Positions 1 to 64,000 of a stretch of DNA of 64,000 bases are shown here, piece by piece. The notes under the pieces were generated by a model. The model saw only the letters and a list, made by a program, of their open reading frames with translations, had not been told where the DNA came from and made no database searches. Position numbers and translations under genes: made by a program. Source of the DNA: Neorhizobium petrolearium (GTDB lineage Bacteria > Pseudomonadota > Alphaproteobacteria > Rhizobiales > Rhizobiaceae); the NCBI RefSeq assembly GCF_017873175.1, contig NZ_JAGGJW010000016.1:62001-126000 (forward strand), given 5' to 3'. Each line of letters opens with the position of its first letter. Within the stretch, counting starts at the first letter, position 1.

Positions 1-1
1 C

Positions 2-274
2 GATCGTGGTCTGATTGACCGCCGTTCAGATGAACGTGATGCACGGTGGGCCCAGATCGAATTTACACCTGCGGGGACAGCCGTCTACAACAGTATGGTA
101 GCTGAGATAGATGCTCTCGAAAAACATCTCTTCGGTGATTTGCCAGCCGAAAAGATCAGTGAATTCATGGATATGTTAGGGGTCGTGGAACGACGTGTGA
201 GGCGGGCGCGTGAGACGGTAGAACTGAACAGGAAGACGGGCTTTGCGCGTCTGCTAGGATCTGACCTACCCTGA
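2..274 (+). CDS. MarR-family transcriptional regulator, C-terminal part (truncated by window start)
   Basis: The reading frame is open from base 2 to a TGA at 272-274 and gives 90 residues. It contains the wing motif of MarR proteins (GLIDRRSDERDARW, then an F-T-P-A-G turn), followed by a long amphipathic helix like the MarR dimerisation helix. The DNA-recognition helix lies outside the window. MarR proteins are dimeric repressors that usually bind palindromes near their own gene and often respond to aromatic acids or other small ligands. The gene ends 147 bases before the liv-type transporter operon, and an inverted repeat lies between them, so control of that operon is a reasonable inference. 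The family call is firm; the ligand is unknown. Confidence 0.85.
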   Translation, partial: DRGLIDRRSDERDARWAQIEFTPAGTAVYNSMVAEIDALEKHLFGDLPAEKISEFMDMLGVVERRVRRARETVELNRKTGFARLLGSDLP

Positions 275-340
275 CCTTCGTTTCAGTTGGAACCATCTGG
301 GAGCGCTCACATCATGAAGTGCCGATCTCGTTTCCGCTAG

Positions 341-374
341 ATTGTTTACAAAGAAACAATCTCCATGTAAACAA
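341..374. promoter_or_regulatory. Overlapping inverted repeats upstream of the liv operon; candidate MarR operator
   Basis: ATTGTTT (341-347) and AAACAAT (354-360) form a perfect 7-base inverted repeat with a 6-base gap. The left arm, read as TTGTTTACA (342-350), also forms a perfect 9-base inverted repeat with TGTAAACAA (366-374). Three related half-sites are therefore packed into 34 bases. The element is AT-rich against a GC-rich background and lies about 50 bases before the livK start, directly after a MarR gene. That it is an operator is inference. Confidence 0.5.
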
Positions 375-421
375 ACAGCGGGCGGAGAGGAGATCGCCCG
401 CTTTTGTCCTGGGAGGATCCT

Positions 422-1570
422 ATGAAGAACCGGTTTTTTGCTGGGATAGCGGCGATTGCCGCCCTGTCCCTTCCTGTATTGGCAAGCCCGGCGCTTGCCG
501 ATGTGACTATTGGCGTTACTGTTTCGTCGACGGGGCCGGGGGCCGCGCTCGGCATTCCGCTCAAGAATTCCGTCGAACTCTGGCCGGCCGACGTGGGGGG
601 CGAAAAGCTCAAGGTCGTCGTTCTCGACGATGCCGGTGATCCTTCGGTCGCCACCACCAATGCCCGCCGTTTCGTCAATGACGACAAGGTGGATGTGATT
701 GTCGGTTCGGCGCTCACCCCCGCTTCGATCGCCGTAGCCGGTGTCGCCGCCGAAACCAGCACGCCGCATTTCTCGGCTTCGCCGGTCCCGCCGAACATTT
801 CCAAGGGCAAGTGGACCTTCGTCCTGCCGCAGGATGCCGGCCTGATCGCCCGGACCCTGTTCGCAAGAATGAAGGCCGACGGCGTCAAGACCTTCGGTTA
901 TATCGGCTTTTCCGACTCCTATGGCGACCTCTGGGTCAACCAGTACAAGGCGCTTGGCGAGCAATATGGCCTGAAGATGGTGGCGGAAGAGCGCTATGCG
1001 CGCCCCGACACTTCGGTTTCCGGCCAGGTCCTGAAACTTGTGGCAGCTCGCCCCGACGCAATGTTCGTCGGCGCTTCCGGCACGGGTGCCGCCCTGCCGC
1101 AGATCGGTCTGCGCGAACGCGGATTCACCGGCAAGATCTACCAGACCCATGGCGCTGTCACCTTCGACTTCCTGCGCATCGCCGGCAAGGCCGCCGACAA
1201 TACGATCTTCGCCTCCGGCCCGGTCATGGTGCCGGAATTCCAACCGGATTCGTCAGAGACGAAGCAGGAAGGCCTCGACTACGTCACGGCCTACGAGAAG
1301 AAGTTCGGTGCCGGCACGCGCACCCAGTTCGGCGCGCATATCCATGACGCCATGGCGATCCTGAAGAGGGCAATCCCGATTGCCCTGAAAAACGCCAAAC
1401 CCGGCACGCCGGAATTCCGCGCAGCACTGCGTGATGCGATCGAGACCGGGGGGCCTTTTCCCGCAAGCCAGGGCGTCTTCGAATACAAGGCGGACGACCA
1501 TCTCGGCCTTGATGACCGTGCCGTCGTGCTGCTGACAGCCAGGAACGGCAAGTTCGAACTCGTCAAGTGA
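422..1570 (+). CDS. ABC transporter periplasmic substrate-binding protein (Leu/Ile/Val-binding family)
   Basis: A 382-residue exported protein. The start at 422 follows a strong GGGAGG site (411-416); an in-frame earlier start at 404 has no such site. A signal peptide (basic KNR, hydrophobic stretch, ALA|D cleavage) spans residues 1 to about 26. The mature part begins VTIGVTVSSTGPGAALG, typical of type I periplasmic binding proteins of the LivK/branched-chain amino acid group. It would capture the ligand in the periplasm and deliver it to the permeases encoded next. Members of this family bind branched-chain amino acids, amides, urea or aromatic acids, and the sequence alone does not settle which. 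The upstream MarR gene makes an aromatic or other small organic acid as plausible as an amino acid. Confidence 0.9.
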   Translation: MKNRFFAGIAAIAALSLPVLASPALADVTIGVTVSSTGPGAALGIPLKNSVELWPADVGGEKLKVVVLDDAGDPSVATTNARRFVNDDKVDVIVGSALTPASIAVAGVAAETSTPHFSASPVPPNISKGKWTFVLPQDAGLIARTLFARMKADGVKTFGYIGFSDSYGDLWVNQYKALGEQYGLKMVAEERYARPDTSVSGQVLKLVAARPDAMFVGASGTGAALPQIGLRERGFTGKIYQTHGAVTFDFLRIAGKAADNTIFASGPVMVPEFQPDSSETKQEGLDYVTAYEKKFGAGTRTQFGAHIHDAMAILKRAIPIALKNAKPGTPEFRAALRDAIETGGPFPASQGVFEYKADDHLGLDDRAVVLLTARNGKFELVK

Positions 1571-1584
1571 TCAACAGACGAACA

Positions 1585-1608
1585 AGGCCCGGCGCGAAAG
1601 CCGGGCCT
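1585..1608 (+). other. Intercistronic stem-loop between the binding protein and permease genes
   Basis: AGGCCCGGC (1585-1593) pairs perfectly with GCCGGGCCT (1600-1608) around a 6-base GCGAAA loop. There is no T-tract after it. It sits 15 bases after the binding-protein stop. Such hairpins commonly protect the upstream mRNA so that more binding protein than permease is made; that role is inferred from position. Confidence 0.6.
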
Positions 1609-1637
1609 GCGTCGGTTCGGCAATCGGGGGAAATTCC

Positions 1638-2672
1638 TTGGATGCGATGATTGCGACCTTCCTGATCCAGGACGGCGTCACCAACGGCGCCATCTATGCG
1701 CTTCTCGGCCTGGCGTTGGTTCTCGTCTTCTCGGTCACGCGGGTGATCTTCATTCCCCAGGGCGAGTTTGTCGCCTATGGCGCGCTGACGCTGGCGCTCC
1801 TGGACAATGATCGCATTCCGGCCACGACGTCGCTGCTCCTCTGTTTCGGCGCGATCGCCTTCCTGGCTGATCTGTGGAGCATGCGGCGCGGCGCCGATGT
1901 TCGCGCGTTCACACGCAGCCTAGCACTCAACCTTGTCTTCCCGGCTGCCATCTACGGCTTGACGACCGTACTCGTACCGTTGGGGCTGCCTTCCTTCGCC
2001 AAGGCGCTGCTGACGATCCTGATCATCGCGCCCATGGGATATTATGTGTATCGCATCGCCTACCGGCCGCTCGCCGATGCCTCGGTACTGGTGCTGCTCA
2101 TCGCTTCAGTCGGCGTGCATCTGGCGATGATGGGTCTTGGCCTCGTCTTCTTCGGTGCGGAAGGGTTGCGTGCCCGGCCGCTGGCGGAGGCAAACTACAC
2201 GATCGGCTCGCTGATGATACCGGCGCAGAGCCTCTGGATCTATGGCTCGACGATCGCGATCATCATTGCCCTCTATATGTTCTTCGAGCGCACGCTGCTC
2301 GGAAAGGCCCTGCGCGCCACGGCAGTCAACCGTCTCGGTGCCCGGCTGGTCGGTGTGCGCACCCAGTTGACAGGCGTCACCGCATTCACGCTGGCCGCCG
2401 CCATCGGCGCGATCTCGGGCGTGCTGATCGGCCCGATTACCACGATCTATTACGATACCGGCTTCCTGATCGGCCTCAAGGGTTTCGTCGCGGCCATCAT
2501 CGGCGGGCTTGCGAGTTTCCCGATCACGGCGGTTGCCGCAATCGGTGTCGGATTGATCGAATCCTTCGCCTCCTTCTTCGCCAGTTCCTACAAGGAGGTC
2601 ATCGTCTTCGGCCTGATCATTCCGGTTCTCGTCTGGCTGTCGCTCAGCCACGCATTCCATGAGGAGGAGTGA
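1638..2672 (+). CDS. Branched-chain amino acid-type ABC transporter permease (LivH-like)
   Basis: A 344-residue multi-spanning inner-membrane protein of the LivH/LivM permease family, with about eight or nine hydrophobic segments and the family N-terminus (IQDGVTNGAIYALLGLALVLVFSVTRV). It forms one half of the transmembrane pathway; the other half is the N-terminal part of the next gene. The start shown is TTG at 1638, about six bases after GGGGGA. An ATG at 1647 in the same frame is the alternative. Compared with E. coli LivH (about 308 residues) it has extra residues near positions 60-100, between the first helices. The next gene starts three bases after its stop, so the two are co-translated. 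Confidence 0.9.
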   Translation: MDAMIATFLIQDGVTNGAIYALLGLALVLVFSVTRVIFIPQGEFVAYGALTLALLDNDRIPATTSLLLCFGAIAFLADLWSMRRGADVRAFTRSLALNLVFPAAIYGLTTVLVPLGLPSFAKALLTILIIAPMGYYVYRIAYRPLADASVLVLLIASVGVHLAMMGLGLVFFGAEGLRARPLAEANYTIGSLMIPAQSLWIYGSTIAIIIALYMFFERTLLGKALRATAVNRLGARLVGVRTQLTGVTAFTLAAAIGAISGVLIGPITTIYYDTGFLIGLKGFVAAIIGGLASFPITAVAAIGVGLIESFASFFASSYKEVIVFGLIIPVLVWLSLSHAFHEEE

Positions 2673-2675
2673 GCG

Positions 2676-4445
2676 ATGAACATTCGGCGCATACTGCCCG
2701 GATTTGTCGGCATCCTTTTCCTGGCGATTGTACCGGTCCTGCCGGTTCCTCCCTTCTGGATCACGCTCCTCAACAATATCGGCCTCGCCTCACTGGTGAC
2801 GATCGGCCTGGTTCTGCTGACCGGCGTCGGTGGATTGACCTCCTTCGGCCAGGCTGCCTTCTGTGGTTTCGGCGCCTACACGACCGCTGTGCTCAGTACC
2901 AATTACGGCGTCTCCCCATGGCTTACCTTGCCGCTGTCTCTGATCGTTGGCGCGGTGATTGCGTTGCCGCTCGGCCTGATCACCGTGCGCCTTTCCGGCC
3001 ATTTCCTTCCCCTCGGCACGATCGCCTGGGGATTGGCGCTCTATTACCTCTTCGGGAAGATCGATCTGCTCGGCCGCTATGACGGCATTTCCGGCATCCC
3101 GCCGATTAAATTCGCCGGCTACCGTTTCCTGAGCGACGGCTCCATCTATTATCTCATCTGGTTTTTCGTGATCGTGGTCGCGATCGGCGCCGGGAACCTG
3201 CTCGATTCCCGCATCGGCCGCGCCATCCGTGCGCTGCGTGGCGGCGGTCAGGCGGCCGAAGCCTTCGGCGTCAACATCGTTCGCGCCAAGCTCACCGTCT
3301 TCATCTTTGCCGGTGTCGTCGCGGCGCTGTCCGGCTGGCTTTATGCTCATATGCAGCGCTCGGTGAATCCGACCCCCTTCGGCCTTTCCATGGGCATCGA
3401 ATACCTTCTGATGGCGGTGGTCGGTGGCGCCGGCCATGTCTGGGGCGCGATCTTCGGCGCCAGCATCGTGCTGGTCCTCAAGGACATCCTGCAGCGTTTC
3501 CTGCCGGACATCATCGGCACGACCGCCAATTTCGAGATGATCGTCTTCGGCATCCTGCTTGTGCTGATCCTGCAGCTTTCCCGCGACGGGCTCTGGCCTC
3601 TCGCGTTGAAACTCCTGCCGAAACGCCCGCCGCGTCCAGTCCCTGCCTCCAGCCGCAAGCTTGCGAAGCGCACACTGGCACCCGCCGGCTCGCCGCTTCT
3701 CAAGGTGGAAAAAGCGCGCAAGGCCTTCGGCGGCCTCGTCGCAGTCAATGACGTCAGCTTCGAGGTGAAGGCCGGCCAGATCGTCGGGCTGATCGGCCCC
3801 AATGGCGCAGGCAAGAGTACGACCTTTAACCTTATCACCGGTATTGCCTCTCTCACCAGCGGCTCCGTCTTCTACGAAGGCCAGCCGTTGAGGGGAGACA
3901 GCCCGCGGCAGATTGCCAGACACGGTATCGCCCGCACTTTCCAGCACGCCAAAATCCTGCCGGACATGTCGGTGCTCGAAAATGTCGCACTCGGCGCGCA
4001 TCTGCGCGGCTCTGCCGGCGTTTTCCGCAGTTTCTTCCGCCTGGAGCGGGAAGAGGAGGCAACTTTGCTGGCCGAGGCCGCAACCCAGCTCGAACGTGTC
4101 GGTCTTGGTCAATATCGTGACCGGCCGGCGGGCGATCTCGCGCTCGGCCAGATCCGCATTCTCGAAATCGCACGCGCACTCGCGGCCGATCCGGCCGTTC
4201 TATTGCTCGACGAACCGGCCGCCGGCCTGCGCCATGGCGAAAAGCAGGAACTGGCCAGCCTGCTCCGCAAACTCCGCGAAGAGGGTGTCAGCGTGCTGTT
4301 GGTCGAGCATGACATGGGATTCGTCATGGGTCTGGTCGATCATCTCGTCGTGCTGGATTTCGGCACGCTGATCGCCGATGGCCAGCCCGCCGACGTCCGC
4401 CGGCATCCGTCCGTGATCGCCGCCTATCTCGGAGGCGTGGCATGA
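2676..4445 (+). CDS. Fused ABC permease-ATPase (LivM-LivG fusion)
   Basis: A 589-residue protein joining two units that are separate in E. coli. Residues 1 to about 325 are a LivM-type permease with eight or more hydrophobic helices. Residues about 340-589 are a LivG-type ATPase, with Walker A GPNGAGKS near residue 377, the family stretch [19 protein letters not shown], and a Walker B ending [10 protein letters not shown]. The ABC signature reads LALGQ instead of the usual LSxGQ, a mild oddity. The linker is short and basic-proline rich ([13 protein letters not shown]). The ATG at 2676 follows GAGGAGGAG. It overlaps livF by four bases (ATGA). The fusion fixes one permease to one ATPase within the transporter. 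Confidence 0.92.
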
Positions 4446-5155
4446 ACGGGAACCTCCTCGAACTTTCCAATATCCGAGTTTCCTACGGCCATGCCGAGGT
4501 GCTGCATGGCGTTTCACTTGCCATAAAGCCCGGCAGCATCGTGACCGTGATCGGTGCCAACGGCGCCGGCAAGACGACGCTGCTCAATGCGGTGATGGGC
4601 ATCGTGCCTGCGAAAGGCACGATCCTCTACGACGGCGCATCCGTTCCGCACTCGGTGGAAGCACGCGTCGCCGCCGGCCTCTGCCTCGTGCCGGAAAAGC
4701 GTGAACTTTTCTCGACCATGTCGGTGGAGGACAATGTCGAGCTTGGCGGCTTCCTGCGCAACGCTTCGGAACGCGCGCAAACGCGCGAGGAACTTTACAC
4801 GCGCTTTCCGCGACTCGCTGAACGGCGGAAGCAACTGGCCGGGACCCTTTCCGGCGGCGAGCGGCAGATGCTGGCGCTCGCCCGCGCATTGATGAGCCGG
4901 CCACGCCTCCTGCTGCTCGACGAACCGAGCCTGGGGCTGGCGCCGAAGATCGTCGCTGATATTCTCAACATCGTCTCCGAGCTTCGGACGACCGGCGTCT
5001 CGATCCTGCTTGTCGAGCAGAATGCCCGCGCTGCCCTGGAGATCGCAGACGAAGGCTATCTTGTCGAGCTTGGCGAAGTGAAACGCTCCGGTCCGGCCGG
5101 CGAACTGGCAGTCGATCCGGCCCTGATGGAAAGCTATCTCGGTAGCCCTGCCTAG
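4442..5155 (+). CDS. livF: Branched-chain amino acid-type ABC transporter ATP-binding protein (LivF)
   Basis: A 237-residue ATPase of the LivF subgroup. Walker A is GANGAGKTT, the signature is LSGGERQML, and Walker B is [11 protein letters not shown], followed by the switch histidine region replaced by VEQN as is normal in LivF. The start codon overlaps the stop of the permease-ATPase fusion (ATGA), showing translational coupling. With the fused LivG domain it would form the nucleotide-binding pair. It is the last gene of the operon; the next gene is on the other strand and ends six bases away, so transcription converges here. Confidence 0.93.
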
Positions 5156-5161
5156 AGACCG

Positions 5162-6862
5162 CTAGTCAAAGCTCTCGACCAGTTTCCGGCGGAATTCGTC
5201 CATGCGGTAGACCGGCGTGCTTTTCAGAGGGATCATCCCGGCTTGCCAGTTCCAGCCGTCGATGCGTTTCAAGAGCTCTGGATTTCCCGTAACGACATGC
5301 ATCGGCACATCGCGGGAAGCCCCGTCGCCGGTAACGATCGAGGCCGGCTGATGATCGCCGAGCAGGATGAACAGCGTATTCCTGCCATAACGCGCCATAT
5401 AGGAACTCAGGACTTCGAGCGTGTAGTCGATCGAGGCAACATATTGCTTGCGGACGCGTTCCGGATCTGCCCAGACGACGGAAGGCGGATCGCCGCTTTC
5501 TGCCTGGACATTGAACACGGTGCCGTCACCGACCTGATCCCAGTCGATCAGCGTCGGGATCGGCGTCCAGGGCGCATGGCTGGAGATCAGTGCCATTTCC
5601 GCCATGACCGGTCTGTCGCCGGCATCGTTACGCCCCCGGCGCGCCAGCCGCTCGAAGGCTGCAAGTGTGTACTGGTCCGGCATCGTCACCCAATTGAACG
5701 GCTTGCCCTTGTAACCAAGGCCATGGGCGTCGTGCACGCTGTCATAACTGAAATAACCGGCTTCCGGCCAGTCCATGGTGATTGCCGGCATCACCGCCGT
5801 GGTCCGCCAGCCGGCCGAACGGAACAGGCTGTTGAGACTTCGCCGCTCGCTGGTGATCATCCGGTCGTAACGCGCCTGGTTGTCGATCCAGAGGCCGGAA
5901 AGCAGCGTGCCGTGGGCCAGCCAGCTTACGCCGCCGACCGTCGGCGAGGTGAGCCAGCCGCTGCGCGCCTGCAATCCCGCCGCCTCGATTTCCCGCTCCA
6001 TCAAGCCGAGACGATCGTCGATACGGGTGGCATAACGCGGATCCTCGATCGCGCTGCGGCCATAGGACTCGATGAAGATCAGCACCACGTCCGTGCCGGC
6101 GAGCGCCGAGAAATGCCGCCCGGCGGAAACCGGATCCTGCTTCACCTCATCCTCGAACCGGGCAAGATCGGCAACTGAATCTCTCACCATCGCGACGCGA
6201 TTGACAAAGTAGGGAACGCCCCGTGCCTCTACGCCGAGATTGCGACGATCATGATCCTGGACGATGAAGGCCGCCAACCCGACAAGGAAAAGGATGCCAC
6301 TTGCAAGGACGGATTTTCGTCGAGCCTCAACGGCTGAATGCCGAAAGCCGTCGAACGACCAGTAAAGCACGACCATCACCAGAAGCCATGCGACGAGGCC
6401 GGTGCAGATGATGCCGACCGCCACCGCCACTCCCACCGTACCGCTCAGGAGATTCCATCCGTCCGTCAGGATTTTGAGATCGAGATAGGGATTGAACGGA
6501 CGCTGGAAGACCATGCCAGTGCCGATATCCGCAAGCTTCAGGAACAGCATCGCGGCAAGAGACAGGGTAACGCCCCACTTCAGGATAGCAAAGCCGGTGC
6601 CGTCGAGCACCAATGCGAACAGCACGATGCCGATCACCTCCAGCGGAAACCGGATCTCCGAGACATTGGTGAGTGCCTCCGGACTGGAGGGCAGCACGAG
6701 GATCACCGCAACGATCACCAACGCAATTGCGATCCGCGGTAAGGACCGCTGATTTGGCTTGCCGCGCCGGGCGTCCCCTTTGCTTGCATTGTCCTCCTTA
6801 CGAAAAGACCGGTACTCATTCATTGCCACTCTTTCCGTCAATGCTTCGACTCCACCGGCCAT
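5162..6862 (-). CDS. Membrane-anchored sulfatase/alkaline-phosphatase-fold transferase or hydrolase
   Basis: A 566-residue protein. A basic cytoplasmic N-terminus is followed by about five hydrophobic helices (roughly residues 43-58, 73-95, 98-112, 142-168 and 184-200), then a large soluble domain outside the membrane. That domain has the metal-binding start VVLIFIESYG (near residues 259-268), a segment TSPTVGGVSW holding the likely Thr/Ser nucleophile (near 305-314), and a late LGDHQP metal motif (near 505). This architecture is shared by lipoteichoic-acid synthase, phosphoglycerol transferases and phosphoethanolamine transferases, which move phospho-alcohol groups from lipids to glycans. 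The start is 6862 or, equally possible, ATG 6823. It is the last gene of a leftward set after FkbM and CDP-alcohol transferase genes. The exact substrate cannot be told. Confidence 0.75.
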   Translation of the reverse strand: MAGGVEALTERVAMNEYRSFRKEDNASKGDARRGKPNQRSLPRIAIALVIVAVILVLPSSPEALTNVSEIRFPLEVIGIVLFALVLDGTGFAILKWGVTLSLAAMLFLKLADIGTGMVFQRPFNPYLDLKILTDGWNLLSGTVGVAVAVGIICTGLVAWLLVMVVLYWSFDGFRHSAVEARRKSVLASGILFLVGLAAFIVQDHDRRNLGVEARGVPYFVNRVAMVRDSVADLARFEDEVKQDPVSAGRHFSALAGTDVVLIFIESYGRSAIEDPRYATRIDDRLGLMEREIEAAGLQARSGWLTSPTVGGVSWLAHGTLLSGLWIDNQARYDRMITSERRSLNSLFRSAGWRTTAVMPAITMDWPEAGYFSYDSVHDAHGLGYKGKPFNWVTMPDQYTLAAFERLARRGRNDAGDRPVMAEMALISSHAPWTPIPTLIDWDQVGDGTVFNVQAESGDPPSVVWADPERVRKQYVASIDYTLEVLSSYMARYGRNTLFILLGDHQPASIVTGDGASRDVPMHVVTGNPELLKRIDGWNWQAGMIPLKSTPVYRMDEFRRKLVESFD

Positions 6863-6892
6863 GGCTTTCCGGACTGGGGCGTCGCTGATCCG

Positions 6893-7639
6893 TCATGCAT
6901 CACGCCGAGCATAAATATCGCCGGATAACTGCCGCCCCGCCAATCCCGGGAGCTCAGCCAATATGGTTTCGGCCGAGACCCATTCACCATGCGCGAAGCG
7001 GTGCCTTTCGCCTTCCACCCGATTGAAACGGTAGGGGCCAAGTTTCCGCATATGGCCAATCGCCTCCTCGGCAATTTCCATCGCCGCCGGAATATATTCG
7101 AAAGCGAGCAGCGGGATCGGATGATGCAAGTTGGCAAGAATATCCGCTTCCGCACCTTCCACATCAATCTTGCAGAAGGCCGGCAGACCATATTCATCGA
7201 TCAACGCGTCGAGCGTCGTCATTTCGACGCGTTCGACGCGGTTCCAGGTGACGTTGCGGAATCCGATGGTCTTCTCCACCTTTGAAATCCAGGACGGTGA
7301 GATACTCGTCACCGTTGGATGCCGGTCGGAAATATGAAGATCAACTGTGCCCGGTTGCTTGCCTACCGCCTTACGCACCAGAACCAGTTCTTCGCCGGCA
7401 AAAGACCGCGCGATAAAATCGGCAAATAGCGGCTGCGGTTCCAGTGCGATGACCTTGGCACCGAGGGAAAGAAGCGTCCGACTGCGATTGCCCGCATGTG
7501 CGCCGATATCGAAGATAAGATCGCTGGGCCTGATGAACTCGGCATAGAATCGTTTCAGTGAAGACCGTCGCCAGGGCTGGCCATAATAAATGAGCAGTGA
7601 GCGCGCAAGCCCAAGCGAAGCCGATAAGTCATGACGCAT
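6893..7639 (-). CDS. FkbM-family SAM-dependent methyltransferase
   Basis: A 248-residue protein with the SAM-binding motif FDIGAHAGN (residues 43-51), the acidic strand ALEPQP about 20 residues later, and the FkbM hallmark KIDVEGAE near residue 150. FkbM enzymes typically O-methylate sugars or polyketide hydroxyls. The start is ATG 7639, preceded by GAGGCGAAC, and overlaps the end of the CDP-alcohol phosphatidyltransferase gene by 11 bases. The sulfatase-fold gene begins about 30 bases after its stop. The setting suggests methylation of a glycan or glycolipid head group; that target is inferred. Confidence 0.85.
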   Translation of the reverse strand: MRHDLSASLGLARSLLIYYGQPWRRSSLKRFYAEFIRPSDLIFDIGAHAGNRSRTLLSLGAKVIALEPQPLFADFIARSFAGEELVLVRKAVGKQPGTVDLHISDRHPTVTSISPSWISKVEKTIGFRNVTWNRVERVEMTTLDALIDEYGLPAFCKIDVEGAEADILANLHHPIPLLAFEYIPAAMEIAEEAIGHMRKLGPYRFNRVEGERHRFAHGEWVSAETILAELPGLAGRQLSGDIYARRDA

Positions 7640-8462
7640 GTTCGCCTCGACTTGCGCGCAGAAGGAAAATCACATCCCACGCGAAGGAATAGGCAAGCGT
7701 GGCCAGCGCCCCCGCCGCAAGCATGGTCGAAACGGGCGGCATAACGAACGGGAACAGCATCAGACACAGTGCCGCCCCCTGCACGACGCAGATCAGCTTG
7801 CGGCGCACGGAAGGCGGCAGTTCGCCCTGCAGCCTGGGGATGATGCTTTGTGCCGCGCCATAAGCATAGCGCATCAGGCCGATCAGCAGGACCCAGATGC
7901 CCGCCTTGCCGAGTAGAAAAGCGGCAATCGACAGGAAGAGTATCAGCAAAGCATCGACTTCCATGTCAAACCGAGCGCCGAAACGCGAAGCGGTACGGGT
8001 TCGGCGGGCAAGATGGCCGTCGACACCATCCAGGGCGAGCGCGAACGCAACGATCGAGCCAATGAGCCACAAAGCTTCGGCGCGGGAGGCTTCGCCGAAC
8101 TGATCGGACACAAGCACCACTCCGCCTACGACGGCAGTAATTGCCGCCCGCACCGTCGTCGTCATATTCGCCGCGCCGAAACGGCCATGCCTGTGCGCGT
8201 GAAGATTGCCGAGCGCGATTGCGCAGATCGCGGCATAGATGACGAAGGCTGTGCCGATGGCAATCGTGTCCATGCCGAGACGATCTCCGAAACGATCCAT
8301 GGCGACGACGAGCACTGCGGCAACCGACACCATCACGGCAAAGGCGTCGAGCGAGAGCATGCGGAAAGCCCTGCGGGCCGCCATTTCGTCCGGATGGCCG
8401 GGATTCATCCATTCGACCATCGGACCCGCCTTTCGCCGGCATGGGGATCGGCTGTCCAGCAT
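7629..8462 (-). CDS. CDP-alcohol phosphatidyltransferase family membrane protein
   Basis: A 277-residue inner-membrane protein with the complete CDP-alcohol phosphatidyltransferase signature: DGVDGHLAR at residues 145-153, then G162, D166 and D170, that is D-x2-D-G-x2-A-R-x8-G-x3-D-x3-D. The conserved N-x-T-x2-R segment occurs earlier (NMTTTVR, residues 99-105). Several hydrophobic helices flank these. Such enzymes transfer a phospho-lipid or phospho-alcohol from a CDP donor, as in phosphatidylglycerol-phosphate or phosphatidylinositol synthases. The subfamily is not clear and it is not an obvious PgsA or PssA. The start may be 8462 or ATG 8420, which has the better AAAGGCGGG site. It is first in a three-gene leftward set. 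Confidence 0.85.
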   Translation of the reverse strand: MLDSRSPCRRKAGPMVEWMNPGHPDEMAARRAFRMLSLDAFAVMVSVAAVLVVAMDRFGDRLGMDTIAIGTAFVIYAAICAIALGNLHAHRHGRFGAANMTTTVRAAITAVVGGVVLVSDQFGEASRAEALWLIGSIVAFALALDGVDGHLARRTRTASRFGARFDMEVDALLILFLSIAAFLLGKAGIWVLLIGLMRYAYGAAQSIIPRLQGELPPSVRRKLICVVQGAALCLMLFPFVMPPVSTMLAAGALATLAYSFAWDVIFLLRASRGEHAS

Positions 8463-8693
8463 CCAGCTCTGACGCGGCCTCTATGTCCGTTCCAAAGCTG
8501 ATATGGCACATTCATGACAATCTCCTCCCGCACAATAGATGGACGAGAGTACGCAGAATCGCCAATGCCGGATCGGAAAAACAACGTCAAATAAACGTGA
8601 TACGCTATACCCACAGCTTCGACCTTCTGCCCCCCTTGCTATCGCCGTTCAAGCCTCTAGGTGTGATCGGAGTTAATTTGAAAGGCCTAATAT

Positions 8694-9695
8694 GTGACAA
8701 GGCGCGAGACAGTTCAGCAACCGGTGGGAGAGGAGAGCAGCCGTGCGCTGTGGTTCGAGGAGCCGGGTCGCTGCGTACATCGCAAGGAACCGCTTCCGCC
8801 GAAACGCGAAGACGATGTCCTGATTCGCACGCTTTATAGCGGCATCAGCCGCGGCACTGAGTTGCTTATCTTCCGCGGACAGGTGCCGGAAAGCGAATAT
8901 CAGCGCATGCGCGCTCCGCACCAGGCTGGGCAGTTCCCCTTTCCCGTGAAATACGGTTATGCCGCCGTCGGCGTCATCGAGGAAGGACCGGAGGCGGCCA
9001 TAGGCAGGCTGGTCTTCTGCTTGCACCCGCATCAGGACCGTTTTCGCGTGCCAGCCTCAGCGGTGCATACATTGCCGCAAAACCTTCCACCGCAGCGAGC
9101 GGTATTGGCTGCAAACATGGAAACAGCACTCAACATCATCTGGGATGGTGGCATTCAGCCAGGTGATCGGGTGGCGGTCTTTGGCGCTGGCGTGGTCGGA
9201 CTTCTGGTCGCCTGGATCGCCTCGCGGATCGCCGGCACGGAAGTCATGATTTCCGACATCGAGCCGGAACGCGCCGAGATTGCCCGGGCTCTCGGCCTTC
9301 ATTTCGTGCTGCCTGAGGCAATGCAGGATGATTGCGATGTCCTGATCAACGCCTCCGCGTCTTCCGCGGCCCTGGCAAAAGCGCTGAGCCATGCCGGCTT
9401 CGAAGCCCGTATAGTCGAAGCAAGCTGGTACGGTGAAAGACACGTCGAGCTTCCTCTCGGCAACGCCTTCCATGCCAAACGGCTCTCCATCGTCAGTTCC
9501 CAGGTTGGCGCATTGCCGCCCGGACGACGGGCTCGCTGGGATACGCACCGCCGCATGACAAAAGCACTTGAGCTTCTGGATGAAGACCGGCTCGACCACT
9601 TGATTTCAGGCGAGACCTCGTTCGAAACGATGGACCATGATTATCCCGGCATTATTGGCTCGTCTGCCACGCTCTGCCACCGCATCCGCTACTGA
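8694..9695 (+). CDS. MDR-superfamily dehydrogenase lacking the usual catalytic zinc ligands
   Basis: A 333-residue medium-chain dehydrogenase/reductase. The start is GTG 8694 after GAAAGG. The GroES-like domain carries SGISRGTE where zinc alcohol dehydrogenases have GICGTD, and KYGYAAVG in place of the GHE zinc motif, so the first two catalytic zinc ligands are missing. The Rossmann part has VFGAGVVG (near residue 163) and an acidic strand end, SDIEPER, which favours NAD. The SGIS-GTE form resembles the BchC-like and unclassified dehydrogenase branch. It opens a rightward set and is followed 11 bases later by the pterin-synthase-like gene, so a reductase or dehydrogenase step on the same intermediate is inferred. 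The substrate is unknown. Confidence 0.82.
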   Translation: MTRRETVQQPVGEESSRALWFEEPGRCVHRKEPLPPKREDDVLIRTLYSGISRGTELLIFRGQVPESEYQRMRAPHQAGQFPFPVKYGYAAVGVIEEGPEAAIGRLVFCLHPHQDRFRVPASAVHTLPQNLPPQRAVLAANMETALNIIWDGGIQPGDRVAVFGAGVVGLLVAWIASRIAGTEVMISDIEPERAEIARALGLHFVLPEAMQDDCDVLINASASSAALAKALSHAGFEARIVEASWYGERHVELPLGNAFHAKRLSIVSSQVGALPPGRRARWDTHRRMTKALELLDEDRLDHLISGETSFETMDHDYPGIIGSSATLCHRIRY

Positions 9696-9706
9696 GGGAA
9701 ATTTGC

Positions 9707-10105
9707 ATGTTCGCCATCGAAGTCCGCGATCACATCATGGTTGCGCATAGCCTCCCCCGACCGGTCTTCGGTCCCGCCCAGGGTCTGCATGGCGCGACAT
9801 TCACTGTGGATGCAGCTTTCTTTACCGACAATCTCGACGAGAACGGCCTTGCGGTCGATATCGGGCTTGCCACCGATGTGCTTAAGGAGGTGCTGGCGCC
9901 GTTGAACTACCAGAACCTTGATACACTGGATATTTTCGCTGGAAAGGTGACCACGACGGAATTCCTGGCGAAGCACATCTTCGATCGCATCGCCGAGGCG
10001 ATTGACAACGGCCGGCTTGGCGGGGGCGGTCAGCGCGTCCGCAAGCTTAGGATTATACTGAATGAATCCCACACCGCACGCGGCTGGTACGAGGCTGAGT
10101 TGTGA
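9707..10105 (+). CDS. 6-pyruvoyl-tetrahydropterin synthase / QueD-like T-fold protein with altered active site
   Basis: A 132-residue protein aligning by motif with QueD and PTPS. It has FAIEVRD...VAHSL at the start (H14 equals the first zinc histidine), LHGATF where the family has C-x3-HGH, NGLAVDIG where it has NGMVxDF, and NESHTARGWYE where the substrate-binding Glu sits (E120). Residues normally essential are changed: catalytic Cys is A24, the third zinc histidine is A30, and the catalytic LDH triplet is L66-N67-Y68. Only H14 and H28 of the zinc set remain. The fold and pterin-like binding are therefore likely, while canonical chemistry is not. The start codon of the next gene overlaps its stop (GTGA). 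Confidence 0.8.
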   Translation: MFAIEVRDHIMVAHSLPRPVFGPAQGLHGATFTVDAAFFTDNLDENGLAVDIGLATDVLKEVLAPLNYQNLDTLDIFAGKVTTTEFLAKHIFDRIAEAIDNGRLGGGGQRVRKLRIILNESHTARGWYEAEL

Positions 10106-11145
10106 GCCGTGATCTCATCTTCGCCTACCCGGGCGACATCGAAACACGCACCGGTGGTTATGGATATGATCGGCGCGTGATCGCCGCCCTTCGCGATATC
10201 GGCTGGAATGTCGAGCCGCTTTCTCTTGGCGAGGGGTTTCCGAACCCGAGCGCAACCCAGCTTGAAGCAGCCGATCGGATGCTTTGCGAGCTTCCTGAGA
10301 ACAGCCTTGTGCTGATCGATGGTTTGGCTTTCGGCGTCATGGACGAATGTGCCATCCGCCAGGCAAAGCGGCTCAAAATCATGGCGCTGGTGCATCATCC
10401 ACTGGCTCTGGAAACTGGGCTCGAACATAGGCAGCAAACGACCCTTGCCTCGTGCGAAAAAACCGCGCTGGCCCAGACCCGCGGGATAATCGTCACGTCG
10501 CATACCACCGCGGCCGAACTTTCTGCCAATTATGCGGTGCCGGCGGAGAAAATCACGGTCGCCATTCCCGGCATGGATCCCGCGCCTCTTTCAAAGGCTC
10601 GTGGCGAGCCGCCCCTGATCCTCAGTATCGGCACGCTGACCCCCCGGAAGGGCCACGACGTGCTGATTGCAGCGCTGGAAAAGCTGTCCGATCTTTCCTG
10701 GAACTGTCGCATTGTCGGCAGCAGGACGCTTGATCCCGACACCTCGGCTGCGCTGGAAAGGCAGATCATCCAATCGGGGCTTGGTGATCGGATTGAGTTC
10801 GCTGGTCAGATCGACGATCCACGCAACGAGTTTTCCAGGGCCGATATTTTCGCGCTGGCCAGCCGCTACGAGGGCTACGGCATGGTTTTTGCCGAAGCGC
10901 TTGCCCAAGGCCTGCCGATCGTCGGCTGCGCAGCGGGTGCCGTACCCGACGTCGTGCCGAGAAGCGCAGGCTTCCTTGTTCCTCCGGATGATCCCAAAGC
11001 ATTTGCTGCGGCTCTGCGCCGGCTGCTGGACGAACCGGAAACCCGAATCGCTATGGCGGACGCTGCGGCGACTGCCGGCGCCAAATTGCCCTCCTGGAGG
11101 GATACGGCCGCTATCATCTCCGACGTCCTGGAGGCCGCATCGTGA
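10102..11145 (+). CDS. GT4-family glycosyltransferase
   Basis: A 347-residue soluble glycosyltransferase of the GT-B fold. The C-terminal half shows ILSIGTLTPRKGHDVLI (residues 173-189), the GDRIEFAGQI strand, and the E-x7-E pair E257 and E265 in YEGYGMVFAE, followed by GLPIVG and a GFLVPPDDP end typical of family GT4. It would use a nucleotide sugar and retain the anomeric configuration. The GTG start at 10102 overlaps the stop of the T-fold gene by four bases and the next gene overlaps its own stop in the same way, so the three proteins are made in concert. The acceptor is unknown; the context suggests the product of the T-fold and dehydrogenase steps. Confidence 0.88.
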   Translation: MSRDLIFAYPGDIETRTGGYGYDRRVIAALRDIGWNVEPLSLGEGFPNPSATQLEAADRMLCELPENSLVLIDGLAFGVMDECAIRQAKRLKIMALVHHPLALETGLEHRQQTTLASCEKTALAQTRGIIVTSHTTAAELSANYAVPAEKITVAIPGMDPAPLSKARGEPPLILSIGTLTPRKGHDVLIAALEKLSDLSWNCRIVGSRTLDPDTSAALERQIIQSGLGDRIEFAGQIDDPRNEFSRADIFALASRYEGYGMVFAEALAQGLPIVGCAAGAVPDVVPRSAGFLVPPDDPKAFAAALRRLLDEPETRIAMADAAATAGAKLPSWRDTAAIISDVLEAAS

Positions 11146-11927
11146 GTGGCTTCGACAAAAATTGGCTGGCACTTCGGGAACCGGTAGATGCCCGTTCGCG
11201 TGACAAGGCTTTGCTGGCCGCCGCAGCCGAAACCATCGAGAGCGCTCCTGGCAGCACCATCCTTGACGTCGGCTGCGGGACGGGCGCGACCTTCCGTGCA
11301 CTTGCGCCGAAAGTTGAGAGGAAAGTCCACTGGCGGCTGTTCGATAACGACAAGCGGCTGTTGGATGAAGCCCGCCGGCTTCATGGTAACGCGGTCGAGC
11401 TCATCCGCTGCGATCTCAACAATATCGAAGCACTGCCGTTGACGGATGCGAGACTGGTAACGGCATCGGCATTGTTCGACCTCTGTTCCGAGCAATTCAT
11501 CCGCCGGTTCGCCGAACGGATTTCCAGGACCGGTATCGGCCTTTACGCCGCACTGAACTACGACGGGGAAATGACTTGGTCGCAGCCGCATCCGCTGGAC
11601 CAGGCGATCGCAGGAAGTTTCAACGCGCATCAACTGAGTGACAAGGGTTTCGGCGTTTCGCTTGGGCCGGCCGCTTGGAAGACGCTGGTCGAATGCCTGA
11701 AGGAGAGGGGCTATACGCTGCAGGTTGCCTCGTCTCCATGGATCATGACGGCAGCCGATGCCGGTCTGCAGCGGTTATTTATCGATGGCGTTATCCGCGC
11801 GATCTATGAGTACGGCCAACTTGACGAGGCTGAAATCCGGGATTGGATCAAATTTCGGTATCGGATGATTGACCAGCCAGACAGCTTATGCCGTGTCGGT
11901 CACCAGGATATTCTCGCATCCCGGTGA
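11142..11927 (+). CDS. Class I SAM-dependent methyltransferase
   Basis: A 261-residue protein with motif I LDVGCGTG (residues 41-48), a motif II acidic residue in RLFDND, and motif III-like CDLNNIEALP. The rest is not recognisable beyond the fold, and the family (O-, N- or C-methylation) cannot be assigned. It starts with GTG at 11142, overlapping the glycosyltransferase stop (GTGA). Its last 42 bases (11886-11927) overlap the end of the convergent RibD-like gene on the other strand. It is the last gene of the rightward set, so a late tailoring methylation is inferred. Confidence 0.85.
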   Translation: MSGFDKNWLALREPVDARSRDKALLAAAAETIESAPGSTILDVGCGTGATFRALAPKVERKVHWRLFDNDKRLLDEARRLHGNAVELIRCDLNNIEALPLTDARLVTASALFDLCSEQFIRRFAERISRTGIGLYAALNYDGEMTWSQPHPLDQAIAGSFNAHQLSDKGFGVSLGPAAWKTLVECLKERGYTLQVASSPWIMTAADAGLQRLFIDGVIRAIYEYGQLDEAEIRDWIKFRYRMIDQPDSLCRVGHQDILASR

Positions 11928-12713
11928 GCCGCTCTGCTGCCGGACTTCGATCCGCAGATTGCAGTCGAAGAGGATATCTGTGCCGATATTGTAGACTTGG
12001 ATCTTCGGACGACGCGCCTCTGAAAGCCGGTCGATCGGCGGAAGCCGGATTCCGGTAGGCCCCGAACCGATGATGATCGGTGAAACCGACACATGCAGCC
12101 TGTCAACCAGTTCCGCGTCGATGAAACGGGAAATCGTCCTGGCGCCGCCTTCCACGAGCACTGTGGTCAGAGAGCGCTCGGTGAGCACGGCCAGGATATC
12201 GCGCGGCGAAAGCCCGCCATCGGCGCGGCGTGGCAGCCGGATGATTTCGTGCTTGCCGTTGCGGAGCGGCACGTCGTCCGCCTGCACGACGAGAGCGGGC
12301 ATGCCGCCGTCATGCAGCATTTTAGCGCGTTCGGGCATGCGGCCGTTGCAATCCACCACGACCCGAACCGGGCTTCTGCCGCGGACTGCGCGGACGGAAA
12401 GGCTCGGATTGTCGGCGACAACCGTCCCCACACCGACGATAACCGCATCCACCAGCGCACGGCAGCGGTGAAGATGAGCGATCCCGTCGGATCCCGAAAC
12501 ATTCTGGGCGTCACCCGCCGGGGTTGCGATGCGCCCGTCCAGCGACTGACCAACCTGAGCCAGCACAAACGGTCCATCACGTAGCGCGATCGGCTTGTAA
12601 AGCGTCAGACAGGAGATATCGACATCCGCGGAAGATCCGACCGGCCGAGACCAGTTTTCGCGAAGCGAAAGCAGATGCTGCCACAACTCGTCCGTCATTC
12701 TGACTGGTTGCAT
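11886..12713 (-). CDS. Stand-alone RibD C-terminal-type reductase
   Basis: A 275-residue protein of the RibD C-terminal/dihydrofolate-reductase-like fold. Motifs are AQVGQSLDGRIA (residues 52-63), DAVIVGVGTVVADNPSL (89-105), PVRVVVD, and the NADPH-site LVEGG. The deaminase domain of bifunctional RibD is absent. Start 12713 is chosen over an in-frame ATG at 12755 because GAGGTGGG lies four bases before it. Known relatives reduce ribosylamino-pyrimidines (riboflavin synthesis) or dihydropterins such as dihydromethanopterin. It faces the T-fold/GT/MT genes tail to tail, overlapping the methyltransferase by 42 bases, and probably works with them. A role in ordinary riboflavin synthesis is the alternative. 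Confidence 0.8.
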   Translation of the reverse strand: MQPVRMTDELWQHLLSLRENWSRPVGSSADVDISCLTLYKPIALRDGPFVLAQVGQSLDGRIATPAGDAQNVSGSDGIAHLHRCRALVDAVIVGVGTVVADNPSLSVRAVRGRSPVRVVVDCNGRMPERAKMLHDGGMPALVVQADDVPLRNGKHEIIRLPRRADGGLSPRDILAVLTERSLTTVLVEGGARTISRFIDAELVDRLHVSVSPIIIGSGPTGIRLPPIDRLSEARRPKIQVYNIGTDILFDCNLRIEVRQQSGSPGCENILVTDTA

Positions 12714-12942
12714 ATCCCACCTCGCTGTCCCGCCGGAAAATGGAAATGCGGGCACCCGTAAAAGGTTCCTCTCCGAAGGGAGATGTCATTGTAATACGCG
12801 CGCAGATTTCACCAGATCAACACTCCGTTAATGCGGCCACCATTGCAAATGCCTTGCGAATATCGGCAGCGGCAACGCCGACTATAACATCCGCTGGCGC
12901 CCGAATTGGACTTACGGCTTCTGGAGATGAAAGGAATGCTGA

Positions 12943-13032
12943 TGGCGGAGAGGGTGGGATTCGAACCCACGATACGGTTGCCCGTATGCCGCATTTCGAG
13001 TGCGGTGCTTTCGACCACTCAGCCACCTCTCC
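12943..13032 (-). tRNA. tRNA-Ser (anticodon CGA), CCA encoded
   Basis: Read on the minus strand, the acceptor arm is GGAGAGG (5' end at 13032) paired with CCTCTCC, followed by discriminator G and an encoded CCA ending at 12943. The anticodon stem CCGCA/TGCGG encloses loop CTCGAAA, giving anticodon CGA, which reads UCG. A long variable arm (ATACGGGCAACCGTAT) and a GGTTCGAATCC T-arm complete a 90-base serine tRNA. It stands alone between the RibD-like gene and the rplU leader. Confidence 0.97.
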
Positions 13033-13345
13033 GCTTAAAGATGTGACGCGTTGGTCAGCGCGGCGTTCTCATAGCGATGAAAGATGGAGCTGGCAAGGGG
13101 CGAATATCGAGACAAGCTAAGCTTTTACCTTGACAGTTTTTTGTCTGTCGCGTATCCCCGCACGCGATCAGGCGTGGAAAAGATTCCATGCCTCTTTGTT
13201 TGCATGACGCTTTGTTGCTGCCATGCGGATTTCACCGGCAGGCAAGTTCAAAAGATTTTCTCTTTCGAAACCCTGCCATAGACCGACTGACAAAAAGACG
13301 GCCGTCCCTTCGGACAGAGCCGGACCGAACATGAAAGGATAAAAA
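13033..13345 (+). ncRNA. 313-base gap: promoter plus structured 5' leader of rplU (candidate r-protein leader)
   Basis: No coding region is convincing here. After the TTGACA promoter, AGGCGTGGAA (13170-13179) pairs with TTCCATGCCT (13184-13193) around an AAGA loop, with one G-U pair, and is followed by CTTTGTTTG. GGCAGG (13237-13242) can pair with CCTGCC (13272-13277), enclosing an AT-rich loop. This looks like an attenuator or autoregulatory leader of the L21-L27 operon. No known leader family is recognised, so its function is inference. Confidence 0.4.
13130..13158 (+). promoter_or_regulatory. Candidate sigma-70 promoter for rplU-rpmA
   Basis: A perfect TTGACA (13130-13135) is followed after 17 bases by TATCCC (13153-13158), a weak -10 element. 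The next 190 bases to rplU contain no gene, which fits a promoter followed by a long leader. The prediction is by motif only. Confidence 0.45.
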
Positions 13346-13657
13346 ATGTTCGCAGTCATCAAGACCGGCGGTAAGCAGTATCGCGTGGCAGCCAACGACA
13401 TGCTGACCATCGAAAAGCTGGAAGCCGAAGCTGGTGCAGTAATCGAGTTCAACGAAGTCCTGGTCGTCGGCGAAGGCGCCGATGCCAAGATCGGCGCCCC
13501 ATTCGTCAAGGGTGCGACGGTCAAGGCAGAAGTGGTTGAGCATAACCGTGGCAAGAAGGTTCTTTCCTTCAAGAAGCGCCGCAGGCAGAATTCCAAGCGG
13601 ATTCGCGGCCATCGCCAGCATCACACGGTTGTCCGCATCACGGACATTCTCGGCTAA
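13346..13657 (+). CDS. rplU: 50S ribosomal protein L21 (bL21)
   Basis: A 103-residue protein opening [14 protein letters not shown], which is diagnostic of bL21, and containing the basic [16 protein letters not shown] segment that binds 23S rRNA. The length is normal. The start follows GAAAGGATAAAAA. It is immediately upstream of rpmA, the usual bacterial pair, and both sit behind a structured leader, so they are probably co-regulated with ribosome synthesis. L21 binds 23S rRNA domain I next to L20 in the large subunit. Confidence 0.98.
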
Positions 13658-13687
13658 TCAGGGTTTCGAAGGTAAAGGAGAACACCA

Positions 13688-13957
13688 ATGGCACATAAGA
13701 AAGCTGGCGGTTCGTCGCGTAACGGTCGCGATTCCGAGTCCAAGCGCCTTGGCGTGAAGAAGTTCGGCGGCGAAGCCGTCATTCCGGGCAACATTATCGT
13801 GCGTCAGCGCGGCACGCAGTGGCATCCGGGCCAGAACGTTGGCCTCGGCAAGGACCACACGATCTTCGCACTCGCCGCCGGTAACGTGTCCTTCCGCACG
13901 AAGGCGAACGGCCGAGTATACGTGTCCGTCATGCCGAAAGCGGAAGCAGCGGAATAA
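13688..13957 (+). CDS. rpmA: 50S ribosomal protein L27 (bL27)
   Basis: An 89-residue protein beginning [18 protein letters not shown], the flexible N-terminal tail that reaches towards the peptidyl transferase centre. [20 protein letters not shown] is the conserved core. There is no firmicute-type N-terminal pre-sequence. The start follows AAGGAG. It is 30 bases after rplU and the pair ends at a strong terminator-like hairpin. Confidence 0.98.
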
Positions 13958-14023
13958 GCCGGTAGCGCTCTAAAACAGCCGGCGTCTCATCGACCCGGCT
14001 GAAGCGCAAAGTTCAGTCAGAAG

Positions 14024-14064
14024 AAAAGGGAAGATGGGGCGCCACCCACCTTCCCTTTTTCTTT
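14024..14064 (+). terminator. Rho-independent terminator after rpmA
   Basis: AAAAGGGAAG (14024-14033) pairs perfectly with CTTCCCTTTT (14050-14059), with further GGG/CCC pairing inside, and a T-rich run TTTTTCTTT follows. It separates the ribosomal protein pair from the GNAT genes, whose ribosome-binding site begins only a few bases later. Confidence 0.85.
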
Positions 14065-14087
14065 AACCTCAGAGAGGAGACTGAACC

Positions 14088-14731
14088 ATGCAAGGCGAAT
14101 TACTGAGGGCGCGCCAATCCCGGCCGCCAGAGGAACGGCCCAAGGAACCGCTAAGACCCGAACGGTCGAGGAGCGATTGCCCCGTCTTACTGTCGCAGAG
14201 ACTGGTTCTCCGCGCGCCCCATGAAGAAGACATCGACGCCCTTGCCCATCTCGCCAACAATGCGAATATCGCGACCATGGTGTCGCGTATGCCGCATCCC
14301 TACACGGCAAAAGACGCAGCCGATTTCGTACGACGTGCGAAAGCCGGCGAGATTGGCAAGTGCGTCTACGCCATCACGCGAGGCGACAACGGCGCCTTCC
14401 TCGGTTGTTGCGCGCTGGAGCCCCACCAGGACGAGCGAACGTTGGAGATCGGCTACTGGCTGGGCGAACCCCATTGGAACAGGGGTTACGCCACCGAAGC
14501 CGCGCATGTGCTGATCGACATGGCCTTCCGCACGCGCAACCACATCGATTACATTGATGCGCGTTGCCGGGTGACCAACATCCCGTCGAAGCGGGTGATC
14601 CAGAAATGCGGCTTCCAGTTCCAGGGCACCGGCATGATCGATTGCATGGCGCTCGGCGGCATGGTCGCAGTCGAATGGTTCCGGCTCGACCGCAAGACCT
14701 GGATGTCCTTGAGAAGCTGGGGAGAACTGAG

Positions 14732-14735
<4 letters not shown>
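14088..14735 (+). CDS. GNAT-family N-acetyltransferase (RimJ/RimL type), first of a tandem pair
   Basis: A 215-residue protein. The first 30 residues are a charged, proline-rich extension. After it comes the RimJ/RimL-type GNAT domain, starting LLSQRLVLRAPHEEDID and containing the acetyl-CoA region IGYWLGEPHWNRGYATEAA (residues about 123-141), then NIPSKRVIQKCGF. RimL-type enzymes acetylate the N-terminus of ribosomal proteins or small amines. The gene lies between L27 and obgE, but specificity cannot be read from the sequence. The start at 14088 follows GAGAGGAGA. It overlaps the second GNAT gene by four bases (ATGA). Confidence 0.88.
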
Positions 14736-17702
<2,967 letters not shown>

Positions 17703-17710
<8 letters not shown>

Positions 17711-18986
17711 TAAAGTTGCAAACGCGGCCGACGTCGCCGCCATCATGGACGAGATCGGCCGCAATGCCAAAGCGGCGGCCAGAGAGCTTGCCACGGCCTC
17801 GACCGAAGCCAAAAACAAGGCGCTGAATACCATGGCGGATGCCATCCTTGCCGCAAGGGACAAAATCCTCGCCGCCAATGCCATCGACCTGAGACAAGTC
17901 GAAGGCAAGGGATTGCTTCCTTCCTTCATCGACCGGCTGACGCTGACTGAAAAAGGCATTGCTGGCATGGCCAGCGCCTTGCGAGAGATTGCCGAGTTCA
18001 AGGACCCGGTCGGCGAAGTGATCGCCGCCTGGGATCGGCCGAACGGTCTCCATATCGAGCGGGTGCGCACACCACTTGGTGTCATCGGCGTGATCTACGA
18101 GAGCCGCCCTAACGTCACGGCCGATGCAGGTGCGCTTTGCCTCAAGGCCGGCAATGCGGTAATCCTGCGCGGCGGCTCCGATTCCGCCCATTCATCGAAG
18201 GCGATCCATGATTGCCTCGTGGCCGGCCTCAAAGCTGCCGAACTTCCCGAACACGCGATCCAGATCGTCCCGACGACCGATCGCGCGGCGGTTGGTGCCA
18301 TGCTGTCGGGCCTCAACGGTGCCATCGACGTCATCGTCCCGCGCGGCGGCAAAAGCCTCGTCGCCCGCGTACAGAACGAAGCACGTGTACCGGTCTTTGC
18401 CCATCTCGAAGGCCTCTGCCATATCTATGTCGATGCTTCCGCCGATCTCGAAATGGCGAAGAAGATCGTCGTCAACGCCAAGATGCGCCGTACCGGCGTC
18501 TGCGGCGCGGCCGAAACGCTGCTCATCGACAGCGCCGCGATCGGCACGCACCTGATGCCGATACTCGAAGCGCTGACGGAAGCCGGCTGCGAAATCCACG
18601 CCTCTGCCGCGGTGCTGAAGGTCTTTCCCGGTTTCAAGCCGGCGACCGAGGAAGACTGGCGCACCGAATATCTCGACGCGGTGATCTCGGTCGCAATCGT
18701 CGACGGCATTTCCGGGGCGATCCGCCACATCAACACCTATTCCTCCAACCATACAGAGGCGGTGATCGCCGAAGATCTGGAAGTCGTGGCCCGCTTCTTC
18801 AACGAAATCGATTCCGCGATCCTGCTGCACAATGCCTCGACCCAGTTCGCAGATGGCGGCGAGTTCGGCATGGGCGGCGAGATCGGCATCTCGACCGGCA
18901 AGATGCATGCCCGTGGACCGGTCGGCGTGGAGCAGCTGACGTCCTTCAAATATCTGGTGCGCGGCACCGGCCAGATCCGGCCCTGA
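17703..18986 (+). CDS. proA: Gamma-glutamyl phosphate reductase
   Basis: A 427-residue NADPH-dependent enzyme of the aldehyde dehydrogenase superfamily, converting glutamyl-5-phosphate to glutamate semialdehyde. Family stretches include [28 protein letters not shown], and [14 protein letters not shown] with the catalytic cysteine. Length is normal. It starts within the last codons of proB, consistent with the need to channel labile glutamyl phosphate between the two enzymes. nadD begins six bases after its stop. Confidence 0.97.
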
Positions 18987-18992
18987 TTCCAC

Positions 18993-19625
18993 GTGAGGCA
19001 GGAAACGATCGATCCACGCTATCTCGACATGCCGCATGTGGAGCGCGGCATGTCCGTCGGTCTGTTCGGTGGTTCCTTCAACCCGCCGCATGAGGGACAT
19101 CTGCTGGTCGCCGAGATCGCGCTCCGCCGTCTCGGGCTCGATCAGCTGTGGTGGATGGTTACGCCCGGCAATCCGCTGAAGAGCCGTTCCGAACTTGCAT
19201 CGCTGACGGACCGCCTCGCCATGAGCGAGAAGCTGATCCATGATCCGCGCATCAAGATCACTGCTTTCGAAAAGACGCTCGGCGGTTCATATACGGCCGA
19301 CACGCTGGCCTCCGTAAAAGCCAGGAAGCCTCATGTGCATTTCGTCTGGGTCATGGGCGCCGATAGCCTGAAGACCTTCCATCTCTGGCAGAAATGGCAG
19401 GAGATCGCTTTCACCTTCCCGATCGCCGTCATCGATCGCCCCGGTTCGACGCTTTCCTTCCTGTCGTCGAAAATGGCCCGTACCTTCGACTATGCCCGCG
19501 TCGATGAGGATGATGCCGGTACGCTGTGGAAGCGCAAAGCCCCTGCCTGGACTTTCATCCACGGACCTCGCTCGGCATTGAGCTCCACTGCAATCCGCGC
19601 TGTCGACGGACAGAAATCCGGCTAG
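18993..19625 (+). CDS. nadD: Nicotinate-nucleotide adenylyltransferase
   Basis: A 210-residue enzyme that joins ATP and nicotinate mononucleotide to make deamido-NAD. The nucleotidyltransferase motif GLFGGSFNPPHEGH (HxGH form) is at residues 23-36, and the ISSTxxR-type end appears as LSSTAIR. The start shown is GTG 18993, six bases after proA; ATG 19029 or 19050 in the same frame would give lengths nearer to many homologues. In this chromosome type nadD sits between proA and rsfS, as here. Confidence 0.93.
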   Translation: MRQETIDPRYLDMPHVERGMSVGLFGGSFNPPHEGHLLVAEIALRRLGLDQLWWMVTPGNPLKSRSELASLTDRLAMSEKLIHDPRIKITAFEKTLGGSYTADTLASVKARKPHVHFVWVMGADSLKTFHLWQKWQEIAFTFPIAVIDRPGSTLSFLSSKMARTFDYARVDEDDAGTLWKRKAPAWTFIHGPRSALSSTAIRAVDGQKSG

Positions 19626-19802
19626 GGACAGGCCAGCCAGCCTTCGAATGACGCAATCATGAAGATTTTACCCGACGCGATCACCTTTTCGGCCTCTCTC
19701 TTGAAAGATTAATCATTCGATGCCACCTTTCTCAAAGCGACCGAGTCTTAAATCGGATTCGCGGAAAGTGCATGTTGCTGTTACCGGAAGAAAGGACAGA
19801 CC

Positions 19803-20219
19803 CTGACAACAGTACACGCCAAGGGAAAGACGGCTCCCGTCCTCCCGCAGAGCCTGGAACGTGGCGCCGATGCCGCCGCCCGCGCTCTCGAACTGGTCCT
19901 CGCAAGTCTCGAGGACTCCAAAGCAGAAGATATTGTCACCATCAACATCGCCGGAAAATCAGCGCTCGGAGACTATATGGTCGTTGTCTCCGGACGATCG
20001 AGCCGGCATGTCATGGCCATCTGCGATCACCTGATTTCCGACCTTAAGGACGAGGGCCTGGGTGCACCTCGCGTCGAAGGCCTGGAAGCTGGCGACTGGG
20101 TGCTGATTGACACTGGTGACATCATCATCCATGTGTTCCGCCCTGAAATCCGCGAGTTCTACAACATCGAGAAGATGTGGGCCGCTCCGGATATCGAGGA
20201 AGGTACACTGCTGCACTGA
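19803..20219 (+). CDS. rsfS: Ribosome silencing factor RsfS, probably using a CTG start
   Basis: RsfS binds ribosomal protein uL14 and blocks subunit joining during starvation. From CTG 19803 the frame gives 138 residues, including the conserved N-terminal region ALELVLASLEDSKAEDIV and the core NIAGKSALGDYMVVVSG, VEGLEAGDWVLID and the end VFRPEIREFYNIEKMW. The first ATG in frame (19977) would give only 80 residues and cut the conserved domain. From the upstream stop at 19749 to 19977 there is no ATG, GTG or TTG in frame. CTG 19803 has AAAGGA seven bases upstream (19791-19796). The product is firm; the start is inference. Confidence 0.88.
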   Translation: MTTVHAKGKTAPVLPQSLERGADAAARALELVLASLEDSKAEDIVTINIAGKSALGDYMVVVSGRSSRHVMAICDHLISDLKDEGLGAPRVEGLEAGDWVLIDTGDIIIHVFRPEIREFYNIEKMWAAPDIEEGTLLH

Positions 20220-20325
20220 CAGATTTGGGCGCATCCTGAACCGGTCTGGCTGACGTCGAATTCGAGGGCCGAGCATACGCTCGCCGTCAGGATGGGATTT
20301 CGACCGCTAAAAAATGGATCAGGAC

Positions 20326-20808
20326 ATGCGGATAAGCCTTTTTGCGGTGGGACGGCTGAAAGCCGGGCCTGAAAAGGATCTTGCGTCCCGATACCTTGAT
20401 CGCTTTGCCAAAGCTGGCCCGGCGGTGGGTTTGGAATTGTCCAAACTCATAGAAGTCCAGGAGAGTCGCGCGGCCAATCCCGAAACGCGCAAGCGTGAAG
20501 AGGCCGTCGCTCTTGAAAAAGCACTCCCGGAAGGCGCGGTCCTCGTCCTTCTCGATGAACGCGGCAAGGCGCTCGACAGCGAGGCGTTCGCCGGCCTCAT
20601 CGGCCGCTATCGCGACAACGGCAAGCGCGACCTGATGCTGGCAATCGGCGGCGCTGACGGGCTTGACCGGGAATTGCGCTCACGCGCCGATGTGGTGCTC
20701 AATCTCGGCTCCATGACCTGGCCGCATCAGCTCGTGCGCATCCTTATTGCCGAGCAGCTTTATCGTGCCGTCACCATTCTTTCCGGCCATCCCTATCACC
20801 GCGTGTAA
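20326..20808 (+). CDS. rlmH: 23S rRNA (pseudouridine1915-N3)-methyltransferase
   Basis: A 160-residue SPOUT-class methyltransferase that modifies pseudouridine 1915 in helix 69 of 23S rRNA on assembled ribosomes. It begins MRISLFAVGRLKAGPEKDL, has LDERGKALDSEAFA and the knot region LAIGGADGLDRELRSRAD, and ends QLYRAVTILSGHPYHRV, the highly conserved SPOUT tail. Start 20326 is chosen because it gives the family length; an ATG at 20314 in frame adds four residues and has no better ribosome-binding site. It follows rsfS by about 100 bases. Confidence 0.96.
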   Translation: MRISLFAVGRLKAGPEKDLASRYLDRFAKAGPAVGLELSKLIEVQESRAANPETRKREEAVALEKALPEGAVLVLLDERGKALDSEAFAGLIGRYRDNGKRDLMLAIGGADGLDRELRSRADVVLNLGSMTWPHQLVRILIAEQLYRAVTILSGHPYHRV

Positions 20809-20901
20809 ACACTTCATTTAGATTCAAACACGATGTTGTTTATGGCCTCGTCGGGCAAATCAGCTTACGCTTCCTCGATCCGGCAGAGAATCGGAGCGGG
20901 A

Positions 20902-22323
20902 ATGAGAGTAACAGGGATGACATCGTACCGACATGCGCTGCTTCTGGCGGCGGGTTTCGGTTTTGCCCTGATTCCGCCTCTTGAACCCTCCAGCCTGGCA
21001 CGCGCTCAGGATGCCGATATGCCGGCACCGCCGCAGGCCGGATCACCTGCAGCCGCCATGGTCGATCCTACAGCCGACCTGCAGCGCCGGCGCAACGAGA
21101 CGCGCGGCGAGCTCGAAGTTCTGGCCAAGAATATGAAGCTTTCGGCCGATAAAGTGGCCGCGATCGAAAAGAACATTGCGGATATCAAGAAAGACAACGC
21201 CGATGTCCGTCAAGCCCTGATCGACTCCGCTGCACGTCGCAAGAGTCTCGAAACGAAAATCCTGGACAGCGAAAAGAAAATCGCCGAGCTCAAAGTCGAG
21301 GAGGACGGCATTCACGCCTCGCTGCGCAGCCGCCGCGCTGTTCTCGCAGAGGTACTCGCAGCGCTTCAGCGAATGGGACGCAATCCTCCGCCGGCGCTTC
21401 TGGTCACGCCCGACGATGCATTGGCATCCGTGCGCAGCGCCATACTGCTTGGCGCTGTCGTACCTGGCATGCGGGACGAGGCCAACGAGCTGGTCGCCGA
21501 TCTCCAGTCTCTTGTCTCTTTGCAGGCAGCCGCCCTCACCGAGAAGACGAACGTCTCCAACACCATCGCCGAAAGCCTCGAAGAAGAGCGGCGTATGAAC
21601 CTTCTCCTCGCTGAAAACGAAAAGTTGAACAGGCGTAACATCGCCGACCTGGATGCCGAACGCCGCCGCTCGGAAGAGCTTGCCGGGCACGCCGATACGC
21701 TTGAAAACCTCATCCAATCGCTTGAAGGCGAGATCGCTTCCGTCCGCGAGGCAATCGACAGGGCACGCCTCGAAGAGGAGCGGCGCCGCCTCCTTTCGGA
21801 AGCCGAGCGCGAAAGGGCCAAAAAGCTCGCCGAAAGCGGCGTGCCTGACAAAAACCGTATTGCGCCCGCATATGCGTTTTCGAGCCTCAAGCAGAAGCTG
21901 GAGCTTCCGGTCGCTGGAGATGTATTGCGTTGGTTCGGTGACCCCGACGGGACAGGACATACGGCAAGGGGCATGACTATAGCTTCGAATCCCGGAGCAG
22001 TGGTTACGGCGCCTACGGATGGTCTCGTCGTTTTTGCCGGTGCGTTCCGAAGCTATGGACAGACGATCATCCTCAATGCCGGAGACGGATACCATCTGGT
22101 CCTGACCGGCATGGATGAAGTGAATGCGCGGCAGGGCAAGTTCGTCTTCGCAGGCGAACCCATCGCCGTTATGGGTGAGAAAAGAGTGGCAAGCGCAATG
22201 GCATTGGCGCTGGAAACAGATCGTCCAACGCTTTACATTGAATTCCGAAAGGACGGCACTCCGGTCGATTCCAGGCCGTGGTGGACCGCAAAGGAAACTG
22301 GAAGGGCACGAAATGATTCGTAG
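20902..22323 (+). CDS. Periplasmic M23-family/EnvC-like murein hydrolase activator
   Basis: About 473 residues from ATG 20902, which follows GGAGCGGG; an earlier in-frame ATG is at 20833. A signal peptide (MTSYRHALLLAAGF...SLARAQ) is followed by long coiled coil from about residue 60 to 310, rich in Glu, Lys and Arg, then a LytM/M23 domain over the last 130 residues (GDVLRWFGDPDGTGHTARGMTI...). In EnvC-type activators the LytM domain is inactive and switches on amidases at the division site. Here GHTARGM replaces the HxxxD zinc motif of active M23 enzymes, so an activator role is favoured. It overlaps ctpA by 11 bases. Confidence 0.85.
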   Translation: MRVTGMTSYRHALLLAAGFGFALIPPLEPSSLARAQDADMPAPPQAGSPAAAMVDPTADLQRRRNETRGELEVLAKNMKLSADKVAAIEKNIADIKKDNADVRQALIDSAARRKSLETKILDSEKKIAELKVEEDGIHASLRSRRAVLAEVLAALQRMGRNPPPALLVTPDDALASVRSAILLGAVVPGMRDEANELVADLQSLVSLQAAALTEKTNVSNTIAESLEEERRMNLLLAENEKLNRRNIADLDAERRRSEELAGHADTLENLIQSLEGEIASVREAIDRARLEEERRRLLSEAERERAKKLAESGVPDKNRIAPAYAFSSLKQKLELPVAGDVLRWFGDPDGTGHTARGMTIASNPGAVVTAPTDGLVVFAGAFRSYGQTIILNAGDGYHLVLTGMDEVNARQGKFVFAGEPIAVMGEKRVASAMALALETDRPTLYIEFRKDGTPVDSRPWWTAKETGRARNDS

Positions 22324-23644
22324 GGCTTCTCTTGTCATCGTCGGGGCGCTCATGGGTGCGACAGCGATGAGCGTGATTTACTCGGCCGGTGTGCCTGCGC
22401 AGGCGGCCGGTCCTTCGACCTACAAGGAATTGTCGATCTTCGGCGATGTGTTCGAGCGGGTCCGTGCTCAGTACGTGACGCCGCCGGACGAGGAAAAGCT
22501 AGTAGAAAATGCTATCAACGGCATGTTGACCTCGCTGGACCCCCATTCGAGCTTCATGAATGCCAGAGATGCTGAAGATATGCGCACACAGACGCGCGGC
22601 GAGTTCGGCGGCCTCGGCATCGAGGTGACGATGGAGAACGAACTCGTCAAGGTCATCGCGCCCATCGACGATACGCCCGCCTCGCGCGCCGGCATCCTGG
22701 CCGGTGACTTCATTTCGGAGATCGACGGCCAGCCGGTACGCGGCCTGAAGCTTGAAGATGCCGTCGAAAAGATGCGCGGTGCGGTCAACACGCCGATCAA
22801 GCTGACGATCATTCGTCAAGGCGCCGACAAGCCGCTCGATATCACCGTCGTGCGCGATATCATCGCGGTCCGCGCCGTAAAATCCCGCGTTGAAAACGGT
22901 GACGTCGGTTATGTCCGCGTTATTTCCTTCACTGAAAAGACCTACGACGACCTGGAAAAGGCGATCAAGAAGATCAAGGCGGATGTACCGGCCGACAAGC
23001 TGAAGGGCTACGTCCTCGACCTGCGCCTTAATCCTGGCGGTCTTCTCGACCAGGCGATCAACGTTTCCGACGCCTTTCTGGAACGCGGCGAGGTTGTTTC
23101 CACACGCGGCCGCAATGCAGACGAAACCCGCCGCTTCAATGCCGGCCCGGGTGATCTGACGGACGGAAAGCCAGTGATCGTACTCGTCAATGGTGGCTCG
23201 GCTTCCGCTTCGGAAATCGTCGCCGGCGCATTGCAGGATCTGAAGCGTGCGACCGTTCTCGGTACGCGCTCCTTCGGCAAGGGTTCGGTCCAGACGATCA
23301 TCCCGCTCGGCGACGCCGGCGCGCTGCGTCTGACCACCGCTCTGTATTACACGCCTTCGGGTAAATCGATCCAGGGCACTGGCATCAACCCGGATATCAA
23401 GGTTGAGCAGCCACTGCCGCCGGAACTGCAGGGCAAGGTCCGCGCCGAAGGTGAGTCCAGCCTGCGGGGCCATATTCCGGGCGCCGCCGAGACGGAGGAA
23501 GGTTCGGGCTCCGTCGCTTATGTGCCGCCGGAAGCCAAGGACGACATCCAGCTCAACTATGCACTGGATCTGCTCCATGGCGTGAAGACTGATCCGTCCT
23601 TCCCTGCGAATCCGGATAAGGCTGCGGCCGCCATCAAGAAGTGA
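22313..23644 (+). CDS. ctpA: C-terminal processing protease (S41 family)
   Basis: A 443-residue exported serine protease. ATG 22313 opens a signal sequence (MIRRASLVIVGALMGATAM). A PDZ domain (GGLGIEVTMENELVKVIAPIDDTPASRAGI) spans roughly residues 95-175, and the S41 domain carries the catalytic Ser in GGSASASEIVAGAL and Lys in GTRSFGKGSVQT. It degrades or trims periplasmic and lipoprotein substrates and, in relatives, controls peptidoglycan hydrolases. The position directly after an EnvC-like gene, with an 11-base overlap, fits cell-wall remodelling. Confidence 0.95.
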   Translation: MIRRASLVIVGALMGATAMSVIYSAGVPAQAAGPSTYKELSIFGDVFERVRAQYVTPPDEEKLVENAINGMLTSLDPHSSFMNARDAEDMRTQTRGEFGGLGIEVTMENELVKVIAPIDDTPASRAGILAGDFISEIDGQPVRGLKLEDAVEKMRGAVNTPIKLTIIRQGADKPLDITVVRDIIAVRAVKSRVENGDVGYVRVISFTEKTYDDLEKAIKKIKADVPADKLKGYVLDLRLNPGGLLDQAINVSDAFLERGEVVSTRGRNADETRRFNAGPGDLTDGKPVIVLVNGGSASASEIVAGALQDLKRATVLGTRSFGKGSVQTIIPLGDAGALRLTTALYYTPSGKSIQGTGINPDIKVEQPLPPELQGKVRAEGESSLRGHIPGAAETEEGSGSVAYVPPEAKDDIQLNYALDLLHGVKTDPSFPANPDKAAAAIKK

Positions 23645-23654
23645 CAAAATCCGG

Positions 23655-23697
23655 ACCGGCCAGCGTAGCGCGTTGCCAAGACGCCTCGCTGGCCGGT
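23655..23697 (+). terminator. Stem-loop after ctpA, probable terminator
   Basis: ACCGGCCAGCG (23655-23665) pairs perfectly with CGCTGGCCGGT (23687-23697) with a 21-base loop, followed by TCTGCTT. It starts 11 bases after the ctpA stop. The long loop and weak T-run leave its strength open. Confidence 0.5.
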
Positions 23698-23731
23698 TCT
23701 GCTTATCTGCAGGCACGATACAGGACCGAAA

Positions 23732-24931
23732 TTGGGCAGCGATCTCCACGCACCGCTGGGACAAGGCCGGCCGGCCGCACGGCGACGGGTTAGAAGATTT
23801 TCTCCCGCGGCCGTTCTCGCCTCCCTGGCCGTCGCAGGCATTCTTGGCCTTTCGATTTATGCTATGCGAGGTGACGACGCTCTGAGACGGGTCGCGTCCA
23901 ATGATCCGCCGGCATCCGAACCCGACCAGGCTCAGCCTCTCGGAAGGAACGATCAGAACTCCGCTGGGCAGCAACCTGCGGGCATGCCTCGCTCCAATCC
24001 GACTTCCGGTGCGAATATCGAGCGGACGCTGACGGACGACGGCATGGTCGTGACAAAATACACGCCGCGATCCCGCGACAATGGCGGCCCGGTCCTCATC
24101 GAAACCCAAAGAATTGGCCAGGACCCGCGCATGGCCGCCCAGCCCAATGAAGCACTGCTCGAAGACTCGCCCTATGGCCGGTTGCCGATCACCGGCCCGG
24201 ACGGATTGCGGCCGATGGACCAGTATGCTCGGCCATGGTCTGGTGCACGTGGAACCCGGATCGCGATCGTCGTGGGCGGGCTTGGCCTCAGCCAGACGGG
24301 CACGCAGAGGGCGATCAAGGAATTGCCCCCGACGATAACCTTTGCCTTCGCTGCGAGCGGCAACAGCCTCCAGCGCTGGATGCAGGAGGCTCGCCGCAGC
24401 GGCCACGAAATCCTGGTACAGGTGCCACTGGAGCCATTCGACTATCCGGCAAACGATCCAGGTCCTGACACATTGCTGACCAGGACTTCCGTAAAAGAAA
24501 ATCTCAACCGGCTGCATGAAGCCATGGGCAGGATCACGAACTACACGGGCATCATGAACTATCTTGGTGGCCGTTATCTTGCCGATGCGGATGCGCTGGA
24601 GCCGATCCTGCGCGATGTTTCGCAACGCGGCCTGCTGTTTCTCGACGACGGTACGTCTGCCCAATCCAAGACGGCGGTTATCGCCAAGGCGATCGAACTA
24701 CCGCACGCTTTCGGCGATCTGACCCTCGACGGCCAGCTGCAGGTGGATGCAATTCTCAAGAAGTTGGATGAGTTGGAGCGCATCGCCGGCCGCAGGGGCA
24801 CGGCTGTTGGCGTCGCTTCTGCTTTCGATGAGAGCATTGATGCGATAAGGCAGTGGAGCGAGAGGACTTCGCAACGCGGGATCGAGATCGTCGGGGTTTC
24901 AGCACTCGCAGGCCAAAGCGTCGAGCCATGA
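23732..24931 (+). CDS. Divergent polysaccharide deacetylase family protein (YibQ/DUF610)
   Basis: A 399-residue membrane-anchored protein started by TTG 23732, with AGGACC seven bases upstream. A basic N-terminus is followed by one helix ([19 protein letters not shown], near residues 27-45), a low-complexity linker to about residue 150, and a divergent deacetylase domain ([20 protein letters not shown], then [23 protein letters not shown]). The divergent group usually lacks the full metal site of NodB-type enzymes. In this chromosome type it regularly follows ctpA and precedes rppH. The substrate is unknown; a role in the envelope is inferred. Confidence 0.88.
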
Positions 24932-24947
24932 TGGAACGGAGTCGTGC

Positions 24948-25484
24948 ATGAGCAAGAAGGACAAACGCCTGGTTCGCGCCGAAGACCTGCCTTATCGACC
25001 CTGCGTCGGCATCATGGTGCTGAATCGCGATGGCCTCGTTTGGGCCGGACGACGCGTCAGCGAAGGCAACAGCGAATACGACGGTTCGCCGCAGCTTTGG
25101 CAAATGCCGCAGGGCGGCATCGACAGGGGCGAGGATCCGCTTCCTGCCGCTTATCGCGAGCTTTACGAGGAAACTGGTATCCGGACCGTCAGGCTGCTCG
25201 CAGAGGCGCGCGATTGGATCAACTATGACTTGCCACCGCATCTCATAGGTATCGGATTGAAGGGCAAATATCGCGGCCAGACGCAACGCTGGTTCGCCTT
25301 CCGCTTCGACGGCGACGAAAGTGAAATTGCCATCAACCCGCCGCCAGGCGGCCATGAACCGGAATTCGACGCGTGGGAATGGAAGCCGATGACCGATCTG
25401 CCCGGCCTGATCGTACCGTTCAAGCGCGCCGTTTATGATCAGGTCGTCGCGGAGTTCGCGCATCTGGCCAAAGCTGCGGCCTGA
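24948..25484 (+). CDS. rppH: RNA pyrophosphohydrolase (Nudix)
   Basis: A 178-residue Nudix hydrolase that converts 5'-triphosphate RNA to monophosphate and so starts mRNA decay. The full Nudix box is present ([20 protein letters not shown], near residues 63-82), preceded by LWQMPQGG and followed by WINYDLP and [10 protein letters not shown], all typical of RppH. The start is close to the deacetylase stop (16 bases), suggesting co-transcription. Confidence 0.96.
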
Positions 25485-25807
25485 ATCTAACCTTGAGTTT
25501 GCTGCTTTCGATGCACGGCGAAGGCGGCAGGACCGATGGGTTGCTCCATAAAAGCGTCCAGCTCTCCCACAGCTTTCTTCTCGAAGCTCGGGGTGGCGGA
25601 CATGGCTCGCACTTAAAGCCGCACAGGAAGCCCTCGGCGTGGTTCAGGATGGTGCGGGATGTCCGTTCGCCAAGACGGTTACTTGCCAGCGTTTTGCAAT
25701 ATCGAACCGACCGGAAACTCCATCGACCGGCGCCGCGACGCGTTCATAGCCGTCGGAACAGTCCCGCTGCACAAAAACGCACCGGGCCTTTTATCCAGGA
25801 TGCCGGT
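25485..25807. other. 323-base gap without an assignable gene
   Basis: This gap lies between the convergent rppH and bfr genes. No ribosome-binding-site-supported ORF is recognised. A short minus-strand frame of 38 codons (MSATPSFEKK...) and a plus-strand frame reading EALGVVQDGAGCPFAKTV both look faintly protein-like but match nothing I recognise. They may be remnants of a decayed gene. No clear terminator hairpin was found. Confidence 0.35.
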
Positions 25808-26293
25808 TTATTCGGCCTCGTTGGCAGATTCCGCGTTGAGCAGACCATAACGCTCCTCGCCGATCTTCGCCAGCAGATCGAGCTGGGTTTCAAGGAAGTC
25901 GATATGGCCTTCCTCATCAGCCAGAAGCTCTTCGAAGAGTTTCATCGAAACATAGTCGCCGGCGCCATGACAGATATCGCGGGAGGCTTTGTAAGCCGTG
26001 CGGGCGTCATATTCGCCCGCAAGGTCGGCTTCAAGAACTTCCTTGACGCTCTGGCCGATCCGTAGCGGCGCCACTGTCTGGAGATTGGGATGGCCTTCAA
26101 GGAAGATGATGCGCGCGATCAGCTTATCAGCATGGTGCATCTCTTCGATGGACTCGGCCCGCTCCTTCTTCGCAAGCTTTGTATAGCCCCAATCTTCGAG
26201 AAGGCGGTAATGCAGCCAATATTGGTTGACCGCACCAAGTTCGAGAAAAAGTGCCTCGTTAAGCCGCTCGATGACCTTTGAGTCGCCTTTCAA
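25808..26293 (-). CDS. bfr: Bacterioferritin
   Basis: A haem-containing iron-storage protein. With a TTG start at 26293 (AGGAG eight bases upstream) the length is 161 residues and all ligands fall at the standard numbers: ferroxidase E18, E51, H54, E94, E127 and H130, and haem ligand M52 (EEMHHADK). An ATG at 26317 would add eight residues absent from the family. It stores iron as ferric mineral in a 24-mer shell. The start lies inside the end of the bacterioferritin-associated ferredoxin gene, so the two are translationally coupled. Confidence 0.96.
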
Positions 26294-26570
26294 TGTCCGC
26301 TCTCCTGTTCTCTTCATGGAATTGTTTCAAGCGGGACATATATACAACGACCTCGGCTTCCGTCGAGTGGTGCTCGGCGTGATATTCCTCGGTTGTACGG
26401 ATGATGAGGTCGACAACGTTCGGGAAGCAGCCGCAGCAACGGCCGCGCTTACCCATGGCGTGGTACACTTTAGCCGGAACGATCAGCTGCCAACAATCTT
26501 CGTTAAGGAGCTCGATGATAACGTCCCTGATTTCCCTGTCGGTGATGTAATTGCAACTGCAAACCAGCAT
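26259..26570 (-). CDS. bfd: Bacterioferritin-associated ferredoxin
   Basis: A 103-residue protein with the [2Fe-2S] ligands C4 and C6 ([10 protein letters not shown]) and C45/C48 (RCCGC) of the BFD-like domain. It passes electrons to bacterioferritin haem to release stored iron. The spacing between the cysteine pairs is longer than in E. coli Bfd and there is an extra charged C-terminal tail of about 40 residues. ATG 26570 is used because the domain starts there. Its last 35 bases overlap bfr. A small TTCTT-A-AAGAA palindrome lies about 90 bases upstream, but no firm iron-responsive box was identified. Confidence 0.92.
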
Positions 26571-26772
26571 TTCTCGGTCGACCTGCGAAACATGACCTAT
26601 AACATCCTCTTTTTGCGAAAGCGGACATGCGATGTCAAGAAAAAATCGGGTATCTGCGTTATTTCTTAAAGAAGCCTGCCATTCCATGACGTGAATCAAA
26701 AATGCGATGCGGCCTTCTTTCTGCCGACCTTTCGAGAAGTAACGGATCGAAATCGGAAGCATCGTTTCACAC

Positions 26773-29700
26773 TCAGTGAAAGTTCCGCCCCTTGGGCATG
26801 ACGCTACCCGGTTCGGTCGAACAGAGCGGCGGTGCGGCAGCAGCTGCTTTCTCCTCCATACCGTTGGATCGCCTTTTCCGGCGATGATTGCCGCTGGAAT
26901 GCAATACCTCATCTGATCGGGACGATGATATCTCGGGCCGGCGCCCTTCCTTCTGCAGAAGGCCAAGCATGGGAGTGATGTCCTCTATATGTTCGACCAC
27001 CGTATGAATAACGCCGCTCTCGCTTTGCAGCTTCCCCCGGATTTTCACGAGCCGCGCGCCCATGACGACCGATCGGAAACGCTCAAAAGTTTTAGGCCAG
27101 ACGATCGCATTGGCGACACCGGTCTCGTCTTCCAATGTCATGAAGATCACGCCACTGGCAGAACCCGGACGTTGCCGCACCAGCACGATCCCTCCGATCG
27201 TGACTCTTCGCCCGTTCGGGACGTCCAGAAGATCGACACTTCGGGCGATTCCCATCGTCCTGAACTCTTCACGAAGGAAGGAGACCGGATGCGCCTTCAG
27301 TGACAGGGAAAGGTACCGATAGTCTTCGATCACCTCCTCGCCCGGCAGCATTGTCGGAATTCTGATCTTCGGTTCAGGCCTGAGATCCGCACAGCCCGCC
27401 GCATCGAACAAAGATAACCTCTCGGTCGTATTTTTCACGTCAAGTCCCCGCACGGCCCAGAGGGCCTCACGACGCGTAAGCCCGAGAGAGGTGAAAGCAT
27501 CGGCGTCCGCAAGCCGTTCGATGGCCGACCTATCGAGCCCGGACCGAAGCCAGAGATCATGAACAGATGTGTAGCCGCCTCCTCGATTGGCGATGAACTT
27601 CTTGATCATGTCATCTTCGGACAGGCCCTTGACCTGACGAAAACCTAGTCGCACGGCATATCTTGTCTTGATGACATCGCGCATGGACTCATGACGCTTG
27701 TCGATCGCATTCCTGTCAAAGACGGCATCTTCCAGAGTGCAATCCCATTCGGACTTATTCACATCGACAGGAAGGGTCTGGATGCCGTGCTCCCGCGCAT
27801 CACGGATCAGCTGCGCCGGCGCATAGAACCCCATGGGCTGCGAATTCAGCATCGCCGCACAGAAAACATCCGGATAGTAAGCCTTGATCCAGGACGACAC
27901 GTAGACAAGCAGGGCGAAGGAAGCGGCATGGCTCTCCGGAAAACCGTATTCCGCAAATCCCTGGATCTGACTAAAGCAGCTTTCCGCGAATTCTTTTGAA
28001 TACTCGTTTTCCAGCATGCCATTGATGAAGTCTCGCCTGAATTCCTCCACTCGTCCCGATCGCTTGAATGTTGCCATCGAGCGACGCAGCTTGTCGGCTT
28101 TTTCGGCAGGGAAGCGCGCGGCCGTGATAGCGATCTGCATCGCTTGCTCCTGAAAGAGCGGTACGCCGAGGGTCCTTTTCAGAACTTCTTTAAGCTCAGC
28201 GCTCGGATATTCTACCGGCCGGCCGTTTCGCTCATCCTCTCGCCGCTTCAAATACGGGTGGACCATGTTCCCCTGAATGGGGCCTGGCCGGACGATCGCC
28301 ACCTCCACGACGAGATCATAGAATTTCCGGGGTCTGAGCCGCGGCAGCATGCTCATCTGCGCCCGGCTCTCGATCTGGAAAACGCCGACCGTATCGGCCC
28401 GGCAGATCATATCATAGACGGCATCCTCAGGCTTCTGCTGCAACCCCGCCAGGGTTTCATCAACCTGGTAATGAACCCGCATGAGGTCGAATGCCTTCTT
28501 GAGACAGGTCAGCATGCCGAGGGCGAGCACATCGATCTTCAGGAGCTTCAATGTGTCGAGATCATCCTTGTCCCATTCCACCATATAGCGCCCCGGCATG
28601 GCCGTCCTCATGATCGGGACGACCTCATCGAGCCGGTCGCGCGTGATGAGGAATCCGCCGACATGCTGGGTGAGATGCCGCGGAAAGCCCAGAAGCTCCT
28701 TCGCATGAGCCAGGACTTTCTGCGTCGTGAGGTCTTTCACGTCGAGTCCAGCCGCCTTCACATCCCGTTCCGAAAGCCCGTCCTCCGACCAGCCCCAGAC
28801 CAGACTGGAAAGTGCGGCCTGGACGTCTTCCGAAAGCCCGAAAGCCTTGGCCACTTCGCGACCGGCCATACGGGTCCGATAGCTTGTGACTGCCGCCGTG
28901 AGGCCCGCGTGACGAAAACCATAATGGTGATAGATGTATTGAATGACCTCTTCTCGCCGACCGTGTTCGAAGTCGACATCGATATCCGGCGGTTCATTCC
29001 GCTCCGTCGAAATGAACCGTTCGAAAAGCAGGGTCGTGAATGTCGGATCGACCTCGGTGATACCGAGACAAAAGCAGACGGTGGAATTGGCGGCCGATCC
29101 CCGCCCCTGGCACAGGATTTTCAACTCATACCGGGCATGCCAGACGATATGGCGCACCGTCAGGAAGTAAGGCTCGTATTGCATCTCCTTGATGAGACCG
29201 AGTTCGTACCTGATCTGATCCGTTACATTGTCCGGAATTTTATCCGGATATCGACGTCTGGCCCCTTCCCAGGTCAGCCGCTCCAGGGTTTCCGATACCG
29301 TCTCGCCCGGTACGCTCTCGTCCGGATAATTATGGCTGAGCTCATCCAGCGAGAATTGCAGTTGCTTAGAAAACCTCTGAGTGTTGGCGATCGCATCCGG
29401 ATATTTGGCGAAAAGCCGCGCCATCTCAGCGGAATGCTTGATGTGCCGCTCTCCATTAGGGGCAAGACGAAAGCCGGCTTCCTGGACCGTCACATGCTCG
29501 CGGATGGCCGTCACGACATCCGATAGCGAGCGCCGATAGGGGAGACTGTAGAGAGGCAGGTTGGTTGCGATTAACGGCAAGTGACATTGCGAAGCGATCT
29601 GCGCAAAGGTGGTGAAAACGAACGCATCACGCCCATCATAGGTCGGCGACAAGGCGAGATAGATATTCTTTTCGAATTTCTCCCGATAAGAGCTCAGCTG

Positions 29701-30198
29701 CTTACCCAGCTTCGCTAGGTACCGAGCATCTTCCGCGCGGGTGAAATCCGGCACGACAGCAAGCATCATCTCGCCGCACCATTCCAGAAAATCCCATTCC
29801 TCCAGGATGCAGGAACCCTTTTCCGTCCTGAGGTTCCCCCGGCTCAGCAGGCGGCATAGGTTGGCCCAGCCCTTCCGATTCCGCGGATAGGCCAGAACGT
29901 CCGGCGTGTGGTCTGAAAAGACGAGACGTGCTCCCGGGTGAACGGTGCAAGGCTCAATGGCCTCTTCCTCATCCTCCCTCTTACCCTGCTCCTGCTGACG
30001 CTTGTACGTCTCCTTCATATCCCGGATCTGGTTATGCGCCCGCACCACACCGGCAACCGAATTCCGGTCGGCAATGCCGAGGCCGGAAAGGCCAAGAAGG
30101 CTTGCTGTCAACACCATTTCTTCAGGGCGTGCAGCCCCCTCCAGGAAGGAGAAGTTGGTCTTGGCGCCGATCTCGAAAAAAACGGGGGTATTCTTCAT
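26773..30198 (-). CDS. dnaE2: Error-prone DNA polymerase DnaE2 (ImuC)
   Basis: A 1,141-residue C-family polymerase of the mutagenic DnaE2 type. It has an N-terminal PHP domain ([15 protein letters not shown]), the polymerase catalytic aspartates in [15 protein letters not shown] (near residue 398) and [10 protein letters not shown], the fingers and helix-hairpin-helix region, and an OB fold near the C-terminus ([19 protein letters not shown]). It carries out translesion synthesis and induced mutagenesis together with ImuA and ImuB. The start codon overlaps the imuB stop (ATGA). It is the last gene of the SOS operon controlled by the LexA box at 32615-32629. Confidence 0.96.
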
Positions 30199-31808
30199 GC
30201 GAAAATCCCATGGACGCGCCAGCTTGGCGCTGTTTTTCCGTCGTAATGGCCTTCGCGAAAAATCCAGAAACGTCGACCTGCATCGCTTTCCAGGCGAAAA
30301 TAATCACGTTCCTCCGCCTCCTTGGGATCTATCCACCATTCCGGGGAAATCCGTTCAGGACCTTCGGCCCGAACGACCCGATGGACGATCCGGCGCCAGC
30401 GAAACCGCTGGGGCGGGCCATCCGGTACCGTTGCGGCAAAGGCATCTATCGGCTCCGGATGGTGGAAAAGTCGCAATGGCCGATCAGATCTGGGCGCAAA
30501 GGCTAAATCTTCATCCCCTTTCTTCTGCGCGCTTCCCGCTGTCATCGCCGGCACAAAAACTCTCGCCCGTTCCGGCATATGGCTTTGCCGCAGTTCCGCA
30601 AACTGTAGACAATCCGCCCCCAAACGCGCCGAAACTCGATCGACAAAATCCGCAAGTGCGATTTCACTTTCTCCGTCGCCGATGAAATCGCCTTGCGCGG
30701 TCCCAAAAGTGTCGTGCTGCAGCACATTGAGGCGCAGGAGTTCGAAACCGAAGCCCGCATCGAGATCGTCGTGGGCGGCGTTCAGACGCTCGGAAAATAG
30801 GGACGAGATACGTTCCGGATCGCGTAGCGGCTGCGAAGCCCCGGCAGCGATGCGGAACACCCGGCCATCGATGCGGAAAAGCACCAGTTCGAAAACTCGC
30901 CCGCCAATTCCGCGAGATTCCAGTCCCGGTCGAAGAGACGTCGCGATCTGCCCGGTCAGTTGCAGGATATGTTCCTCCGCCTGAATCGGTTCGGCGAGCC
31001 GCCGCTCGGCAGAAAGAGCCGCGATAGGCCGCCGGGGGGAAATTGCTTCCTCATTCGCTCCAAGCGCTTGATCCAGCCGAAGAAGCAATTGCGTGCCGAA
31101 ACGACGGGCAAGCGGCGCACGCGGCATGGGAAAAAGATCACCGACCCGTTTCAGCCCGAGCTTATGCAGTGAGACGGTCATGGCGTCGTCTATGCGCAAG
31201 GCATTGACCGGCAACGGGGCCAGCACCTCTTTCATCGTTTCGTCATCAATTACGCCACCGCGTCCGAAACGACAGGCCGCCCAGGAGAGACCGGGGGACG
31301 AAGAAATCGCTCCTTTGACATCGAACCCCATATGAAAAAGCCGCTTAAGAATATCCCTTAACAAGGCCTCTTCACCCCCAAAGAGATGCACACAACCGGT
31401 AATGTCCAGAAGGAGGCCCTCGCGGCCATCAAGTGCCACGAGTGGAGTATAACGGTCGCACCAGTCGGCGATGGCTTCGAGCAGCACCTGGTCGGCTTCC
31501 CCATCCTCATCCATCACGTCAATCTTCGGAAACATGGCGCGCGCTTCCGCGAGGCCCTGTCCTCGTTTCAAACCGAGCCGTTCGGAAACTTCATCGAGTG
31601 CAGTAAGCCGCATGGCATTGTCACGCCGCCCGGCACAGAGGATCGGCGGATGGTCAGGACGCCCTCTCGTTCGCCACGACAGGCCCCAGAACTGGCGAGC
31701 GATCCTGTCGGTCGGCAGATGCGGGAAGACCAGCGCCAGGATGCGTTGACGGGTTACGGAAAGAGGAAGTTTCTCCTGTTTCACGGTCGAGCGAAAATTG
31801 ACGGCCAC
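30195..31808 (-). CDS. imuB: ImuB, Y-family polymerase-like mutasome subunit
   Basis: A 537-residue protein related to Y-family polymerases. The first strand reads [12 protein letters not shown] where active enzymes have a catalytic Asp, so it is expected to be a catalytically dead scaffold linking ImuA, DnaE2 and the sliding clamp. [21 protein letters not shown] and helix-hairpin-helix-like segments follow. The start shown is GTG 31808, ten bases after GGAG; GTG 31784 is the alternative. Either way it overlaps the end of imuA by 130-155 bases, an unusually long same-strand overlap. Confidence 0.93.
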
Positions 31809-32592
31809 GGGGATTCCACTCCAGAAAGAAGGAGAGCGGAGCCGGATTGCGGCTCTTCTCCAGGGTCAGTTGGAAAACGGGATGGCCGATGCTGCCGCCA
31901 AGCATAGATCCATCCGGAAGGCGCCGCCCGGAGGCTCGCGCTGGTTTGACAAGGAAACGGAAAAAAGCACTGCTCGCTTCTTCCTCGCCCGCATGCCGCA
32001 ATAGGAAAAGCGGCCGTCCCGCTGCTTTCGCCCGGAGGCCAAGCCGCCGGCTTTCGGTAAGGCCGAAATGCCTCGGGTTGCCCCGGATTTCGAGAATGGT
32101 GGCGGACAGGGCACCGCTCGCCACCGCGGTTTCTGCAAGCCATAGTGCATCATCTAGCCTGCGTGGCGACGCATAAAGAATCTCGTGAGGGTCCAGCCCG
32201 AATTGCCTGAGGCCAACAGCATAAGGAGCGCCGGCCTCCTGCCTGGAAACGACGTCACCGACCCATAAAACCGGTGCCTCACTTGTTTCCATAGCCTTGA
32301 GATAAGCGGCAAGCGCAAGCACAAACCCGCTCGCCGCGCCCGCATCCAGCATCAGCATCGAACGAATTTCCGTGAGGCCGTCAAATGGCAGGCCACCATC
32401 CAAAGCAGCGTCCAGAGGCGCTATGCCGAATGGCAGGCGCGGTTGATTGTTCCTGGATTTTTGCGCTTCAGGATCCGCGGCAGCATCTGCCTGCTTCGCC
32501 GCAGCCAGGCCGGGCAAGGGTTTTCCCTCCATTCTGGCGATCTGTTCGCGCAGGGCAAAAAGCGTTTCCCGCGCCGTGGCGTTCTCGGCCAT
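31654..32592 (-). CDS. imuA: ImuA, SOS mutasome accessory protein
   Basis: A 312-residue RecA/SulA-like protein. Start 32592 follows GGGAG with an eight-base gap; in-frame ATGs at 32610 and 32607 are less well placed. It contains LPFGIAPLDAALDGGLPFDGLTEI and WVGDVVSRQEAGAPYAVGL, typical of ImuA. It works with ImuB and DnaE2 in damage-induced mutagenesis. The LexA direct repeat lies 23 bases upstream of the start. Its C-terminal 50 residues are encoded in DNA also used by imuB in another frame. Confidence 0.92.
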   Translation of the reverse strand: MAENATARETLFALREQIARMEGKPLPGLAAAKQADAAADPEAQKSRNNQPRLPFGIAPLDAALDGGLPFDGLTEIRSMLMLDAGAASGFVLALAAYLKAMETSEAPVLWVGDVVSRQEAGAPYAVGLRQFGLDPHEILYASPRRLDDALWLAETAVASGALSATILEIRGNPRHFGLTESRRLGLRAKAAGRPLFLLRHAGEEEASSAFFRFLVKPARASGRRLPDGSMLGGSIGHPVFQLTLEKSRNPAPLSFFLEWNPRGRQFSLDRETGETSSFRNPSTHPGAGLPASADRQDRSPVLGPVVANERAS

Positions 32593-32614
32593 GGCGTCAG
32601 CTCCCATCATAAAT

Positions 32615-32629
32615 GTTCACTTTATGTTC
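32615..32629 (-). promoter_or_regulatory. LexA (SOS) box of the imuA-imuB-dnaE2 operon
   Basis: The direct repeat GTTC-N7-GTTC (32615-32618 and 32626-32629), equal to GAAC-N7-GAAC on the coding strand, exactly matches the known alphaproteobacterial LexA site. It sits just upstream of imuA, where LexA would block transcription until DNA damage triggers its cleavage. Confidence 0.9.
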
Positions 32630-32713
32630 TTATGGATTCCAGAGGCCGTCGAAAGAGTCAACAACCAAATGGCAGGAATCTTTTCCTCTGGTGGTAGGCC
32701 AATGATTCTTCTC

Positions 32714-32742
32714 TCGAAAAATATCGTCGAAGGCACTATATG
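32714..32742 (+). promoter_or_regulatory. Candidate promoter for the metallopeptidase gene
   Basis: TCGAAA (32714-32719) and TATATG (32737-32742), spaced by 17 bases, each match the sigma-70 consensus at four of six positions. The site ends 22 bases before the gene start. Motif evidence only. Confidence 0.3.
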
Positions 32743-32764
32743 GGCCTCATCAGAAGGAGAACTC

Positions 32765-33202
32765 ATGGCCCGTATCGACCAGACCGACGATTGGCGGGAT
32801 CGCCACGCGCCGACGATCAACTCGTTCGAGTCGCTGGCGATCGAGGCCTATGGTCACTTGCCAGAGGAATTCCGGGCTCTTACCACCAACCTGATCATCG
32901 AGATCGAGGATTTTCCGGACGATGAGGTGTTCGAGGATATGGCGCTCGAAACACCCTTCGACCTGCTCGGTCTGTTCGAAGGTCGCGGCATTTCCGAGCG
33001 CTTCAACATGGAAACGGGCGAACTGCCGAACCGCATCCGGCTCTATCGCCGGCCGATCCTCGATTACTGGGCCGAAAACGATGAGACGCTGGGCGACATC
33101 ATCACCCATGTGCTGATCCACGAAATCGGTCATCACTTCGGCTTGAGCGACGCCGACATGGAACGCATCGAGGCCAGCGCCGAAGACGCCGCCCAGCGCT
33201 AA
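32765..33202 (+). CDS. Small zinc metallopeptidase, minimal MMP-like family
   Basis: A 145-residue cytosolic protein with HEIGHHFGLSDADM near the C-terminus, the HExxH-x2-F-G-x-S-D motif of the minimal metallopeptidase-like family (DUF1025). There is no signal peptide. The start at 32765 follows AGAAGGAGA. It is transcribed away from the SOS operon. The physiological substrate is unknown. An antisense-like upstream in-frame extension to 32447 is dismissed because the ribosome-binding site and family length support 32765. Confidence 0.9.
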   Translation: MARIDQTDDWRDRHAPTINSFESLAIEAYGHLPEEFRALTTNLIIEIEDFPDDEVFEDMALETPFDLLGLFEGRGISERFNMETGELPNRIRLYRRPILDYWAENDETLGDIITHVLIHEIGHHFGLSDADMERIEASAEDAAQR

Positions 33203-33220
33203 GGTCAATCGACAGAGCTT

Positions 33221-33427
33221 TTATTGCTCGCCAAGTTTCATGTCCGGATCATAATCCTTGCCATGAACGGTCTTGATGACCGCCTGGCCGCACTGCATCT
33301 CGCCGGTCGTGGCATTGAAGGCATGGGTCGGGGAACCATGAAGCTCCCAACCCTTGTTCAGCGCAACTGTCACCTTGTGGCAGAAAGAAGAGTCGTCAGG
33401 ACCGGTGAGGAAGCGGTAGAGTTTCAT
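33221..33427 (-). CDS. DUF1737 small protein
   Basis: A 68-residue protein opening MKLYRFLTGPDDSSFCHKV and containing NKGWELHGSPTHAF, characteristic of DUF1737. It has no signal peptide. Its start overlaps the stop of the CoA-ester lyase gene by four bases, so the two are co-translated and probably linked in function. What the domain does is not known. Confidence 0.88.
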   Translation of the reverse strand: MKLYRFLTGPDDSSFCHKVTVALNKGWELHGSPTHAFNATTGEMQCGQAVIKTVHGKDYDPDMKLGEQ

Positions 33428-34326
33428 GAGGATTTCTTTCGTTCGGCAATGATCCGCGTCTTGGCAACAAGCTTTTCAGCCTCCGCCAGATGGAGACGCT
33501 CGACCATCTTGCCGTTCAGATTGATGACGTTGAGATGTTGGGCTTCCGGCCGGGAGAAAGCGGCAATCACCGCTTCAGCCTCTTCCACCGCCCGCGGGTC
33601 GGGACCGAAATGCCGGTTAGCAGGTTCGATCTGGGCCGGATGGATCAGCATCTTGCCGGAAAAACCCATGGCACGACCTTGGGCGCATTCCGCATCGAAA
33701 GCTTCCGCATCCTTGAAATCGTTGAAGACGCTGTCGATCACGTCGATGCCATAAGCCCGTCCGACAAGCACCACCTGCATCAACCAGGGCACGAGGTAGG
33801 CACGGCCGGGCTGCGACAGGACACCGGTTCCCTTGCGCAGGTCGTTGAGGCCGACGACGAAACATCGGAGCCGTTCATCCGCCCCGGCAATCGCCGCCGC
33901 GTTCAGAACACCTTTCGGCGTCTCGATCATCGCCCATATGGCAAGCTCGTCCGGGGCACCGGTCTCAGACAGGATATCCGCGATCGCTTGCATCTCAGAA
34001 ACCCGCTCCACCTTGGGAACCAGCACCACTTCTGGCGAGATCTCGACCACGAGATCCATGTCGGCTCTGCCGAACTCGGTTTCGAGAGGGTTGATGCGGA
34101 TGATAGTTTCCCGATTTCGCAGCGGCCTTTCCCTGAACAATCGGCGCAGATTGTCGCGAGCCTCGATCTTCTTCTCCGGCGCCACGGAATCTTCCAGGTC
34201 GAAGATCACCGCATCGCAATCGAGACCATGGACCTTTTCCAATGCCCTTGCATTACCGGCCGGCACGCTCAGGACAGAGCGGCGAAGACGAGCGGGAGCA
34301 GAATTGATGTCGGTCAAGGCGGTCAT
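33424..34326 (-). CDS. HpcH/HpaI-family CoA-ester lyase (CitE/malyl-CoA lyase-like)
   Basis: About 300 residues from ATG 34326. It shows LRRSVLSVPAGNARALEKV, DAVIFDLEDSVAPEKK with the acidic metal-binding residues, REMIRINPLET-like RETIIRINPLET, and MLIHPAQIEPAN near the end, as in CitE and (3S)-malyl-CoA lyase/thioesterase proteins. No citrate lyase alpha or gamma subunit genes are nearby, so a malyl- or methylmalyl-CoA-type activity is more likely than citrate lyase. An upstream in-frame start at 34440 has no family support. Confidence 0.85.
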   Translation of the reverse strand: MTALTDINSAPARLRRSVLSVPAGNARALEKVHGLDCDAVIFDLEDSVAPEKKIEARDNLRRLFRERPLRNRETIIRINPLETEFGRADMDLVVEISPEVVLVPKVERVSEMQAIADILSETGAPDELAIWAMIETPKGVLNAAAIAGADERLRCFVVGLNDLRKGTGVLSQPGRAYLVPWLMQVVLVGRAYGIDVIDSVFNDFKDAEAFDAECAQGRAMGFSGKMLIHPAQIEPANRHFGPDPRAVEEAEAVIAAFSRPEAQHLNVINLNGKMVERLHLAEAEKLVAKTRIIAERKKSS

Positions 34327-34434
34327 CACGACTTTGTGCCAATCTTTTAAGTCTGCGGCAATACCGTTCCATGCAAGACCTCTTGCAAGAAAGGGCGGAA
34401 GGGCCCACATTCTTCGATAAGAAAGGTTTGGACC

Positions 34435-34662
34435 ATGCAAAACATCCGCGCATTCTTTGTCATCGTATCGGCAATTGCCGTGCTTGCCATGGCAGCGCTT
34501 CTGACAGCTTCTCTGACTGTTGCCTTTGTCGGCATCCTCGCGGTTCTTTCCCTTGGACGGGCGCTTTCGGCGCGGCTGAAGCCGGTTCCGGTACGCGCGA
34601 AGGCCAGCAAGCGCGAAATGCGCGTCTGGAATGACGGCCGCGGCACGATCATCGACCTTTGA
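34435..34662 (+). CDS. Small membrane protein, unknown function
   Basis: A 75-residue protein with one long hydrophobic region (FFVIVSAIAVLAMAALLTASLTVAFVGILAVLSL, probably two short helices, split here by description only) and a basic tail ending REMRVWNDGRGTIIDL. The start at 34435 follows AAAGGTTTGG. It is transcribed away from the lyase gene. I do not recognise a characterised family. The strongly patterned, charge-asymmetric sequence and good start support a real gene. Confidence 0.7.
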   Translation: MQNIRAFFVIVSAIAVLAMAALLTASLTVAFVGILAVLSLGRALSARLKPVPVRAKASKREMRVWNDGRGTIIDL

Positions 34663-34710
34663 TCCCTGAAAGCCATAAATAGACCGGTCTCAGCCTCATT
34701 GGCGTACCGG

Positions 34711-34732
34711 TTGAAGGCAAACAGGCCTTCAA
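34711..34732 (+). other. Perfect stem-loop upstream of leuD
   Basis: TTGAAGGC (34711-34718) and GCCTTCAA (34725-34732) form an 8-base perfect stem with a 6-base loop. No T-run follows. It could end the small membrane protein transcript or structure the leuD leader. Confidence 0.45.
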
Positions 34733-34792
34733 ATCCACGCAGATTTGCTTTATGGCAGCTTCCGCAGATGTAGTCCCACGTGGAGGCAGATC

Positions 34793-35398
34793 ATGGAAAA
34801 GTTCACCAAGCTCACCGGCGTCGCAGCGCCGCTTCCGGTCGTCAATATCGACACGGACATGATCATTCCGAAGGATTACCTCAAGACGATCAAGCGCACC
34901 GGTCTCGGTAAGGGTCTTTTCGCGGAAGCCCGTTACAACGAAGACGGCACCGAAAACGCAGATTTTGTGCTCAACAAGCCCGCCTACAGGAATACCAAGA
35001 TCCTGGTTGCCGGTGACAATTTTGGTTGCGGCTCATCCCGCGAGCATGCCCCTTGGGCGCTTCTCGATTTCGGCATCCGCTGCGTGATTTCGACGAGCTT
35101 TGCCGACATCTTCTACAATAACTGTTTCAAGAACGGCATCCTGCCGATCGTCGTCAGCCCGGAAGATCTGGAAAAGCTGATGGACGACGCCGAACGCGGC
35201 TCGAATGCGATTCTCTCGGTCGACCTGGAAGCCCAGGAGATCACCGGACCGGATGGCGGTTCGATCCATTTCGATATCGACCCCGGCCGCCGTCACATCA
35301 TGCTCGAAGGCCTCGACGACATCGCTTCGACGCTGAAGAGCGACGCGGCAATCAGCAGTTTCGAGAACAGGAACCGCGCCGAGCGCCCCTGGCTCTGA
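34793..35398 (+). CDS. leuD: 3-isopropylmalate dehydratase small subunit
   Basis: A 201-residue aconitase-swivel-domain protein. It has [19 protein letters not shown] at the start, [17 protein letters not shown] in the middle, and the [10 protein letters not shown] segment, all diagnostic of LeuD. It pairs with LeuC to isomerise 2- to 3-isopropylmalate in leucine synthesis. leuC is not in this window. The start at 34793 follows GGAGG. RidA and leuB genes follow on the same strand. Confidence 0.97.
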
Positions 35399-35415
35399 TT
35401 TCCGGAGCGCATCCC

Positions 35416-35805
35416 ATGGTCAAGCGAATTTCCTCCGGATCGCCCTTCGAAGCGCGGATCGGCTATTCGCGTGCCGTGGTGGACCAGGACATGGTCTATG
35501 TTTCCGGCACCACCGGCTACGACTATGCGAAGATGGAAATGCCGGATGACGTTTCGCATCAGACGCGAAACGCGCTCGGCACCATCGAAAAGGCTCTGAA
35601 GGAGGCCGGCAGCGGCCTGCAGGATATCGTGCGGGTGCGGTATTATCTCACGGACATGGCTGATTACGATGCCGTGGTCGAAGTGCTCGGTGCAACTTTT
35701 TCCGAAGTCCGCCCGGCAGCGACCATGGTCATCTGCGGCCTCACGACACCGGAAATGAAGATCGAAATCGAGGTGACGGCCCGCATCGGCGCCGGCAGTT
35801 CGTAA
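35416..35805 (+). CDS. RidA-family enamine/imine deaminase
   Basis: A 129-residue RidA (YjgF/UK114) protein with [48 protein letters not shown] and [11 protein letters not shown], where the conserved Arg binds the substrate carboxylate. RidA enzymes hydrolyse reactive 2-aminoacrylate-type enamines that damage PLP enzymes such as branched-chain aminotransferase. It lies 17 bases after leuD and before leuB, which fits protection of branched-chain amino acid synthesis. This may be a subfamily other than the archetypal RidA, since the C-terminal IExxA motif reads EIEVTARI. Confidence 0.9.
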
Positions 35806-35817
35806 CCACTTTTCCGG

Positions 35818-35845
35818 CCTCGTCCTTCGGCAGGCTCGGACGAGG
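35818..35845 (+). other. Stem-loop between the RidA gene and leuB
   Basis: CCTCGTCC (35818-35825) pairs with GGACGAGG (35838-35845), with a 12-base loop and no T-run. It is a candidate processing or weak termination site between the two genes. Confidence 0.35.
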
Positions 35846-35921
35846 TTCAGCCAGGCGCAGGCAAAAAGCCCCGCGCGGGAGCACGAACGAGCCTGCAAAA
35901 CCCGCAAGGACATCATCAGAT

Positions 35922-37031
35922 ATGGCAAAGAACCTCTTCCTTCTTCCCGGCGACGGCATTGGCCCCGAGGCCATGGGCGAAGTCCGCAAGATCATCGACT
36001 ATATGAACAGCGCCATGAAAGCCGATTTCGTGCTTGATGAGGGCCTGGTCGGCGGCTGCGCCTACGATGCCCATGGCGCCGCGATCTCCGAAGAGGATAT
36101 GGCCAAGGCCATGAAGGCGGACGCGGTGCTTTTCGGCGCCGTCGGCGGACCGAAATGGGATCACGTTCCTTATGAAGTGCGCCCGGAAGCGGGCCTGCTA
36201 CGCCTGCGCAAGGATCTGGAACTCTTCGCCAATCTGCGCCCCGCGATCTGCTATCCGGCGCTTGCCTCCGCTTCTTCGCTGAAACCGGAACTGGTGGAAG
36301 GCCTCGACATCCTGATCGTCCGTGAACTCACCGGCGGTGTCTATTTCGGCGAGCCGAAAGAAATCATCGATCTCGGCAACGGCCAGAAGCGCGGCATCGA
36401 CACGCAGGTCTACGATACCTACGAGATCGAGCGCATCGCCAGCGTCGCCTTCGAGCTTGCCCGCACACGGCAGAACGCCGTCTGCTCAATGGAAAAGCGC
36501 AATGTCATGAAGTCGGGCGTGCTCTGGAACCAGGTCGTGACCGAGACACACAAGCGCTCCTATTCCGACGTGAAGCTCGAGCACATGCTGGCGGATGCCG
36601 GCGGCATGCAACTCGTGCGCCGGCCGAAGCAGTTCGACGTGATCGTCACGGACAACCTTTTCGGCGACATGCTGTCCGACGTCGCCGCCATGCTGACCGG
36701 CTCGCTCGGCATGCTGCCTTCCGCCTCGCTCGGCGCGCCGGATGCCAAAACCGGCAAGCGCAAGGCTCTCTACGAGCCGGTGCATGGCTCCGCGCCCGAC
36801 ATCGCCGGCAAGGGTATCGCCAATCCGATCGCCATGATCGCCTCCTTCGCCATGTGCCTGCGCTACTCCTTCAATATGGTGAAGGAAGCCGACAATCTGG
36901 AAAAGGCGATCGCAAACGTACTCGACGAGGGCATCCGTACTGGCGATATCATGGCCGAAGGCTGCCGCAAGGTCGGCACGTCCGAAATGGGCGATGCAAT
37001 TCTCAAGGAATTCGCGAACCTCTCTGCTTGA
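35922..37031 (+). CDS. leuB: 3-isopropylmalate dehydrogenase
   Basis: A 369-residue NAD-dependent enzyme oxidising 3-isopropylmalate to 2-oxoisocaproate. It has [12 protein letters not shown] at the start, the substrate-binding arginines in [33 protein letters not shown], and the cofactor region [19 protein letters not shown]. Length is standard for LeuB. It is the third of the leuD-ridA-leuB set and is followed by a terminator-like hairpin. Confidence 0.97.
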
Positions 37032-37038
37032 TCCATTC

Positions 37039-37074
37039 GCCGGCCCCTTCCATCCTGAGGTGGAAGGGACCGGC
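37039..37074 (+). terminator. Terminator-like hairpin after leuB
   Basis: GCCGG-C-CCCTTCCA (37039-37052) pairs with TGGAAGGG-A-CCGGC (37061-37074), 13 base pairs with one C-A mismatch and an 8-base loop. It begins eight bases after the leuB stop. There is no long T-run. Confidence 0.55.
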
Positions 37075-37160
37075 CTCAACGACTGGTTTTTACCCTTTCG
37101 GCACCCCATATCGGGCACCTGCGAGAAAACAGGAATGAACCTGTCCACGGATAGAGGTTA

Positions 37161-37976
37161 ATGAAGCGGACAATCAAAAAGCTGAGACATCGCCGTTATC
37201 GCTATCGTTCAAGCCCGCCTCTGCCCCGCTGGTGGCCTTATGTGCTCATTGTAATAAATCTGGTTCTGATTGCCTTCTTCCTGCTCGATGCCCCGGTTGG
37301 CTTCTATGCGGCCCATACGCCCTATATCTTGCGGCCAATCGGCCGGACCATCACGGACTTAGGCAAATCCGGTTGGATCCTCTTTGCAAGCGCCCTCCTG
37401 TTCTTCGAAGCCCTCGCCGTCATCCGGCTGGCGCCAACCCTGAAGGCACGTTTCCGGGCCATTCTCGTCAGCCATATGGCGTTTTATGTTTTCGTCTCGG
37501 TCGCCGGTTCGGGGCTCCTCGTCAACCTGGCGAAGCGCATCGTCGGACGTGCACGGCCTGGACTTTATGAAGAGTGGACTGCCTACGGCTTAAATCCCTT
37601 TTCCGGCGCCCGATTTGAAAGCTTTCCGTCCGGCCATGCCACGACGGTCGGCGCATTCCTGATGGCCATGGCCTTGTTGGCACCACCCTACCGCCTGCTC
37701 TTCCTGATCATGGGCCTTTGGCTTGGATTCTCCCGTGTCATCGTTGGCGCTCATTACCCAAGCGACGTGATCGCCGGCCTTTCCTTCGGCGCGTGGTTCT
37801 CGGTCACGATGGCGATCGTCTTTGCCCGCCATGGATTGTTTTTCCGGCAGGAGCCCGACGGCTGGCCGGTTTTGCGCCGACCGATCCCTCTGCTGACGCG
37901 CCCGAATTGGAAGAGCGCCCCCTTCCCGCCGCGCGGTGTCCCGCCGAAACGGGAAATGGAAGAAACAACGGAATAG
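37161..37976 (+). CDS. PAP2-family membrane phosphatase
   Basis: A 271-residue inner-membrane protein with a basic N-terminus (MKRTIKKLRHRRYRYRS) and about six helices. The three PAP2 motifs are present: KRIVGRARP, PSGHATT and SRVIVGAHYPSD, which supply the phosphate-binding and catalytic His residues on the outer face. Family members dephosphorylate phosphatidate, phosphatidylglycerol phosphate, undecaprenyl pyrophosphate or lipid A. The substrate is not resolved here. The start follows AGAGGTTA. Confidence 0.9.
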   Translation: MKRTIKKLRHRRYRYRSSPPLPRWWPYVLIVINLVLIAFFLLDAPVGFYAAHTPYILRPIGRTITDLGKSGWILFASALLFFEALAVIRLAPTLKARFRAILVSHMAFYVFVSVAGSGLLVNLAKRIVGRARPGLYEEWTAYGLNPFSGARFESFPSGHATTVGAFLMAMALLAPPYRLLFLIMGLWLGFSRVIVGAHYPSDVIAGLSFGAWFSVTMAIVFARHGLFFRQEPDGWPVLRRPIPLLTRPNWKSAPFPPRGVPPKREMEETTE

Positions 37977-38289
37977 ACGAAAAGCAGCTTGGGCAAAACG
38001 CTTGCTTGACTCATCCCGAAAATCTTCTAAACAGCTTCGCGAACGGGAAAACAACCATATGCGTGCCTGCGAATTCAACATCGCTCACTGTGCACTGCCG
38101 GCCGATGACGCCGCGCAGCGGGCATGTTTTTCCGCTTTCTCCAAAACCAAGGCCAAAACGACGACGAAAACCGTCTGACGTCTCAGGCCCGCCGCTCTCT
38201 CCCCGGCAAGGCCGGGGACAAGGAAATCCGCGGATGCACCCGCGGCTTCCCCCTCACCGGATCGAGGAGAGACAGAAAGAGAGCACAAA
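37977..38289 (+). other. 313-base gap before asd; possible 39-codon ORF and a hairpin
   Basis: An ORF at 38059-38178 (MRACEFNIAHCALPADD..., 39 residues) has a weak ribosome-binding site and no recognised family. Further on, CCCCGGC (38201-38207) and GCCGGGG (38211-38217) form a tight stem with a three-base loop but no T-run. The gap probably holds the asd promoter and leader. Nothing else was seen. Confidence 0.35.
38059..38178 (+). CDS. Possible small protein or leader peptide upstream of asd
   Basis: A 39-residue frame with three cysteines in the first half and a Lys/Thr-rich tail (SKTKAKTTTKT). Its ATG is preceded by GGGAAAAC, a poor and distant Shine-Dalgarno match. It lies 110 bases before asd. 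I cannot assign a function and it may be non-coding. Confidence 0.25.
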   Translation: MRACEFNIAHCALPADDAAQRACFSAFSKTKAKTTTKTV

Positions 38290-39324
38290 ATGGGTTTCAA
38301 GATTGCAGTCGCCGGTGCAACCGGCAATGTCGGCAGGGAGATGCTGTCCATCCTCGCGGAACGGGGCTTCCCGGCTGACGAAGTCGTGGCGCTGGCTTCC
38401 GCCCGCTCTCAGGGCACGGAAGTCTCCTTCGGCGACAAGACGCTGAAGGTCTCCAATCTCGAGAATTACGATTTCTCCGATACCGACATCTGCCTGATGT
38501 CGGCTGGCGGCGACGTCTCCAAGAAGTGGTCGCCGAAGATCGGCGCGCAGGGCTGCGTTGTCATCGATAACTCGTCCGCCTGGCGCTACGACTCCGAAGT
38601 GCCGTTGATCGTGCCTGAAGTAAACCCGGATGCGATCGATGGCTTCTCCAGGAAGAACATTATCGCCAACCCCAACTGCTCGACCGCCCAGCTCGTCGTG
38701 GCGCTGAAGCCGCTGCATGACTTCGCCAAGATCAAGCGCGTCGTCGTCTCGACCTATCAGTCCGTCTCCGGCGCCGGCAAGGAAGGCATGGACGAGCTCT
38801 TCTCCCAGACCCGCGCCGTCTTCGTCGCCGACCCGGTCGAGACGAAGAAGTTCACCAAGCGCATCGCCTTCAACGTCATTCCGCATATCGATGTCTTCAT
38901 GGAGGACGGATATACGAAGGAGGAATGGAAGGTTCTCGCCGAAACCAAGAAGATGCTCGACCCGAAGATCAAGGTGACCTGCACCGCCGTGCGTGTTCCG
39001 GTCTTCATCGGTCATTCGGAAGCGGTCAATATTGAGTTCGAGAACGAGATAACCGCCGACCAGGCCCGCGATATCCTGCGTGAGGCCCCGGGTTGCCTGG
39101 TCGTCGACAAGCGCGAGAACGGAGGCTACGTCACGCCCTACGAATGCGCTGGCGAGGATGCGACCTACATTTCCCGCATCCGCGAGGACGCGACAGTTGA
39201 AAACGGTCTCAACATCTGGGTTGTTTCCGACAACCTGCGCAAGGGTGCCGCGCTGAATGCCGTGCAGATCGCCGAGTTGCTCGTCAATCGCGGCCTGATC
39301 AAGCCTCGCAAGGCCGCCGCCTGA
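38290..39324 (+). CDS. asd: Aspartate-semialdehyde dehydrogenase
   Basis: A 344-residue NADPH-dependent enzyme making aspartate semialdehyde for lysine/diaminopimelate, threonine and methionine synthesis. It has VAVAGATGNVG-type start (KIAVAGATGNVGREML), the active-site cysteine in IANPNCSTAQLV (near residue 133), and SGAGKEGMDEL. The length and motifs match the short (Gram-positive/alphaproteobacterial) Asd class. A hairpin terminator lies shortly after the stop. Confidence 0.97.
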   Translation: MGFKIAVAGATGNVGREMLSILAERGFPADEVVALASARSQGTEVSFGDKTLKVSNLENYDFSDTDICLMSAGGDVSKKWSPKIGAQGCVVIDNSSAWRYDSEVPLIVPEVNPDAIDGFSRKNIIANPNCSTAQLVVALKPLHDFAKIKRVVVSTYQSVSGAGKEGMDELFSQTRAVFVADPVETKKFTKRIAFNVIPHIDVFMEDGYTKEEWKVLAETKKMLDPKIKVTCTAVRVPVFIGHSEAVNIEFENEITADQARDILREAPGCLVVDKRENGGYVTPYECAGEDATYISRIREDATVENGLNIWVVSDNLRKGAALNAVQIAELLVNRGLIKPRKAAA

Positions 39325-39356
39325 TTGGTGATAGCTTTATTAAGCATATTCCGATA

Positions 39357-39386
39357 GAAACTCCTGCCAGATATGGCGGGAGTTTC
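39357..39386 (+). terminator. Terminator hairpin after asd
   Basis: GAAACTCCTGCC (39357-39368) pairs along 12 positions with GGCGGGAGTTTC (39375-39386), including one G-U pair, around a six-base loop. It begins 33 bases after the asd stop and is followed by a mixed T-rich stretch. Confidence 0.65.
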
Positions 39387-39519
39387 TCGTATTCGAGACA
39401 CTTCACGAACTATTCATGAGCGGGTGAGTTGCTAATATTTGCAACCATCGCCATAAGGCCGATAACATATTCCCGGGCGCTTGCAGCCGAGCGCTCCGGC
39501 TTACGACGGGCTAACCGCA

Positions 39520-40347
39520 ATGAAGAAGATTATACTGGCAGGACTGATCGCAACTGGTTTTCTGAGCGTCACTCCGGCCTTGGCCGCACCTCAATGCGGC
39601 AACGACTCCTCTGGTTTTGCCCGCTGGGCTGAAGACTTCAAGCGGGTTGCCCCCTCAAGCGGCGTCAACCCGTCCGTCGTCGAAAGGGCGTTCGCCAACA
39701 TCTCCTACAATCGCGAAACGATCCGCGCCGACCGCGGTCAGAAGAGCTTCAAGCTCTCCTTCGATGAATTCATGCGCAAGCGTGGTGGCGCGACCATCAT
39801 CTCCCGCGGCAAGAGCATGAGGTCCGGCAATGCCTCACTCTTCGCTTCGATCGAACGCCGGTACGGCGTGCCCGCCGGTCCGCTGATCGCCATCTGGGGC
39901 ATGGAAACGGGTTTTGGCAGCTTCATGGGCAACCAGCACACCCTGTCAGCGGTCGCCACGCTCGCCTATGACTGCCGCCGCTCTGCCTATTTCACTGAGC
40001 AGCTTTATGCCGCTCTCCAACTCGTCGCCCGCGGCGATCTGAGCATTTCTGCCCGCGGCGCCGCTCATGGAGAAATCGGGCAGACCCAGTTCCTGCCGTT
40101 GAACGTCGTCCGTTACGGCGCCGACGGTGACGGCGACGGCCGTATCGACATGGTCCGCTCGCGCGCCGACGCGCTTGCTTCAACCGCCAACTTCCTGCGC
40201 GGTCATGGCTGGAGGGCAGGTGTCGGATACCAACCGGGGGAACCGAATTTCGCCGCCATCCAGGGCTGGAATGCCGCCTCGGTCTATCAGCGGGCGATCG
40301 CCTATATCGGCGGCCAGATCGACGGCCTGCAGACGAGCTCCCGCTAA
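39520..40347 (+). CDS. Lytic murein transglycosylase (MltB/GH103-like)
   Basis: A 275-residue exported enzyme. ATG 39520 opens a signal peptide (MKKIILAGLIATGFLSVTPALA|AP); a TTG at 39481 in frame would place 13 residues before it. The catalytic Glu is in IWGMETGFG, and GEIGQTQFLPLNVVRYGADGDGDGRID is the conserved MltB-type segment. It cleaves peptidoglycan glycan strands to 1,6-anhydro products. This is the short form without a C-terminal peptidoglycan-binding domain. Confidence 0.93.
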   Translation: MKKIILAGLIATGFLSVTPALAAPQCGNDSSGFARWAEDFKRVAPSSGVNPSVVERAFANISYNRETIRADRGQKSFKLSFDEFMRKRGGATIISRGKSMRSGNASLFASIERRYGVPAGPLIAIWGMETGFGSFMGNQHTLSAVATLAYDCRRSAYFTEQLYAALQLVARGDLSISARGAAHGEIGQTQFLPLNVVRYGADGDGDGRIDMVRSRADALASTANFLRGHGWRAGVGYQPGEPNFAAIQGWNAASVYQRAIAYIGGQIDGLQTSSR

Positions 40348-40350
40348 GAT

Positions 40351-41025
40351 TCAGGCCGAGGCTTGCTCGGCCTCGATCGGCGGTTCGTCGAGATCGGGGC
40401 GGACAAAATCGCCCTTACTGTTCATCACCCATAATTCCCCGGTGGAAATATCGAACCAGGCACCATGAATGCTGAGTCCGCCTTCTTCTCCGCGATTCTT
40501 CACGAAAGGGAATGTCTGCAGATTGGCGATGGAATTGCGGATCGAGACCCGTTCCAGCGCCGTCTGGCGTTCGGCCTGGGTCATGAACGCGTTATTCTGG
40601 ATCCGTTCAGCCGCGGGCCGCACGAGGCCCATCCACTTGCCGATGAAATCGCCCGGCGACAGCGGCTCGGCCGAAGGATCGAGCGCCGCCTGGATGCCAC
40701 CGCAGCGGCCGTGGCCCATGACCAGGATGTTGCGGATCTTCAGCACCTGGACTGCATATTCAAGCGCAGCCGACGTCGCGTGGTACTGCTGGTCCGGCTC
40801 GTAGGGCGGCACCATGTTGGCGACGTTGCGCACGACGAAGAGTTCGCCGGGACCACAATCGAAGATGGTCTCCGGAGCAGAACGTGAATCGCAACAGGCG
40901 ATGACAAGGGTGTGGGGGTTCTGCCCGGTCTCCGCCAATGCCCGGTAGCGATCGCGTTCGTCGCTATAGCGCCCGTTCATGAAGTTGCGATAGCCCGCCA
41001 GAAGTCTGTCTGGAAAGTCCGTCAT
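40351..41025 (-). CDS. Beta-class carbonic anhydrase
   Basis: About 224 residues from ATG 41025; an in-frame start at 41061 adds 12 residues. The zinc motif C-x-D-x-R is in VIACCDSRSAPE and the H-x2-C partner in MGHGRCGG, as in beta carbonic anhydrases. It interconverts CO2 and bicarbonate in the cytoplasm, supplying bicarbonate to carboxylases. It ends three bases from the convergent transglycosylase gene, so the two transcripts meet. Confidence 0.95.
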   Translation of the reverse strand: MTDFPDRLLAGYRNFMNGRYSDERDRYRALAETGQNPHTLVIACCDSRSAPETIFDCGPGELFVVRNVANMVPPYEPDQQYHATSAALEYAVQVLKIRNILVMGHGRCGGIQAALDPSAEPLSPGDFIGKWMGLVRPAAERIQNNAFMTQAERQTALERVSIRNSIANLQTFPFVKNRGEEGGLSIHGAWFDISTGELWVMNSKGDFVRPDLDEPPIEAEQASA

Positions 41026-41093
41026 GTACCAAGGATTATAGTGCCGCTCGCCGAAGATCAACGGCCATTCTACAATTGCGAGACTGGCCGGGC

Positions 41094-41963
41094 TTATCGC
41101 TTCACCTGTTGCAATGGATGCACGAGCCGGCGCATTTGCACCATGGCCATGGGCGAGGAAAGGCTCGACGCATCCGTTTCGAGCGTCAGCTCGTCGCCGC
41201 CGCGCTTGGCCGTTCGAGCGAGAATCTCGAAAACGCTGGCGGTGGCAAGCTGCAGCGCTTTTTCCTCATCCATGCCTGCAAGGATTCGCCCCAAGAAAAG
41301 TGCGCTCATGAGATCACCGAGACCGTTCGGCGGATTGTCGATCAGTCGGTGCTCAGCAAGCAGCGCATGTTTTCCGGTGAGATAGAGGTTTCCCGTCCCG
41401 CCCGCCATCATCGGCACGGCCGACGTCACCAGGATGCGAGGCGGTCCGAGGGCGACTGCCGCATCCATGATCGCGTTGTTGGTTTCAAGCGGCGCACCGG
41501 AAAGCCAGGCCAGCTCATAGCGGTTCGGGGTCGCGATTGTCGCGAGCGGGATGAGCTCGTCGCGGATCGCTTCCGCCGTCGGCTGCGGGATATAGAGTCC
41601 ACCGAGATCACCCATGACCGGATCGCAGACATAGAGAAGGTCGGGATTTCTCTCCTTCAGCGCGCGGATGAGCCGCGCAACCGAGCGCGGTTGGGCCGCA
41701 TTGCCGAAATAGCCGGTCAGCACCGCCTTCACCTCGCCGAGCCATGGCGCGCGGATGAGATCGCCTATAGCCTTGTCGAAGTCTGATTCGGGAAAGGTCA
41801 GCCGCGTGGAAGGCCCGTGACCCGGATGCCAGGGGAGGACGATGGTCGGCATGGCCCAAACTGGAAAACCGAGGGTTTCCAATGCGAAGACCGCGGCTCT
41901 GTTGCCGACCGAGCCCCGCACGACATGGCTGGAGATGACGATGACGGCATTGCTGGTATCCAT
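41094..41963 (-). CDS. pdxY: Pyridoxal kinase
   Basis: A 289-residue ribokinase-fold enzyme with VISSHVVRGSVGNRAAVFALE at the start, VLPWHPGHG, YVCDPVMGD, TPNRYELAWLSG and the anion-hole end NPPNGLGDLMSALF. In PdxY/PdxK the equivalent end is GTGD; here NGLGD keeps the catalytic Asp. It phosphorylates pyridoxal for PLP salvage. It lies upstream of the carbonic anhydrase gene on the same strand and diverges from gdhB. Confidence 0.93.
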   Translation of the reverse strand: MDTSNAVIVISSHVVRGSVGNRAAVFALETLGFPVWAMPTIVLPWHPGHGPSTRLTFPESDFDKAIGDLIRAPWLGEVKAVLTGYFGNAAQPRSVARLIRALKERNPDLLYVCDPVMGDLGGLYIPQPTAEAIRDELIPLATIATPNRYELAWLSGAPLETNNAIMDAAVALGPPRILVTSAVPMMAGGTGNLYLTGKHALLAEHRLIDNPPNGLGDLMSALFLGRILAGMDEEKALQLATASVFEILARTAKRGGDELTLETDASSLSSPMAMVQMRRLVHPLQQVKR

Positions 41964-42136
41964 GGGTCTGATTTCCCGCTTCGAGGCCCTGTTGATGGTT
42001 TCTTCGGCCGGTTATGTCAACAAGGCTTCACGGAAGAATGGAAGGTCTGTTGCGCACTGACATGGATCGGCCACGTTGCCGCATGATGACATGAGATGAA
42101 TTTATTCGATCTTTGAACGGAAAAGGGGAGAGGGAC

Positions 42137-45100
42137 ATGGCTGCCAGGCAGAATCCGAAGCGGGAAAAGCAGATCGAAAGCGCACGCAAAATCGCTGCTG
42201 AAAGCAAGGGACCGCATCTCGATCCGTTCATTCTTTTTGGCCGGGCCAGCAACGACGATCTTGAAAACTATACGCCCGAAATGCTGACCCGCTCGGCGAG
42301 ACATGCGGCCGAACGGTTGCAGGCCTGGACACGGATCCGGGCGGATATCACGGTGGAGGCCTTGTCCGGCGTTGAGCCGAACGGCGTGCCGGTTTCGGTG
42401 CTGACCGTCGTTGACCGGAACATGCCCTTCCTCTTCGATTCGATCATGGGCGAGGTGACCGCGACCCATCGCGACCTCTTCATGGCGGTCCACCCGATCC
42501 TCAATTTGGAGCCGGGAAAAGAACCAGTTCTGCGTTCCGGCGAGCAGCCCGGGAATCCGGCTCATCATGTGAGCCTCATCCAGATCCACATTGCGCCGCT
42601 GAACCGGGAACAGGCGACGGCACTCACCGAGCGTATCCGCCACATCCTCGACCAGGTGCATCTGGCGATCACCGATTGGGCCTCCATGTTGGAGGTACTG
42701 GAGGGGGCAGCAAAGCAGCTCAACAATTCCGCGAGCCGTAAAAAATCTGATCGGGAGGAGGCGCTCGCCTTCCTTGACTGGCTGCGCGACGACAATTTCA
42801 CCTTCCTCGGCATGCGTGAATACGTCTATTCCGGCAAGGGCCCAGAAGCGAAGCTCGAACGCGGCAAGGGCCGCGGCTTGGGCATCCTTTCCGATCCGGA
42901 CGTTCTCGTGCTGCGCCAGGGCAAGGACGCGGTGATGACAACGCCGGAAATCCTGGAATTCCTCGACGGACCGGATTTCCTCATCGTCACCAAGGCCAAT
43001 GTGAAATCGGTCGTCCACCGACGAGCCTATATGGACTATGTGGGCGTCAAGCGCTTCGATGAAAAAGGCGAGGTCGTCGGCGAATTGCGCGTGGTCGGCC
43101 TTTTCACGGCGACTGCCTACACTCACTCCGTTCGCGAAATCCCGCTTCTGCGCGCCAAGGCGGCCCGGATCGAGGAGCATTTCGGCTTCGACCCCGACAG
43201 CCATTCCGGCCGCATGCTGGAAAACACGCTGGAATCCTATCCCCGCGACGATCTTTTCCAGATCGATACGGACCTGCTTGCGAGATTCTGCGAGCAGATC
43301 ATGGAATTGAGTGAGCGCCCCCGCGTCCGGATACTGCCGCGCATCGACCATTTCGACCGTTTCGTATCCGTCATCGTCTATGTGCCACGCGAGGACTATA
43401 ACTCGCTGGTCCGCGAGAAGGTGAGCGATTACCTTGCCAATGTCTACGACGGCCACGTCTCCGCCTATTATCCGGCCTTCCCGGAGGGCGGGGTCGCGCG
43501 CGTCCACGTCATCATCGGCCGGCGCGGCGGCAAGACGCCACGAATCGCCCAGGTGAAGCTGGAAGAGGCGATCCGCCTGATTGCCACGCCTTGGGAAGAA
43601 CGTTTCGCGATGCTGGCAAAGGAAGGCCCGCGTCTTTCCGTCACTCAGGCCTTCCAGGAAACCTTCACGCCCGAGGAAACCTTCGCGGACTTGCCCGATA
43701 TCGCAGCATGCGCTGCCGGTGAGACGATCCGCATCGCCTTCTATCGCCGCCCGGACGATGCCGCAAACACCGTCTCGCTGAAGATCTTCCACAAGGATCA
43801 GCATTTGTCGCTCTCCCGCCGGGTGCCTTTGCTGGAAAACCTCGGATTCCATGTCGTCAGCGAGCAGACGTTCGAAATCCATGTTGGGCCGGAAAGCAAG
43901 CTCGTCGTGCTGCACGACATGGAATTGCAGCTCAATAACGCCCGCGCGGTCGATCTTTCCCGTGAGGGGCCGCTGCTCGAGGAAGCATTCCTGTCCGCCT
44001 TCGACGGGCTGATCGATAACGATGGCTTCAATCGGCTCGTCCTGCTCGCGGGTCTTTCGGCCCGCGAAGTCACGGTCTTGCGCGCCTATGCCAGATATCT
44101 GCGTCAGGCCGGCATCGTCTATTCGCAGGCCTATATCGCTGACACGCTCACCAGATATCCGGCGATTTCCGCCGCCATCTTCCGCCTCTTCCGCGACGGC
44201 TTCGATCCGAAGATTGCCGAAAAGACCCGCGTCAAGAAGCTCGTGGATATCCATGCGGAGATCGAGGAGGCGCTTTCCAGCGTGCCTAACCTGGACGAGG
44301 ACCGGACATTCCGCCGGTATGTCAACGCGGTCGATGCGACGCTGCGCACTAACTACTTCCAGCGTGAGGCCAACGGCTCGCCAAAGCGGATGCTGGCCTT
44401 CAAGCTCGATCCGAAACTGCTCGACGGTCTGCCGGAACCGCGCCCCTTCCGGGAAATCTTCGTCTACGGCACGGAAGTGGAGGGCGTACACCTGCGCTTC
44501 GGCAAGGTGGCGCGCGGCGGCATCCGATGGTCCGACCGCGGCGAAGACTACCGCACCGAAATTCTCGGTCTCGTGAAGGCGCAACAGGTGAAGAACGCCG
44601 TCATCGTGCCGGTCGGCGCGAAAGGCGGCTTTTTCCCAAAGGCGCTGCCTGCAGGCGGCTCGCGGGAGGAAATCTTCAATGCGGGGAAGGAGGCCTACAA
44701 GACCTTCATCCGCGCGCTCCTCTCGATCACCGACAACATCACCGGTGCGGACGTGGCCGGCCCGGAAAACACGATCCGCATCGATGGCGACGATCCCTAT
44801 TTCGTCGTGGCGGCCGACAAGGGCACGGCGACCTTCTCCGACACGGCCAATGCTCTGGCGCAGGAAGCCGGCTTCTGGCTGGACGATGCCTTCGCCTCCG
44901 GCGGTTCCGCAGGCTACGATCACAAGAAGATGGGCATCACCGCCCGCGGTGCCTGGGAGGCCGTGAAACGGCATTTCCGGGAGAAGGACATCGACATCCA
45001 GACGACGCCGTTCACCGTCGTCGGCGTCGGCGACATGTCGGGCGATGTCTTCGGCAACGGCATGCTGCTGTCGCGCAAGATCAGGCTCGTTGCCGCCTTC

Positions 45101-46897
45101 GATCACCGCGACATCTTCATCGACCCCGATCCGGATACCGAAAAGTCGTTCGCCGAGCGGGAACGCCTGTTCGCATTGCCGCGCTCGAGCTGGCAGGATT
45201 ACGACCGCAAGGCGCTCTCCGAAGGCGCGATGATCATTTCCCGTGCGGAAAAGTCGGTAAAGCTGACGAAGGAAGCGGCAGCGGCAATCGGCATCGACAA
45301 GACCGCCGCAACGCCCTTCGAAATCATGACGGCGATCCTGAAAAGCCCGGCCGACCTGCTCTGGTTCGGCGGCATCGGTACCTACATCAAGGCTGCGTTC
45401 GAGACCGACGCCGAAGTGGGCGACCGCACCAACGATCCGATCCGCATAGCGGCCGACGAAGTGCGCGCCAAAGTGATCGGCGAGGGTGCCAATCTCGGCA
45501 TGACCCAGAAGGGCCGCATTGCCTATTCGCTTGCCGGCGGCCGCTGCAATTCCGATGCGATCGACAATTCCGCCGGCGTCAACTGCTCCGACGTCGAGGT
45601 CAATATCAAGATTGCGCTGAATTCGGCCATGCAGGACGGGCGCCTGACGCGGGACAAGCGCAACCGCCTCCTGGCCTCGATGACCGACGAGGTGGCCGGC
45701 CTCGTCCTTCGCAACAACTATCTCCAGCCGCTGGCGATCTCGCTGGCGGAACGGAAGGGGCTCGCCAATCGGGAGGAATTGTCCCGCCTCATGTCCGTGC
45801 TGGAGGCCCAGGGTCACCTGAACCGCAAGGTGGAAACCCTTCCGGACGATGCCGAACTCGCGGAACGGTATCTGTCCGGCCGGCCGCTCACCAGGCCGGA
45901 AATCGGCGTGCTGCTATCCTACGCGAAGATCGTGCTTTTCGATGCGCTGGTCGAAAGCAGCCTTCCGGACGATCCCTATTTCGCCGCAGTGCTGCAGGCC
46001 TATTTCCCGGCCAGGATGCAGAAGCCCCATGCGGCTGATATCGCAAACCACCGCCTGCATCGCGAGATCATCGCCACCGTGCTCGGCAACGAAGCGATCA
46101 ACCGCGGCGGGCCGGGCTTCATACAGCAGATGAGCGACATGACGGGGACCACGGCCGCGAATGTCGTGAAAGCCGCCTTCCTTGCGCGGGACGGTTTCGA
46201 CCTGCCGAAGCTTTGGGCCGAGATCGATGCGCTGGACGGAAAGATTGCCGGCCAGACGCAGAACGATCTTTACGCCCGGATCGGCGAAATCTTCGCGGAA
46301 GCCACGCGGCTCATCCTTCAGACACAGGTCGGTACGGGTGACATGGATGGGGCGATGAGCCGGCTCAAGGCTGCTATCAAAGGATTGCGCTCCTCGATCA
46401 ACGGCGCCGAGGCCGTTGAAATGGCCGCTCGCGCCTCTGAGCTTGAAGTCCAGGGCGTTCCGGCTTCGCTCGCCCGGGAGGTCACGCTTCTTTCGATCCT
46501 TGTCCTGGTGCCCGAGATCATGCTGATCGCCGACCGGACCGGCGAGACCATGGCGCGCGCCACCGAAAGCTATTTTTCGGCAACCGAGACCTTCCGTGTC
46601 AACCGGCTCCTCGCGGCCGGCAGCCGGATCGGCACATCGGACCACTATGAAAGCCTGGCGCTTTCCCGCAGCCTGCAGCAGATCACTGCGGCCCGACGCG
46701 ATATCGTCATCGCCGCACTGGGCGCTTATCCCAAAGAGAAGAAGCCGCTGGAAGCCTGGGTGAGCAATGATCGCGTGCACGTGAACCGCATCGGCGCCGA
46801 ACTGGTGGTGTTAAGCGAGAGCAGTGATCTGACGCTTCCCAAGATCATGGTCGCGGCGGGTCTGCTCAGCGATCTTGCACACCACCCGGTGGCGTAG
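42137..46897 (+). CDS. gdhB: Large NAD-specific glutamate dehydrogenase (GDH-180/1600 class)
   Basis: A 1,586-residue protein. Start 42137 follows GGGGAGAGGGAC; a TTG at 42113 is in frame but lies before that site. The long N-terminal half carries ACT-like regulatory segments. The catalytic domain in the second half contains RGGIRWSDRGEDYRTE and QVKNAVIVPVGAKGGFFPK with the active-site lysines, TGADVAGPENTIRIDGDDPYFVVAADKG, and the NAD domain VGVGDMSGDVFGNGML. It oxidatively deaminates glutamate to 2-oxoglutarate, mainly for amino-acid catabolism. A 1,266-codon antisense frame inside it is a composition artefact. Confidence 0.96.
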   Translation: MAARQNPKREKQIESARKIAAESKGPHLDPFILFGRASNDDLENYTPEMLTRSARHAAERLQAWTRIRADITVEALSGVEPNGVPVSVLTVVDRNMPFLFDSIMGEVTATHRDLFMAVHPILNLEPGKEPVLRSGEQPGNPAHHVSLIQIHIAPLNREQATALTERIRHILDQVHLAITDWASMLEVLEGAAKQLNNSASRKKSDREEALAFLDWLRDDNFTFLGMREYVYSGKGPEAKLERGKGRGLGILSDPDVLVLRQGKDAVMTTPEILEFLDGPDFLIVTKANVKSVVHRRAYMDYVGVKRFDEKGEVVGELRVVGLFTATAYTHSVREIPLLRAKAARIEEHFGFDPDSHSGRMLENTLESYPRDDLFQIDTDLLARFCEQIMELSERPRVRILPRIDHFDRFVSVIVYVPREDYNSLVREKVSDYLANVYDGHVSAYYPAFPEGGVARVHVIIGRRGGKTPRIAQVKLEEAIRLIATPWEERFAMLAKEGPRLSVTQAFQETFTPEETFADLPDIAACAAGETIRIAFYRRPDDAANTVSLKIFHKDQHLSLSRRVPLLENLGFHVVSEQTFEIHVGPESKLVVLHDMELQLNNARAVDLSREGPLLEEAFLSAFDGLIDNDGFNRLVLLAGLSAREVTVLRAYARYLRQAGIVYSQAYIADTLTRYPAISAAIFRLFRDGFDPKIAEKTRVKKLVDIHAEIEEALSSVPNLDEDRTFRRYVNAVDATLRTNYFQREANGSPKRMLAFKLDPKLLDGLPEPRPFREIFVYGTEVEGVHLRFGKVARGGIRWSDRGEDYRTEILGLVKAQQVKNAVIVPVGAKGGFFPKALPAGGSREEIFNAGKEAYKTFIRALLSITDNITGADVAGPENTIRIDGDDPYFVVAADKGTATFSDTANALAQEAGFWLDDAFASGGSAGYDHKKMGITARGAWEAVKRHFREKDIDIQTTPFTVVGVGDMSGDVFGNGMLLSRKIRLVAAFDHRDIFIDPDPDTEKSFAERERLFALPRSSWQDYDRKALSEGAMIISRAEKSVKLTKEAAAAIGIDKTAATPFEIMTAILKSPADLLWFGGIGTYIKAAFETDAEVGDRTNDPIRIAADEVRAKVIGEGANLGMTQKGRIAYSLAGGRCNSDAIDNSAGVNCSDVEVNIKIALNSAMQDGRLTRDKRNRLLASMTDEVAGLVLRNNYLQPLAISLAERKGLANREELSRLMSVLEAQGHLNRKVETLPDDAELAERYLSGRPLTRPEIGVLLSYAKIVLFDALVESSLPDDPYFAAVLQAYFPARMQKPHAADIANHRLHREIIATVLGNEAINRGGPGFIQQMSDMTGTTAANVVKAAFLARDGFDLPKLWAEIDALDGKIAGQTQNDLYARIGEIFAEATRLILQTQVGTGDMDGAMSRLKAAIKGLRSSINGAEAVEMAARASELEVQGVPASLAREVTLLSILVLVPEIMLIADRTGETMARATESYFSATETFRVNRLLAAGSRIGTSDHYESLALSRSLQQITAARRDIVIAALGAYPKEKKPLEAWVSNDRVHVNRIGAELVVLSESSDLTLPKIMVAAGLLSDLAHHPVA

Positions 46898-46947
46898 CGC
46901 GAGTGGCGAGAGGTGGCTGACGTGGGGGAAAAGATGGCGTTTCTCAC

Positions 46948-48333
46948 ATGGATGACGCACCGGTGAAGCCCCACCGGCGCGGTATCTGGGGCTGGATGCT
47001 CTTTGACTGGGCGGCGCAGCCGTTCTTCACGGTTGTCACCACCTTCGTCTTTGGCCCCTATTTCGTTTCGCGCCTGACGAGTGATCCGGTTTCGGCACAG
47101 GCCGCCTGGAGCAACATGGCGACGATCTCGTCGATCGTCATCGCCATTCTCTCACCGGTCCTGGGCTCGATCGCCGACCAGTCCGGTCCCCGCAAGCCAT
47201 GGATCGCCTTCTTCGCCGCCATCAAGATCACCTCGGTCGCCCTGCTCTGGTTTGCCGCGCCCGGCTCGCCGATCATCTGGCCGCTCGCCTTCATGATCTT
47301 CGCCTCGATCGCCGCGGAATTCTCGACCGTTTTCAACGATTCCATGATGCCGCGCCTGGTCTCCGCAAACGAGGTCGGCAGGATTTCGAACATTGCCTGG
47401 GGCCTCGGCTATCTCGGCGGCATGATCGTGCTGATCGCGGTCGTGACGCTGCTTGCTGCCAACCCCGATACCGGCGTGACGTTGATCGGCATGCCGCCGC
47501 TCTTCGGCCTCGACCCGCATCTCGGCGAGGATGCCCGGATTACCGGTCCTATTTCCGCCCTCTGGTATCTTGTCTTCATCCTGCCCATGTTCCTCTTCAC
47601 CCCGGATGCGGGAAAGGGCGTACCGCTCGGCAAGGCCGTCCGGTCGGGCCTGCGCGAACTCAGCGGCACCTTGCGGGAGCTGAAAAGGCGGACCGGCATC
47701 GCGAAGTTCCTGGTCGCGCGCATGCTGTATCAGGATGGCGTCAATGGCCTGCTCATTCTCGGCGGCACGTTTGCAGCCGGCATGTTCGGCTGGGCGACGA
47801 TCGAGATCGGCATCTTCGGCATCATCCTCAACGTCGTGGCGATCTTCAGCTGCATCGCAGCCGGCTGGCTGGATCGCTTCCTCGGATCCAAGGGCGTTGT
47901 GGTCATCAGCCTGGTATTGCTCATCATCGCGACGCTCGGCATCATTTCCACCGGCCCGGGCTTCGTCTTCTTCGGACTTCTTCCACTCTCGACGGAAGAC
48001 GGCGGCGGACTGTTCGGCACCGCCGCGGAAAAAGCCTATATCCTCTTCGGGCTGCTGATCGGCATCGCTTTCGGCCCGGTCCAGGCCTCGTCAAGATCCT
48101 ATCTTGCACGTAGCGTCAGCCTGTCGGAGGCGGGCCGCTATTTCGGCATTTACGCGCTATCCGGCCGCGCCACGAGTTTCATGGCAACGCTCTTCTTCTC
48201 GATGGCCACCTATGCCAGCGGCTCCGCCCGGCTCGGCATGTCGACGCTGATAATCTTCCTGGCGGCCGGCCTGGCGCTGCTTCTGGTCACACCATATCCG
48301 GCCGGCAGGCCTGAGAAGAGTCCGGCTCAATAG
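46948..48333 (+). CDS. MFS transporter, UMF1 family
   Basis: A 461-residue carrier with about twelve hydrophobic helices. The N-terminus, GIWGWMLFDWAAQPFFTVVTTFVFGPYFVS, is characteristic of the UMF1 (BtlA/Atg22-like) group. SIADQSGPRKPW is the MFS loop 2-3 motif. Atg22-type proteins export amino acids from the vacuole in yeast; bacterial substrates are unknown. It lies 51 bases downstream of gdhB on the same strand. The convergent purH gene ends eight bases away. Confidence 0.9.
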   Translation: MDDAPVKPHRRGIWGWMLFDWAAQPFFTVVTTFVFGPYFVSRLTSDPVSAQAAWSNMATISSIVIAILSPVLGSIADQSGPRKPWIAFFAAIKITSVALLWFAAPGSPIIWPLAFMIFASIAAEFSTVFNDSMMPRLVSANEVGRISNIAWGLGYLGGMIVLIAVVTLLAANPDTGVTLIGMPPLFGLDPHLGEDARITGPISALWYLVFILPMFLFTPDAGKGVPLGKAVRSGLRELSGTLRELKRRTGIAKFLVARMLYQDGVNGLLILGGTFAAGMFGWATIEIGIFGIILNVVAIFSCIAAGWLDRFLGSKGVVVISLVLLIIATLGIISTGPGFVFFGLLPLSTEDGGGLFGTAAEKAYILFGLLIGIAFGPVQASSRSYLARSVSLSEAGRYFGIYALSGRATSFMATLFFSMATYASGSARLGMSTLIIFLAAGLALLLVTPYPAGRPEKSPAQ

Positions 48334-48341
48334 CTTCGTGC

Positions 48342-49958
48342 TCAGTGCCGGAAATGCCGCATGCCGGTGAAGACCATCGCGACATTGTGTTCGTCGGCGG
48401 CGGCGATCACCTCCTCGTCCCGCATCGAACCGCCCGGCTGGATGACGGCCGTGGCACCGGCGGCGATCGCCGACAGCAGGCCGTCGGCGAACGGGAAGAA
48501 GGCCTCGGATGCGACAGCCGATCCCTTGGTCATCGGCTCGGCCCAGCCCATGGCCCTAGCCGCCTCTTCCGCCTTGATGGCGGCGATGCGGGCGGAATCG
48601 ACCCGGCTCATCTGGCCGGCGCCGATGCCGGCCGTCTGCCCGTCCTTGGCATAGACGATGGCATTGGACTTCACGTGCTTTGCCACCTTGTAGGCGAACT
48701 TCATGTCTTCCAGTTCGGCCGGCGTCGGCGCCCGCTTGGTGACAACGCGCAAATCAATGTCCTCGACCATGCCGTTGTCACGCGTCTGCACGAGCAGACC
48801 ACCGGAAACGGTCTTGGCCGTGATGCCCCGCGAACGCGGGTCCGGCAGGCCGCCGGTCACCAGCAGGCGGAGGTTCGGCTTCCTGGCGATCACCGCTTTC
48901 GCCTCTTCCGAGACTTCCGGCGCGATGATGACTTCCGTGAACAGCTTGACGATCTCTTCGGCCGTCTCGCCGTCGAGCAGTTGGTTGAGCGCGATGATGC
49001 CACCGAAAGCGGACGTAGAATCGCAGGCCAGTGCACGCAGATAGGCGTCCTTCAACGTCGGACCGGTCGCAACGCCGCAGGGGTTGGCGTGCTTGATGAT
49101 CGCACACGCGGGGCCTTTGCCCTGCAAGAACTCCGCGATCAGTTCGAAGGCGCCGTCAGTATCGTTGATATTGTTGTAGGAAAGCTGCTTGCCCTGCAGG
49201 AGCTTGGCGGTCGCGACACCTGGGCGGTTCTCGCCGGTCACGTAGAAGCCGGCGTTCTGGTGCGGGTTCTCACCATAGCGCATTTCTTCCTTCAGGACGC
49301 CTCCGATCGTCCGGTAGCGCGGCATCTCGATGTCGAGCGCCTCGGCGAACCAGTTGGAAATCGCCGTGTCATAGGCAGCGGTACGGGCATAGGCCTTGGC
49401 CGCCAGCTTCTGGCGGAAAGCGTAGGCCGTCTGGCCCTCGCTGGTACGCAGCGCCTCGATCAGCGCCGGATAGTCGGATGGATCGACGACGATCGTCACA
49501 TAGGCGTGGTTCTTGGCGGACGCGCGGATCATCGCCGGGCCGCCGATATCGATATTCTCGACCGTCGTCGGGTAATCGCCGCCGGCGGCGCGCACCTCCT
49601 CGAACGGATAGAGGTTGATGACGGCGAGATCGATACCTTCTATGCCATGCTCCCTCATCGCGGCCGCATGCTCCGCATCGTCACGAATGGCCAGCAGCCC
49701 GCCATGGACAGTCGGGTGCAGCGTTTTCACGCGGCCGTCCATGATTTCCGGAAAACCTGTGACCTCCGAAACGTCCCTCACCGGCAGGCCGGCGGCCGCG
49801 ATCGCCTTGTGCGTTCCGCCCGTCGACAGGAGCTTCACGCCCTGGGCGACCAGTGCCTGCGCAAGCTCGACGATGCCGGTCTTGTCGGATACCGAAAGCA
49901 GCGCGGTACGAATCTTGACTCTGTCAGGCGCGGGGATCTTCTTGGAAACGACGGCCAT
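48342..49958 (-). CDS. purH: Bifunctional AICAR transformylase/IMP cyclohydrolase
   Basis: A 538-residue enzyme that carries out the last two steps of IMP synthesis. Start 49958 follows GAGGAGAGACC; an upstream in-frame ATG (50021) is not needed. The N-terminal IMP cyclohydrolase has [14 protein letters not shown] and LLSTGGTHK; the C-terminal transformylase has [24 protein letters not shown] and the end [17 protein letters not shown] strong hairpin lies in the 5' leader about 30-55 bases before the start. Confidence 0.97.
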
Positions 49959-49987
49959 CGGTCTCTCCTCAAAATGCGCCGCAAAAG

Positions 49988-50014
49988 CCGGCGCCATCAA
50001 AAGATGGCCGCCGG
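49988..50014 (-). terminator. Hairpin in the purH leader; terminator or attenuator
   Basis: On the minus strand the stem CCGGC-(G)-GCCATC, loop TTTT, GATGGC-GCCGG (50014 down to 49988) gives 11 base pairs with one bulged base, followed by CTTTT. It lies downstream of the heparinase-like gene on the same strand and 30 bases before the purH start. It may end the upstream transcript or control purH. Confidence 0.5.
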
Positions 50015-50124
50015 TTAGCATAGCTTCGCCCCTGAGGAAACGCCTAATCCATGTCCCCCGGAAGTGGGAGCCGCTTTCGGGATAACGACAGGTAGAATAA
50101 CAGAAGATTGAAGCGCGCTGCGTG

Positions 50125-51807
50125 TTAATCTCCGCGCCTCAGCATCCAGCGGATTTCTGATGTCTCCGGTGGCGAAAATTCGATCACGAGCTGCTGACTC
50201 GGCCTGACGCCGGAGACATCTGCAAAGAAGATATCCTCCTCTATCAGGACATCGAGACCGGGGGCGGCAAAGATCCAGGTCTCGCCATCCGGCGCCCGCA
50301 TGACGACGCTTTCCTCATCGCGCCGGGAAAGCACAATAGCCGGATGGATATGAAAACGTGCCACGGCCGCGAATGGCCCGTTTTCGGGCACTTTACCTTC
50401 CGGCAGGAACAACCGGTCATGGCCTTTGATCTTGTCGCCCTTGACGTTGAGGCCGATCTCACGTTCATGAAAATAGCCGAATTCACGAACATAGCCATTG
50501 TGGCGAGCGCGCAGCCAGTCGTTGCCATGCATATCGTCCCACCGTTCGACCTCCACCTCCGATACACCGCCGAGCAGGATCGGCCCGGCAAACCTGGAGC
50601 GGACGATGCGGGTGGATGAGGTCTCATTGAGTGTCACGGTCGAATGGGCAGCCGTCGACCTGGCGACCTGCCGGTAGCTCCGGCCGGCATATTTTGGTGC
50701 CCCGCAGTTAACGATGAAGCGGTGCCGACCGGCTGACATCTCGAAGGAAAGACAGCCGGCATGCGCACTGCGCGAAAGTTCGGCGGAAAGCGAATGCCCT
50801 GTATCGACGATCAGTGTGGTCCCTTCCACCGAAAGCCGGTGATAGTTCATGTGCGGCAGGGCCTTGAATGGCTTGCCTGCGGTCTCGTCATATCTCAGCA
50901 CCGACATCAGCTCGCTAGCCGGCGTCGAACTCGCTCCATTGAACAGCGCAAGGTCACCGTCCTGATGCCGGAAGAACCGAAGCGCCGGATACATACGGTC
51001 AATTGTCGGAATGAGTTTCTGCGGTAGATCGTGGCCGAGGTTGATATAAGTCTGGCGAAGAGGCAGGAGATCAATCAGGAGATTGAGGACCGCGCGGGGA
51101 TTGCGCGATATGTGGCCACCATCCGTCATGATCTGCCGCTCCAGTTCGCGGTCGAGCCGGATGCCCTCGCGACGGATATGGGCGGCCCGCATCGGCATCG
51201 AAACCGAAGCCATCGCAAGCGCGATCCTGAGCCTAAGCCGCGTCTCGCCTTCCGGCAGGCAGCCGGCTATCTTCCTCAGGTATCCGACCTGATAGGCAAG
51301 GCTTCTCATGAAGCGTCGGTAGAATCCCGCCTCCGCTCCCTGCAGCACTACGGTCGAATGGGAGAGCCAGGCGATCACCCGTTCTGCTGCGACATTCGCC
51401 TCCCAGGCAATGCCTTTCGGACGTCGGCCATGCAATGCGATCCAGCCTGACACCATCTGCCGTGCATGGGCGCAGGTTGCTTCCGTCTTGTTGGTACGGA
51501 TATGCCTGAGCCAGGCAAAGGAATGGAGTCGCTCGGCAAAGGCGCGGGACGGAAGCTCGATGGAAAAGGGCGACTCACCAAATGTTTCGAGAATTCTCCC
51601 GGCCAGCGGGAAACGATCTTCCAGTATTTCTTCCGCCACGAAAGAATCGAGTGCCCTTAGATCCGTTGGCGCGACAATCAGCCTGTCCGGCACCTGAAGG
51701 GCAGAAGATGTCACAGCGAGACGAATTCCGGCAGACCGCCGGCAAAGGCGGCGCCAGATTTCCCGAATGCCGTAGGAAAAAAGCCTCCGGCGATCCGCGA
51801 TCCGCAT
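50125..51807 (-). CDS. Heparinase II/III-family protein
   Basis: About 560 residues from ATG 51807, with ATG 51849 in frame as an alternative. The N-terminal alpha-helical region ([10 protein letters not shown]...[15 protein letters not shown]) is followed by the heparinase II/III domain: [19 protein letters not shown], then [35 protein letters not shown] and [18 protein letters not shown]. No signal peptide is visible. Rhizobial relatives are conserved next to rsmB and purH and are annotated as heparinases, but true heparin lyase activity is unlikely in such bacteria. A role in processing an acidic polysaccharide is inferred. Confidence 0.85.
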
Positions 51808-51906
51808 CGTCAATCTGGAACACTCCGCAGGAATTCTGTCACCGCCCATTCGGCGGGAATCATTTTAGATTATTCGAAAGAATGTACTTGCATGGTGAAT
51901 AAAGCC

Positions 51907-53307
51907 TTACCGACGCTGCAGCACGCTCGCGAAGAACCCGTCCATGCCGCCCGCAAAATTCTCGTCGCCTGGCAGCATGGCCGGCGTGGTGCGGAATTCG
52001 CCGAGTGGCGAGATCGCCTCTCCAAGCCCTGGCCAGTCCCTGGGATCTACGGGCAAACGCTGCAGGTCCGGATGATCCCCGAGCACGCGCGCCACCAGTT
52101 CCTCCCCCTCATACGGATCGAGAGAGCAGTTGGAGAACACGATAATGCCGCCCGGCTCCACCAGCGTGACGGCGTGGCGCAACATCCTTTCCTGCAATGC
52201 GGCGAGCTTGGCGACATCCTCAGGCCCCTTGGTCCAGAGCACGTCCGGATGCCGGCGCGTTGTGCCAGTGGAGGAACAGGGAGCATCGAGCAGCACGCCG
52301 TCCAACGGTTCCTCCGGGCGAAAATCGAACAGATCGCCACCCACCAGATCGGCCTTGAGCCCGAGCCGCTTCAGGTTTTCCTCAAGCCGGACAAGCCGGT
52401 TGGCGGACTGCTCGACCGCCATGACGTGGGCGCCGGCAAGAACCAGCTGCGCCGTCTTGCCGCCCGGCGCCGCACAGAGATCGACCACCTTTTTCCCCTT
52501 GAGATCGCCGAACAGTCTGGCGGGAATGCTCGCCGCCGCATCCTGCACCCACCACGCTCCCTCTTCGAACCCATCGAGCGCCGACACCGCCCCCTGAAAA
52601 GCGGCCAGCCGGACGCTGCCGGTCGGCAGGACCTTGCCGCCGAGTTTTTCCGCCCAGGCTTCGGGATCGGATTTCACCGTCAGGTCGATTGCTGCCGGCA
52701 CGAGCTGCGCCTCCGCAATGCGTTCGGCCTCTGCATCGCCATAGGCGACGACGAGTCGCTCGCGGAACCAGGGTGGCACGGGCGAAACCTCGGCGATCTG
52801 CGAGAGCATCTCCTCCCTCTCCCGCACCATCCGGCGCAGAACCGCGTTGACCAGCTTGGCGAAACGGCGGTTACGGGGGTCGCGGTTGGCCTGCTCGACG
52901 GCGAGGTCGACCGCTGCGTGTGGGGGAACATCGAGATAAAGAATCTGCGCGGCGGCCGCGACGAGCACGTGATGAAGCGCACGCGCGCCTTCCGGCAGGG
53001 GATTGTCGATTAGGGAAGCGATCGCCGCTTCTATGCGGGGCAGATGGCGGAGCGCGGAGGTCAGGATAGCCCGCGTCAGTGCCCGGTCAGCGTCATTAAG
53101 CGCCCGGTAGGTGGGATTGCCATGGACCGGATCGAGCATGCCATCGAGCGATATCTTTTTATCGACGACGGCCGCCAGCAGTTTGGCGGCCGTGGCACGA
53201 ACCTCCAATCCGGGCTTTGGAAGGCCTTCACCCCCGGCAGGCGAGACCATTTTTCTGCGGTATTCCGGCGGTTTGGAAGGCTTCTTTTTCTTCTTCTTGT
53301 CGTTCAA
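51907..53307 (-). CDS. rsmB: 16S rRNA m5C967 methyltransferase (RsmB/Sun family)
   Basis: A 466-residue RNA cytosine methyltransferase. A lysine-rich head ([11 protein letters not shown]) is followed by a NusB-like domain (residues about 40-170), then the Rossmann methyltransferase with [29 protein letters not shown] (catalytic Cys) and [13 protein letters not shown] (second Cys). The start shown is TTG 53307, overlapping the htpX stop as TTGA; ATG 53250 would drop only the basic head. It methylates C967 in the decoding region of 16S rRNA. Translational coupling with htpX is a feature of this layout. Confidence 0.92.
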
Positions 53308-54278
53308 GACCAGGGACCTTTGCGCGGTTCGTCCGAGCCGCGGCCCCAGCCGGAATTTGAACCGGTATTCGGTACAGAGCGCGCGGTGCGCTGCGGTCTA
53401 TCAGTCCCGAACCCGGTCGTCGAGGTGGCCTGGCGGAACTCGCCCGCCATCTGCTGCAGGGCGGCGATGCGGTTTTCCGTGTTCGGGTGGGTCGAGAACA
53501 GATTGTCCATGCGCTCGCCCGAGAGCGGATTGATGATGAACATATGAGCTGTCGCCGGATTGCGCTCGGCTTCATAGTTCGGGATCACATGTGCCGCATT
53601 GGCGATCTTGGCGAGCGCCGAGGCCAGCCACAGCGGGTTGCCGGAGATTTCCGCGCCGCGCCGGTCGGCCGAATATTCGCGCGTGCGGCTGATTGCCATC
53701 TGCACGAGCATCGCCGCAAGTGGTGCGACGATCATCGCCACCAGCACGCCGATGAATCCGAGCGGGTTGTTGTTGTCGCGATTGCCGCCGAAGAAGAAGG
53801 CGAAGTTGCCGAGCATGGAGATCGCGCCGGCAAGTGTCGCGGTGATCGTCATGGTCAGCGTATCGCGGTTCTGGATATGCGCGAGCTCGTGCGCCATCAC
53901 ACCGGCGACCTCTTCATGCGTGAGACGCTGGAGCAGTCCGGTCGAAGCGGCAACGGCGGCATTCTGCGGGTTACGGCCGGTCGCAAAAGCGTTCGGCTGC
54001 GGATTGTCGTAGATATAGACCTTTGGCATCGGCAGGCCGGCATTGGCCGCAAGATCGCGGATCATGGTGTAGAATTCCGGCGCGGTGCGCGCATCGACTT
54101 CCTTGGCGTGATAGGCCGAAAGTACGAGCTTGTCGGAATTCCAGTAGGAAAACACGTTCATGCCGGCAGCGATCAGCAGAGCGATCATCATACCGCTCTG
54201 CCCACCGATCAGAAATCCGACCCCCATGAACAGGGCCGTCATGAAGGCCAGAAGCATGGCGGTGCGTATCATGTTCAT
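53304..54278 (-). CDS. htpX: Membrane zinc metalloprotease HtpX
   Basis: A 324-residue M48 peptidase. Start 54278 has GGAGAG at a good distance; ATGs at 54284 and 54320 are also in frame. Two N-terminal helices ([24 protein letters not shown] and [14 protein letters not shown]) precede the catalytic HELAH in [17 protein letters not shown] further helical hairpin follows ([24 protein letters not shown]). The C-terminus has an unusual polar tail ([20 protein letters not shown]...). It degrades misfolded inner-membrane proteins and is commonly heat or envelope-stress induced. Confidence 0.94.
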
Positions 54279-54380
54279 CGTCATCTCTCCAGTTGCCGGT
54301 ATTACAAGGGGTTTTACCATGCCGGCGAACGTCCTATCATGTGGTCAATTCAACCACAGTTTTCAATAAACCATCCGGTG

Positions 54381-54608
54381 ATGGAAGAGATGCTAGATCC
54401 AGACAACGACAACATCGGCAAGACACAGGAAGAGAGCGCTGCTAGGAAACCGCTATCCCCCGCGGCGCAACGCGCCCTGAAGGAAGCTGAAGAACGCCGG
54501 CAAGCTGCCGCCAATGCGGAGATGCCGAAAGAAATCGGCGGCCGCGGCGGTGCGGATCCGGCCCGCTTCGGCGACTGGGAGATCAACGGTCGCGCTATCG
54601 ACTTCTAG
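54381..54608 (+). CDS. DUF1674 protein, succinate dehydrogenase assembly factor 4 family
   Basis: A 75-residue protein whose C-terminus, GGADPARFGDWEINGRAIDF, matches the conserved end of the SdhAF4/DUF1674 family. The N-terminal half is charged and helical (SPAAQRALKEAEERRQAA). In mitochondria and alphaproteobacteria this family binds flavinylated SdhA and protects it until complex II forms. Start 54381 lacks a strong ribosome-binding site; ATG 54390 is possible. It diverges from htpX with a 102-base shared upstream region. Confidence 0.88.
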   Translation: MEEMLDPDNDNIGKTQEESAARKPLSPAAQRALKEAEERRQAAANAEMPKEIGGRGGADPARFGDWEINGRAIDF

Positions 54609-54711
54609 GGCGGAACGCAGGAGGGTGCCAGCTGTGTTTGGGAAGCACCTCGCTTTATGATAAGTAAATATTCCTATTGACTTGGGCCGAATATCGGAAT
54701 TTATTCCTTTC

Positions 54712-55158
54712 ATGGTCAAGAAGCTTCTGATTCTCGCCGGTTTTGCCGCGGTGCTCAACACCGAAGCACAGGCGCGTGACGAGATTTCGGGACCGGTCGC
54801 CGCAGAAATTCTGCGCGTGATCGATGGCGATACCTTGCTTGTCGAGGCGCAGCCCTGGCCGCAGCAGAAGATGGAAGTCTACGTCCGTATCCGCGGCATC
54901 GACACGCCGGAGCTCCGTTCCAAATGCGCCAAGCTCCGCCGAATTGCCTTTGACGCCCAGCATGCGCTGCAAATGCTCGCAGAAGCATCACGTCAAATTC
55001 AGCTCACCCGCATTTCAGGGGACAAATATTTCGGCCGTATCGTCGCCGACGTCACGCTCACCGATGGCCGAAGTGTCGCCGACAATCTGCTCCTCGCCGG
55101 TCTGGCGCAAAGCTATGACGGCGGACGCAAGCCGCGACAGGTTTGCCAGACGAATTGA
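54712..55158 (+). CDS. Secreted thermonuclease-like (SNase) protein
   Basis: A 148-residue protein. A signal peptide (MVKKLLILAGFAAVLNTEAQA|RD) is followed by an SNase fold with RVIDGDTLLV, RIRGIDTPEL carrying catalytic Arg, and YFGRIVADV carrying the second Arg-containing strand; then LLLAGLAQSYDGGRKPRQV. Staphylococcal-nuclease-like enzymes cut DNA and RNA with Ca2+. The catalytic Glu is not confidently placed. ATG 54712 has no clear Shine-Dalgarno site; a TTG at 54682 is in frame. An excalibur-domain gene follows at once. Confidence 0.85.
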   Translation: MVKKLLILAGFAAVLNTEAQARDEISGPVAAEILRVIDGDTLLVEAQPWPQQKMEVYVRIRGIDTPELRSKCAKLRRIAFDAQHALQMLAEASRQIQLTRISGDKYFGRIVADVTLTDGRSVADNLLLAGLAQSYDGGRKPRQVCQTN

Positions 55159-55230
55159 TTCAACCTCAGGATTTAAGCGGTTGCTTGAATTAGGCAGCAC
55201 GCAAACTTACCCTCCCTTCGGGGGATAAGT

Positions 55231-55461
55231 ATGAAACGGCTGACAATCTTGATCTGTGTCCTGGCCACTCTTGCGGCCTCGGCAACCTATGCCCAGAGTT
55301 CGCGAAAAACCTGCAAGCAGGTTGACAGTTGTGAAGAAGCGGTCGAGATCTGGTGCGAAGGCTATCGCCGGGCTGATGCGGACAAGGACGGCATTCCTTG
55401 CGAAAACATCTGCCATACGCGGGAACAGGTCGAGGAAATCCGATCCCGCATCGGATGCTGA
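55231..55461 (+). CDS. Secreted excalibur calcium-binding domain protein
   Basis: A 76-residue protein: signal peptide (MKRLTILICVLATLAASATYA|QS) then a short cysteine-rich domain with six cysteines and the excalibur motif DADKDGIPCE, where D-x-D-x-D-G-x-P-C-E resembles the calcium-binding loop of EF-hands. Excalibur domains are often fused to SNase-like nucleases in one protein; here the two are adjacent genes 72 bases apart. It could bind calcium for the nuclease or stabilise it outside the cell. That partnership is inference. Its stop is followed by a bidirectional terminator. Confidence 0.85.
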   Translation: MKRLTILICVLATLAASATYAQSSRKTCKQVDSCEEAVEIWCEGYRRADADKDGIPCENICHTREQVEEIRSRIGC

Positions 55462-55489
55462 AAGGCCGCCCGGAGATCCGGACGGCCTT
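55462..55489. terminator. Bidirectional terminator between the excalibur gene and acs
   Basis: AAGGCCG-C-CCGGA (55462-55474) pairs with TCCGG-A-CGGCCTT (55477-55489), 12 pairs with one mismatch and a two-base loop. The two convergent genes stop on either side, at 55461 and 55497. Confidence 0.7.
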
Positions 55490-55496
55490 CCCGTGA

Positions 55497-57449
55497 TCAA
55501 TCCGCCTTGTTCTGGCGGTTGGCGATCAGGTCGTCCACCACCGCCGGCTCGGCGAGTGTCGACGTGTCGCCGAGCGAACCGAAATCGTCCTCGGCAATCT
55601 TGCGCAGAATGCGGCGCATGATCTTGCCGGACCTCGTCTTCGGCAGGCCGGGCGCGAACTGGATCTTGTCCGGCGTCGCGATCGGGCCGATTTCCTGGCG
55701 GACGTGCTTGGTGAGCTCCTGCCGCAATGTATCCGTGCCATCGTTGCCGGCCATCAGCGTTACATAGCAATAGATGCCCTGTCCCTTGATGTGATGCGGA
55801 TAACCAACCACGGCGGCTTCGGAGACCAGATGATGCGAGACGAGCGCCGATTCGACTTCGGCCGTACCAAGGCGGTGGCCGGAGACGTTCAGCACGTCAT
55901 CGACGCGGCCGGTGATCCAGTAATAGCCGTCTTCGTCGCGGCGGCAGCCGTCGCCCGTGAAATATTTCCCCTTATAGGTCGAGAAATAGGTCTGTACGAA
56001 GCGCTCATGGTCGCCATAAACGGTGCGCATCTGGCCCGGCCAGCTATCGGTGATGCAGAGATTGCCGTCGGCGGCGCCTTCGAGAACATTCCCTTCGTTG
56101 TCCACCAGTTGCGGCTTGATGCCGAAGAAAGGCATGGTCGCCGAACCGGGCTTCAGGTCTGTCGCACCCGGCAGAGGCGTGATCATGTGACCGCCGGTTT
56201 CCGTCTGCCACCAGGTGTCGATCACCGGGCAGCGCTGTTCACCGACCACGTTGTAGTACCATTCCCAGGCTTCCGGATTGATCGGTTCTCCGACCGTGCC
56301 GAGCAGCCTGAGGCTCGTCCGCGAGGAACGCTTCACGAATTCGTCGCCGGCGCCCATCAGCGAGCGGATCGCCGTCGGCGCCGTGTAGAAGATGTTGACC
56401 TTGTGCTTGTCGACGATTTCCCAGAAGCGGCCCTGATCCGGGAAATTCGGCACGCCCTCGAACATCAGTGACGTGGCACAGTTCGCAAGTGGACCGTAGA
56501 CGATGTAGGAATGGCCGGTCACCCAGCCGACATCCGCCGTGCACCAGTAGATGTCGCCATCGTGATAATCGAAAACATATTCGTGGGTCATCGCCGCGTA
56601 GACGAGATAACCACCGGTCGTGTGCAGCACGCCCTTGGGCTTACCGGTCGAACCCGACGTGTAAAGGATGAAGAGCGGGTCTTCGGCCTTCATCTTTACC
56701 GGCTCACAATGCGGCTTCACGCTGGCGATTTCCTGGTGATACCAGAGGTCGCGGCCGGGCGCCCAGTTCGTCTTGCCGCCGGTGCGGCGCACGACGAGCA
56801 CCTTGTCGACCGTCACATACTGCCGGGCAGCGATATGGATGGCGGTATCGGTATTTTCCTTGAGCGGCACCGGCTTGCCGCCGCGCACGCCCTCGTCGCA
56901 GGTGATGACGAAGGTAGACTCGCAGTCGACGATGCGGCCGGCCAGTGCTTCAGGCGAAAAGCCACCGAAGACCACCGAGTGGACCGCCCCGATGCGGGCG
57001 CAGGCAAGCATCGCATAGGCCGCTTCCGGGATCATCGGCATGTAGATGGTAACCCGGTCGCCCTTCTTGACACCGTGCTTCTTGAGCACGTTGGCCAGCC
57101 GGCAGACTTGATCGTAAAGCTGGTTATAGGTGATCTTCTTGTCGATATAGGGGTTGTCGCCTTCCCAGATCAGCGCGGTGCGCTCCCCATGCGTCTTCAG
57201 GTGGCGGTCGATGCAGTTGTAGGAGACGTTGGTGAGCCCGTCCTCGAACCACTTGATCGAAACCTTGCCCTTGAACGACGTGTTCTTGACCTTGGTGTAA
57301 GGCTTGAACCAGTCGATGCGCCGACCGTGCTTGCCCCAGAACTTGTCCGGATCTTCGACGCTCTCCTCATACCACTTTTCGTATTTTTCCTTGTCGATCA
57401 AAGCGCGTGCTTTGACGGGCCTGAGCACCGGATAAATTTTTTCGGACAT
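55497..57449 (-). CDS. acs: Acetyl-CoA synthetase
   Basis: A 650-residue AMP-forming ligase that activates acetate. It has the acs N-terminal domain ([26 protein letters not shown]), P-loop-like [27 protein letters not shown], and the C-terminal lysine motif [13 protein letters not shown] whose Lys is acetylated to switch the enzyme off in many bacteria. The start follows GGGAGGTATTC. It diverges from trcR; the 221-base intergenic region must hold both promoters. Confidence 0.97.
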
Positions 57450-57670
57450 GAATACCTCCCATTCGAAATGCCGAAGCCAAGGTCAGACTTTAGCGATTTG
57501 TGCCGCATTCATAACAGGTGGAGCAACCCGGACAATTAGACGAATGGTCATTTTGTTTGAGATTTGCAATTCTGACCCATTCCGGTTATAGAGCCACATG
57601 AATTCCCGGAAATTGTGGTTGATACCCACGGCCCGCGACACCGGCGCGGACGGACAGAGGAACTATACCT

Positions 57671-58381
57671 ATGGCTCAACAATTGCTTATGCCGAAAGCG
57701 ACTGCGGTCTGGCTGGTCGACAACACGGCCCTTTCCTTCGACCAGATCGCCCAGTTCTGCAAGCTGCACCCGCTCGAAGTGAAAGCAATTGCCGATGGCG
57801 AAGCGGCGCAGGGCATCAAGGGCCTCGATCCGATCGCCACCGGGCAGCTTTCCCGCGACGAGATCGCTCGGGGAGAGGCGGATGTGAACTACAAGCTGAA
57901 GCTTTCCGAGCCCAAGGTACGCGTGCCAGAATCGAAGCGCCGTGGCCCGCGCTATACGCCGGTCTCCAAGCGCCAGGACCGTCCGAACGCCATCCTCTGG
58001 CTGGTCCGCAATCACCCGGAACTCAAGGACGCGCAAATTTCCCGCCTTGTCGGCACGACCAAGTCAACCATCGAGCAGATCCGCGAGCGCACTCACTGGA
58101 ACTCGGCCAACCTGACGCCGATGGATCCCGTCACCCTCGGCCTCTGCAGCCAGATTGATCTCGACCTGGAAGTGGAAAAGGCCTCCAAGGGCCGTCCGCT
58201 GCCGACCGCCGCCGAACTCGGCGCGTCGCTGCAACCTGCGTCCGAAACCGAGAACCTCGACTTCGGTTATCGCAGCGAGCGCGAGGAAGAAAAGGAAATC
58301 GATGCGGATGCGGTTTTCGCAAAGCTCAGCTCGTTGAAATCCAACCGCCGCGAAGAGGATGAAGAAGACGACCACTTCTGA
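57671..58381 (+). CDS. trcR: Cell cycle transcriptional regulator TrcR (DUF1013)
   Basis: A 236-residue protein conserved in alphaproteobacteria. It begins MAQQLLMPKATAVWLVDNTALSFDQIAQFCKLHPLEVKAIADGE, a helix-turn-helix-like region, and later has RPNAILWLVRNHPELKDAQISRLVGTTKSTIEQIRERTHWN, a second such region. The C-terminus is acidic (REEDEEDDHF). The family is described as a cell-cycle transcription regulator working with RNA polymerase. The start follows AGGAACTATACCT. It lies between the two acyl-CoA synthetase genes and ends at a shared terminator. Confidence 0.92.
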   Translation: MAQQLLMPKATAVWLVDNTALSFDQIAQFCKLHPLEVKAIADGEAAQGIKGLDPIATGQLSRDEIARGEADVNYKLKLSEPKVRVPESKRRGPRYTPVSKRQDRPNAILWLVRNHPELKDAQISRLVGTTKSTIEQIRERTHWNSANLTPMDPVTLGLCSQIDLDLEVEKASKGRPLPTAAELGASLQPASETENLDFGYRSEREEEKEIDADAVFAKLSSLKSNRREEDEEDDHF

Positions 58382-58410
58382 GCGGACTGTCAAATTCCCG
58401 GCGACAGACA

Positions 58411-58443
58411 CGACAAGCCCCGGAACGCTTCCGGGGCTTGTCG
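58411..58443. terminator. Strong bidirectional terminator between trcR and prpE
   Basis: CGACAAGCCCCGGAA (58411-58425) pairs perfectly with TTCCGGGGCTTGTCG (58429-58443), 15 base pairs with a three-base loop. It lies between the stops of the convergent genes. There is no long T-run on either side. Confidence 0.8.
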
Positions 58444-58452
58444 ATTCATATC

Positions 58453-60390
58453 TCAGGCGGTCTGTTTCAGGCCGCCTCCTTCATGTGCATAGCCGTTCGC
58501 CTTCAAGATCGCGGTGATCTCGTCAAGGATCGCCGGATCGTCGATCGTCGCCGGCATTTTCCACGGCATCCCATCGGCGATCTTCTGCATCGTGCCGCGC
58601 AGGATCTTGCCAGATCGCGTTTTTGGCAGCCGGTCGACGACCATCACCGTCTTGAAGGCCGCAACCGGGCCTATTTCGTTCCGAACCAGTTCCACGACTT
58701 CTTTTTTGATCATCGCATGGTCGCGCGTGATGTTGTGTTTCAAGACCACGAAACCGCAGGGCACCTGTCCCTTCAGCTGGTCGGCAACGCCGATGACGGC
58801 ACACTCGGCGACATCCGGATGCATGGCGCAGACCTCCTCCATCGAACCTGTCGAAAGCCTGTGCCCGGCGCAGTTGATGACATCGTCGGTCCGGGCCATG
58901 ACGAAGACATAGCCATCCTCATCGATCATGCCCGCATCGGCAGTCTTGTAGTAGCCCGGAAACTCCTCCAGGCACGCCTTTCGAAAGCGGTCATCCGCCC
59001 CCCAGAAGCTGACGAGGCAACCGGGCGGCAAGGGCAGCCTGACGGCGATATTGCCGAGCATGCCGGGCGGCACCGGATGTCCGGCATCGTCCAGAACGTC
59101 GAGCGCATAACCCGGCATCGGTCGGGTGGGCGAGCCGTGCTTGACCGGCATGAGGCCAAGACCGGCCGTGTTTGCGGCGATCGCCCAGCCCGTTTCCGTC
59201 TGCCACCAATGATCGATCACAGGGATTCCGAGCTGCTGTTCTGCCCATTTCAGTGTTTCCGGATCGGCGCGCTCCCCCGCAAGGAACAGCGCCTGCAGGC
59301 TGGAAATGTCGTATTTGGCGATATACTCCCCTTCCGGATCTTCACGGCGGATCGCACGGAATGCCGTGGGCGCCGTGAAGAGGACTTTCACCCTGTGCTC
59401 ATTGATTACGCGCCAGAACGTGCCGGCATCGGGCGTGCCGACCGGCTTTCCTTCGAACAGTACGCTCGTCGTGCCCGCCAGTAGCGGCCCGTAGACGATG
59501 TAGGAATGGCCGACCACCCAACCGATGTCCGAGGCCGTCCAGAAGACATCGCCAGGCTTCAGGCCGTAGATATTCTCCATGCTCCAGCGGAGTGCCACCA
59601 TGTGTCCGCCATTGTCCCGCACAACACCCTTGGGCTGACCGGTGGTTCCCGACGTATAGAGGATATAGAGCGGATCGGTCGCCTTGACCGGTACGCAGGG
59701 CACTTGCGTACCGTTGACTTTTTCAGCTTCGATGGCCTCGGCGAAATCCCGGTCGCCGTGTTCGTAACGCAGCGGTGCATGCAACTGGTCGCGCTGCAGG
59801 ATCAGGCAATAGTCGGGCTTTGTTTTCGCCATATCCACCGCCTGATCGAGAAGCGGCTTGTACGCCACCACCCTCCCGGGCTCCAGACCGCAGCTGGCGC
59901 TGATCACCACCTTGGCCTTGGAATCGTCGAGCCGAGCAGCAAGCTCATGGGCCGCGAACCCTCCAAACACAACCGAATGAATCGCTCCGAGCCGCGCGCA
60001 GGCCAACATGGAAAATACCGCATCGGGTATCATCGGCATGTAGATGATGACCCGGTCGCCTTTTTCGACGCCATGGTTACGCAGCACGGCGGCGATCGCC
60101 TGGACCTCCGACAGCACCTCGGCATAGCTGAAAGTCTTCCTGGTGCCCGTCATGGCACTATCGTAGATAAAGGCCGGGACTTCACCTTGGCCGGCAGCGA
60201 CATGTCGGTCCACGCAGTTATAACAGGTGTTCGTCTCGCCGCCGGGGTACCATCGTCCATAGACGCCCTGGTCCTTGACGAAGATCGCCTCCGGCTCTTT
60301 GAACCAGTCGATCGCGGCAGCAGCTTCGCGCCAGAAATTTTCCGGATCCTTCTGCCAAGCCTCGTAGACCTTGAGATAACGGCTTTGCAT
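58453..60390 (-). CDS. prpE: Propionyl-CoA synthetase
   Basis: A 645-residue AMP-forming acyl-CoA synthetase. The N-terminus (MQSRYLKVYEAWQKDPENFWREAAAAIDW) and YTSGTTGQPKGV, WWQTETGWAIAANTAGL, and C-terminal [13 protein letters not shown] match the PrpE subgroup rather than Acs: the motif after WWQTETG differs and the family N-terminus is shorter. It activates propionate and possibly acetate. Start ATG 60390 follows GGGAGG; GTG 60396 lies within that site. No methylcitrate-cycle genes are nearby. Confidence 0.9.
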   Translation of the reverse strand: MQSRYLKVYEAWQKDPENFWREAAAAIDWFKEPEAIFVKDQGVYGRWYPGGETNTCYNCVDRHVAAGQGEVPAFIYDSAMTGTRKTFSYAEVLSEVQAIAAVLRNHGVEKGDRVIIYMPMIPDAVFSMLACARLGAIHSVVFGGFAAHELAARLDDSKAKVVISASCGLEPGRVVAYKPLLDQAVDMAKTKPDYCLILQRDQLHAPLRYEHGDRDFAEAIEAEKVNGTQVPCVPVKATDPLYILYTSGTTGQPKGVVRDNGGHMVALRWSMENIYGLKPGDVFWTASDIGWVVGHSYIVYGPLLAGTTSVLFEGKPVGTPDAGTFWRVINEHRVKVLFTAPTAFRAIRREDPEGEYIAKYDISSLQALFLAGERADPETLKWAEQQLGIPVIDHWWQTETGWAIAANTAGLGLMPVKHGSPTRPMPGYALDVLDDAGHPVPPGMLGNIAVRLPLPPGCLVSFWGADDRFRKACLEEFPGYYKTADAGMIDEDGYVFVMARTDDVINCAGHRLSTGSMEEVCAMHPDVAECAVIGVADQLKGQVPCGFVVLKHNITRDHAMIKKEVVELVRNEIGPVAAFKTVMVVDRLPKTRSGKILRGTMQKIADGMPWKMPATIDDPAILDEITAILKANGYAHEGGGLKQTA

Positions 60391-60487
60391 CTGCACCTCC
60401 CGCCATAAGCTAGCCTAGATCAGCCAATCTAGGGTGCGGGAGGAGTGGGGGAAACCCCGACGAAAGCGCTAGGGGCTTGACAAAAAT

Positions 60488-61150
60488 CTATTCTCTCACG
60501 CCGAAGATCGCCGAGCCGACCCGAACGCTGGTCGCTCCGAATTCGATAGCGGTCTCAAAATCGCCGGACATACCCATCGAAAGCTTCTCGACGCCACTTT
60601 CCCGGGCGAGCCTGGCAAGCAGGGCGAAATGCGGCCCGGGATTCTCTTCCGCCGGCGGAATACACATCAGCCCTTCTATTGGGAGGCCGAGCTCGTTTCG
60701 GCAGAACTCCACGAAATGCACGGTCTCCTTTGGCTCGATACCAGCCTTTTGCGGCTCCAGCCCCGTATTCACCTGAACATAGAGGCGGGGCGTCCGATTC
60801 TGCTTTTTCATCTCCTCGGCGAGTACCCGGGCGATCTTCTCGCGGTCGACAGTCTCGATCACATCGAACAATGTGACGGCATCGGCGGCTTTGTTGGATT
60901 GCAGCGGGCCGATCAGATGCAGCTCGATCTTCGGCGTCTCGGCCTTCAGGGCGGGCCATTTGCCCTGGCTTTCCTGTACCCGGTTTTCGCCGAACACCCG
61001 CTGGCCGGCCGCGATGACCGGACGGATATGCTCGACATCGAAAGTCTTGGACACGGCCACGAGGGTCACGGAACCGGCTGGTCGCCTGGCCTGACGCTCC
61101 GCCTTCTCGATCCGCGCCTCCACATCCTGCAGCCGTTCCTCGACACTCAT
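60488..61150 (-). CDS. PLP homeostasis protein (YggS/PLPBP family)
   Basis: A 220-residue single-domain alanine-racemase-fold protein. The PLP lysine lies in TLVAVSKTFDVEHIRPVI, and GENRVQES, ELHLIGPLQSNKA and LSMGMSGDFETAIEFGATSVRVGSAIFG are family hallmarks. It has no known catalytic activity but binds PLP and keeps its pool balanced, affecting amino-acid metabolism. It precedes leuS divergently; a 175-base intergenic region separates them. Confidence 0.95.
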   Translation of the reverse strand: MSVEERLQDVEARIEKAERQARRPAGSVTLVAVSKTFDVEHIRPVIAAGQRVFGENRVQESQGKWPALKAETPKIELHLIGPLQSNKAADAVTLFDVIETVDREKIARVLAEEMKKQNRTPRLYVQVNTGLEPQKAGIEPKETVHFVEFCRNELGLPIEGLMCIPPAEENPGPHFALLARLARESGVEKLSMGMSGDFETAIEFGATSVRVGSAIFGVRE

Positions 61151-61325
61151 GATCCGACCTTCCGTGTTGCTTGCGAAGAGAGCGATTAACTCTCATATAG
61201 GGCTCTGCCAAGACCTTCCGTCCGAAACTTGCCCCCTTCCCGCCCCCGAAAACTTGACGCTTGCGGGGTTTCATGATGAAGGTCTCGCCCAACTCTTATC
61301 TTGATTTTCCCGGAATATCATCGAA

Positions 61326-63956
61326 ATGGCGACTGAACGTTACAACCCTGGCGATGCCGAGCCACGCTGGCAGCAGAAGTGGAACGAGGCCAAGGTTTTC
61401 GAAACCGACAACAACGATCCGCGCGAGAAATATTACGTTCTTGAGATGTTTCCCTATCCGTCGGGCCGCATCCACATGGGCCATGTGCGCAACTACGCCA
61501 TGGGCGACGTGGTCGCCCGCTACAAACGCGCCCGCGGCTTCAACGTGCTGCACCCGATGGGCTGGGACGCCTTCGGCATGCCGGCCGAAAATGCCGCGCG
61601 CGACAACAAGGTGCATCCGAAATCCTGGACCTACCAGAACATCGCGTCGATGAAAGCGCAATTGAAGGCCATGGGCCTGTCGCTGGACTGGTCCCGCGAG
61701 TTCGCGACCTGCGATGTCGATTACTACCACCGCCAGCAGCATCTCTTCCTGGACATGATGGAAAAGGAGCTGGTCTACCGCAAGCAGTCCAAGGTCAACT
61801 GGGATCCTGTCGACCAGACCGTGCTCGCCAACGAACAGGTCATCGATGGCCGCGGCTGGCGCTCCGGCGCTCCGGTGGAACAGCGGGAGCTGGTGCAGTG
61901 GTTCTTCAAGATCACCGATTTCAGCCAGGACCTGCTCGAGGCGCTCGATACGCTGGACCAGTGGCCGGAAAAGGTCCGGCTGATGCAGAAGAACTGGATC
62001 GGCCGCTCCGAAGGTCTCACCATCCGCTGGGAAATCGTCCCGTCCACGGCTCCCGCCGGCGAGAGCGAGGTGGTGGTCTATACCACTCGTCCCGACACGC
62101 TGTTCGGCGCCTCCTTTCTGGCGATCGCCGCCGACCATCCGCTTGCCAAGGCGGTAGCCGCGACGAATCCGGCTATCGAATCCTTCGTCGAGGAATGCCG
62201 TCGGCACGGAACGTCGCTCGCCGCGCTGGAAACGGCCGAGAAGAAGGGGATAGACACGGGCATCCGCGTCAGGCATCCGCTCGATCCGTCCTGGGAACTG
62301 CCGGTCTATGTCGCGAATTTCGTGCTGATGGAATATGGCACTGGCGCGATCTTCGGTTGCCCGTCGGGCGATCAGCGCGACCTCGATTTCGCCCGCAAAT
62401 ACGGCCTGCCGGTCGTTCCGGTCGTCATGCCGAAGGACGGCGATGCCGCAACCTTTGCAATAGGCGATACCGCCTATGTCGACGACGGCGTCATGATTAA
62501 TTCCCGCTTCCTGGACGGCAAGGGCACGAGCGAGGCCTTCGAGATCGTCGCCGACAAACTCTCCGGTACCCTGCTCGGGAACATGCCCCAAGCGGAGCGT
62601 AAGGTGAATTTCCGCCTGCGCGATTGGGGCATTTCCCGCCAGCGCTATTGGGGCTGCCCTATCCCGGTCATCCATTGCGAAGATTGCGGCGTCGTGCCGG
62701 TGCCGAAAAAGGACCTGCCTGTCAGGCTGCCGGATGATGTCACCTTCGATCAGCCGGGCAACCCGCTCGACCGACATCCGACATGGCGCCATGTCGCCTG
62801 CCCGAATTGCGGCAAGGACGCCCGTCGCGAGACGGACACGATGGATACCTTTGTTGATTCGAGCTGGTACTTCACGCGCTTCACGGCCCCCTGGGAGAAC
62901 GGGCCGACCGATCCAGCCGCGGCCAATCATTGGCTGCCGGTCGACCAATATATCGGCGGCATCGAGCACGCGATCCTGCACCTGCTCTATTCGCGCTTCT
63001 TTACCCGCGCCATGCGTGAAACCGGCCATGTGGACGTCAAGGAGCCCTTCAAGGGCCTTTTCACCCAGGGTATGGTCGTACATGAAACCTACCGCCACGG
63101 CTCGGGGCCGAACGGTGAGTGGGTTTCGCCGGCGGATATTCGCATCGAGGAAGTCGATGGCAAACGACGCGCGACCCTCCTGTTGACCGGTGAGGAAGTC
63201 ACGATCGGCTCGATCGAGAAGATGTCGAAGTCGAAGAAGAATGTCGTTGATCCGGACGATATCATAGCCTCCTACGGCGCCGACACGGCCCGCTTTTTCG
63301 TGCTGTCCGATTCGCCGCCGGATCGCGACGTCATCTGGTCGGAGGCCGGTGTCGAAGGCGCTCATCGTTTCACGCAACGCCTCTGGAGGCTGATTTCCGA
63401 GGCTTCCGAAGGCCTGGCGGGGGTCGATCCGGTTGCGGCCAGGGAGGGTGATGCGCTGGCAATCTCCCAGCTCGCCCACAAGACGCTGAAGGCGGTCCAG
63501 GGGGACTACGACAAGCTCTCCTTCAACAAGGCTGTCGCGCGCATCTATGAACTCGTGAACACGCTGGCCGCGCCGCTCGGCAAGGTGGCAGCCGGCGAAG
63601 GTGATGCTGCTTATCGCGGCGCCGTTCGCAACGCTGCTGAAATCCTGATCCAGCTCGTCGCGCCGATGACGCCGCATCTGGCCGAGGAGTGCTGGGCGGC
63701 GCTCGGTAATAAGGATCTGGTTGCCGAAACGGCCTGGCCGCAATACGACGAGGCACTGGTCGTCGAGAACGATGTCACACTGCCGGTCCAGATCAATGGT
63801 AAGAAGCGGGCCGAATTGACAATCTCGCGCGACGCGGATCAAAGTGCGGTCGAGGCTGCGGTTTTGACGCTGGATGCGGTGAAAGCGGCTCTTGATGGCC
63901 GTGCGCCGAAGAAGATCATCGTCGTCCCACAGAGGATCGTGAACATTGTCGCTTGA
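61326..63956 (+). CDS. leuS: Leucyl-tRNA synthetase
   Basis: An 876-residue class I synthetase. The HIGH signature appears as [12 protein letters not shown] (residues about 51-62) and the KMSKS loop as [10 protein letters not shown] near residue 637. The CP1 editing domain, which clears mischarged isoleucine and others, spans roughly residues 225-420 ([12 protein letters not shown]). The C-terminal anticodon-binding domain is present. The start at 61326 lacks a strong Shine-Dalgarno site but matches the family N-terminus [15 protein letters not shown]. It overlaps the start of the next gene. Confidence 0.97.
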
Positions 63957-64000
63957 CCGCTCTCTTCGCCGCATTGGGCTCGTCTCCTGCCTCGCAATGC
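63946..64000 (+). CDS. lptE: Probable start of LPS-assembly lipoprotein LptE (cut by window end)
   Basis: A TTG at 63946 begins a frame reading [18 protein letters not shown], a basic then hydrophobic N-terminus like a lipoprotein signal peptide. It overlaps the leuS stop by 11 bases. In rhizobia lptE directly follows leuS, which supports the call, but only 18 residues are visible and the lipobox lies beyond the window. Confidence 0.5.

Follow-up and report, generated by a model that had tools for sequence, protein, structure and literature searches.

A T-fold protein of the PTPS-IV/SCO6650 subfamily lacking canonical catalytic and third zinc residues, and its conserved operon

The gene at 9707–10105 (+) of the window, by which we mean the whole 64,000-nucleotide stretch of Neorhizobium petrolearium DNA analyzed here, encodes a PTPS-IV/SCO6650-like T-fold protein (P0001) without the catalytic Cys, the third zinc His and the Asp-His dyad. 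On balance, we favor a functional, repurposed T-fold enzyme that would bind a 2-amino-4-oxo pyrimidine or pterin and act without Cys, Asp and His, and probably without zinc, in an operon-encoded pathway from GTP. The recurrent loss of these residues across many bacteria, usually beside the same partner genes, points to an uncharacterized biosynthetic pathway rather than to a gene in decay. The protein itself is a member of a known, uncharacterized subfamily, to which the operon, a zinc-retaining sister clade and a pairing of GTP cyclohydrolase II (GCH II) with a creatininase-family protein are useful additions.

Residue replacements and their conservation

The open reading frame runs from ATG to TGA, is free of frameshifts and encodes 132 aa. 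The protein matches PF01242 (E 2.6e-20, 73 bits against a cut-off of 22.4). We aligned it with SCO6650 of Streptomyces coelicolor and with the separate QueD that the same genome encodes (L001, CARLHGH ... FDHRHLN), in which Cys, HGH and Asp-His are all present. In this alignment A24 occupies the position of the catalytic Cys, A30 that of the third zinc His (HGA for HGH) and N67-Y68 that of the Asp-His pair, while H14, H28 and E120 match retained canonical residues. Neither CxxxHGH nor CxxxxxHGH occurs, and the signature FGPAQ is present at residues 21–25. The protein thus shares the T-fold, two zinc His and the substrate Glu with QueD (PTPS-I) and 6-pyruvoyltetrahydropterin synthase (PTPS-II), but lacks their Cys, third zinc His and Asp-His dyad, and its 35.2 bits for the NCBIfam QueD equivalog fall far under the cut-off of 89.25. 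The initial annotation had described a QueD/6-pyruvoyl-tetrahydropterin synthase-like T-fold with these same replacements and retained residues; the Pfam match and the alignment bear it out, as do matches of a structure model to PTPS/QueD structures.

That AlphaFold model, made from 31 sequences, has a mean pLDDT of 89.5, with lower confidence at residues 11–30 (block means of 70 and 63), the stretch that includes the FGPAQ loop. Its best match in the PDB is 3d7j (Z 21.5, 1.4 Å over 132 residues, 56% identity); among the matches listed, most canonical PTPS/QueD structures reach Z 13–16 and dihydroneopterin aldolases Z 8.7–9.8. The dihydroneopterin aldolase FolB is a T-fold enzyme that works metal-free. 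It belongs to the same fold class (10–18% identity among the matches listed) but to a different subfamily, and is a precedent for metal-free pterin chemistry. The comparisons with the genome's own QueD, with SCO6650 and through the structure model all agree, which ruled out chance or misalignment as the source of the residue pattern. A minus-strand open reading frame at 9689–10072 was taken as a shadow ORF.

The entry 3d7j, released in 2008, is SCO6650 itself, which has the same A24, HGA and LNY over a full-length identity of 56%. Its authors reportedly found that zinc, the catalytic triad and PTPS activity are all absent, and that the pocket is compatible with a pterin. A 91.5%-identical homologue from Streptomyces fungicidicus sits in the same type of operon. 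The signature FGPAQ had also been described, as that of PTPS-IV, a 561-sequence cluster (cluster-node 62, COG0720) with PF00925 and PF01872 neighbors (PMC5445326). The window protein shares FGPAQ and a PF01872 neighbor (11886–12755) with this group; the PF00925 neighbor, a neighborhood tendency and not a strict criterion, is absent from the clusters of the window's clade. The peculiarity of a single gene that the initial annotation implied therefore gives way to membership in a subfamily. The accessible portion of PMC5445326 does not describe the core of dehydrogenase, PTPS, GT4-family glycosyltransferase and methyltransferase genes presented below, and the open-licence literature searched, as far as its accessible text extends, nowhere names the operon or its product, which is not the same as absence from print. 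The accessible parts of PMC2853524, PMC13118837, PMC4814558 and PMC3223725 contribute no information on what the protein does. PTPS-IV is a large group: a single scan across species genomes counted at least 551 stretches that encode it. Public records often label its proteins 6-carboxytetrahydropterin synthase even though they lack the catalytic Cys and the Asp-His pair of that enzyme.

The replacements are fixed among relatives. A search with the full-length protein in 60 genomes gave 37 matches, its own included, and none in the other 23 genomes. A24, Q25, A30, Y68, H14, H28, E85, E120 and M11 were each found in 37/37, and N67, H9 and H122 each in 36/37, a residue pattern far beyond chance. 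The substitutions thus recur in homologues, and the canonical residues, whose presence in close homologues the initial annotation had named as evidence against its reading, are kept in none of the 36 related genomes that carry it. A wider alignment of 138 rows (collapsed from 157, with loci L107–L141 left out) holds 113 unique HGA sequences, in which A24, Q25, H14, H28, Y68, D51, T84, E85 and E120 are invariant; since this group was defined by residues 28–30, H28 is part of its definition. Position 67 can be N, R, T, K, A or D in the FGPAQ/HGA clade. From the L66-N67-Y68 pattern that had been singled out, Y68 therefore stands (113/113), whereas N67 falls outside the signature. As 80 loci were fetched with DNA patterns derived from HGATFxVDA and PVFGPAQG, their motif counts are partly circular; the counts free of this ascertainment are the 37/37 above and those from 30 loci read in an actinobacterial search.

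This conservation bears on whether the protein is an enzyme at all. A pseudoenzyme that binds or carries a pterin- or pyrimidine-like intermediate between operon enzymes, or that serves as a scaffold, is possible but in our judgment unlikely. The canonical catalytic side chains are all gone, the ring-anchoring E120 and T84-E85 are invariant (113/113), the gene stays flanked by the same partners in most cases, and a binding-only role is compatible with the same data as a repurposed enzyme. However, residues capable of acid-base chemistry, namely H14 and Y68 (113/113), H9 (111/113) and H28 (37/37), are as conserved as these anchors, which goes beyond what plain binding would need.

A decaying QueD remnant, for which the loss of all canonical catalytic residues would speak, is hardly credible. 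Values of dN/dS were 0.041–0.119 against six relatives and 0.075–0.13 in three closer pairs, with dS close to saturation in some of the pairs. Decay was rejected because of this purifying selection (0.04–0.13 overall) and the identical substitutions in 37/37 genomes; furthermore, the operon is kept across phyla and the frame is intact. The preference for a changed reaction or a binding role over decay, already expressed from the sequence, is thereby strengthened. A phage origin was also discarded, as only four QueD-like Bacillus phage proteins matched, at 27% identity.

The operon and its surroundings

The core operon begins with a gene for a BchC-like MDR dehydrogenase at 8694–9695 (+), whose start codon is uncertain and which lies near −0.7 kb in most loci. 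The PTPS gene starts 11 bp past it and overlaps by 4 bases, at its stop, with the start of a GT4-family glycosyltransferase gene (10102–11145, +), which in turn overlaps by 4 bases with a gene for a class I SAM-dependent methyltransferase (11142–11927, +). Together with the intact 132-aa frame, this spacing confirms the tight coupling noted earlier. Convergent with the operon is a stand-alone RibD_C-type reductase (PF01872, no other Pfam domain; 11886–12755, −). It is one of four PF01872 matches in the genome; another lies in a frame whose 368 aa would fit a bifunctional RibD. Accessory genes on the minus strand encode a CDP-alcohol phosphatidyltransferase-family protein (7629–8462), an FkbM-type methyltransferase (6893–7639) and a protein with a sulfatase/alkaline-phosphatase-like domain (5162–6862; 24.9 bits, against a Pfam cut-off of 25).

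Among 88 loci, the dehydrogenase lies on the same strand within 3 kb of the PTPS gene in 84, the GT4 in 73, the methyltransferase in 87 and all three in 73. RibD_C is found within 3.5 kb in 61/88 loci and the CDP-alcohol transferase within 10 kb in 60/88. The core order of dehydrogenase, PTPS, GT4 and methyltransferase also occurs on Streptomyces fungicidicus, Thiodictyon, Methylosinus and Microbacterium plasmids, and two haloarchaeal plasmids carry the four genes in that order too, so this is a conserved operon of Proteobacteria, Actinobacteria and two haloarchaeal plasmids. Some FGPAQ loci have an incomplete core, with no methyltransferase match in L184 and L188 and no GT4 match in L189. The genes that adjoin the operon vary: cytochrome b561, sulfatase-like and FkbM proteins are accessory in Proteobacteria, an LPG_synthase_TM membrane protein lies beside it in Microbacterium and Streptomyces, and an MdoH-like glucosyltransferase in Methylosinus and on a Neorhizobium plasmid.

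Two Streptomyces plasmids (L147 and L186) carry PTPS-IV alone, with the operon absent; in both, a MEKHLA-domain protein, cupins and an MBL-fold hydrolase lie within a few kb of it, a second conserved-looking context. In a gammaproteobacterial record (Xanthomonas sp. AmX2, L072) and an actinobacterial one (an Aquiluna MAG, L082), the PTPS protein is about 70% identical to the window's, and such clusters reflect either horizontal transfer or contamination.

In the window dehydrogenase the usual catalytic zinc ligands are replaced (S for Cys in SGIS; GYA for GHE) and a structural zinc lobe is absent, as read by eye from an alignment with one zinc-type MDR. The catalytic ligands are also absent from the aligned Streptomyces, Haloarcula and sister-clade dehydrogenases, four lineages in all, so two adjacent enzymes of the operon have each lost a metal site. 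Related records name this dehydrogenase "zinc-binding".

The composition of the operon also bears on a role in coenzyme F420 or deazaflavin biosynthesis, which we regard as very improbable. The ribityl pyrimidine proposed below is also a precursor of the F420/flavin type, and haloarchaeal operons exist. In contrast, no F420 family of Pfam or NCBIfam is among the matches listed for eight scanned window proteins, and F420 synthesis is not known to need a GT4 or a methyltransferase, both of which the operon has. PTPS-IV is said in PMC5041015 to act in F420 synthesis, as an unpublished remark, but "PTPS-IV" in the accessible part of that paper may not mean the FGPAQ group.

Sister clades and the order of loss

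Of 396 actinobacterial genomes searched with a profile, 69 gave a match, and 30 loci from these were read. These comprise the centre genome (L141, the same place as L082 and kept out of the motif table), eight HGA loci, 16 with A24 and an intact HGH, four with Cys and Asp-His and one incomplete locus; L156/L185 is incomplete, with no data for residues 24–30. The 16 sister-clade proteins have FGPA, A24 and all three zinc His. The Asp-His pair is intact in 0/16: position 67 is H in 12, N in two and D in two, and position 68 is Y in 14 and F in two. The remaining four proteins retain Cys, HGH and Asp-His. RibD_C, dehydrogenase and GT4 matches flank 16/16 of the A24 loci and 0/4 of the Cys/Asp-His loci; both HGH sets come from short loci of about 2.0–3.4 kb. 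On the two haloarchaeal plasmids the PTPS has HSH, its Cys is replaced by Glu, and an Asp-His pair is lacking.

Seven sister-clade loci were enlarged to 20 kb. RibD_C, dehydrogenase and GT4 were found in them, and queries for GCH II, the CDP-alcohol transferase, the creatininase and the methyltransferase gave no match in these seven loci. An unrelated-looking methyltransferase ORF follows GT4 in 5/7 (one member Pfam-checked). Separately, FolB-like ORFs lie divergently upstream of RibD_C in 5/7 of these zinc-retaining (HGH) clusters (one member Pfam-checked); the FolB of L193 (12001–12378, Pfam 124 bits) is a second pterin-type T-fold protein.

We built a tree of 61 rows with the trait columns removed and a midpoint root. 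The E. coli 4ntk row was left out, as that construct has Ala at Cys27, presumably engineered. Each of the four groups forms one side of a branch, with support of 98/93 for HGA, 100/98 for HGH-A24 and 96/88 for the two together, and three changes across the four groups are the minimum possible. The HGA clade has a single origin and is sister to the HGH/A24 clade. The PTPS machinery looks to have been lost before the zinc ligand, since the sister clade is without Cys and an intact Asp-His pair, yet keeps three zinc His. Cys and Asp-His would have been lost first, in association with the operon, and the third zinc His would have followed in the FGPAQ/HGA clade alone, an order that we infer from a midpoint root and a tree with a long branch to the genome's own QueD.

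The sister clade further speaks to whether ordinary PTPS/QueD chemistry might persist, with other positions taking over from the missing residues, as in a metal site formed by H9, M11, H14 and H28. H9 (111/113) and M11 (113/113) are fixed in the HGA clade and found in 0/16 HGH sisters, so they changed together with the third His, as an alternative metal site would predict. We nevertheless consider this persistence very unlikely. All 16 sister proteins lack Cys and none has an intact Asp-His pair while the three zinc His are kept, which suggests that the chemistry changed before the ligand was lost; moreover, the QueD score is far too low (35.2 against 89.25), and a separate QueD that keeps Cys, HGH and Asp-His is encoded in the same genome. 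Of the two sister clades, one has the third zinc ligand and the other does not, and both neighbor the same dehydrogenase, GT4 and RibD_C genes; the pair offers a natural experiment on how a T-fold zinc enzyme can move to metal independence.

GTP cyclohydrolase II and a proposed pathway

We looked for a cluster GCH II in 139 loci, 30 of which are shorter than 5 kb and could end before such a gene. It was found in 56/139, with the three zinc Cys in 56/56. The position of E. coli Tyr105 is Tyr in 48 of these and Met in eight. A creatininase-family homologue is present in 8/8 Met loci and 1/48 Tyr loci (Fisher p 6e-9, a test that ignores kinship: two of the eight Met loci are Streptomyces and the other six are close to them). 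In the lone Tyr locus with such a match (L101), identity is 31% and about 7.9 kb separate the matching gene from the PTPS gene. The Met-form GCH II SCO6655 reportedly stops at the formylamino pyrimidine. For the Streptomyces creatininase-family protein, a putative deformylase, the highest score is that of an MftE-like family, short of the cut-off, and ArfB is matched weakly. A precedent is BrbF, a creatininase-family protein that deformylates the formylamino intermediate in Sinorhizobium, according to the accessible text of PMC9478397. The Streptomyces Met-type GCH II and creatininase gene mirror that archaeal-type branch, with its formylamino-stopping cyclohydrolase and separate deformylase, and differ in adjoining PTPS-IV, GT4 and methyltransferase genes. 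In Streptomyces-type clusters one reaction thus seems to be divided over two enzymes, in the archaeal manner, and such a start would tie the operon to the formylamino pyrimidine. The RibD_C match is missing from 7/8 Met-type loci, so the ribityl step is not universal; the window cluster, in contrast, has RibD_C and no GCH II.

The operon gives a concrete, testable pathway hypothesis. Synthesis would start from GTP via the riboflavin-type pyrimidine branch, with GCH II forming 2,5-diamino-6-ribosylamino-4(3H)-pyrimidinone 5'-phosphate and RibD_C, where present, converting ribosyl to ribityl with the 2-amino group retained. The conserved Glu of PTPS enzymes recognizes the 2-amino edge of the ring, and the T-fold pocket would hold a 2-amino-4-oxo-pyrimidine or pterin ring via E120 and T84-E85. 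Work on the side chain would proceed without Cys, Asp and His and, in the HGA clade, probably without zinc; the clade-fixed H9, M11, H14, H28 and Y68 could provide acid-base chemistry, as in metal-free T-fold enzymes. The dehydrogenase, GT4 and methyltransferase would then oxidize, glycosylate and methylate the product. Against this repurposed-enzyme reading stand the window cluster without GCH II, the RibD_C missing from 7/8 Met loci, the partner matches absent from seven sister loci and the incomplete cores.

A bolder proposal, which we offer tentatively and hold to be less probable, is that of an undescribed bacterial and haloarchaeal pathway to a glycosylated, methylated pteridine or pyrimidine. 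The ring step would fall to a T-fold enzyme that works metal-free and descends from a zinc enzyme of this very operon, and in Streptomyces the pathway would start with a formylamino-stopping GCH II and a creatininase-family deformylase. The product might be membrane- or lipid-linked, as a CDP-alcohol transferase, LPG_synthase_TM, sulfatase-like proteins and cytochrome b561 adjoin the operon in different lineages.

The genome's only PF00925 domain lies on contig C1, and the window on C16. This domain, in a RibBA-type protein (L003, C1:640712–641167), lacks all three zinc Cys, so no ordinary GCH II is visible in a genome that must make riboflavin. Six creatininase-family genes are present in the same genome. 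For Sinorhizobium, PMC9478397 describes the first enzyme as still missing. Some close relatives carry a GCH II gene between those for the CDP-alcohol transferase and the dehydrogenase (L019, L020, L021, L022, L031 and L042), and the window's clade does not (L024, L026 and L027); there the gap between these two genes is about 1 kb shorter.
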